A stretch of DNA of 37,886 nucleotides, taken from positions 1 through 37,886 of the IMG/VR virus record IMGVR_UViG_3300017755_000020; one strand, written 5' to 3'. The notes under the pieces were generated by a model that ran no database searches, was not told the origin of the DNA, and saw nothing but the letters and a program-made list of their open reading frames with translations. Below are positions 1 through 37,886 of this stretch, piece by piece. Numbering within the stretch: position 1 is the stretch's first letter; the number at the start of each line of letters is the position of its first letter. Source of the stretch: a virus. Position numbers and translations under genes: made by a program.

Positions 1-103
1 AAAAACATAGTATTGCTTTCTATTGCTTTCACTATATTACTTCATATTGTTATAAAGATGTGATCTTATAGCACTCTTAGGCAGCAGTCTACCAGATTGT
101 CAA

Positions 104-531
104 GTACATATGATACAATGCTCGGAAACCCACACAGGAGTTTTCCACAGCACTTTTCCACAGGTTTTTCCACAGGGGGACACCTGAAAGATTGGCACAA
201 GGCACTACTGTATCATATTATACATCCAAATGTAACCGAATTTTGAGGAGAAGTCAAGTACATATGATACATCAGGACGTATCATTTTATACATTGACAG
301 ATTCTAAAATATATGCTAAACTTAGGAGGGTTGGATTTTTTTAAATTAATTGTAGGCAGGGTGAGTGTCGAACATTTTATAGATCTTACCTCAGATCTCT
401 TTCCTCTATTATAATCGATCTACCAGGTAATGCAATGTACATTTTATACAATGTATCATATGTTACACCGACTCCAAGCTCTACCCTCATTCTAGCACAG
501 AAAAATTTGAATGTCTATGTACATTTTATAC
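104..531. repeat. Seven palindromic operator-like elements upstream of the winged-helix gene
   Basis: Copies of a 13-14 bp element with consensus near GTATCATATGATAC occur at 104-116, 210-223, 258-270, 279-292, 437-449, 453-466 and 519-531. Most keep GTA at the left end and TAC at the right, with an AT-rich centre. The 258-270 and 279-292 copies form the arms of a larger imperfect inverted repeat flanked by GTCAA and TTGAC. Repeated short palindromes next to a small DNA-binding gene are typical of repressor operators or iterons. The protein that binds them is inferred, not shown. Confidence 0.65.
141..174 (+). other. Cluster of three DnaA-box-like TTTTCCACA repeats
   Basis: Three identical copies of TTTTCCACA lie at 141-149, 154-162 and 166-174, all in the same orientation and 13 and 12 bp apart, close to one helical turn. 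TTTTCCACA is the form of the DnaA box reported for cyanobacterial origins; the E. coli box is TTATCCACA. The copies and spacing are seen directly. DnaA binding is inferred. T4-like phages normally start replication without DnaA, so the array could be an origin module, a decoy that titrates host DnaA, or a regulatory site. Confidence 0.6.
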
Positions 532-633
532 AAAATAGCAAATATATCTAAATGAATATATTTTGATCTGGGGGTAGACAGCACCAGAGATACATGTTAA
601 TATAAAGGAGTAACACAGCAATCGACCTTTATT

Positions 634-966
634 ATGTTCTTCACAACTCCAACACCTGCTAAGTCATTCAACATCAACACTAATAGCAGAGACCTTGACT
701 ATCAGGTAAGCACTCAGCAACTTCTTCAGATAATCAAGAACAATCCACAAGGAATGACACTCACAGAAATTGCACAGGCAGTAGATCCAAACTGGCAGAC
801 ATCCAACTGTAAGAGAATGTTCAAACAGGCAATCGATCCGTTATGCCTTCGTGATGAAGTTCGTTTTACAGTTAGTCCATCTGGAAAGCGTGTCAAGTAC
901 TTCCCAACTAAAGTTTCCAAGCGTTGGTTACTTACTGAACTATACAACCAAATGGTAAACGCTTAG
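634..966 (+). CDS. Small winged-helix DNA-binding protein
   Basis: This 110-residue basic protein has the predicted layout of a winged helix-turn-helix domain. A helix at about 28-38 (QLLQIIKNNPQ) is followed by a TLTEIAQAV helix, a recognition-like helix at about 57-73 containing NCKRMFKQAI, and a beta wing (VRFTVSPSGKRVKYF). No enzymatic motif is visible. The gene sits alone between two sets of palindromic operator-like elements, so autoregulation or control of a replication or early region is a reasonable inference. The ATG at 634 is the only good start in frame, but the nearest Shine-Dalgarno-like AAGGAG (605-610) is 23 bases away, which is unusually far. Several arginines use CGT, unlike the AGA-rich structural genes. 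I do not recognise a named family. Confidence 0.75.
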   Translation: MFFTTPTPAKSFNINTNSRDLDYQVSTQQLLQIIKNNPQGMTLTEIAQAVDPNWQTSNCKRMFKQAIDPLCLRDEVRFTVSPSGKRVKYFPTKVSKRWLLTELYNQMVNA

Positions 967-973
967 TTTACCT

Positions 974-1003
974 CACTCTGGCATTGTCAATAAGTCCAGA
1001 GTG
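974..1003 (+). terminator. Hairpin after the winged-helix gene, possible weak terminator
   Basis: CACTCTGG (974-981) and CCAGAGTG (996-1003) form a perfect 8-bp stem with a 14-base loop, eight bases after the stop codon of the winged-helix gene. There is no clear T tract after it, so intrinsic termination is doubtful. It may instead stabilise the 3' end of the transcript. Confidence 0.35.
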
Positions 1004-1012
1004 TTACCACCC

Positions 1013-1135
1013 CTTGACAGCGTGTCAAGTGCAAGGTTACTCACAATCCCAATGTACCTCACACTACACGACCCTGTATCATTTGATACTTGACACGTTG
1101 TCAACACCCCTTTTCGACAGTGTATAATATGTTAC
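1013..1135. repeat. Paired CTTGACA-N3-TGTCAA palindromes with two more operator-like elements
   Basis: Two palindromes of the same design lie at 1013-1029 (CTTGACA gcg TGTCAAG) and 1089-1105 (CTTGACA cgt TGTCAAC). The second starts on the last base of an operator-like element, GTATCATTTGATAC (1076-1089), and a further element, GTATAATATGTTAC, lies at 1122-1135. The TGTCAAG half also precedes the GTACATATGATAC copies at 99-116 and 253-270, so the two motifs are used together. This suggests binding sites for one or two regulators on both sides of the winged-helix gene. Confidence 0.5.
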
Positions 1136-1145
1136 GTAATTTTTG

Positions 1146-1157
1146 CCCCCATGGGGG
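1146..1157. repeat. Perfect 12-bp palindrome CCCCCATGGGGG
   Basis: This fully self-complementary GC block is conspicuous in AT-rich DNA and follows a T run on the plus strand. With no loop it is a poor hairpin and its flanks do not fit a standard terminator in either direction. Its role is unknown. Confidence 0.4.
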
Positions 1158-1244
1158 TGCCCGTATATAAAAAGTACCTTCTTCCTAACCTACAAACGTT
1201 CACCATCGACAGAGGTATCGATAAATCAAAATTTTTTTCCCAGT

Positions 1245-1278
1245 AAAAAAACCCCCTATAGATTTTTAGGTATTAGGG
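1245..1278 (-). terminator. Possible intrinsic terminator of the ST-B/ST-A unit
   Basis: Read on the minus strand, CCCTA (1278-1274) can pair with TAGGG (1258-1254), followed by two more G and an uninterrupted run of seven T (1251-1245). The stem is only 5 bp with a long loop, but the T tract is good and the position, overlapping the last codons of the 30-residue gene, is sensible. Confidence 0.4.
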
Positions 1279-1358
1279 TCGTCATACTTACGAAGAATAT
1301 AAAGAGCAATGGAGGCACCAATACCAGATGCTCCGAGTACTATCAAGAATAAAGGCAT
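1266..1358 (-). CDS. 30-residue single-pass membrane microprotein
   Basis: An ATG at 1358 opens a 30-codon frame that starts MPLFLIVLGASGIGAS and ends in the charged tail RKYDDPNT before TAA at 1268-1266. Residues 2-23 are hydrophobic with small-residue GASGIGAS packing motifs, which predicts one transmembrane helix with a basic then acidic C-terminus. It begins 30 bases after the stop of ST-A in the same direction and ends inside a terminator-like T tract, so it is probably the last gene of that unit. The Shine-Dalgarno sequence is poor. The length recalls photosystem or cytochrome b6f small subunits, but the sequence matches none that I know. Holin-like or enzyme-anchoring roles are possible. 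Confidence 0.5.
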   Translation of the reverse strand: MPLFLIVLGASGIGASIALYILRKYDDPNT

Positions 1359-1388
1359 AATATGTTTGTTTTTCTTATTATAACATAC

Positions 1389-2234
1389 TTACAACCACTC
1401 GTCAATATTCCAAGCATCTGTGAATTCATAATGTCTTGCCATCATTCTACGAGCAAGATGAAGTAACTTTGGATCTAGGTTCTCAGTATCAGAAGTCCAT
1501 TGATCAGCAAGACCTGCAAGTTTTGGAGGATTGGCACCTTGATCTGGATAATAAACGTTTTCATGTACCTGAGTAATATTCGCCCCAAGAAAGGTGTTCA
1601 ACCGTTCTAACTCGTTGTTTCTCCCTGCCCAGAGATCCTCCATGATAATGTAATGTGTATCAAAGAATGATCTCCATGTATCATATATCAACTGATAGTT
1701 AGCAAAGAGAAAGGGTTCAAAGTTTCTGAGTTTATAGTTATAGTTCTGTGTAGGATATACTAATTCATTTGGAATCTTACGAAGATAGAAGAGTATCTCC
1801 TTCATAAAGGCATTTGGACTGGTATTGGTAAGGTGTGATATATGTGAAAACAATCTTCTCACTGGATCTCGGAAGATCATCAGTATCTTGACATTGAAGT
1901 TATTGTTGAGTTTATCTGCGAATGTAGAAATGATATCAGATGGTAATGTAGCATAGCTGGTAGTAAAATCACATACACCTCGATACTCATCAGCTATACT
2001 CTGATAGTATTCGTGAAGAAAGGTGATATAGTTATCAATAGTTGGATTCAGGTATATGTTATTCTTGGTAGCTTTGTACTTCTCACTGAAGTCTAGATTG
2101 GGGCATAGTATGTTTGATTCTTTGATAAAAGCGTTGGCAATCTTGGTATCTTGAAGTGTGCGATACAATGGAGTCGTTGCTGACCATCCTGTGCCGACAC
2201 ATATGACAAAGAGTGGTTTAGATCCACTCATCAT
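1389..2234 (-). CDS. Sulfotransferase-like protein ST-A
   Basis: Predicted PAPS-dependent sulfotransferase of 281 residues. The N-terminal beta strand and PSB-type loop read VGTGWSATT (about 13-21). The 3'-phosphate-binding motif FRDPVRRLFS lies at about 121-130. The C-terminal half carries the signature shared by all six paralogues here, PDQGANPP...DQWTSD. It is closest to ST-B (both contain IIMEDLWAGRN and ELERLN), which indicates tandem duplication. The start at 2234 is chosen because it puts the loop at the same distance from the N-terminus as in its paralogues, has GGAAG just before it and reduces the overlap with ST-B; a frame up to 2276 is also open. The basic residue usual in the PSB loop is replaced by Trp. 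The acceptor is unknown. Confidence 0.8.
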   Translation of the reverse strand: MMSGSKPLFVICVGTGWSATTPLYRTLQDTKIANAFIKESNILCPNLDFSEKYKATKNNIYLNPTIDNYITFLHEYYQSIADEYRGVCDFTTSYATLPSDIISTFADKLNNNFNVKILMIFRDPVRRLFSHISHLTNTSPNAFMKEILFYLRKIPNELVYPTQNYNYKLRNFEPFLFANYQLIYDTWRSFFDTHYIIMEDLWAGRNNELERLNTFLGANITQVHENVYYPDQGANPPKLAGLADQWTSDTENLDPKLLHLARRMMARHYEFTDAWNIDEWL

Positions 2235-3141
2235 TCTTCCAAGGGTTTGTGCCCGTAAGTCTCTCCCATGACTCATAGTAATAATGCATTGCTCTCCTTC
2301 CCCTCTCTACCGTCTTAGGATCGAGTGTCACTGTATCACTATCCCATTGATCACGTAGGTTTTGATAGTGTGGTGCATCTGCTCCTCTGTCAGGGTAGTA
2401 TGCGTTCTCATGTAGTTCAGTGATATTTGTACCCAAAAACCCGTTGAGTCTCTCTAATTCTGAATTACGACCCGCCCAGAGGTCTTCCATGATAATAGAG
2501 TGAGTGGGAAAGAACTGTTTCCAGTTCTGGTGTATTCTATGATAGTTAGAGTTGGCAAATGCCTCAAAGTTCTTTCGATGCCATCCTCTTGTCTCTAAAG
2601 GGAATTGGAATGAATTCTTATCAAAGCGTCGAATGTAGAGAAACGCTTTTGAGAGTTCTTCTATTGGGTTATCTCTGTATACATGATTGAAGTGTGAGAC
2701 CATACGACGAAAAGGATCTCTCAGTATCATTATCACCTTGACATCAAAATTTTCTTTGAGTGTTTTAGCAAAGGTCATGATCTGATGAATATTGAACCCT
2801 GCATAGGTTGTAGAGAAGTCACAGACTGCCTGATACTCGTCTTTGATATGGTTATAGTAATGCTTGAGAAATTTTACATAATTATCAAGAGAAGGATTCA
2901 ACCATATAGTCGCCATCGCATTCTCTTCTTTTGTTCTCTCTCGAAAACCCTCTGGAATCAAGTAACCTGTATTATATTTGATCTTCATCATGTTGCTAAA
3001 TGCATTAGGTGCATGTAGATATGAAAGAATATGAGGTTCTTTATTCAAGCATGTAGCAACTTTATTTTTTTGAAATGTGAAGTAGAGGGGTGTTGTAGCA
3101 GACCAACCTGTACCCACACATAATATAAGTTTTGGTTTCAT
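2218..3141 (-). CDS. Sulfotransferase-like protein ST-B
   Basis: A 307-residue paralogue with PSB-type loop VGTGWSATTPLY (9-20), RDPFRRMVSH at 141-150, and the C-terminal YYPDRGADAPHY...DQWDSD signature. It should transfer sulfate from PAPS to a hydroxyl or amine acceptor in the cytoplasm; no signal peptide is seen. It is the first gene after the promoter and structured leader at 3142-3367 and overlaps ST-A. A pyrimidine tract (CCTCCCTCTTTTTCTT) occupies the place of a Shine-Dalgarno site, so translation may depend on leader structure. It is the nearest relative of ST-A. Activity is uncertain because the usual basic PSB residue is Trp13. Confidence 0.82.
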   Translation of the reverse strand: MKPKLILCVGTGWSATTPLYFTFQKNKVATCLNKEPHILSYLHAPNAFSNMMKIKYNTGYLIPEGFRERTKEENAMATIWLNPSLDNYVKFLKHYYNHIKDEYQAVCDFSTTYAGFNIHQIMTFAKTLKENFDVKVIMILRDPFRRMVSHFNHVYRDNPIEELSKAFLYIRRFDKNSFQFPLETRGWHRKNFEAFANSNYHRIHQNWKQFFPTHSIIMEDLWAGRNSELERLNGFLGTNITELHENAYYPDRGADAPHYQNLRDQWDSDTVTLDPKTVERGRRAMHYYYESWERLTGTNPWKNDEWI

Positions 3142-3333
3142 AAGAAAAAGAGGGAGGTTGGAATCCTGTATACCAACAAAGAACGGGCATTACTACAGAG
3201 TAAAAACGTTCTTGCCTGAGACCCGATTGGTAAATCGATTCTACTTTCGTAGCAGCACCACCTGTGTCTCATCACCTTAACTAGCGTTTGCCAGTAAGTT
3301 TATTCAGTCACTCCCGACGTAACCGTCGTTACA
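3142..3333 (-). ncRNA. Structured 5' leader of the ST-B/ST-A unit, candidate cis-regulatory RNA
   Basis: The minus-strand transcript upstream of ST-B can form several perfect stems. They are a CGACG/CGTCG or GTAAC/GTTAC hairpin (3315-3332), ACTGGC/GCTAGT with one G-U pair (3295-3280), and a three-way junction closed by TGAGAC/GTCTCA (3271-3217). The junction encloses CTAC-GAAA-GTAG with a GNRA loop (3252-3241) and CGATT/AATCG (3237-3224). Next comes AAGAACG/CGTTCTT (3213-3179) with an inner TTACT/AGTAA hairpin and a possible crossing GGCA/TGCC helix, then GTTGG/CCAAC (3177-3157) just before the gene. Stems were found by eye. It could be a metabolite-binding leader; the manA and wcaG RNA motifs known from marine cyanophages should be tested first. 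Nothing shows a ligand. Confidence 0.5.
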
Positions 3334-3338
3334 TTTGT

Positions 3339-3367
3339 ATCATAGTATAATTATAATACATTGTCAA
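3339..3367 (-). promoter_or_regulatory. Sigma70-like promoter for ST-B/ST-A
   Basis: On the minus strand TTGACA (3367-3362) and TATGAT (3344-3339) are separated by exactly 17 bp; the -35 is perfect and the -10 has one mismatch. It overlaps the 3' end of ST-C, and transcription would start near 3332, giving a leader of about 190 nt. The -10 overlaps GTATCATA (plus strand 3337-3344), which is one half of the operator-like element of region 1. Confidence 0.65.
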
Positions 3368-4301
3368 CCCATGAATCAGGCAATTTTCCAAATTTGTTTT
3401 GCCAGTGTAGGTAAAAAGGTCTCATAACTGTCCTTGCTTCATACAAAATCTCTTCATCTATGTCTATAAGGTCACTCTCCCACTGATCTTTCAACCACTC
3501 AAGGCGAGGAGCACGACTTCCCATGTCTGGAACGTAGCAATTTTGGTGAACTTTGGTAATTTTATGTGATAAGAAGTCCGAAAGTCTCTCCAACTCGTCT
3601 TTTTTTGTCCAAAAATCTTCCATGATTACAAAATGACAATTTTTCTCACCAAAAACTTTTTGATACTTCTCAAAAGTTGACAAATATTCGCAATTTGGCG
3701 AAAAATGACCTTTTTTCAACTTGTAAAGAAACAATTTTTTGTGATTTTTTGATTTTCTCCAAATTCTTTCCTTCAAATCATCATCTCCATCAATATTTTT
3801 GACTATACCACTTCCAACTTCTGAAAAAAATCGACGAATTGGATCACGAAATTGAAAAGTGACTTTTATTTCAAAAAATTCTTGTAAAATTGGTGTAATT
3901 TTTTGTAAAAACTCGATTGGTAGTGAAAAATTGAAATTTGAGAAGTCTGAAACCGACTCATACTCCCATCTTATAGCTTCCCAGTGTCTTCTATAGTATT
4001 CGATGTAATTTTGAATTGTACATGGTTCCTTATAATACTGTTCTAAGAAGTGTGGGTCAAAATGCTTCACATATTGATTCCTGACTGATAAAACTTTTCC
4101 CATAGGGGAATCTATTTTTTTCTGTGGAGCATTCCAATCAGAATCAACTATAGATTGATCAAAATCATTGGAATATACTTTTCTAAGATATCCTGACTCT
4201 TTTTGATGACCACAATGACAATATTTCTGATGGTATGACAATGTATACAAAAATGGTGTTGTGGCAGACCATCCAGCACCAGGATTTAATAATAATTTCA
4301 T
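3351..4301 (-). CDS. Sulfotransferase-like protein ST-C
   Basis: A 316-residue paralogue with loop PGAGWSATTPFLYT (7-20), a CHCGHQKESGYL segment shared with ST-F, FRDPIRRFFS at about 151-160, VIMEDFW, and a C-terminal YVPDMGSRAPRLEWL...DQWESD. The start at 4301 gives an ATGA overlap with the oxygenase gene upstream, which implies coupled translation; a longer frame reaches 4313. It is the last gene of the ST-E, ST-D, oxygenase, ST-C run, and its 3' end contains the promoter for ST-B. The coding strand is very AT-rich with many homopolymer A/T runs around 3600-3910, more than in its neighbours, which may reflect a separate origin. Confidence 0.82.
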   Translation of the reverse strand: MKLLLNPGAGWSATTPFLYTLSYHQKYCHCGHQKESGYLRKVYSNDFDQSIVDSDWNAPQKKIDSPMGKVLSVRNQYVKHFDPHFLEQYYKEPCTIQNYIEYYRRHWEAIRWEYESVSDFSNFNFSLPIEFLQKITPILQEFFEIKVTFQFRDPIRRFFSEVGSGIVKNIDGDDDLKERIWRKSKNHKKLFLYKLKKGHFSPNCEYLSTFEKYQKVFGEKNCHFVIMEDFWTKKDELERLSDFLSHKITKVHQNCYVPDMGSRAPRLEWLKDQWESDLIDIDEEILYEARTVMRPFYLHWQNKFGKLPDSWVDNVL

Positions 4302-4804
4302 TTCATTCCCCAAATTTGGATTGCACGTCGTGGATACGGTGCAAAAGGTGATACTTGAGTTACGCTATGAAACTCTGACTGATCAACTATTGCAATAGTG
4401 CCTGTTTTTGGTATCTGTCCATGTATATTGCCAGTTTTATTGTCTTGCCACAAAAATAAACCACCCCACTCCTTTTTCCAGTCATTCAAATACAAGGTTG
4501 CACCAAAAACATACTTTTTATCTTCGTGCCACTGAACTCCTGAGTTGTGTAACCAGTAATGATAGTTTAGATGGTATTTGTCATGTTTTACCAAAGGTAG
4601 ATGTCTACGAACTGCTGCAAGCACTTTCAGCTTGAGACCTTTTGATACCTCTGACGCTAAACAAGTACCAGGTATACCTTTATACAAATAAGAATCCCAG
4701 TTGTTGTTACTGAATGTCCAAGACTCCTCAGTCAATCTAAAATCTATCTCACCATTACAATGTGCTAGTAATTCTGGTGATAATACATCATGTATTATCT
4801 TCAT
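4298..4804 (-). CDS. 2-oxoglutarate/Fe(II)-dependent oxygenase
   Basis: A 168-residue protein with the double-stranded beta-helix metal site of the prolyl-4-hydroxylase-like superfamily. WHEDKKY gives His93 and Asp95, and FHSVTQV gives the distal His146. PRRAIQIW supplies an Arg (159 or 160) expected to bind 2-oxoglutarate. The strand ATLYLND and GGLFLW are typical of the fold. It would hydroxylate or oxidatively modify a substrate using O2 and 2-oxoglutarate. The ATG at 4804 overlaps the ST-D stop as ATGA, and its own stop overlaps the ST-C start the same way, so it lies in a tightly coupled operon between two sulfotransferases. This suggests it acts on the same acceptor, for example by creating a hydroxyl for sulfation. 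A GTG at 4813 is an alternative start. Confidence 0.85.
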   Translation of the reverse strand: MKIIHDVLSPELLAHCNGEIDFRLTEESWTFSNNNWDSYLYKGIPGTCLASEVSKGLKLKVLAAVRRHLPLVKHDKYHLNYHYWLHNSGVQWHEDKKYVFGATLYLNDWKKEWGGLFLWQDNKTGNIHGQIPKTGTIAIVDQSEFHSVTQVSPFAPYPRRAIQIWGMK

Positions 4805-6045
4805 TGTAACCACTCCTCAGGTATACCACCGAATAACTCGGCATAATCATCATAATACTTCTTACATGCTATTCTACCACCTGCTGCCAACTCATCTGTA
4901 AGAGGAAGCACATCAGATGTCCATTGATCCTGTAAATATTGATGTTTCGGTGGATTTATTCCTAAGTCTGGAACATATACACATTTTGCTATGTCTCCAA
5001 GTTTATATCCTAAAAAAGAAGACAGTGAGTCTTTTGTTTCCTTATCACCTGCAAACAATTTTTCCATAACCATGTGATGCACGTTGTCTTTGCCCACTAC
5101 TTCTACAAATTTCTTGTATAAGTGTGCGTAGTCTGATGGGGTACGTTTTTCCTTTCTATTATATCTTATCATATTTCTCTCAGTCATTTTGTAAGAGTCA
5201 CCGTCAACCTTTTCAATCCCATCATTCATATAATCCCAGTTCTCCGTGGGGTCGGTGCTTTCAAGTTTTTCAGTAGACTTCTGTGTTCTATATCCAGAGT
5301 TCTTTGTATCCTTATAAACATTACATCCTCTTCTATCTTTATCTGAACCATCAATGTCATTATATTTTCGATAATTACGTAAAGACCATATTCTTTTTAC
5401 AGGATCTCTGAATATCATAACAACTTTGATATCAAAATACTTCTGTAGGATTGGTATGTTCTTATTCAAGAAGTCTTGACTCAACATACCGTTTGAATTA
5501 TTGAAATCTACAAGTGATTGATAGTTATCCTTTATATTCTCCCAATGTGCCAAATGATAGTCCACATACCTCTGTATAGTGAATGGTTGAGATATAAATT
5601 TCTTCTCGACATCAGGTATCATCTCCCCACCAATTACTTTGGGATTATTAGACACCAACTCAGGTGGTTTTGAATTGGAAGGGTTGTCTACGTGCCATCT
5701 ATATCTTTTAGTTTTATATTCTACCTTCTTTCTAAAATCCCTATATGCATGTAACTTCCAGTTGTTCTCATATATGCTATGCTCACTACCTGGCCACCAA
5801 ACTTTATACTTTCTTAGTTCTTTCTCAGGAGTATCACTTATTTCATGACCTTGTTTAGTGGCACTCCACTCAAAGTCCATGTATTGAAGGAAACCATGTT
5901 GTTGTGCCTTCCAATTATGACAATAGTCATTTGTCCACGACAATGTGTACAATAATGAAGTTGTGCCTGAAAAAGGTGTACCTACACCAAATAATAATTT
6001 AGGCTTGTGTCCACTCGCTAGGGATTGATCCAAATGTTGCTGCAT
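4801..6045 (-). CDS. Long sulfotransferase-like protein ST-D
   Basis: A 414-residue paralogue of the longer subtype. The PSB-type loop is VGTPFSGTTSLLYT (21-34), FRDPVKRIWS lies at about 212-221, and the C-terminal signature is YVPDLGINPPKHQYL...DQWTSD. Compared with the 300-residue members it has extra sequence between the loop and the HWENIKDNY segment (including VDNPSNSKPPEL) and a charged insertion of about 75 residues after the RDP motif. It pairs with ST-E in length and motifs, a second likely duplication. The usual catalytic basic position is Phe25. The start at 6045 overlaps ST-E by 47 bases and has no clear Shine-Dalgarno site, so it is not certain. The end is coupled to the oxygenase by ATGA. 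Confidence 0.8.
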   Translation of the reverse strand: MQQHLDQSLASGHKPKLLFGVGTPFSGTTSLLYTLSWTNDYCHNWKAQQHGFLQYMDFEWSATKQGHEISDTPEKELRKYKVWWPGSEHSIYENNWKLHAYRDFRKKVEYKTKRYRWHVDNPSNSKPPELVSNNPKVIGGEMIPDVEKKFISQPFTIQRYVDYHLAHWENIKDNYQSLVDFNNSNGMLSQDFLNKNIPILQKYFDIKVVMIFRDPVKRIWSLRNYRKYNDIDGSDKDRRGCNVYKDTKNSGYRTQKSTEKLESTDPTENWDYMNDGIEKVDGDSYKMTERNMIRYNRKEKRTPSDYAHLYKKFVEVVGKDNVHHMVMEKLFAGDKETKDSLSSFLGYKLGDIAKCVYVPDLGINPPKHQYLQDQWTSDVLPLTDELAAGGRIACKKYYDDYAELFGGIPEEWLQ

Positions 6046-7174
6046 AATTATCGTAAGTGGTTTTCAAATACTGTCTACCTTTCGCTTTGAGTTCATCAGT
6101 TATTTCAACTTTGTCAGTTGACCACTGGTCTTGGAGATATGGATGTTGTGTGGCATTGATGCCAGACTCAGGGACATACGCACAATTAGCAAGATTTACA
6201 ATATCAAAACCTAAGAAAGTAGATAGTGCATCTTTCGCTGCGGTGACTCCACCAAATAATTGTTCCATGACAGTAGCGTGAACATTACCAGCACCTAATA
6301 CATTAACAAACTTTGTGTATATTTCTGCGTAGTCTTCATCAATTGTCAGTGATGTCTTCTTCGTGCGAATATTTATAGGTGCATAATGTGATCCACCATT
6401 TCTGTTACCTCTATAAGTAAGGAAATTTTCAAACCACTTCTCTGGTTCCATAACTGTTTTTGCTTCGATACCATACGCTCTATTATTCAATTCATTCAAT
6501 TCACGATCTATTAGTGATTTCTTTTGACCACTTACACTTGTATATGGATCATCATAGGCAGTTGATACACCCACAGTGGTTTGTTCATAAAACACTCTAT
6601 TAGTGTATCTTCTACTATTCATCATTGACCAGTGTCTACGCACAGGGTCTCTGAATATCATGATCACCTTTACATCAAATGATTCTTGTAATTTAGGAAT
6701 TAGTGCTGAAAGTGCTTCTTCAGTGAAACCCACAAATGAACCAAAGTCAACCAATGATTGAAAATTATCTTTTATTTTTTCCCAATGTGCTAACTGATAA
6801 TCAATATATTTCTGAACAGTGAAAGGTTCTGACATAAGTGCCTTTTCAGTCGCTATGTCCATATCACCGTTTACAAGAGAGTTTGTGGTTGTTATCTCTG
6901 GTGGTCTGTTACCACTAGGATTATCCATTCTCCAAGCAAACTTTGATACTCTCTTTTTTACAATTTCTCTATATAACTTACGCTTTTTGAGTGTGTCTGG
7001 TTCAAATGGTTTTAGCTCTATGCCACCTATTTCTCCAGCAACAAGAGATAGATAATCTTTAGAGGTGGGATTCCAACCATGACAATAAGCATTATCTACG
7101 GATAGTGTGTATAATAAGGAAGACACTCCAGAAAAAGGAGTTCCGACTCCCAATAGTAACTTTGGTTTGCTCAT
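5999..7174 (-). CDS. Long sulfotransferase-like protein ST-E
   Basis: A 391-residue paralogue, first gene of the leftward run. The PSB-type loop is VGTPFSGVSSLLYT (10-23), FRDPVRRHWS lies at about 174-183, and the C-terminal signature is YVPESGINATQHPYL...DQWSTD. It shares with ST-D the MDNPSGNRPPE segment and the long insertion after the RDP motif. Two loop threonines (TT) are VS here, so it is the least canonical member and may have altered activity. Its start codon overlaps the start of the divergent SGNH-like gene (CATG at 7172-7175). There is no intergenic space and no Shine-Dalgarno site on either side, so its promoter must lie inside the neighbouring gene. Confidence 0.8.
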   Translation of the reverse strand: MSKPKLLLGVGTPFSGVSSLLYTLSVDNAYCHGWNPTSKDYLSLVAGEIGGIELKPFEPDTLKKRKLYREIVKKRVSKFAWRMDNPSGNRPPEITTTNSLVNGDMDIATEKALMSEPFTVQKYIDYQLAHWEKIKDNFQSLVDFGSFVGFTEEALSALIPKLQESFDVKVIMIFRDPVRRHWSMMNSRRYTNRVFYEQTTVGVSTAYDDPYTSVSGQKKSLIDRELNELNNRAYGIEAKTVMEPEKWFENFLTYRGNRNGGSHYAPINIRTKKTSLTIDEDYAEIYTKFVNVLGAGNVHATVMEQLFGGVTAAKDALSTFLGFDIVNLANCAYVPESGINATQHPYLQDQWSTDKVEITDELKAKGRQYLKTTYDNYAATFGSIPSEWTQA

Positions 7175-7736
7175 GAGAATTTATTTTAATGGTTGCTCTT
7201 GGACATGGGGTAATGAACTCGAAAACAAAGATGATAGATTTAGTAAACTCATATGTAATAGACTAAATGCTACAGAGGTGAATAAATCTAAATCTGGTTG
7301 TAGTAATTTCTACATAATGAGAACATCTTTAGAAGAGAATCCACAGGATTATGATATAGCTATAATTCAACTGACATTGAGGAATAGAACCGAGTACTAT
7401 GATACAAAATCTAAACGATGGGCAAATGTCCATCAGAGTTTGCTTAGAAAAGGTTCACCTCATCATAATAAACCCCACGAAGACCATATAGACTGGTGGA
7501 CAGAGTATTACAAGAATATTTATAGTAGTGAGTATGGTTTTGCATACGAGAAACTTGCATACACAGCAGTAAAGGGTCACTGGGGGTCAACTCCCCTTAT
7601 CATTACTACGATTAATGCAGATGGTGAGTCATATGACCTTCGATTAGAGGATAAGAAATATCCAAGACTACCAAAGAGACATCCAAACCGTATTGGTCAT
7701 TGGATGATCGCTAATGACATCATGAAACTCATATGA
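7173..7736 (+). CDS. SGNH/GDSL-like hydrolase 1
   Basis: A 187-residue protein that starts MRIYFNGCSWTWGNE. Gly7-Cys8-Ser9 sits where block I (GDS) of SGNH hydrolases places its nucleophilic serine. SGCSN at about 41-45 resembles the block II glycine, and RHPNRIGHWMIA near the C-terminus resembles block V with the catalytic histidine. Such enzymes usually remove O-acetyl or other acyl groups from glycans. The start at 7173 is set by alignment with its paralogue at 10093 (M-[RK]-I-x-x-NGCSxTWG); the open frame extends to 7107 but overlaps ST-E. The end overlaps ST-F as ATGA. Substrate unknown. Confidence 0.7.
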   Translation: MRIYFNGCSWTWGNELENKDDRFSKLICNRLNATEVNKSKSGCSNFYIMRTSLEENPQDYDIAIIQLTLRNRTEYYDTKSKRWANVHQSLLRKGSPHHNKPHEDHIDWWTEYYKNIYSSEYGFAYEKLAYTAVKGHWGSTPLIITTINADGESYDLRLEDKKYPRLPKRHPNRIGHWMIANDIMKLI

Positions 7737-8659
7737 AACCGAAATTAGTATTGAGTGCTGGCACAGGTTGGAGTGGTACAACACCCTTGTACTATACGTT
7801 CGCTGTAAATCACAAATTGTGTCATGGTGGTCATGAAAAAGAGCACGGTTACTTACATCTGCTTGATTTAAGTGAACAAAATCAAATAAAACAAAAAACA
7901 AAATTTTACTCTACATACTTTAGACCAAAGTGGTTAGATAATCCAGATGGTAGTGGTAGAAAGGGACCTGGTCGTAAACATCCGCTTGTAAACCAACATA
8001 GTCCACTTGTAAAGGGGTTGTGGACACAAGAAGAGTTGAGAAAACATTATACATCTCCATTTTCTATTGAAAAGTATATTTCATACTATAAAAAACATTG
8101 GTCACATATAAAAAATGAATATAAAGCGGTTGCAGACTTTTCAAACCCAAATTCAGAGTTATCAGATCAATTTTTACAAAAATACGCATCTATTCTAAAT
8201 GAGCACTTTGATATTACTGTTGTAATGATTTTTAGAGACCCAATCCGTAGATTTTGGTCTGTCATCAACGCAAGAAGACCAGATAATATAGAAAAACTGT
8301 TTTTTGACTGGTCACCAAGTATTTGTTACTCTACACTTTACAAAAGATGGAAAAAACACTTCAATGTCGAAGTAATCATCATGGAAGAGTTCTGGGATGG
8401 CAAATCAAAAGAATTTATGGGTTATTTGGTTGATAATATCTACCCAAACGCTTATGTTCCCGATTTAGGAATAAATGCACCTCATATCTCATATTTGAAC
8501 GATCAATGGGAATCCGACATTCAGGAACTGACCCCCGACATCATAGAGAAAGCAAAAGTTGAATTTGCATCAATTTACATAAAATGGTATGATACATTTG
8601 GATATATACCACAGTCATGGACACATAATGAAAAGACTTTGGGAATGGATAAAGGGTGA
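7733..8659 (+). CDS. Sulfotransferase-like protein ST-F
   Basis: The sixth paralogue (308 residues) and the only one on the plus strand. The PSB-type loop is AGTGWSGTTPLYYT (9-22), followed by the CHGGHEKEHGYL segment shared with ST-C. FRDPIRRFWS lies at 167-176, with IIMEEFW and the C-terminal YVPDLGINAPHISYL...DQWESD. It combines features of the short members (length) and the long ones (a DNPDGSGRKGP segment). ATGA coupling to the SGNH-like gene upstream suggests that sulfation and deacylation act on related substrates. The last 32 bases overlap the 29-residue gene in another frame. Confidence 0.83.
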   Translation: MKPKLVLSAGTGWSGTTPLYYTFAVNHKLCHGGHEKEHGYLHLLDLSEQNQIKQKTKFYSTYFRPKWLDNPDGSGRKGPGRKHPLVNQHSPLVKGLWTQEELRKHYTSPFSIEKYISYYKKHWSHIKNEYKAVADFSNPNSELSDQFLQKYASILNEHFDITVVMIFRDPIRRFWSVINARRPDNIEKLFFDWSPSICYSTLYKRWKKHFNVEVIIMEEFWDGKSKEFMGYLVDNIYPNAYVPDLGINAPHISYLNDQWESDIQELTPDIIEKAKVEFASIYIKWYDTFGYIPQSWTHNEKTLGMDKG

Positions 8660-8717
8660 GTACAATCTCTGGAAAATGCGTAGGGAAGACCCCTACATTT
8701 ATGAAGATGATGACTAA
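8628..8717 (+). CDS. 29-residue aromatic/acidic microprotein
   Basis: An ATG at 8628, inside the 3' end of ST-F in a different frame, opens 29 codons with sequence MKRLWEWIKGEYNLWK followed by a charged stretch and an acidic tail, YIYEDDD. The stop TAA (8715-8717) shares its last base with the ATG of the carbamoyltransferase (TAATG). This fills exactly the gap between ST-F and the carbamoyltransferase and fits the coupling style of the operon. The N-terminal half predicts an amphipathic, Trp-rich helix. Function unknown. Confidence 0.5.
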   Translation: MKRLWEWIKGEYNLWKMRREDPYIYEDDD

Positions 8718-10093
8718 TGATCGGATTTAGTGAAGGTTTCCATGATGCTGCTGTCGCAGTTGTCAATAATGGAAAAATTTGTTATGCAGCACACTCAGAA
8801 AGGTATTCAAAAAGAAAACACGATAAACACCTTGATTTGACTGCAGCGTCAACTGCTATGCTGATTGATCAATCTGGTGTAACTGCTTTTTACGAAAAAC
8901 CGCTTTTGAAGAGGACAAGGCAGTTTTTTGCAGGTCAAAAGGCGTGGAGAAGAGAAAGACACCTCGCATTGAAACCTAACTTGTATTTTGATCATCACAA
9001 ATCTCATGCTGCAGCAGCTTTCCAAACATCAGTGTTTGATGAGGCAGCATGTGTGGTTGTCGATAGTATCGGTGAATGGGACACTACATCTATATGGACT
9101 GCGGAATATAAAGACGGAAAAGCAGTTTATAGGAAAAGATGGTCACGCACTTACCCATATTCAATAGGATTGTGGTATTCTGCACTTACGAAGTGGGCAG
9201 GTCTGCGTCCTCTTGATGAAGAGTATATTTTCATGGGAATGGCAGCATTCGGTCATCCAGTGAATATGAACGTAGTTGAGAGACAATTATACAAGAATAA
9301 TCATAAAGGATGCAGATTAGGAAATTATAAGAAAGAAGATATCGCAAAAAGTGCAGAAAGAATATTACAACTAGAATTGAACACTATATTTGCAAAAGCA
9401 GCAAAATATAGCAAACACATCTGCTATGGTGGTGGAGTCGCTCTCAACTGCGTTGTAAACAGTGGTTTGAGGGAAATGTACAATATGTGGATTATGCCGA
9501 ATCCTGGTGACGCTGGAGGTGCTCTAGGAGCAGCATGTCTTGCATATGGTGGCAAAGTTCAGTTTACACCGTATACTGGGTACAATATACAAAAACTATG
9601 CGATCCTAGGAGAGTTGTAGATGCATTACTCGAAAAAAGAGTCGTGGGCATTGCAAATGGCCGTGCTGAGTTTGGTCCTCGTGCTCTCGGTAATAGAAGT
9701 CTACTGGCGGATCCGAGACAAGCAGACACCAAAGACTTAGTGAACGAAATCAAAAAAAGAGATAAGTTCAGACCTTTTGCACCTGCTGTGCTTGAAGAAC
9801 ATGCTCAAGACTACTTTGACATGCCACCTCATTCAAGATATATGTCATATGTTTATAAGTGCAAACAACCACATGCCATACCTGCTGTTGTGCACGTCGA
9901 TAATACTGCTAGGGTACAAACAGTCCCAGAGACATCTGAAAGCATACTGAGACCGATTTTAGAGTGCTGGTACGAGCGTACAGGATGTCCTGTATTATTA
10001 AATACATCATTGAATGTAAAAGGTAAACCAATAGTAAATACTTGGCAAGATGCAGAGATATTCTCAAACAAGTATGGTGTGATAGTTTATTGA
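8717..10093 (+). CDS. NodU/CmcH/TobZ-type O-carbamoyltransferase
   Basis: A 458-residue carbamoyltransferase, expected to move a carbamoyl group from carbamoyl phosphate (through carbamoyl-AMP) to a sugar or other hydroxyl. The N-terminal Kae1-like domain begins MIGFSEGFHDAAVAVV. It carries DHHKSHAAAAF (about 91-101), whose histidines bind metal, then a VVDSIGEWDTTS segment, GGGVALN, and NPGDAGGALGAA with the metal-binding Asp. The family hallmark GRAEFGPRALGNRSLLADPR is at about 315-334. The C-terminal part keeps FRPFAPAVLEEHA, VDNTARVQTV and NTSLNVKGKPIV, so the protein appears complete although shorter than many relatives of 550-600 residues. The stop overlaps the next gene as TGATG. The substrate is unknown; sulfotransferases and SGNH-like neighbours point to a glycan or small polar metabolite. 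Confidence 0.9.
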   Translation: MIGFSEGFHDAAVAVVNNGKICYAAHSERYSKRKHDKHLDLTAASTAMLIDQSGVTAFYEKPLLKRTRQFFAGQKAWRRERHLALKPNLYFDHHKSHAAAAFQTSVFDEAACVVVDSIGEWDTTSIWTAEYKDGKAVYRKRWSRTYPYSIGLWYSALTKWAGLRPLDEEYIFMGMAAFGHPVNMNVVERQLYKNNHKGCRLGNYKKEDIAKSAERILQLELNTIFAKAAKYSKHICYGGGVALNCVVNSGLREMYNMWIMPNPGDAGGALGAACLAYGGKVQFTPYTGYNIQKLCDPRRVVDALLEKRVVGIANGRAEFGPRALGNRSLLADPRQADTKDLVNEIKKRDKFRPFAPAVLEEHAQDYFDMPPHSRYMSYVYKCKQPHAIPAVVHVDNTARVQTVPETSESILRPILECWYERTGCPVLLNTSLNVKGKPIVNTWQDAEIFSNKYGVIVY

Positions 10094-10740
10094 TGAAAAT
10101 TTTATATAATGGTTGCTCTATTACATGGGGAGATGAAATTACAGATCGTGAAAATCAAAGATATAGTAGATTAGTATCAAATCACTATGGTGCAGAAGAA
10201 GTAAATTTAGCGTGGAATGGTATAAGTAATGACCGCATTGTAAGAGAATCTATCGCATATCTTGATAAAAATCCTGTTGACCTTGTTGTGATTCAATTTA
10301 CTTTACATACAAGGATAGAGTGGTTTAAGAAAGATGGATCTATATTGGATATGCATATACACCAAAAAAAACACCCTGCTCCTTTTTACTATAAGTGGAT
10401 ATTCAATGATTACAATGGTATTGAGAATATGTGGAAAAATTTAGTTCTCTTTGACACATACTGCACACAAAAGGGTATAAGGTACATTCCTCTTTTAGCA
10501 GATCACCATCGAAAGGAATTAGAACTAAAAAATAATTGGCAAGAATTATATCACGGCAAACCTCTTACTCACTTACATAGAGGTATTTTGAAAAGAACAC
10601 CGAAACCACACATGATGTCTTCTGGCATTATACCAGAAGGGTATATACCTGAAAATTTTACACTTCCAAATAATCATCCAAGTGTGATAGGACACAAACT
10701 TATTGCAGAAAAAATTATCGAGTTGATAGACGCTATATAA
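10093..10740 (+). CDS. SGNH/GDSL-like hydrolase 2
   Basis: A 215-residue paralogue of the gene at 7173. It starts MKILYNGCSITWGDE with the block I-like GCS, has WNGISNDR as block II, VVIQFTLHTRIEW as the central strand, and NHPSVIGHKLIAEKI with the presumed catalytic histidine near the end. The predicted activity is ester hydrolysis on a glycan or a related acyl group. The start at 10093 shares a base with the carbamoyltransferase stop; a longer frame to 10042 overlaps that gene and is rejected. Two such enzymes flanking a sulfotransferase and a carbamoyltransferase support a modification cassette. The last codons overlap the -35 of a promoter for the next gene. Confidence 0.7.
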   Translation: MKILYNGCSITWGDEITDRENQRYSRLVSNHYGAEEVNLAWNGISNDRIVRESIAYLDKNPVDLVVIQFTLHTRIEWFKKDGSILDMHIHQKKHPAPFYYKWIFNDYNGIENMWKNLVLFDTYCTQKGIRYIPLLADHHRKELELKNNWQELYHGKPLTHLHRGILKRTPKPHMMSSGIIPEGYIPENFTLPNNHPSVIGHKLIAEKIIELIDAI

Positions 10741-10751
10741 AGTGTTATAAT
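10723..10751 (+). promoter_or_regulatory. Sigma70-like promoter before the glycosyltransferase-like gene
   Basis: TTGATA (10723-10728) and a perfect TATAAT (10746-10751) are 17 bp apart, with the next ATG at 10773. Transcription should start near 10758 and stop at the terminator at 11709-11734, giving a two-gene message. Confidence 0.6.
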
Positions 10752-10772
10752 GATTTTGACTGACCTCTAATT

Positions 10773-11522
10773 ATGGCTAAAGGATTTAAAGTGGTAACTA
10801 AACCACCAACTGATGAGAAAACTTTTGATATTGAAAAAGCAAAAGAATTACTAAAAGGAAAAAGCATTGTGTTCTGTCTACCTGGTAGACAAGTATCATA
10901 CATCTTCCTAAAGAATTTCGTATCACTTTGTTTTGAGTTGGTACAAAATGGAGCAAATATACAAATATCTCAAGACTACAGTTCCATGGTGAACTTTGCT
11001 AGATGTAAGTGTCTTGGTGCAAATGTGCTCAGAGGACCTGACCAACTACCTTGGGATGGTAAACTCAACTACGATTATCAACTATGGATTGATAGTGACA
11101 TCGTATTTACAAATGAAAGCTTCTATCGTGTGATGGCAATGGATAAAGATATTGCAGGTGGATGGTATGCTACAGAAGATGGGCAAACCACATCATGTGC
11201 ACATTGGTTAGAAGAGGATGATTTCAAAGAAAACGGTGGTGTTATGAATCATGAGATGGTTGATGGTATCGTAAAGCGTCGTAAAGCATTCACAGTTGAC
11301 TATACTGGGTTTGGTTGGTTACTTATCAAGAAAGGTGTGTTTGAACATAAAGAAATGACCTATCCATGGTTTGCTCCACAAATGCAAGTATTTGATTCTG
11401 GTGAAGTACAAGATATGTGTGGTGAAGATGTCTCCTTCTGTCTTGATGCAATCAAAGCAGGTTTTGAAATATGGATAGATCCACAGTGCAGAGTAGGACA
11501 TGAGAAAACTAGAATCATATAG
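10773..11522 (+). CDS. GT-A-like glycosyltransferase
   Basis: A 249-residue protein with features of a GT-A fold: an N-terminal Rossmann-like stretch (GKSIVFCLPGRQVSY), LWIDSDIVF with a DSD metal- and nucleotide-sugar-binding motif at about 106-108, YTGFGWLLIKKGVF in the middle, and GEDVSFCLDAIKAG at about 217-230, which resembles the acceptor/catalytic ED region, followed by a late His (VGHEK). It likely transfers a sugar to a phage or host acceptor. It has its own promoter and is separated by 32 bases from the previous gene, so it may be expressed at a different time from the tailoring genes. Exact family and donor sugar are not known. Confidence 0.65.
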   Translation: MAKGFKVVTKPPTDEKTFDIEKAKELLKGKSIVFCLPGRQVSYIFLKNFVSLCFELVQNGANIQISQDYSSMVNFARCKCLGANVLRGPDQLPWDGKLNYDYQLWIDSDIVFTNESFYRVMAMDKDIAGGWYATEDGQTTSCAHWLEEDDFKENGGVMNHEMVDGIVKRRKAFTVDYTGFGWLLIKKGVFEHKEMTYPWFAPQMQVFDSGEVQDMCGEDVSFCLDAIKAGFEIWIDPQCRVGHEKTRII

Positions 11523-11531
11523 ATAGCGGTG

Positions 11532-11720
11532 ATGATAAACATTACGAATATGGAATTATATGATATCTACATCGAAGGTGACAAGGAATACAGTTCTATA
11601 ACGGAAGAAGAAATGCTAGAGATTACTCAAGATTTAGCACAGGATTATTATAAGAATGGTTTCCCTCATCCTGATGAAATAGAGGTCAGATATCTAGGAC
11701 ATGAAGACGACCCTCAGTAA
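11532..11720 (+). CDS. Small acidic protein of unknown function
   Basis: A 62-residue acidic protein (MINITNMELYDIYIEGDKE...) with a predicted helix at ITEEEMLEITQDLAQDYY and the segment NGFPHPDEIEVRYLG. No catalytic motif is visible. It follows the glycosyltransferase-like gene by nine bases and ends within the terminator stem, so it is the last gene of that message. Starts at GTG 11529 and ATG 11550 are also possible. Confidence 0.65.
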   Translation: MINITNMELYDIYIEGDKEYSSITEEEMLEITQDLAQDYYKNGFPHPDEIEVRYLGHEDDPQ

Positions 11721-11734
11721 GAGGGTCTTTTTTT
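11709..11734 (+). terminator. Strong rho-independent terminator
   Basis: GACCCTC (11709-11715), loop AGTAA, GAGGGTC (11721-11727), then seven T (11728-11734). The perfect 7-bp GC-rich stem begins within the last codons of the preceding gene. It marks the boundary between the accessory island and the late structural genes. Confidence 0.9.
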
Positions 11735-11738
11735 GTCT

Positions 11739-11755
11739 CTAAATAATGATAAATA
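11739..11755 (+). promoter_or_regulatory. Late-promoter-like boxes before gp25
   Basis: CTAAATA (11739-11745) and ATAAATA (11749-11755) lie directly after the terminator and 22 bases before the gp25 start. T4 late promoters use TATAAATA, recognised by the gp55 sigma factor, and cyanomyoviruses use close variants. These boxes probably drive the baseplate block. Confidence 0.6.
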
Positions 11756-11776
11756 TACCCAGACTACAAATATCTA

Positions 11777-12181
11777 GTGCCAGCACAGACTTTTTCACAG
11801 GGATTCAAAGATATTTCTTTATCCTTTAAAAAGCATCCAGTTACAAATGACATCTTGGTTTTGAAAAACGAGGATGCCATAAAACGCTCTGTGCAAAATT
11901 TAGTTCGTATAAATTTCGGTGAAGTATTTTTCAATAGATTAGTTGGCACAAAAGTAAGTGGATCATTATTTGAATTGGCAAGTTCAGATTTTGTTGATCC
12001 TATGAAATCGGAAATAGAAACAACTCTAAACAATTTTGAACCAAGAGTAAAACTAACTGATGTTGATTTTATATCAACTCCAGATCAAAACTCTCTTGAA
12101 GTAACTATATTTTATGACATTGTTGGACTTTCTGCTCCAACACAAACAGTCACATTCGTTCTAGAACCAACAAGGTTATAA
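11777..12181 (+). CDS. 25: Baseplate wedge protein gp25
   Basis: A 134-residue GPW/gp25-family protein that forms part of the inner baseplate wedge and sheath-initiation complex. It shows the family pattern: N-terminal FSQGFKDISLSFKKHP, VKN-like LVRINFGEVFFNRLVG, then the alternating segment VDPMKSEIETTLNNFEPRVKLTDV and a final beta hairpin. The length matches T4 gp25 (132 residues). The start is GTG at 11777; no in-frame ATG precedes it after the terminator. Its stop TAA overlaps the gp6 ATG (TAATG). The first gene of the late block, downstream of two late-promoter-like boxes. Confidence 0.92.
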   Translation: MPAQTFSQGFKDISLSFKKHPVTNDILVLKNEDAIKRSVQNLVRINFGEVFFNRLVGTKVSGSLFELASSDFVDPMKSEIETTLNNFEPRVKLTDVDFISTPDQNSLEVTIFYDIVGLSAPTQTVTFVLEPTRL

Positions 12182-14295
12182 TGGCACTGCAACAGTTTAC
12201 CAATCTAAATTTTGAAGATATAAAAACTTCAATAAAAGATTACCTAAGACAAAACTCAAACTTCTCAGATATGGATTTTGAGGGTTCAAACTTGTCTGTC
12301 CTTGTAAATGTACTTGCATATAATTCATACACAACAGCTTACAACACGAATGCAATTGTAAACGAAACATTTATTGATAGTGCAACGCTTAGAGAAAATG
12401 TTGTATCACTAGCAAGAAATATAGGATATGTTCCACGTTCTAAAAGAGCAGCAAGAATGCTCGTCAACTTTACTGTTGTAGGACTGAATACTGAAACTAC
12501 ATCGATTACATTCCAACCAGGTTTATTTGGAAACGGTACAGTTTCAAATATAGATTACTTATTTTCAATACCCCAAAAAGTAACCGCTACTGCATCAGCA
12601 GGTGAAGCGTCTGGTGCGATTGAATTATTTCAAGGACAATACCTTGAAAGTAGATTTGTTGTAAATGATTCATTACCAAATCAAAGATTTATACTTCCTA
12701 ATAATGGTGTTGACACATCAACTATAAGAGTAAATATAAAAGAAAATAATTCTAGCACAACCGCTACTGAATATAAAGTAGTAGATAATATTGTTGGTAT
12801 TACATCTTTGTCTAACATATATCTTCTTCAAGAAACAACAGATGAGAAGTATGAGGTTTTGTTTGGTGATGGTATATTTGGATCTAAACTAGAAAATGGA
12901 AATGTAATTGATATTTCATACATCAAGACAGAGGGAAAAGAAGGTAATGGTGTATCAAGATTGATTTTTTCTGGTGTGATTACGGATCAAGACAATATAA
13001 CAGAAACAAATACAACTTCAATAATTAGTCCTCAAACTCCATCTGAAAATGGAGATGATATAGAAGATCTCAGAAGTGTGAGATATTATGCACCTAGACT
13101 CTATTCATCACAGCATAGAGCTGTTACAGCAAGTGACTATGAGGCAATCGTACCATCTGTATATGCCAATATAGAATCAGTTAGTGCTTTTGGTGGTGAA
13201 GAACTAACACCTCCAAAATACGGTAGAGTTTATATTGCAGCAAAACCCAAAAATGGTTCTTTCTTATCTGAGTTTACGAAGAAACAAATACTAACATCAC
13301 TCAAGAGTTATTCTGTTGCAGGGATAGTTCCTGAAATGATGGATTTGAAGTTTTTATATGTTGAACTCGATAGTTATGTTTACTATAATACAAACTTTAT
13401 TGGTGATCCACAAAACTTGAAAACTGATATTATAAGTGCCATGACTACTTTTGCAAGTGGACCTGAGTTGAATAAATTCGGTGGTAGATTCAAGTATAGT
13501 AAAGTTTTATCTCTAATTGACCGAGTAAGTGACTCAATCACATCTAATATTACAACCATAAGAATAAGAAGAAATCTTGTTGCTCAGATTGGTGTATTCA
13601 GTCAATATGAAATTTGTTTTGACAATACTTTCCATCGTAATCAGGATAATTACAATATCAAATCTACAGGTTTTACAGTATCTGGCGTATCTGGAACTGT
13701 TTACTTTGCTGATCAGTTTGTGTCAGGTGACAAAGGTAACTTATTCTTATTCCAGATAAATTCTGATGCTTCTATCAAAATTTTATCTTCTTCATTTGGA
13801 TCAGTTGATTACAAGAAAGGAGAAGTGATAATTGATACTGTGAATGTTACATCCACATTGAAATCAGATAATATTATTGAGATACAAGCGATACCGCAAT
13901 CAAATGATGTATTAGCAAGAAAAGAATTGTATTTACAATTTGATGTGTCTAATACTAATTTTTATATGAGAGAGGATCCAATATCAAGTGGTGCAAACAC
14001 ATCTGGAACTAGATATGATCCACAATCAAGTTACACAAATGGTGCCAAGGTAAGAGGAGCGATGATTACAAGCACATCAAGTGCTGCTACTTTAGTTGGA
14101 TATGTAAATGGTCAACCATACTATGGTGCTTATCACACGATGGCAAATGGAAATCTAATGACAGGATCCTCACACTCTGCTGATAGTCAAGTGATAAACA
14201 ACACTCCAACAAGTGCCATAGATAGTTCATCAACACCTGTGTCGTCATCTCCGACCTCTTCATCATCAAGTTCATCAAGTAGTAGTGGATATTAA
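12181..14295 (+). CDS. 6: Baseplate wedge protein gp6
   Basis: A 704-residue homologue of T4 gp6 (660 residues), the wedge protein that forms the continuous inner baseplate ring. N-terminal features are FEDIKTSIKDYLRQNSNFSDMDFEGSN and VNVLAYNSYTTAYNTNA, followed by YVPRSKRAA and, at about 290-325, the baseplate_J-like YAPRLYSSQHRAVTASDYEAI. After the core, an extra C-terminal tail (about 630-704) carries GYVNGQPYYGAYHTMANG with LMTGSSH, a small Y-H-G-H module, then a run of serines. That tail is absent from T4 gp6 as I know it. Its stop overlaps the next start (TAATG). Confidence 0.9.
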   Translation: MALQQFTNLNFEDIKTSIKDYLRQNSNFSDMDFEGSNLSVLVNVLAYNSYTTAYNTNAIVNETFIDSATLRENVVSLARNIGYVPRSKRAARMLVNFTVVGLNTETTSITFQPGLFGNGTVSNIDYLFSIPQKVTATASAGEASGAIELFQGQYLESRFVVNDSLPNQRFILPNNGVDTSTIRVNIKENNSSTTATEYKVVDNIVGITSLSNIYLLQETTDEKYEVLFGDGIFGSKLENGNVIDISYIKTEGKEGNGVSRLIFSGVITDQDNITETNTTSIISPQTPSENGDDIEDLRSVRYYAPRLYSSQHRAVTASDYEAIVPSVYANIESVSAFGGEELTPPKYGRVYIAAKPKNGSFLSEFTKKQILTSLKSYSVAGIVPEMMDLKFLYVELDSYVYYNTNFIGDPQNLKTDIISAMTTFASGPELNKFGGRFKYSKVLSLIDRVSDSITSNITTIRIRRNLVAQIGVFSQYEICFDNTFHRNQDNYNIKSTGFTVSGVSGTVYFADQFVSGDKGNLFLFQINSDASIKILSSSFGSVDYKKGEVIIDTVNVTSTLKSDNIIEIQAIPQSNDVLARKELYLQFDVSNTNFYMREDPISSGANTSGTRYDPQSSYTNGAKVRGAMITSTSSAATLVGYVNGQPYYGAYHTMANGNLMTGSSHSADSQVINNTPTSAIDSSSTPVSSSPTSSSSSSSSSSGY

Positions 14296-17200
14296 TGATT
14301 CAGACATCACTAACGAAAGTTAAAATAAATGAAATTATTCAAAGTCAAATACCAGAGGTAATTGATTCTGAAAATCCTCGTTTTGGTGAATTTCTTAAGC
14401 AATATTATATTTCACAAGAATACCAAGGTGGTTCGATTGATATCGCTGATAACCTTGTCGAGTACAAGAGTCTCAACTTTCTAAACAAAGAGACACTTAC
14501 TGGATTTACATCAATAGCACAATATACTGATGGTATTCAATCAGTAATATATGTTGAATCTACAAAAGGGTGGCCAAGACAATATGGTTTACTCAAAGTA
14601 GATGATGAGATAATAACATATACAGGAATTGGTTCTACTTCTTTCACTGGGTGCGTGAGAGGATTTAGTGGAATAGAAAATAATAATAAAACAAATAATC
14701 CCGAATACCTGACATTTACAAACACAGGTGTTGGAACTCATGGGGTTGATACCAGAGTAACAAATCTGAGTAATGTATTTTTGCAAGAATTTCTGAAGAA
14801 ACTTAAGAAACAAATATTACCTGGTTTTTCAGAAAGAAATTTATTCAATAAACTAGATCAAACTAATTTTATAAGACAGTCCAAAGATTTTTACAATTCT
14901 AAAGGAACAGAGGAAGCATTTAAGATATTATTTGGAGCTTTGTATGGTGAAAGGGTTGATATGATTCAACCTTCAAAATATATCTTCAAACCATCTGATG
15001 CAGAATACATTGTAAATGATGTATTGATATGTGAGTTATTATCTGGTAATCCACTCAATATAGTCGGTCAGAGTTTAATACAAGAAACCACTCCACTACA
15101 AACAAGTGGTTCAATATACAACGTTGAAAAGTCTGCAATTGGTGGAAAATTTTTTTACAAGGTTGCGATATCGAAGGGTACTACAATAGGTAAATTTCAA
15201 CAAGTTGGTAAAACATTTATTACTGATTCTTCACCTATTGGATCTACCATATTGAATGTTGACTCGACAATTGGATTTGGTGCTACAGGAACAGTAAGTT
15301 TTGAAGATAGAAAATTATCATATACGTCTAAAAATTACACTCAATTTTTAGGTTTATCTGCTCTAACATCACCATGTGGTATTGGATCTACAGTAAGGTC
15401 TGGTTTACAAGCTACATCGTACGAAGATGGAGATCTAACAAAACCTGTTACATTCAATGTTTTGGGTGTATTGAATTCTTTTGTAGGAGAAGCAAAGAAT
15501 CAGCAAGAAGATTCTAAACTAAACATAAAGCACTTAGGTAGGAAAGAAAACGAACTTAGATATAGCACTTGGATTTACAATAATTCTTCAACATATAATA
15601 TTGATGCATTTGCACTACAAAGTAATAATAATTACAGATTCAGTTTTGCTGCAAAAGAACATACACTATATGTTGGTGATATTATAGAGGTTATAGATCA
15701 GAATGACTCCGATAATGTAGTTACTGGTAGTGTAACTTTTGTATTTGAAAATAGTGCTTTTGGATATTCTGTATCTGCAAACGTACCTAATTTAGATTCC
15801 AGCAAGAAGTATAAAGTAAGAAGAAAGGTAAAATTGTCTTCTGGTGGTTTTACAGTAGATGTACAAAACACATATACTGACAATGAGTCAACTTATGTTG
15901 CTTCAAATAGTTTACCAAACTATCCTATTGATCCTCAAAAAAGAATTAGAACTTTTTCCAATTCAGGTATCAGTACAACAACTGTAGAGATTTCAATTAG
16001 TGATCACAATTTTCATGATGGTGACCTAGTAGTATATTCATCTGTCGGAGTAGGAACTCTTACTAATTTGAATATGGGTGAGGCATATTATATTAAGAAA
16101 CTTGATGATAATACAGTCAAACTAGCGTATACAGCAGAGAACGTACGTAGAGGTCAATTCCTTACAGCATTCACAGGAAATGATATAGGTATCACCACAT
16201 CACATACACTGACACCTTTTGCTGTTTTTGGTAATGATGTCAGTGGTCAAAAATTACTAAGGAAATTTAGCGATCCTGTCTATCAGGAAGATAAAGAAAA
16301 AACAGTGCAGGGAGGAGTAGGTCTTTTTGTAAATGGTGTTGAAGCATATTCATATAAATCATCTGACATAGTATACTTTGGACCTCTTGAAGATGTGGAG
16401 GTGTTGAACTCAGGATCTGATTATGATGTCATAAATCCCCCTCGCCTTACGGTCTCACAAGATGGGCACAGTGGTTTGGGTGCATCAGTCATAGCACACG
16501 TTGAAGGCACTTTACAAGAGATTTTTGTAGACACTGAGGGATTTGATTACGAAGAGACACCTGTTGTAAAAATTGTGGGTGGTAATAATACAACCGCCAT
16601 AGCAAAGGCAAAGATGAAGTTTATTCATCAAGAAGTTGAGTTTGATTCTACAAGCACAGGTGGTGTTGTAAACACATCTACTGATAGGTTTGTATTCCCT
16701 GAACCACATGGATTCAAAGATGGTGAAGAAATAATATATGACACAAACGGAAGCAGCAATCCTATTGGTATTGGTATTACACCTGGCACCCTTGTAGACT
16801 CTGCACCATATTTTGTGGTGAAAATAAATGACCATGAGATGCATATATCTGAGTCTAAAACAAAAGCACTAGCAGGTATCGGAACAATAGATCTTACACT
16901 CAATGGTGGTGGACTACAAAAATTCAAAACGAGAGGACGAAGGAAAAAATTAGATAAAATTCTTGTTGAGAATAAGGGGTATTTTAAGAACAGAGAAATA
17001 AGAACAATTGCGGGTATAAACACTTTTACAGATACAATCAACATAAAGAGTCATGGTTTCCTTGATTCTGAAATTGTAAAATACACTTCATTAGGAACTA
17101 TCAATAGTGCGATAGGTGGTCTTACAAAAGATAGTGAATATTTTGTTAATAAAATTGATGAGGATAATTTTAGATTATCCAATGATGAGAAACTCAATAG

Positions 17201-20200
17201 TTTTATATCACTTACCGATGATGGTCTGGGCACACATGTATTCCAAGACCCACCTATTGTAATTGATATATCTGGAAGACAAGGTATCAATACAACTAAC
17301 GCTTCTGCTACTCCAATTATCAGGGGAGAAGTGAAGGATGTGCATGTTTTTGATAAAGGTAGTAATTATGGATCTACTGTAATAAATGATAATTACAAAG
17401 CAGCTATTGAAACAGCAGTGGGTAAAAATGCTTTCTTACAACCATTCATAGTAGAAGGTAGAGTTGATCAAATTATTATCAAATATGGTGGAGAAAATTT
17501 CTTTAGCACACCTGATATCTCAATTTCTGGTGATGGTGTAGGATGTAAGGCAAAAGCAGTGGTAGCAAATGGTTCGATCATTAGAATTGATATGATTGAA
17601 AAAGGTGCTGGATACACCCAATCACAAACAACTGCAAGTGCAACCACACCTGGTAGTGGAGCTATATTCTCAAGTAAAATCAAGACATGGACTGTAAATC
17701 AAGTTGAAAGATTTGCCAAGTCTGGTGATGTAAAAGAGGATGATGGATTCTTGGAGACACCTACTTCATCATTACTTGGAAACCCTTATGTAAACTACTA
17801 TGTACCAAGATTACTAAGAGATTTTATTGGTGATGTTGGTCAAGATCATTCTCCAATAATCGGTTGGGCTTATGATGGTCATCCTATCTACGGTCCTTAC
17901 GCTGTTGTTGATGGTTCACAGAAGTATATTGAGTCAAGTTACGTCAAACTTTCAAGTCAAAGAGTTGACGGACCTAACATTAGCATATATCCAGCAGGTT
18001 TCTTCACAGAAGACTTTACCTACGTGGAGGGTACAGGAGATCTAGACGAGAGTAATGGTAGATTTGCAGCTACACCTGAATATCCAAACGGCATATACGC
18101 ATATTATACTACTCTTGAGCCAACACTTGTAATCAACGCTAATAGTCCGTTCAGGGGTGTCAGAACACCTGTGTTCCCATACATTATTGGTGACACTTAT
18201 AATTCTAAACCACAACCCAAAGATCTCAGTCAGAATGATGATCCTGTTTCCTTGAATCTAGTAAGAAATACACAACCATACAATATTGAAGAGTATCAAT
18301 TCGTTTCAAATGCTAATAAAAATACAGAAACTAACTCGATCATTACCAACACGAAGAGTGGATCAATAGAAAAAGTTGATATAGTCACAGCAGGTAAAGA
18401 TTATAACGTCGGAGATAAACTTCTTTTTGATAATTCTGATACTGGAGGATTTGGTGCTGTAGGTAAGGTAAGTTTTATCGAAGGACCTGGCATAAGCACT
18501 ATCACATCTACTATCACACAAATAGATGATGTTGTATTGATATCAAATGGTGGAAGTGTAACTGGGATACACACAGGGGCTCATGGTCTTGCTAATAATG
18601 CGTTTGTGGAAATTATTGGTATATCAACTACAACACATACCAATCTTACTACACAATCTAAAATAAACGTAAAAACTGTAAGCACTGGCATTGGTATGAG
18701 TATGGCCACAAGTGCTGCAACTGGTTTGACTACAAGTGTATTACTAAGTGAGTGGTTACCTGATGTTATTAGAGGGTATAAGTTTAAGATAAACGATATT
18801 GTTCAAATTGATAGTGAACAACTAAAAATTTATAATTTTGATTTCAATAACAATAGAGTAGAATTTTTGAGAGCACAAAATGGTACAGTTGGTGCTGCTC
18901 ACACATTCGGAACAAGAGTAACAAGAATAGAGAATGAATTTACATACAACATTGATAATCCTATCAATCTAAACACACCAGAAGACGTAAGTTTCTATTT
19001 CAACGCTGAAACTTCTGTTGGTACAGGTAGTACATTCGGAGTAGGGATTGGCACCACAGTTACAGTAGCTGGTAGAGGTGGAAATCAGACTACACCTTTC
19101 TTCAATAATGAAACAAAAAATATTTTCATACCAACTAGATCATTCTACTTACCAAATCATCCATTCAAGACAGGTGATAAGGTAGAGTACAATCCTGGTG
19201 CTGGTACATCAATCAAGTATCAAACTGATGCGATGAAACGTATTAATGTTACGTTTGCAAGTCCAATGCCACCTGAGGTATTTGTTCAAAAGATAGATAA
19301 CAACCTTATAGGTATTGTGACAACTCAATCGGGTATAGGATCTGACTTGCAGAGAGTTATGCTTAGTGCGAACGCAGGTATTGGTAATACACACTTCTTT
19401 AAAACAAAAAAAGATGTTGTCACAGGAACTTTAAGAATAATAAACGTAGATGTAACCACGAATGATCCACATACATTCAAAACTGGTGACTTCTTAGATC
19501 TCACAGTGGTATCATCTGCCACAAGTTCTATTTCTGCAGTGTATGATCCTGGCACAAGATTTGTAAGCATAGGTTCTTCCGTCAATCCTCCTATATCACT
19601 TACACTTGGCGATACACTTGATATCGATACGTCAGATATATCATTAGAAAATACAGAGCTGAAGTTCTTTACTGATAACTCATATAAGAAGGCATTTGTT
19701 GGTACAGGTAAATCTGATATAGAAGTTGTTGACACAGGTATACCTGGCAATGCAGATTCTAAAACATCTATTCACTTTACGAATCGTGTTCCTGATGTAT
19801 TATACTACAAATTCTTCCCCTTACAGAATGCAAAGATTATAGAGACAAACAAAGACATCAAAGACTATAGTAAGATATTTGTCAATCCAAGTAAGTTCTC
19901 AGGTGAGCATAACATATTATCAATTTCCACTAGCACATTTTCATTCAATCTTTTTGAAGTTCCTGAAAAAGTAGGATACTCAAGTGCATCTCAATTGACT
20001 TATATCACAAACAGTCCAAGTGTCAAAGGTGGAGTTGCTAGAGTCCTATTGCAAGGTGGCGGTGTACGATACAAAGACATACCACAAGTATCTGTTGCGT
20101 CAACAACAGGGTCATCTGCCAATCTCAAAGCTTTCGGAAAAGATATTGGTCTATTAGATAAAATTGAATTAGTTGACATAGGTTTTGATTATCCGTCTGA

Positions 20201-22580
20201 TTTGACACTACAACCTCAAGCAGCTGTACCACAGATTGTATCGTTGAAAGATAACTTTGCTGTGAATAGTGTAGCGATAACATCAACAGGAAGAAATTAT
20301 CTTACACCACCTAACTTTGTTGTGTACAATAGCAAGACAGATTCTATAAATGAAAATGCTAAGTTTGAAGGAGTACTAACAGGTGGATCAGTAACAGACG
20401 TAAAAATAGTTACGCCAGGTGGTAATTTGAGTAGTGGTGATGTTGAATTATTTGCAGTTGATAATAGTAATGGTGTGGGTATAATAAGTGCGTCGTATAT
20501 AAGTCCTACTGTAACTCTAAGACTACAAACACCAACAACTGGGTTTACAACTGCTGTACCAATACCATTCACAGTTGGTGATAAAGTATTTGTTGAAAAC
20601 GTAGGTATAGAAACAGGTAATGGGTACAATTCATCTGACTTTTCATATAAATCATTTACACTTACAGGTGTAAACACTTCTTTTGGTAATGTCAATCAGG
20701 CATCAATAACATATACAGTTGATAAAGATCCTGGTACTCATGATCTTGGTAAATATGGAACTGTAAGTAGAGACAAAGACCTTGCTAAGTTTACTGTCAA
20801 TCTTATTGAAAGCACATTCCTAAATGGTGAGCCAATCGTATCATCATCTGGTTCTGAGGCAGAGGTTGTAAAAGGTAAAGGAAAAACAAGAAATGTTTTA
20901 CGTGTTGACTCGTTAGTGGGATTCAATACTGGTGACGTAGTGACAGGTAAATTCTCAAAAGCAGGTGGAACAATTGAATCTACCGAGGCATACACAGGGC
21001 ACTTCACACTTGATACTTCTGCAGAAAAACCATTTGGTTGGGAAAGAGATACTGGTAAATTAAATGAGTTTTATCAAAGAGTACAAGATAATGATTATTA
21101 TCAAAACTTTGCATACTCACTCAAGAGCACAGTTGGTATCGCATCATGGAGTGAACCAGTAGATTCACTTGCACATATATCTGGATTTAAAAAACACTCT
21201 GATCTTATTATAAATTCAGTACCATCTACATCCCCTCAAATTGCTGGAATATCATCAGGAGCAGGTGGAGTTGTGATTATTGATGCACAAGCATCTATAC
21301 AGGACAAACCTAATTTTGATTTAGTAAGTGAGAATACAAATACAGAAGAAACAGTTAGTGACGAGGTATCGTTTACACATGGAAGATTCGGTGACGCTAT
21401 TATATGCAAAACAAACAGAGTTCTTGATATAGACGATTTGAGTCCACAATTCTACTCAGATGCTAATTTGATAAGATCTGTAGAATTAGACACCTTTGAT
21501 ATGTTGACTGGAGGACCAGGTTCTGATGGTATAAATGCGATCAAATATTATGCCCAAGTTGTTCTTGACACTTCACTAGGTCAAACATATAACTCCACAC
21601 AATATTCAGAGTTTGTTGTATTTCATGATGGTGTAAATGCATATCTAAACACATATGCTGAATTAGCAGACGCTGGTGATTTGGGTGAGTTTACTACTGA
21701 TGTGAGTGGTCCTCTAGCAAGTGTATTATTTGTACCAAACAATTCATCATTCAGTTATGACATAACATTCCATAAAGAGATCATGACTAACGGTGTAGGA
21801 GTTGCTTCTACATCATTCGGATTCTCTGAATACAAAGGTATGACTAAATCACTCAACGTATTTGGTTCTGCAGTTGTACAGGAGGTTGATGCTATTGATG
21901 CGACAATGTACAAATCAGGTAGTATATTAGTTGCAGCGAGAGGACCTCTTGGTGAAAAAGAGATTGATGAATTTACATGGCTAGCAGATGGGTCAAATAA
22001 AGTTCTCTTTACTAATTTTGGTAAGATGGACGCAGATACTGACATAGGAACTTTCCAAGTAAACATGCTTGGAAATGTATTGAAACTTAGACATACATCT
22101 CCTGTAGGTATGGCAGTTACTGTAACATCATTAGCAAGATCAGTAGGTGTTGCACAGACTCATGCTAACACTGGTATTACTGGTGTATATGACATAGGTG
22201 ATGTTCAGTTAGATGGAACATTTACAAACATATCTGCTACTGGTTCTCCAAGTCCTCTAACGATATCAACTAAATCATACGCTAATTTTACTTCATGCAG
22301 ATTCCATGTTGAAATTAATAACACAACTGATAATAACTATTCAGTATTCATAGTGAGTGCAAACTCATATGGAGGAAATGCTAATTACAACAAGTATAAT
22401 AATATCTACACAGATGATTCTGCTAAACGTAATATGGCAAATACTGACATACATATATCAGGAAATAATACCTTATTGAGATTTACACCACTAGCTAATA
22501 AAGCATACACAATAAGGGTTGCTGAACTTAAAATTGATAGACCAGACTCTGTATCAGAAGACAACACATACACACTATAA
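14295..22580 (+). CDS. Giant baseplate/tail structural protein with YHYH-like domain (gp7 position)
   Basis: A 2761-residue protein between gp6 and gp8, where T4 has gp7 (1032 residues), so it probably plays the wedge-initiator role, though only position supports that. The N-terminus (QIPEVIDSENPRFGEFLKQY) and SERNLFNKLDQTNFIRQSK are helical and typical of cyanophage virion proteins. Most of the rest is Gly/Thr/Ser-rich beta sequence with repeated HGF/HNFHDGD, YFV and GxGSTxxFTG segments, suggesting serial beta domains. At about 1185-1320 there is a YHYH-family domain: IIGWAYDGHPIYGPYAV, then DLDESNGRF and an aberrant YAYY in place of YHYH. The C-terminus has DTDIHISGNNTLLRFTPL. Stop and next start overlap (TAATG). 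Confidence 0.75.
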   Translation: MIQTSLTKVKINEIIQSQIPEVIDSENPRFGEFLKQYYISQEYQGGSIDIADNLVEYKSLNFLNKETLTGFTSIAQYTDGIQSVIYVESTKGWPRQYGLLKVDDEIITYTGIGSTSFTGCVRGFSGIENNNKTNNPEYLTFTNTGVGTHGVDTRVTNLSNVFLQEFLKKLKKQILPGFSERNLFNKLDQTNFIRQSKDFYNSKGTEEAFKILFGALYGERVDMIQPSKYIFKPSDAEYIVNDVLICELLSGNPLNIVGQSLIQETTPLQTSGSIYNVEKSAIGGKFFYKVAISKGTTIGKFQQVGKTFITDSSPIGSTILNVDSTIGFGATGTVSFEDRKLSYTSKNYTQFLGLSALTSPCGIGSTVRSGLQATSYEDGDLTKPVTFNVLGVLNSFVGEAKNQQEDSKLNIKHLGRKENELRYSTWIYNNSSTYNIDAFALQSNNNYRFSFAAKEHTLYVGDIIEVIDQNDSDNVVTGSVTFVFENSAFGYSVSANVPNLDSSKKYKVRRKVKLSSGGFTVDVQNTYTDNESTYVASNSLPNYPIDPQKRIRTFSNSGISTTTVEISISDHNFHDGDLVVYSSVGVGTLTNLNMGEAYYIKKLDDNTVKLAYTAENVRRGQFLTAFTGNDIGITTSHTLTPFAVFGNDVSGQKLLRKFSDPVYQEDKEKTVQGGVGLFVNGVEAYSYKSSDIVYFGPLEDVEVLNSGSDYDVINPPRLTVSQDGHSGLGASVIAHVEGTLQEIFVDTEGFDYEETPVVKIVGGNNTTAIAKAKMKFIHQEVEFDSTSTGGVVNTSTDRFVFPEPHGFKDGEEIIYDTNGSSNPIGIGITPGTLVDSAPYFVVKINDHEMHISESKTKALAGIGTIDLTLNGGGLQKFKTRGRRKKLDKILVENKGYFKNREIRTIAGINTFTDTINIKSHGFLDSEIVKYTSLGTINSAIGGLTKDSEYFVNKIDEDNFRLSNDEKLNSFISLTDDGLGTHVFQDPPIVIDISGRQGINTTNASATPIIRGEVKDVHVFDKGSNYGSTVINDNYKAAIETAVGKNAFLQPFIVEGRVDQIIIKYGGENFFSTPDISISGDGVGCKAKAVVANGSIIRIDMIEKGAGYTQSQTTASATTPGSGAIFSSKIKTWTVNQVERFAKSGDVKEDDGFLETPTSSLLGNPYVNYYVPRLLRDFIGDVGQDHSPIIGWAYDGHPIYGPYAVVDGSQKYIESSYVKLSSQRVDGPNISIYPAGFFTEDFTYVEGTGDLDESNGRFAATPEYPNGIYAYYTTLEPTLVINANSPFRGVRTPVFPYIIGDTYNSKPQPKDLSQNDDPVSLNLVRNTQPYNIEEYQFVSNANKNTETNSIITNTKSGSIEKVDIVTAGKDYNVGDKLLFDNSDTGGFGAVGKVSFIEGPGISTITSTITQIDDVVLISNGGSVTGIHTGAHGLANNAFVEIIGISTTTHTNLTTQSKINVKTVSTGIGMSMATSAATGLTTSVLLSEWLPDVIRGYKFKINDIVQIDSEQLKIYNFDFNNNRVEFLRAQNGTVGAAHTFGTRVTRIENEFTYNIDNPINLNTPEDVSFYFNAETSVGTGSTFGVGIGTTVTVAGRGGNQTTPFFNNETKNIFIPTRSFYLPNHPFKTGDKVEYNPGAGTSIKYQTDAMKRINVTFASPMPPEVFVQKIDNNLIGIVTTQSGIGSDLQRVMLSANAGIGNTHFFKTKKDVVTGTLRIINVDVTTNDPHTFKTGDFLDLTVVSSATSSISAVYDPGTRFVSIGSSVNPPISLTLGDTLDIDTSDISLENTELKFFTDNSYKKAFVGTGKSDIEVVDTGIPGNADSKTSIHFTNRVPDVLYYKFFPLQNAKIIETNKDIKDYSKIFVNPSKFSGEHNILSISTSTFSFNLFEVPEKVGYSSASQLTYITNSPSVKGGVARVLLQGGGVRYKDIPQVSVASTTGSSANLKAFGKDIGLLDKIELVDIGFDYPSDLTLQPQAAVPQIVSLKDNFAVNSVAITSTGRNYLTPPNFVVYNSKTDSINENAKFEGVLTGGSVTDVKIVTPGGNLSSGDVELFAVDNSNGVGIISASYISPTVTLRLQTPTTGFTTAVPIPFTVGDKVFVENVGIETGNGYNSSDFSYKSFTLTGVNTSFGNVNQASITYTVDKDPGTHDLGKYGTVSRDKDLAKFTVNLIESTFLNGEPIVSSSGSEAEVVKGKGKTRNVLRVDSLVGFNTGDVVTGKFSKAGGTIESTEAYTGHFTLDTSAEKPFGWERDTGKLNEFYQRVQDNDYYQNFAYSLKSTVGIASWSEPVDSLAHISGFKKHSDLIINSVPSTSPQIAGISSGAGGVVIIDAQASIQDKPNFDLVSENTNTEETVSDEVSFTHGRFGDAIICKTNRVLDIDDLSPQFYSDANLIRSVELDTFDMLTGGPGSDGINAIKYYAQVVLDTSLGQTYNSTQYSEFVVFHDGVNAYLNTYAELADAGDLGEFTTDVSGPLASVLFVPNNSSFSYDITFHKEIMTNGVGVASTSFGFSEYKGMTKSLNVFGSAVVQEVDAIDATMYKSGSILVAARGPLGEKEIDEFTWLADGSNKVLFTNFGKMDADTDIGTFQVNMLGNVLKLRHTSPVGMAVTVTSLARSVGVAQTHANTGITGVYDIGDVQLDGTFTNISATGSPSPLTISTKSYANFTSCRFHVEINNTTDNNYSVFIVSANSYGGNANYNKYNNIYTDDSAKRNMANTDIHISGNNTLLRFTPLANKAYTIRVAELKIDRPDSVSEDNTYTL

Positions 22581-25500
22581 TGTCATTTCAACTAGGATCA
22601 CTCAATAAACAATTCAACACTGAAAGCGAAAGTTTTCAGAGGTCATTTAATTTAACTCATAAGGGAGACCCTATATTCTCTCACGAATTCAATGCTTCAT
22701 CAGGTGCAAATATTTTAATAGGTGCAGATACGTTTGTTATAAAAAATCATTTTTTAGTTACTGGTGAAGAACTAGAATATAGTTTTACAGGAAATACGAG
22801 AGCAGTTGGTATTGATCATACAAGTTCTGGTATAGGTGCAGATACCACACTTCCTTCGCAAGTATTCGTAATCAAAGTGAATGAGGACAAATTCAAACTT
22901 GCAGCAACTAGAGCACTGGCTATAGCGAATGATCCTATAGGTCTTACAACTGTGGGAGTTGGATCAACACATAGATTTACATGTCTAAAACCAGATACAA
23001 AGTGTATGATATCTGTGGATAATGTATTGCAATCCCCAATCATTACTGTAACTGGAACAGCAACCACAACAGAAAATACAATGCTAAATCGTGAAGTTAG
23101 ATTAGCAGATGTAAGAGGATTCGGTCAATATGATTTAATAAAAATAGGTAATGAGATAATGAGAATTCAAGTTATTGGATTCGGCACCATGTCAAACAAT
23201 ATACTCGTTGATAGAGCGTGGTTGGGAACTTTTGAAGAACCACATACAGGAAATGCTGCAGTAAGTTTATTGAGAGGTGATTATCAAATAAGAAAGGATA
23301 AAATACATTTTACAGATGTTCCTTTTGGTGGCACAAGACAAACCATAGGAGTCTCATCTGCTGCTGTAAACACAACTAACAATACATTTTCAGCGTTGAC
23401 TGAAGTATTCAGTACTGGGACACAAGTCAAACTAAGATCTATAACACCACCAACACCACTTACTGGTAATAGAGATTATTATATTATCAAGAATGATACA
23501 AATAATTTTTCTTTTGCGGAGACAGCTGGAGACGCAGTAACTGGCGTTTCAATCAATCTTACAAGTTCAGGAATTGGCACTCACAATTTGCTAGTAGCTG
23601 ATGTTGTAACTGGTAGTGAATTTCAAGGAAGAGCATTTATAAGATCTGATTATTCTGGGAACAAAGTACTAGATGATGTTGGTGATCAGTTTACTGGAAT
23701 AGGAAAAACATTTACTCTCAAGTCTAGTGGAAGTAATATCAGTGGTATATCATCTGATTTTGGTGTCATTCTATTGAATAATGTTTTCCAAAAACCTGAT
23801 ACAGATTATGAATACGTATCATCAACTGGAATTACATCGATTAGATTTACAGGAAATAATATTGCTGGACAAACCGAAACTTATAGTACATCTGATGTAA
23901 ATGCTAACAGATTACCAAAGAGAGGTGTAATATCTGGACTAGGTAATTCTCAAGGCTTTGGATATCAACAAACACAAGCAGGTTTTGGTACTGCTGTGGT
24001 ATCTGGGTTTGGTACAATCACCGTGGCGATGGGATTCACAGGATCAGGTTATAGAAGTGGTAGCACACAATTTAAAGTAAGAGTAATAGGAGGCAATCCA
24101 ACTACGGGTGCAGCAGGTACATTCTCTATTCAAGATGGAAGAATAAAGAAGGTGTTTATGGACGGAACACCTGGCGTTGGTTACACATACACTAATGTTC
24201 CTTTATTGGAATTTGATTCACCATATGGTTATGATGACATTAAGTTGATAAGTGCAAGCACTGGTATTGGTGCGTCTGTGTCGATACGTGTTGGTCAAGG
24301 TAATAGTATATCGGGCACACAATTAATAAATCCTGGTTACGGATTTACGGTTGGGGAAACTTTGACTATAGCTGGTATACCAACTCAATTTAGTGCTGGA
24401 ACTAATTTTCAACCAGCAACATTCACTGTCACAAGAACTGTAAATGATAAGTTCGCAGGGTGGCAACTAGGCAAATTCCAAATTTTAGATGATTTTTCAA
24501 ATGAATTCAACGGAAGTAAGAGTCAATTTACATTGACAGAAAACGAAGCTCCAATAAGTATAGAGACCACCACTGGAAATCCAATCAGTCTTGATGATGT
24601 ACTACTCATATTCATCAATGATGTTTTACAAAAACCTGGTGTTGCATATAACTTCAATGGTGGCACACAAGTCAAATTTACCGAACCACCTGCTTTTGGA
24701 TCATCATTACAGATACTATTCTATAGAGGAACTGATGCTGACATAGGAACTGCTTCAGCAGTTGAATCAATACTGAAGGGTGATGAGATAACAATCAATA
24801 CACCACCATCAGACAGATCTATATTGACACAGGATACTAGATTGATAAGAGAGATAGTGTCAAGAGATACTTTACAGACAACCATATACAAGGGTCAAGG
24901 AATCACTGAAACAAAAACACCACTCAGACCTGTGACATGGAGAAAACAGACAGATGATAAAATTATTGATGGTGTCAAGGTAAGTAAGGCAAGAGGATTA
25001 TATGCAGGTCAGATATTCCCTGCAACTCAAATTATTGCAGATGTGGCAACTACAGATACTGTGGTATACGGAAAATCAGGTGTCATAGGATTTACTAAAA
25101 CTGAAGATCCAAACACAACAAGTTTTGGTGTAAAAATTGTAGATACTGAAAAAGACAATAGTGGATTTGGTACAACAACATTTACTAATCCATACAAATC
25201 TATAGAAGGTGTGACTATGGAGGGTGATCAAGGAGTGATCGTAGGAGTTGGATCAACAGCCACAGGATTACAATTTGAATTTTCAATACCCTCTAATTCA
25301 GTCTTGAGAAATAATGACTTTGGTGGGTTTACAGAAACTGGTATTGGTACAGGTGACTTCTTCTTAGTAAGTAGATCAAATGTAGGTAATGGTGTCACAG
25401 CAAAATCTAATAATGGTGCAACAACCGTTGGTATGACAACGATTGCACTTGATGGAGTATTCCAAGTGAGTGATATAACGAGAGTAGGATCTGGTCAAAC

Positions 25501-25717
25501 AATCAGAGTATTTACTGAAATTGCCTCTGGTCATGGTTGTAACTTCACTGGACTTAGTTCTGGTGCAGGTAATTATTATGGTGCATATTCATACGCTAAA
25601 TTTACAACAGGAGCTGTAGGTTTAGCATACACCGTGAATCCATTAAATGGACTTACAGGTTTATCAACTGCTCCTGAAATACAGAGAACGACAAAGTTAT
25701 CTCTGGATTACACATAA
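22580..25717 (+). CDS. Virion structural protein, beta-rich
   Basis: A 1045-residue protein between the gp7-position protein and gp8. It is rich in Gly, Thr and Ser with no Cys-based or catalytic motif. It contains repeated virion-type segments, such as NVFQKPDTDYEY and NDVLQKPGVAYNF, each following LLNN or LIFIND, which look like two copies of one beta domain (around 400 and 685). It also shares HRFTCLKPD- and GIGTHNL-like segments with the preceding giant protein. A baseplate-periphery or short-fibre attachment role is likely by position. T4 has no gene here. After the stop, 34 bases containing ATAAATA precede gp8. Confidence 0.65.
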   Translation: MSFQLGSLNKQFNTESESFQRSFNLTHKGDPIFSHEFNASSGANILIGADTFVIKNHFLVTGEELEYSFTGNTRAVGIDHTSSGIGADTTLPSQVFVIKVNEDKFKLAATRALAIANDPIGLTTVGVGSTHRFTCLKPDTKCMISVDNVLQSPIITVTGTATTTENTMLNREVRLADVRGFGQYDLIKIGNEIMRIQVIGFGTMSNNILVDRAWLGTFEEPHTGNAAVSLLRGDYQIRKDKIHFTDVPFGGTRQTIGVSSAAVNTTNNTFSALTEVFSTGTQVKLRSITPPTPLTGNRDYYIIKNDTNNFSFAETAGDAVTGVSINLTSSGIGTHNLLVADVVTGSEFQGRAFIRSDYSGNKVLDDVGDQFTGIGKTFTLKSSGSNISGISSDFGVILLNNVFQKPDTDYEYVSSTGITSIRFTGNNIAGQTETYSTSDVNANRLPKRGVISGLGNSQGFGYQQTQAGFGTAVVSGFGTITVAMGFTGSGYRSGSTQFKVRVIGGNPTTGAAGTFSIQDGRIKKVFMDGTPGVGYTYTNVPLLEFDSPYGYDDIKLISASTGIGASVSIRVGQGNSISGTQLINPGYGFTVGETLTIAGIPTQFSAGTNFQPATFTVTRTVNDKFAGWQLGKFQILDDFSNEFNGSKSQFTLTENEAPISIETTTGNPISLDDVLLIFINDVLQKPGVAYNFNGGTQVKFTEPPAFGSSLQILFYRGTDADIGTASAVESILKGDEITINTPPSDRSILTQDTRLIREIVSRDTLQTTIYKGQGITETKTPLRPVTWRKQTDDKIIDGVKVSKARGLYAGQIFPATQIIADVATTDTVVYGKSGVIGFTKTEDPNTTSFGVKIVDTEKDNSGFGTTTFTNPYKSIEGVTMEGDQGVIVGVGSTATGLQFEFSIPSNSVLRNNDFGGFTETGIGTGDFFLVSRSNVGNGVTAKSNNGATTVGMTTIALDGVFQVSDITRVGSGQTIRVFTEIASGHGCNFTGLSSGAGNYYGAYSYAKFTTGAVGLAYTVNPLNGLTGLSTAPEIQRTTKLSLDYT

Positions 25718-25720
25718 ATA
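25714..25720 (+). promoter_or_regulatory. Late-promoter-like ATAAATA before gp8
   Basis: ATAAATA overlaps the stop codon of the preceding gene and lies 32 bases before the gp8 ATG. It is one of the few junctions in the block without overlap, which fits an internal late promoter. Confidence 0.45.
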
Positions 25721-25751
25721 ACAATTACGAGCTAAATTTCGGATTTAAATA

Positions 25752-27290
25752 ATGCCAGCTGTCATAACCGATCAGATAAGAGTTCTAAATGCGACGAATT
25801 TCGTAAGTGGAATTTCGACGACTGACAACAGTTATTATGTCTTCATAGGTTTACCAAATGCGACTTCTGTCGCATCGGATTGGAATACAAATACTCCTTC
25901 CCCGATTGATAACTTTGACGAACATGATAACATATATGACACTCTTATATCTGCTAAAAAAATAACATCAAGTGATGTGCTAAGAGTAATCAAGAAGATA
26001 TCTTGGTCATCAGGAACGATATATGAGATGTATCGTCAAGACTATAGTATAAACAAACTTAGTCCACAAACAAATTCCACGAGTTTATATAACACAAATT
26101 TTTATGTTATGAACTCTGATTTCAGAGTGTATGAGTGCATTTACAATGGTGCTTCACCTTCAAATAGTGGTGCAGGTGTTATATCATTAGAGGAACCAGT
26201 ACATACTGATCTTCAACCAAGACTTGAAAGTGATGGATATATTTGGAAATATCTTTATACTATTAAACCTAGTGATATTATAAAATTTGATAGTGCTGAT
26301 TATATACCTGTCCCTGCTGATTGGTTGACAAGCACTGATACTGCAGATGTAAGAAATGCAGCAGTTGATGGTAAAATCGAAACCATTGTTATTGAAGACG
26401 TTACAACTGCTTCTTATCAATTCAATGGCACTAAGAACTCTGTCCCTATAAGGGGAGATGGATCTGATGGGCTGGCATCTGTTACGTTCATCAATGGTAA
26501 ACCTTCTGCTGTTCAGGTGACTAACGGAGGAAGTGGATACTCATTTGCTACTTTGGATTTAGATGATGTAGTGACAGGAACGGGTGCATCATTTTCTGTA
26601 ATCATCCCACCACCAGGTGGACATGGTGCTGACATCTACAGAGAGATGGGAGCAAACAAAATTCTTGTGTACTCAAGAATAGAAAATAGCGATGTGACGA
26701 ATCCTGATTTCCCTACAGGCAACCAGTTTGCACGTATAGGAATTGTAGAAAACCCTTTAGCACATGGAAGTAATAATTTACTAACTGCTTCATCTGCCTC
26801 AGGTGTCTATGGAGTGCGTCTTACAGGTGCAGCGACAACAAGTATGACTGTTGCTGTTGACGGACAAATATCACAAACAGTTGGAGTTGGGTCAACTGCT
26901 GTGGGACAAATTATAGGATACGACCCAATAACAAAATCATTACAGTATTGGCAAGACAGATCCCTTGCTACAAATGATACTTCAGGTAATAAACCCACCT
27001 TTGGTTACAAACTAAATAGATTCACTGCGACACCTGCTACTGGCGGTAACTCAAATCTTATTGTTACTACCACAACAGGTACGGAGACCCTAGCTATTGA
27101 TACAGCATTCACTGGAGTATCGACTACAGTAAATGCTAGAACATATTACTTTGGTCAAACTTATAATAGTGGTTTAGCGAATCCAGAAATTAAAAAGTAT
27201 TCTGGAAATATAATTTACATAGACCACAGACCAGAAGTTACTAGAGCAACTAACCAACGTGAAGATATTAAAATCATCTTAGAATTCTAA
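25752..27290 (+). CDS. 8: Baseplate wedge protein gp8
   Basis: A 512-residue homologue of T4 gp8 (334 residues), the wedge protein that joins gp7 and gp10. It is recognised by segments that align by eye with T4 gp8: DGYIWKYLYTIKPSDIIKF followed by DYIPVPADWL in the middle, and the C-terminal IIYIDHRPEVTRA...EDIKIILEF (T4 has MIYMENRPPI...EEINILFTF). The N-terminus (YYVFIGLPNATSVAS and DVLRVIKKISW) is the usual cyanophage form. It is longer than T4 gp8 through a beta-rich insertion at about 225-400. A 2-bp gap separates it from the next gene. Confidence 0.85.
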   Translation: MPAVITDQIRVLNATNFVSGISTTDNSYYVFIGLPNATSVASDWNTNTPSPIDNFDEHDNIYDTLISAKKITSSDVLRVIKKISWSSGTIYEMYRQDYSINKLSPQTNSTSLYNTNFYVMNSDFRVYECIYNGASPSNSGAGVISLEEPVHTDLQPRLESDGYIWKYLYTIKPSDIIKFDSADYIPVPADWLTSTDTADVRNAAVDGKIETIVIEDVTTASYQFNGTKNSVPIRGDGSDGLASVTFINGKPSAVQVTNGGSGYSFATLDLDDVVTGTGASFSVIIPPPGGHGADIYREMGANKILVYSRIENSDVTNPDFPTGNQFARIGIVENPLAHGSNNLLTASSASGVYGVRLTGAATTSMTVAVDGQISQTVGVGSTAVGQIIGYDPITKSLQYWQDRSLATNDTSGNKPTFGYKLNRFTATPATGGNSNLIVTTTTGTETLAIDTAFTGVSTTVNARTYYFGQTYNSGLANPEIKKYSGNIIYIDHRPEVTRATNQREDIKIILEF

Positions 27291-27292
27291 CG

Positions 27293-30200
27293 ATGCCACA
27301 GAACACCAACCTAAATGTCAGTCCATATTTTGATGATTATGACTCATCGAAGAATTTCAATCGAGTATTATTCAAACCTGGCAGTCCAGTCCAAGCAAGA
27401 GAACTAACCACACTCCAATCTATCCTACAAGGACAGATTGAGAAGTTTGGTAAACACTTCTTCAAAGAGGGATCGATGATCATCCCTGGCGTATTCAAAT
27501 ATGATGGTCAATATACATCTGTCAAGGTAGAGTCTACATTCTTTGGTGTTCCTGTAGAATTATACTATGACAAACTGGTTGGTCTCAGAATACAAGGTAA
27601 ATCATCAGGTATCATCGCTCAAGTTGTGAAAGTATTGTCTTCTGCATCATCAGAAACAAATCACACCACACTATATGTCAAATATGAAAAGGATTCAGAT
27701 GATTATTTGACAGGTGAATTTTTAGATGGTGAGACTCTTACAACACTAGCAGACTTCACTTATGGTATAACGACCATATCAAATGGATCAGACTTTGCCA
27801 CCGCAATCAACTCAAACGCAACAAATGTAGGATCTGCTTTCGCTATTACAAGAGGTGTATGGTTTGTCAGAGGAGTATTTCTTGAGGTAAATCCAGAAAC
27901 AATAATACTAAATCAATATGAACCATTCGCATCATTCAGAGTAGGTCTCAATGTTAAAGAAGAGATTATTACTGCTGTTGATGATAACAGTTTATACGAT
28001 AATGCTGCTGGATTCTCTAACTACACTGCTCCTGGTGCTGATAGGTTCAAGATTAGTGTTTCTCTTATTAAGAAAGAACTAACTGATTTCCAAGACGAGA
28101 ACTTCATAGAATTACAACGTGTAGAACAAGGTATTACAAAGAAGATTGTAGATACCACAATATACAGTGAGATAGCTAAAGAATTTGCTAGAAGAACATT
28201 TGATGAGAGTGGTAATTATTATGTTGATAAGTTTGATATAGAAGCAAAAGAGTGTTTGAATGACAGGGTAGACGTATTTGGCACTTATTTCCCAGAACAA
28301 ATTACAGACGACGGTAACACACCTTCAAAAGATTTGATGAATATCAGGATAGGACCTGGTAAAGCATATGTAAAAGGATATGAGGTAAAAACTCATGGTT
28401 CAAGACATATTGATATTGAAAAACCTAGAACAACAAGACTTGTTGAATCATCTGCTGTGCCATTTGAGGCAGGTAATAAACTAAGACTCAACAATATACT
28501 CAATGGTGCACAGATCAAGTTGTCTGCTGCAAATTCTGATTATGTATCACTACAAAAAGAAAGACTAGGAGCAACTAAATCAACAGCGTTGACAGAAATA
28601 GGAAGAGCAAGAGTATATGATTTCAAATTACAGAACGCTGCTTACACAGGAAATGTAAGTGTATTTGAATTGTTTTTATTTGACATTCAAACAGACGTAT
28701 CGCTTACACTTAATCAAGCACATACAATACCTTTACCTGCTGTGATAGAGGGAGCAAGTTCTGGTGCTAGAGGTTTTCTAAAGTCTGCTGTTTCAAATTC
28801 CACAACTGTAGTGTTAAACCAAGTAGCAGGTAAGTTTCTTAGCAACGAGCAAATCCTAATCAATGGTGAGAGAAATGGTAGAATAATTACAGCGATAACT
28901 GAGTTTGATCTTAGTGATGTAAGATCAGTTAGATCAACTGCAGCATCTAGAACTTTTGCTGCTGATGTAGTATTAGAAACTAAGAAAGATCTTACAGGTA
29001 GATCATTCAGTATCGCAGCAGCATCTGGTAGTGCGTCTGTGGTTACCAGTGGTACATCTGGATGGACAAAGAACTTCAAGATAGGTGATGTCATAGCATA
29101 CAAACGTGCTAGTCAAACAGACGTGACATTCAACGTTGTAAGTGCAGTGAGTGCAACAAACAATAATGTAACTGTTGTAGCAGCACCCAACACAGTCTCA
29201 GGTGTGTGTCACAAAGCACTTCCTACTGCTGCGGTAACCGTTAGTGACCTCAAGATTGTATCAGGTAAAATAAGAAGCTCTAAGAGTGGGTTCATGTATG
29301 CTGAGTTACCTAATAGGGGAATTGAGTCACTAGATCTCACAGATTCTCTTTTACAAATAAGAGTAGAAGACACAGGACTAAGTACAAATGGTAATGGACA
29401 GTTGACCATGCCATCTTTGACAGGTACAGACTTAGTGTACGCACCTTTTGATGAAGAAAGATATACAATAATATACACTGATGGATCTATACAATCTCTT
29501 ACATCCGATCAGGTCACAATAGCAAGTGGTGCTAAAGGTATTACTATATCAGGACTCACAGCGAGTCAGAGTAATAATGTTGTGGTTCATAGTACACAAC
29601 AAAAATCAAAAGTAAAATCAAAAGTAAAAAATATTACAAGAAGTGCTAGTCTAATTGTTTCAGGTTCAAATAGATCAAATTCAGGTGTTACCACTGCTAT
29701 TGGAGATGGTCTTACATTCTCCTCTGCATTTGGTAAACGTGTGCAAGATAGAGAGATATCATTAGATGTTCCTGATGTTGTTTCTGTACATGCTGTATTT
29801 GAATCATCAGGGATCGCTGATCCTACAGTCCCTCAACTTACACTAGGTTCATACAACGGACCTAATGGTAATAATAGTGATGTTATTTTGGGTGAAATTG
29901 GTATCGGTGTAAGTTCTGGTGCTGCTGCTATGATTCTTGGTAGAGATTCTACAACAAAAGTCGATGTTATATTCAAAAACAATAAAGCATTTGTAGAGGG
30001 TGAAGAAGTCAATTTCCAAGAGAGTGGAGTACGTGCAATATTGTCAAACGTGGATCCTGGTGATAACAACATAAGAGGAAATTACAGACTTGATAATGGA
30101 CAAAGATCAGAGTTCTATGATTTTGGTAGACTTGTACGTAAGCAAGGGTTCCCAGAACCACAGGGAAGATTGAAGATATATTTTGATCACTATGTCATAA

Positions 30201-33200
30201 ATTCTGAAGACTCTGGTGATATAATCACAGCAAGTAGTTACGATGCTAATGAATACAACACCGTACCTGTGTTTGATGAGATAAGAAATACTGATGTGGT
30301 TGATTTTAGACCAAGAGTTGCTCCATATAGTGGAACTAGATCACCATTTGAATTTGATTCAAGAGACTTTTCAGGTTCTGGTCAATCTGCAAGAGTTCTT
30401 GTGTCAGATGAAAACATTACTTTTGATTACAAACACTACCTATCCAGAATAGATAGATTGTACGTTCAAAAAAACGGAAAGTTCATCATAAAACAAGGTG
30501 AACCTGCTGTCAAACCTGTTGAACCAGAAGCTATACCAAATGCTTTTGAACTAGCTAAAATAGAGTATCCACCATATGTCTTTGATGCAAAACGTGAGGT
30601 TCGAGTAACCTTCCGTGCAAACCAAAGATACACTATGAGAGATATTGGTGCTCTTGAGACTAGAATTGAGAAATTAGAAGACTCAACTTCACTGTCACTA
30701 CTTGAATCTAAAACTGAAAGTTTAGTTATCACAGACCCAACCACAGGTTTAGATAGATTCAAAAATGGTTTTGTTGTTGATCCTTTCAATACATTTGATG
30801 TAGCTGACAAAACAGTCCCATTCTTAAAATATGATATAGATGAAGGAAAACTCGTATCACGCAAATACTCAGATTCTATTGATCTGCTTGTTGGTTCTAA
30901 TAGCGTTGTGGGCACGAACGGTGCACCAGATCTTTCTATTGACCCAAGGTATGTAACAGATTTTGGTAATCCAAATGTAAGAAGAACTGGAGATCTTATA
31001 ACACTTGATTATGAACAAGTTGTAGAGAGAGAACAACCATTCGCAACAAGAGTAGAAAACGTAAACCCATATATGATAAGAAGTTGGGCAGGTAATCTTT
31101 TACTCAACCCAGACTCTGATGTGTTTATTGTCAATGAAGCACAACAGTTAGGTGATTTCCTATCTCTCTCTACGGGTACAGATCTTATCGTTACTGAAAG
31201 AGATGTACCAGATATGAGAGAGCAAAATATTGAATTTATCGGCACTCGTCTAAAACCAGGTACGAATCATTATACTTCTTGGGCAGGTGTAGACATGATT
31301 GAGAATCGTGATAATGTTATACCCAAATTATTAGAAGTAACACCTGTTAGTGGTGCATTCCAAGTTGGTGAAACTGTGAGTGGATTAATTTCTGATAATA
31401 CAGGTAGCACTCAATTTGTGGCATTGAGATTCCGACTTGGAACACCGAATCACAAGGATGGACCTTTCAATAGTCCTACAGTGACTTACAACAATAACCC
31501 ATATGAGGCCAATGTTGGATTGTCATCATCATATTCAGAAACCACCACTGTATTGAATATAGACACTAAGTCTTTGTCGCAGTTATCTGATCCCAATTTC
31601 TTTGGTTTTGCGAGAGTGGGTATGAGATTGATAGGTGAAACAAGTGGTGCTGAAGCTGAAATAAACCAACTTAGATTGATTAGTGATGATGTGGGTGCTT
31701 TGATAGGTTGTTATCATATTGAGCAAGGACAATTTATAAACGGTACAAATACTGCATTGGTATCCAGTATGAGACCAACTGATCCCGTCACACCAGGTAT
31801 AAACTTCAGTCGAGCTAGTACCGATCACTTCTCGGAGGGTACAGTAGTTACTGACAATACTCTTGCGAGAATAGAACCAGAACCTGTAATACCTGTTATT
31901 AATTTCATAACAAATATTACACAAAATATCACAAATATTACTAGGAATACAATCATTCAACAAGAACAGGATGATGACCCACTTGCACAGACATTCCAAG
32001 TTGACCAGACTGATGGTATCTTTATAACATCTGTTGATTTCTTCTTTGCAACAAAATCAGACACCATACCTCTTGAATTACGTGTAGTTGATGTTGTAAA
32101 TGGTTATCCATCAAGGAACGTAAGAAAACACAGTATTGTAATCAAAAATCCAGATGAGGTAAACGTATCATCAGATGCGTCATTGCCAACCACGTTTACA
32201 TTTGAGTCTCCTGTTTATTTGCCAGAAGGTGAGTATGCTTTTGTTATAATTACCGCAACATCAGACTACAACCAGTGGATATGTCAAATTGGTGAGGCAG
32301 ATATATCAACTGCAGATCAATCAGAGTTAGGCAAGGTCATAGTGACAAAACAGCCTACACTTGGATCATTGTTCAAGGGTCAGACCGCAGGGACATGGAC
32401 ACCATCTCAGTTGGAGGATATGAAATATGTTCTTAGAAGAGCAAAATTCACCACAGATGCTGGTTCAGTCAACTTCTATAACCCATCATTAAACATACAT
32501 GATAATAGAAACAAATTACCTGAGAATCCAATAGAAACATTCTCTAAGAGAGTGACTGTCGGTCTTACATCATCTATTGCAACAGGTACTGACATTGGAT
32601 CTATAATCACTCAAACATCTAACTCAGGAGCTAGTGGAGTTGTTGCTGAGAAATTGGCACATATTGGTGGTGTTGGTAATGACACAGGAATTTCAATTAC
32701 AAATGCAGGTACAGGATACGAGGATGGAAGTGCTCAAGCAATTTCATTTGTTACCTTGACAGGAAGTGGAAGTGGTGCTGCTGGTATCGCTACTGTATCA
32801 TCTGGATCTGTTACATTTATCACTTTGAATAATAGTGGAACTGGATATCAGGTGGGTGACACTATGACAGCTGCAATTGGAACTAAAGGTTTGGGACAAA
32901 ACCTTACTGTGACTGTTGGTGTTACAACAGCAGTAAATTCTCTTGTATTGACTAATAATACAGGTACATTTGATACTACAAATACAATTATATCTGACGG
33001 AACAACTCTACCTAATATTGTACCTGCTACAGTTACAACAAATACAAATCAATATGATGGATTACATTTCAGAGTCAGTCACCCTGATCATTGTAATCAC
33101 GCAGTGAATAACACAGTAAAAATTTCTGATATATCAGGTGATTCAGTTTCAACCAAAACAACCATAGGTTATGGAATAAGTGAAACAAGTGTGGTATCTG

Positions 33201-34351
33201 TTGCAAGTAGTATAGGATTTAGTTTCTTTGAAGGAGAACAGGTTACAGCAAGTAATCCTGGTTTTGCCATGATTGGTAATGAAATCTTACAGTATACATC
33301 TGTGGGTACAAATCAACTAAGTGGCACCATTGTTCGTGGTATAGACAATACGTTCCCTAGAACTTATCCTATAGGGACACCAATACAAAAATATGAATTA
33401 TCGGGTGTATCACTTAGAAAAATAAACAAAACACATTCACTTATCAACGTAACATCTGGTATTGAAGATAGAGTCACTCTCGACTCTTACCATGTCAAAA
33501 TTACAGGTACTAAATTCTTCTCCAAGGATAAATTTGGTGGAGGTATAAAGGGTAGAGCTACAAAGAATATCATGTTTGATGCTATCACACCTACAGTGGC
33601 ACATACTCTACCACCTGGCACAGATGTAAATGCAAGTATCAGAACAATATCTGCAACCAGTGTCAGTGGTGGTGAATCATCATTTGTGGATAAAGGATTT
33701 ACAAATATATCGCTTGTGAATGAAACTGTGTTTACTGAAACTAAAATGGTTGCATCATTCTCTAATGAAGAGGCACAACTATCTCAATTACCAGCTAATA
33801 AATCATTCATGTTGCAGATGTCTATGAACACTACCAATGAAGATTTATCACCTGTCATTGATGCATTCAGAAGCAGCATATCCACAAGAAGTTCTAGAAT
33901 CAACTCACCTGTAGGAGATTACGCTTCAAGTGGTAGGGTGAATAAAGTAGATGATCCACATGAAAACATATATCAAACAAAGGTCATCAAACTCGATACA
34001 CCTGCATCCTCTCTCAAAGTAAAAGTTGGAGCGATGAGACCTGCATCAGCAGACATCAGATGTTTGTATAGATTACAAAGAGCAGATGGTGATGAAATTG
34101 ATAAAGTGTTTGAATTGATGCCAGGTTTTGATAATCTTGATGCAGCAGGGTTTGTTATAAATCCTAATAACAATAGTGGTAGAGCTGACACTAACGTGGT
34201 GGCAAGTCTTGAGAATCAATTCATAGAGTATGAATTTACTCAAGATGACTTACCATTGTTCACTGGATTCCAAGTAAAAATTGTTATTGCATCAACAAAC
34301 CAAGCAACACCTGCTGAATTACTTGACTTCCAAGCCATCGCTGTGGCATAA
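27293..34351 (+). CDS. Large DUF4815-type tail/baseplate structural protein
   Basis: A 2352-residue protein. The N-terminus (NLNVSPYFDDYDSSKNF, then LFKPGSPVQARELTTLQS and GQIEKFGKHFFKEGSM) is the DUF4815 domain found in phage baseplate-associated proteins. A short coiled coil, IGALETRIEKLEDSTSLSLL, lies at about 1120. Around 1535 a helical or beta-helical FITNITQNITNITRNT linker leads to a DDPLAQTFQVDQTDGIFITS domain, followed by a PVYLPEGEYAFVI domain. C-terminal beta modules include GTGYEDGS and GTGYQVGD repeats. It probably occupies the place of T4 gp9/gp10 and carries peripheral fibres; that is inferred from position and length. Confidence 0.75.
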   Translation: MPQNTNLNVSPYFDDYDSSKNFNRVLFKPGSPVQARELTTLQSILQGQIEKFGKHFFKEGSMIIPGVFKYDGQYTSVKVESTFFGVPVELYYDKLVGLRIQGKSSGIIAQVVKVLSSASSETNHTTLYVKYEKDSDDYLTGEFLDGETLTTLADFTYGITTISNGSDFATAINSNATNVGSAFAITRGVWFVRGVFLEVNPETIILNQYEPFASFRVGLNVKEEIITAVDDNSLYDNAAGFSNYTAPGADRFKISVSLIKKELTDFQDENFIELQRVEQGITKKIVDTTIYSEIAKEFARRTFDESGNYYVDKFDIEAKECLNDRVDVFGTYFPEQITDDGNTPSKDLMNIRIGPGKAYVKGYEVKTHGSRHIDIEKPRTTRLVESSAVPFEAGNKLRLNNILNGAQIKLSAANSDYVSLQKERLGATKSTALTEIGRARVYDFKLQNAAYTGNVSVFELFLFDIQTDVSLTLNQAHTIPLPAVIEGASSGARGFLKSAVSNSTTVVLNQVAGKFLSNEQILINGERNGRIITAITEFDLSDVRSVRSTAASRTFAADVVLETKKDLTGRSFSIAAASGSASVVTSGTSGWTKNFKIGDVIAYKRASQTDVTFNVVSAVSATNNNVTVVAAPNTVSGVCHKALPTAAVTVSDLKIVSGKIRSSKSGFMYAELPNRGIESLDLTDSLLQIRVEDTGLSTNGNGQLTMPSLTGTDLVYAPFDEERYTIIYTDGSIQSLTSDQVTIASGAKGITISGLTASQSNNVVVHSTQQKSKVKSKVKNITRSASLIVSGSNRSNSGVTTAIGDGLTFSSAFGKRVQDREISLDVPDVVSVHAVFESSGIADPTVPQLTLGSYNGPNGNNSDVILGEIGIGVSSGAAAMILGRDSTTKVDVIFKNNKAFVEGEEVNFQESGVRAILSNVDPGDNNIRGNYRLDNGQRSEFYDFGRLVRKQGFPEPQGRLKIYFDHYVINSEDSGDIITASSYDANEYNTVPVFDEIRNTDVVDFRPRVAPYSGTRSPFEFDSRDFSGSGQSARVLVSDENITFDYKHYLSRIDRLYVQKNGKFIIKQGEPAVKPVEPEAIPNAFELAKIEYPPYVFDAKREVRVTFRANQRYTMRDIGALETRIEKLEDSTSLSLLESKTESLVITDPTTGLDRFKNGFVVDPFNTFDVADKTVPFLKYDIDEGKLVSRKYSDSIDLLVGSNSVVGTNGAPDLSIDPRYVTDFGNPNVRRTGDLITLDYEQVVEREQPFATRVENVNPYMIRSWAGNLLLNPDSDVFIVNEAQQLGDFLSLSTGTDLIVTERDVPDMREQNIEFIGTRLKPGTNHYTSWAGVDMIENRDNVIPKLLEVTPVSGAFQVGETVSGLISDNTGSTQFVALRFRLGTPNHKDGPFNSPTVTYNNNPYEANVGLSSSYSETTTVLNIDTKSLSQLSDPNFFGFARVGMRLIGETSGAEAEINQLRLISDDVGALIGCYHIEQGQFINGTNTALVSSMRPTDPVTPGINFSRASTDHFSEGTVVTDNTLARIEPEPVIPVINFITNITQNITNITRNTIIQQEQDDDPLAQTFQVDQTDGIFITSVDFFFATKSDTIPLELRVVDVVNGYPSRNVRKHSIVIKNPDEVNVSSDASLPTTFTFESPVYLPEGEYAFVIITATSDYNQWICQIGEADISTADQSELGKVIVTKQPTLGSLFKGQTAGTWTPSQLEDMKYVLRRAKFTTDAGSVNFYNPSLNIHDNRNKLPENPIETFSKRVTVGLTSSIATGTDIGSIITQTSNSGASGVVAEKLAHIGGVGNDTGISITNAGTGYEDGSAQAISFVTLTGSGSGAAGIATVSSGSVTFITLNNSGTGYQVGDTMTAAIGTKGLGQNLTVTVGVTTAVNSLVLTNNTGTFDTTNTIISDGTTLPNIVPATVTTNTNQYDGLHFRVSHPDHCNHAVNNTVKISDISGDSVSTKTTIGYGISETSVVSVASSIGFSFFEGEQVTASNPGFAMIGNEILQYTSVGTNQLSGTIVRGIDNTFPRTYPIGTPIQKYELSGVSLRKINKTHSLINVTSGIEDRVTLDSYHVKITGTKFFSKDKFGGGIKGRATKNIMFDAITPTVAHTLPPGTDVNASIRTISATSVSGGESSFVDKGFTNISLVNETVFTETKMVASFSNEEAQLSQLPANKSFMLQMSMNTTNEDLSPVIDAFRSSISTRSSRINSPVGDYASSGRVNKVDDPHENIYQTKVIKLDTPASSLKVKVGAMRPASADIRCLYRLQRADGDEIDKVFELMPGFDNLDAAGFVINPNNNSGRADTNVVASLENQFIEYEFTQDDLPLFTGFQVKIVIASTNQATPAELLDFQAIAVA

Positions 34352-34358
34352 TACAACC

Positions 34359-34493
34359 ATGATAAACGATTTTTTAGACAACCTAGCAGCACATCAACAC
34401 CAAAAGATACAAGAACCTTGTGTTGGATGTGGTTGTATGTGTCCTACTGACTGTGAATGTTATGATTGTGATGACTGTTCTTGTGCATCATGA
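34359..34493 (+). CDS. 44-residue cysteine-rich protein
   Basis: The ATG at 34359 follows the DUF4815 gene by seven bases. The product begins MINDFLDNLAAHQHQK and ends in a 22-residue stretch with nine cysteines: CVGCGCMCPTDCECYDC followed by DDCSC. The CxC, CxxC and acidic spacing resembles a metallothionein or zinc/iron-binding knuckle. No known family is recognised. The longer open frame to 34281 lies inside the previous gene and is rejected. Its stop overlaps a following ATG (ATGA). A metal-binding virion or assembly role is possible. Confidence 0.65.
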   Translation: MINDFLDNLAAHQHQKIQEPCVGCGCMCPTDCECYDCDDCSCAS

Positions 34494-34627
34494 TCAATGC
34501 ATATTCTTTAGCAGCAGAAATTCTGGAGAAAACTTTAGATGAAACATACCCCATCAAAAAAGATCAAGGTGGAGAATCACCCAAATTTGAAAAGGGATGT
34601 GAGGACAAAGGCGATAGTAAACACTGA
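34490..34627 (+). CDS. Possible 45-residue overlapping gene
   Basis: An ATG overlapping the stop of the cysteine-rich gene (ATGA) opens 45 codons, MINAYSLAAEILEKTLDETY and then a polar tail. The first half looks like a helix and begins with the same MIN as its neighbour. The last 89 bases overlap the coiled-coil gene in another frame, and the polar tail may be noise. It is listed because the ATGA coupling matches the local style. Confidence 0.35.
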   Translation: MINAYSLAAEILEKTLDETYPIKKDQGGESPKFEKGCEDKGDSKH

Positions 34628-34751
34628 CACAGCAGGTTACGAACGCTATATAAATGATAGAGACGCTCGTCGAAGACAACAGAATGAGATTGATGATTTG
34701 AGACATCAAATTGATGTCTTGAAAGACTTGATTATAAAAGAAAATAAATAG
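34539..34751 (+). CDS. Small basic coiled-coil protein
   Basis: A 70-residue protein with an extended basic N-terminus (VENHPNLKRDVRTKAIVNTD), a GYERYINDRDARRRQQ segment and a C-terminal heptad helix, IDDLRHQIDVLKDLI. This layout is common among small conserved proteins of T4-like cyanophages that lie with tail genes; no function is known to me. GGAG at 34525-34528 lies ten bases before the ATG and supports this start. A late-promoter-like ATAAATA at 34744-34750 overlaps its end. Confidence 0.75.
   Translation: MKHTPSKKIKVENHPNLKRDVRTKAIVNTDTAGYERYINDRDARRRQQNEIDDLRHQIDVLKDLIIKENK
34744..34750 (+). promoter_or_regulatory. Late-promoter-like ATAAATA
   Basis: It overlaps the last codons of the coiled-coil gene, 19 bases before the next ATG, matching the late box used elsewhere in this block. 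Confidence 0.4.
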
Positions 34752-34769
34752 AAATACTGAACAAGATCT

Positions 34770-35111
34770 ATGGCAGTCCCATCAGTCAATATACAAATTG
34801 ATAAAGGTACAGACTTCTCATCTACCTTTGACCTAGGTAAAAGAGACAATGACCCATTGGATCTAACTAATTATGATTTTTCAGCGAAGATGCGAAAGCA
34901 TGCTGAAGCAACAGGTAATGTTGCTTTTGCTGCTACGTATGGTGGACAACCTACTAAAGGAAATCTTACTATAAGTCTTACTGCTGCACAAACTGGTATC
35001 ATAACTGCTGGTAGATATGAGTATGACGTTTTGGTTATAAACAGGAATAGTAATGTCAAGACTAAGGTAATCACTGGTCAAGCGTTAGTAATTCCAACAG
35101 CATCACAATGA
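34770..35111 (+). CDS. Small beta-rich structural protein
   Basis: A 113-residue protein (MAVPSVNIQIDKGTDF) with alternating strands: YDFSAKMRKHAEATGN, NLTISLTAAQTGII and GRYEYDVLVINRNSNVKTKV. This is the Ig/BppU-N-like sandwich pattern seen in phage baseplate and fibre adaptor proteins. It lies one base before the next gene. Likely a virion protein near the tail fibre; the exact role is unknown. Confidence 0.65.
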   Translation: MAVPSVNIQIDKGTDFSSTFDLGKRDNDPLDLTNYDFSAKMRKHAEATGNVAFAATYGGQPTKGNLTISLTAAQTGIITAGRYEYDVLVINRNSNVKTKVITGQALVIPTASQ

Positions 35112-35112
35112 T

Positions 35113-35454
35113 ATGTCAATTCAAATTGTTAAAGTCGGAATCGTATCAGATCATGCGGACACCAATCTTGACGGGCAACCACTCGTCGCATTTACTGTAG
35201 AGGAGGAAGGAGTGGCAAATCTACGAGACATCACAGATATTGTTTCTACCGCAGTGGGAACTGGCATAGGAACTAATTTTGTATTAACATACGATCCTAA
35301 CGCTGACAATTTTGTTTTTGTAAGTCCAGATTCAGTTGTTGATTCTGCTGTGGGATCTGTATCAGGTCCTGTTGGTTTTTCAACCACTGTAATCGATCAA
35401 TTAGGTGATGATTTAGATAATAAAATTGATCTCGACGCTGGAACATGGGCGTAA
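35113..35454 (+). CDS. Small acidic structural protein
   Basis: A 113-residue acidic protein (MSIQIVKVGIVSDHADTN). It has a VLTYDPNADNFVFVSPDSV segment, a pattern common in phage tail-fibre-associated proteins, and an acidic C-terminus, IDQLGDDLDNKIDLDAG. No catalytic motif is visible. It sits between the Ig-like protein and the fibre protein and is probably co-expressed with them. Confidence 0.6.
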   Translation: MSIQIVKVGIVSDHADTNLDGQPLVAFTVEEEGVANLRDITDIVSTAVGTGIGTNFVLTYDPNADNFVFVSPDSVVDSAVGSVSGPVGFSTTVIDQLGDDLDNKIDLDAGTWA

Positions 35455-35456
35455 TT

Positions 35457-35463
35457 CTAAATA
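35457..35463 (+). promoter_or_regulatory. Late-promoter-like CTAAATA before the fibre gene
   Basis: CTAAATA starts three bases after the previous stop and lies 21 bases before the fibre ATG, which also has a good AGAGGAAG ribosome-binding site (35467-35474). Confidence 0.5.
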
Positions 35464-35484
35464 CTAAGAGGAAGTTTTTAAACA

Positions 35485-36471
35485 ATGGCAAGTCCTGTAT
35501 TACAGTTTAAGAGAGGTAATCTCGCTAGTCTACCTGGTCTTCAAGCAGGTGAACCAGGATTTACCGCAGATAAGTATGATCTATACGTAGGTATTGACTC
35601 TACAACAAGCAATAATCAATTCATAGGATCAGGAAGATTTTGGGACAAGGGTAGTGCTACAGCAGCGTCTGGAGTAAAACTTGTAGAAGCAAGAAATAAT
35701 GGTGCAAATTCAATAACAATCAAGGCACCCACCACATTAGCAGGTAATCAAGACTATGTAATGCCAGCTACTGCTGTCAATACTGGATACTTGAAGTCTG
35801 ATGGTTCGGGCAATCTATCATGGGATACTGTACCAAATAAATCTGCATCTGGAGGTACAGGTGCTGGTGCGGTCAATGTGGCAGGTGTAGGTACAATTAC
35901 ATACTTCAAAGCAACACATGCTGCTGTCACTGGTGTGACAACAATGGCATCTGCTAAAGTAAGTGATCTTACATCTGGAAGAGTAGTTACTGCTGGATCA
36001 GGTGGTGAATTACAAGATAGTGGTAATTTGACATTCAATGGATCACAATTGAATGTTACGGGTAGTATCAACGCAACCAGTGATTTTTCAGTTGGTGGTA
36101 ATCTAACAGTTAGTGGAACAGTCACACAGTTGAATACAGTCAATACAACTGTTGAGGATGTATTGCTTGAGTTACAAGTTGTTGATGGTGCATCACTGAG
36201 TTCAGATACTAATAAAGACGTTGGTGTTATCATGAACTACTATAGTGGTTCTGCTAAGAAAGCTGCTGTATTTTGGGATGACTCTGTAGGTAGAATAGTT
36301 GTTGGATCTCAAGTATCTGAGAGTTCAAGTGTTCTTACTATCTCTGAATATGCAGGGTTTGAAATAGGCTCATTGCATGTGAATGATTGTGCAGGTGCAA
36401 CACAAGTTATATCATGTTCTGGAACAACTCGTTCACTTGAAAACATAACCATAGATGGAGGCTCGTTCTAA
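35485..36471 (+). CDS. Tail-fibre-like protein
   Basis: A 328-residue protein. The N-terminus (LQFKRGNLASLPGLQAGEPG followed by FTADKYDLYVG) is the fibre/tropism-determinant head found in many phage fibres. The middle (YLKSDGSGNLSW, ASGGTGAGAVNVAGV) and the segment TLNFN-like LTFNGSQLNVTGSINATSDF with NLTVSGTVTQLNT are typical of fibre shaft repeats. The C-terminal domain (EDVLLELQVVDGASL to the end) is less typical. It probably contributes to receptor binding or fibre attachment. No chaperone-type endopeptidase is seen. Its stop overlaps the next start (TAATG). Confidence 0.75.
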   Translation: MASPVLQFKRGNLASLPGLQAGEPGFTADKYDLYVGIDSTTSNNQFIGSGRFWDKGSATAASGVKLVEARNNGANSITIKAPTTLAGNQDYVMPATAVNTGYLKSDGSGNLSWDTVPNKSASGGTGAGAVNVAGVGTITYFKATHAAVTGVTTMASAKVSDLTSGRVVTAGSGGELQDSGNLTFNGSQLNVTGSINATSDFSVGGNLTVSGTVTQLNTVNTTVEDVLLELQVVDGASLSSDTNKDVGVIMNYYSGSAKKAAVFWDDSVGRIVVGSQVSESSSVLTISEYAGFEIGSLHVNDCAGATQVISCSGTTRSLENITIDGGSF

Positions 36472-36833
36472 TGTCACTAAACAGTGGTTTTATTACTCAA
36501 GGTATAAGTAAATCAATTTCTGATCATTTCAACGCACAACCTGGATACGTAGGAAGAATGTTGAGCACCATTGCAGGTATTACAACATATACAACAGGAA
36601 GTGTTGGGGGCATGAATAATCAGGGTATATGGTTAGAGGCAGATGGCACAACAAAATTTTATGCTTTTCAAGGAAAATATGCTTTTGCGTTTTATGCTGG
36701 TGCAGTTGAAAGTGAAAACTGTGGATATTACGAAGGTTGGATAACTGATATACCTCAAAAAATGAATGCGTTTCTAACAGCTTTAGAAGCAAAAACTGAT
36801 CCAGATGTCACAGAAGGTAAAGGCAATTATTAG
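36471..36833 (+). CDS. Unknown protein coupled to the fibre gene
   Basis: A 120-residue protein (MSLNSGFITQGISKSISDHF) with a central Gly/aromatic-rich region, GIWLEADGTTKFYAFQGKYA and FAFYAGAVE, then a C-terminal helix, DIPQKMNAFLTALEAKTD. It overlaps the fibre stop as TAATG, so co-translation is likely. It could be a fibre cap or assembly partner. I do not recognise the family. Confidence 0.6.
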   Translation: MSLNSGFITQGISKSISDHFNAQPGYVGRMLSTIAGITTYTTGSVGGMNNQGIWLEADGTTKFYAFQGKYAFAFYAGAVESENCGYYEGWITDIPQKMNAFLTALEAKTDPDVTEGKGNY

Positions 36834-36835
36834 TA

Positions 36836-36842
36836 CTAAATA
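36836..36842 (+). promoter_or_regulatory. Late-promoter-like CTAAATA before the coiled-coil gene
   Basis: CTAAATA begins two bases after the preceding stop and 28 bases before the ATG at 36864. Confidence 0.45.
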
Positions 36843-36863
36843 AGATCACCATACTATAAGATT

Positions 36864-37034
36864 ATGAATGAAGAAGTAAATGCAGTGATGCAAGTTTATC
36901 AAAATAAACTAAACAATTTGATGGCACAGAACATCGCTTTTGAAGCAAAGATTATTACTCTGACAAAACAATTAGAACAGAAACAGACACAAATAGATGG
37001 TGGTGAAATCTCGGAAACTCCTCCTACAGAGTGA
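36864..37034 (+). CDS. 56-residue coiled-coil protein
   Basis: The ATG at 36864 opens 56 codons, MNEEVNAVMQVYQNKLNNLM and onward, with heptad-spaced hydrophobics through ITLTKQLEQKQTQID and a short polar tail. Nearly all of it predicts one helix, as in small phage assembly or scaffold-like proteins. The stop TGA shares its last base with the methyltransferase ATG (TGATG), which supports both starts. Function unknown. Confidence 0.65.
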   Translation: MNEEVNAVMQVYQNKLNNLMAQNIAFEAKIITLTKQLEQKQTQIDGGEISETPPTE

Positions 37035-37537
37035 TGGAGTCCTATTTTAATGGGATTTGGAAAGACACGAATTATCAATTTCTTAAGTATAGTGGCTATA
37101 ATTTGGTCGATTACATTAATAGTAAGAAACCATCTAGTGTCCTAGATGTAGGGTGTGGTTATAACAAACTCAAAAGTTTAATTCCAAATCTTATTGGTAT
37201 AGATCCATACAATGATGCTGCAGATATAAAAGTATCAATAGAAAAATATAGGTCAGTTCCATTTGACATGGCATTGTGTCTTGGTTCAATAAATTTTGGT
37301 GATGAGAAAACTATTGATAATCAAATAGATAAACTACACACCTTATGGAGAAGTGAGGCAATATTCAGAGTCAATCCTGGTATACCACATGAGGGTGTTG
37401 AGGGTATTGAATGGTATAAGTGGTCACATAACAAGATATTTTCTGTTGCAAAAAAATATAATTACAAGGTAAAAGACCTAAAAATGGAGTATACAGAACA
37501 GAACCATCTGAGATACTTCTTCATATATACTAAATAA
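37034..37537 (+). CDS. Class I SAM-dependent methyltransferase-like protein
   Basis: A 167-residue protein with SAM-binding motif I (SSVLDVGCGYNKL, about 34-46) and an acidic motif II (LIGIDPYND, about 53-61). MALCLGSINFGDE occupies the motif IV region. It lacks a DPPY-type signature, so small-molecule, protein or glycan methylation is more likely than adenine methylation. It is coupled to the coiled-coil gene by TGATG and lies among tail genes, so a virion protein could be its target. A GTG at 37031 is an alternative start. Confidence 0.72.
   Translation: MESYFNGIWKDTNYQFLKYSGYNLVDYINSKKPSSVLDVGCGYNKLKSLIPNLIGIDPYNDAADIKVSIEKYRSVPFDMALCLGSINFGDEKTIDNQIDKLHTLWRSEAIFRVNPGIPHEGVEGIEWYKWSHNKIFSVAKKYNYKVKDLKMEYTEQNHLRYFFIYTK
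37530..37536 (+). promoter_or_regulatory. Late-promoter-like CTAAATA before the last gene
   Basis: CTAAATA overlaps the stop codon of the methyltransferase and lies 24 bases before the ATG at 37561, spacing close to that at the other late boxes. Confidence 0.5.
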
Positions 37538-37560
37538 CACTGTAGATAGGTAATTTAAAA

Positions 37561-37886
37561 ATGCTTTCTGGAACAGATTTCGTCAAGAAGATCAAGGAAG
37601 GAAACAAGGAACTATTTGAAGCTTCACGCTCAAACGTTCGTCGTTTCTTCGCTTCTAAGCCAAGTGATGAGTATCTTGTCGAGCACTTCCGTGGACGTAT
37701 GGTCAACGAAGCTCAGAACATGTACGCCATCGCTGGTCAAGTTGCATCCGCAGATCCTTCTACTGACGTAAAAGACTTAGAACTACTAAGCCGTCAAGCT
37801 ATGGACGAAGCAAAGCACTTCCGTATGGTAAAGGAAGTAATCGAGCACATCACTGGTGAAGAACTAGATGTTGCTGCTGCATTCGC
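37561..37886 (+). CDS. Partial helical protein, possibly ferritin-like (cut by window end)
   Basis: An open frame starting MLSGTDFVKKIKEGNKELFE runs off the window after 108 codons. It is entirely helical, with MVNEAQNMYAIAGQ and DEAKHFRMVKEV. The latter contains an ExxH-type motif (EAKH), with an upstream Glu on another helix, as in ferritin-like di-iron proteins. That reading is tentative because the C-terminal half with the second ExxH is missing. Codon use differs strongly from the neighbours: all but one of the arginines are CGT, with frequent AAG, ATC, TTC and GTC, whereas the structural genes prefer AGA and A/T endings. This suggests very high expression or recent acquisition from a less AT-rich genome. 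Confidence 0.6.
   Translation, partial: MLSGTDFVKKIKEGNKELFEASRSNVRRFFASKPSDEYLVEHFRGRMVNEAQNMYAIAGQVASADPSTDVKDLELLSRQAMDEAKHFRMVKEVIEHITGEELDVAAAF

Follow-up and report, generated by a model that had tools for sequence, protein, structure and literature searches.

A candidate metallothionein-like phage peptide on a reusable N-terminal module, probably born by overprinting a signal peptide

We describe a 44-residue protein, MINDFLDNLAAHQHQKIQEPCVGCGCMCPTDCECYDCDDCSCAS, encoded in a viral sequence of 37,886 nt (IMG/VR record IMGVR_UViG_3300017755_000020; this whole stretch is called the window here) and consisting of a short N-terminal module followed by a tail with nine cysteines. On the evidence of sequence comparisons, we read it as a metallothionein-like metal-thiolate peptide that is carried on a reusable N-terminal module and was probably born by overprinting a signal peptide and later moved, a reading in which our confidence stands at about even. 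The sequence-only reading of the window had pointed to a cysteine-dense, metallothionein-like peptide, for which both the order and the conservation of the cysteines speak; it was borne out in part, having missed the reusable module, which is the main feature.

The gene lies in a tail gene block, as had been stated before, and the block includes gp25-like (at 11777), gp6-like (at 12181) and gp8-like baseplate wedge (at 25752) genes in addition to one resembling genes for L-shaped tail fibre assembly (Table 1). Only 7 nt separate its start from the stop of the giant gene, and its TGA shares bases with the ATG at 34490 of the next small gene (ATGA). The best relatives of the gp8-like baseplate wedge protein are those of the single-cell marine viruses AG-345-D19 (65%) and then AG-345-O18 (55%), with values of 50 to 52% for the cyanophages SynMITS9220M01, S-SM2 and Bellamy. 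From these relatives we take the window to derive from a T4-like phage near the cyanophages. The two genes that follow the Cys gene are both conserved, overlap in different frames and both look real; their overlap is a second candidate for dual coding.

Table 1. Features of the window around the Cys gene
Feature	Position	Strand	Remarks
Cys gene, 44 aa, stop included: N-terminal module and Cys tail	34359..34493	+	also in L063 and at least 33 further loci
Shared N-terminal module, residues 1-17, MINDFLDNLAAHQHQKI, (M)xNDFLDNL[AG]xxQ[HY]xK	34359..34409	+	tblastn, tag scans, in-frame extra stretch, AF2 helix 3-15
Nine-Cys tail, residues 21-42, CxxCxCxCx3CxCxxCxxCxC	34419..34484	+	sequence; homologues; shuffles
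Giant tail-block gene, phrog_358, 2352 residues	27293..34351	+	3' end adjoins accessory slot
Small gene MINAYSLAAEILEK...	34490..34627	+	kept in L063 and L392-L396
phrog_473-like virion structural protein	34539..34751	+	E 1.4e-16
phrog_3304/phrog_1084-like gene (L-shaped tail fibre assembly)	34770..35111	+	

The cysteines occupy positions 21, 24, 26, 28, 32, 34, 37, 40 and 42. Nine had been counted in the last 22 residues of the protein; the number holds for a stretch of that length, residues 21 to 42, and residues 23 to 44 hold eight. With four CxC and three CxxC spacings, whose order the homologues keep, the protein has the small size and high cysteine content of a metallothionein in the functional sense. 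Nine was also the maximum per 22 residues over all open frames of the window, and none of 200 dinucleotide shuffles of the window reached this value (at most 8, mostly 5 to 6). Searches of Pfam, PHROGs, NCBIfam and the PDB with the window protein returned no meaningful family. At E values up to 10, no Pfam or NCBIfam metallothionein model matched it or two of its homologues, so that it falls outside the bacterial (SmtA/BmtA) profile, and phmmer against the PDB gave no solved Cys-rich fold, zinc ribbon or other, but only short Cys stretches at E values of 0.15 and 0.44. AF2 predicted a helix over residues 3 to 15 at low confidence (mean pLDDT 54) and no confident fold otherwise.

The C-rich tail, which it had been suggested to seek in other phages, was found in at least 34 further homologues, giving at least 35 Cys-tail loci with the window's own copy (scans for tag plus cysteines and for the tag only). 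At least 33 of these at least 34 homologues lie between phrog_564 and phrog_650 (context B); both neighbours are visible in 30 of them, and in 3 the contig breaks off. L063, which is syntenic with the window, and the window itself are the only two copies in the tail block (context A) among the matches listed, and conservation in context A is therefore that of a single pair. Among the named phages, matches were confined to the N-terminus, the Cys tail being unmatched at E values up to 10, where the low-complexity filter of BLAST may hide such tails. A scan for the cysteine spacing alone returned mostly unrelated Cys-rich stretches, L063 being the only one among the matches listed that also had the tag. 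Looser scans for tag plus cysteines yielded 10 new loci, nine of which (L289-L297) were rejected as chance in all three frames. In L273 (near 7134, minus strand), the Cys gene apparently starts with GTG rather than ATG and overlaps the phrog_564 stop. Near the phrog_564 locus, another phage contig (L254, 1-429) encodes the C-terminal part of a glycine dehydrogenase (GcvP2_C, E 1.3e-32).

Loss of the cysteines in homologues had been named as the result that would speak against the proposal; the cysteines were found to be kept. The search patterns fixed DFLDNL and, in some scans, the first four cysteines, so that the other five cysteines provide the fair test and invariance elsewhere holds partly by construction. 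For four of these five, the first two codon positions were invariant; the fifth, the last, was lost once, in the L133/L262 type, where the last CxC is missing. Across 25 distinct coding sequences (the set leaves aside L265, which reaches the contig end, duplicates, L209, L273 and L341), Cys codons changed between TGT and TGC with one exception, at the last Cys. L341, fetched with no Cys requirement, keeps seven of the nine cysteines and has lost two. Judged from these coding sequences, a part of whose sites the search had fixed, the cysteines are conserved by selection: purifying selection has kept 7 to 10 of them in the tail, with the CxC and CxxC spacings in a fixed order.

The first 17 residues have a far wider distribution than the tail. 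The window protein carries (M)xNDFLDNL[AG]xxQ[HY]xK, a pattern that defines the module when found at or near the N-terminus. In tblastn searches with this protein, its N-terminus matched 17 Synechococcus phage records at weak E values (0.2 to 7), and the proteins in these records have (M)xNDFLDNL in common and wholly different C-termini. IMG/VR DNA scans for the module gave at least 120 and at least 119 stretches. The carriers comprise at least 241 loci with a complete ORF, at least 188 distinct payloads and at least 15 payload clusters, the last a lower bound because single-link clustering merges at least two types. Payloads recognised right behind the tag include thioredoxin, in L358 (near 2986, minus strand; PF13098 E 3e-8, phrog_22 E 1.7e-17), DUF7326/phrog_1352 in Sf-FS3, phrog_15922, phrog_618 and phrog_2067. 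Tag-less homologues of the Sf-FS3 protein exist in S-SKS1 and S-RIM8. Consistently, S-CAM22 and S-8S29 contain an in-frame extra stretch relative to S-RIM2: MIGGNVT-EIKITPQTY in S-RIM2 corresponds to MIGGNVT-NDFLDNLGAEQHRKMNKKVSR-ITPETY in S-CAM22, a 54-nt difference that leaves the old N-terminus in place. We thus conclude from these comparisons that residues 1 to 17 form a reusable N-terminal module found on many different, unrelated small proteins of cyanophage-like phages.

The module is usually present once per genome. With at most one mismatch allowed, all 13 records searched, among them five complete named genomes, had exactly one copy of the tag pattern; of ten more named genomes, five matched it exactly at the tagged gene and the other five lacked such a match (P-HM1, syn9, S-RIM14, P-TIM40 and S-H9-2). 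S-8S29 has a second exact tag match, reading DFFDNF. S-SM2, SynMITS9220M01 and Bellamy have the most frequent tagged type (LREI...TPKK), located just ahead of gp25; no tag was seen upstream of the window's own gp25. In S-SM2, the gene before the tagged gene (L004, 819-1502) is annotated as purM (phosphoribosylaminoimidazole synthetase) in GenBank and as ferredoxin in RefSeq and in PHROGs (phrog_3704). In host genomes, the tag pattern occurred in two MAG contigs only, L301 and L302, both of the LREI type; these are filed as Gammaproteobacteria and Euryarchaeota, and the gene in them is probably binned phage DNA. A role of the tag as a DNA or RNA element was also considered; its third codon positions vary, which is weak evidence since positions 1 and 2 were fixed by the pattern. 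In the open-licence literature, the letters of the tag appeared only in a paper on an unrelated human host-defence peptide, and searches found no account of the module.

In context B, the tail shares its DNA with the signal-peptide region of phrog_650, whose -1 frame it uses, and both frames are open. Shifted by one base from the Cys frame, the sequence reads ...KKKLAMVVVVSALANVQTAMS-VPVVPNFTQG..., a signal-peptide-like stretch followed by the start of mature phrog_650, and the codons of the two C-terminal cysteines also overlap those of the conserved phrog_650 residues VPVVPN. The first base of a Cys codon doubles as the third base of a phrog_650 codon, which is four-fold in most cases, and variation would be expected there if phrog_650 alone mattered. 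Yet in the 23 of the 25 distinct sequences that belong to context B, the 11 four-fold sites that lie in the tail and had not been fixed by the patterns showed 0.82 changes per site compared to 6.05 at 20 downstream sites (Mann-Whitney p 1.2e-5), and a tree built from the downstream part only gave 0.91 and 5.9, respectively. This protection argues for selection on the Cys frame itself. The window and L063 keep the cysteines with no phrog_650 overlap, and in the L063 genome an ordinary phrog_650 lies 70 kb away and has its own clean signal peptide.

The tail-block copy has a different setting. None of 25 relatives of the giant gene's C-terminus has a Cys gene behind it. In L392, L394 and L395, whose flanks are 93 to 94% identical, the giant gene is directly followed by the next gene, that beginning with MINAYSLAAEILEK..., and these are empty sites; other relatives have different small genes in the slot. 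Those in L393, L396, L397 and L398 start with MKTFKQF..., presumably recalling the capsid targeting sequence of T4, and L399-L402 have another small gene type there. Going by these relatives, the tail-block position is an optional, accessory slot for the Cys gene. At the other locus, named cyanophages that have no tag there carry phrog_564 and then phrog_650 with its signal peptide, and in three of eight records (P-HM1, S-RIM14 and S-CAM22; L278, L280 and L284) the -1 frame is Cys-rich with no start codon seen. The window's tail ends in CSC like the phrog_650-linked forms, in which this end lies over a pre-existing VPV, which suggests that the copy in the tail block came from the overprinted site; the argument for this direction is one of parsimony and not of a rooted tree.

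We propose, with confidence somewhat short of even, that T4-like marine phages carry a mobile, usually single-copy module, some 17 residues long, which is inserted in frame at the start of small genes unrelated to one another, and that upstream of phrog_650 it gave rise to a new, selected metallothionein-like gene from the -1 frame, which then moved off the overlap. The module would have landed between phrog_564 and phrog_650, supplying a start, and its frame would have continued into the Cys-prone -1 frame of the signal-peptide region. Selection may then have sharpened this tail into a Cys peptide, and in the lineage of the window a copy would later have moved to the tail block and its accessory slot.

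As to function, the composition and order of the cysteines suggest that nine of them in 22 residues would form a small metal-thiolate cluster with d10 metal ions. During infection, the peptide might in this way act as a cellular buffer for zinc or copper(I) or keep these metals out of reach, and its N-terminal helix might guide it to a putative partner. In marine Synechococcus WH8102, the metallothionein BmtA stores zinc under Zur control (PMC9337993), which makes metal buffering in such hosts a plausible target.

Several other explanations have to be weighed against this. The gene is short, has no apparent good ribosome-binding site and belongs to no database family, as would a spurious ORF with chance Cys codons; this is extremely improbable, since none of the shuffles equalled the real window, the N-terminus is common to unrelated contexts and the codon-position pattern is that of a coding gene, and we rejected a chance ORF on the shuffles and the codon-position tests. 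That the module is the whole function and the tail a by-product, the module needing some carrier and the -1 frame of a signal peptide providing one by accident, would agree with the presence of the same module on at least 15 payload types and its single copy in 13 of 13 records, and this frame is Cys-prone even in the absence of selection: when the signal peptide was recoded at random with synonymous codons at phage frequencies, the mean was 4.5 to 5.3 cysteines. About nine are observed, however, and at least nine arose in only 0.5 to 3% of recodings (probability 0.005 to 0.03); the strong protection of the four-fold sites in the tail (0.82 against 6.05 changes per site) and the retention of the cysteines in the two overlap-free copies also count against a by-product, which we consider unlikely.

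The main rival to metal binding is a use in thiol redox chemistry, because some tagged genes adjoin glutaredoxin or ferredoxin genes and one encodes a thioredoxin domain. The protein would then be a dithiol/disulfide or Fe-S-type carrier of electrons or persulfide for phage glutaredoxin, ferredoxin or ribonucleotide reduction, its module docking to a shared redox partner. Glutaredoxin is the direct neighbour of the tagged gene in S-CAM22 and S-WAM2 and lies one gene off in S-MbCM7, the tagged gene of S-SM2 adjoins the phrog_3704 'ferredoxin', and the L358 payload is the thioredoxin-domain protein (PF13098, E 3e-8). The Cys genes themselves, however, have no recognised redox neighbour in context A or B, nine or ten cysteines in CxC order would be unusual for a relay, and many other tagged payloads have no redox link, leaving this use a minor, if serious, possibility. 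A role as a virion or tail component, or as a metallochaperone for tail proteins, seems less probable still. Its basis is the location of the window and L063 genes in the tail block next to the phrog_473 virion structural gene, together with the precedent of the T4 capsid targeting sequence. Such short N-terminal sequences send different cargo into the head of T4: they direct a protein into the prohead and are cleaved by the prohead protease. One tag per genome, however, fits a general packaging signal poorly. Neither the metal loading onto tail proteins nor the virion component that had been proposed is supported: at least 33 of at least 34 other homologues are at the phrog_564/phrog_650 locus, where a structural role would still be conceivable, and at the window's locus the gene is an optional insert, absent behind the giant gene in all 25 relatives.

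If the metal-thiolate reading is right, this would be a metallothionein-like peptide from relatives of the phages that infect marine picocyanobacteria, organisms with a tight supply of zinc; searches of the open-licence literature found no account of a phage, viral or cyanophage metallothionein. The proposed origin, if true, would be a traceable gene birth by overprinting followed by emancipation, and a clean system for studying the birth of a gene inside the signal peptide of another, with all stages in hand: gene-free relatives, dual-coding forms and an independent copy. The reusable module would point to a common partner in the infected cell that could be retrieved with a single peptide.

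In overprinted phage genes, two frames are read on the same DNA and both are constrained; in contrast to these genes generally, the overlap here is with a signal peptide, and an overlap-free copy also exists. Like the T4 capsid targeting sequence, the DFLDNL module is a short N-terminal sequence on otherwise different small phage proteins, but it differs in sequence, usually occurs once per genome and has no obvious protease site. Unlike SmtA/BmtA, the phage peptide has no Pfam or NCBIfam match and its Cys tail no conserved His; in common with them (PMC9337993), it is small and Cys-rich, and they come from marine cyanobacteria, the hosts of the nearest named phages. The nearest precedent is the beta domain of mammalian metallothionein, which binds three zinc ions as Zn3Cys9 (PMC10243857): the phage peptide has no sequence match to it, carries a separate 17-residue module and is a putative metal binder, but both pack nine cysteines into few residues, with many CxC and CxxC spacings.
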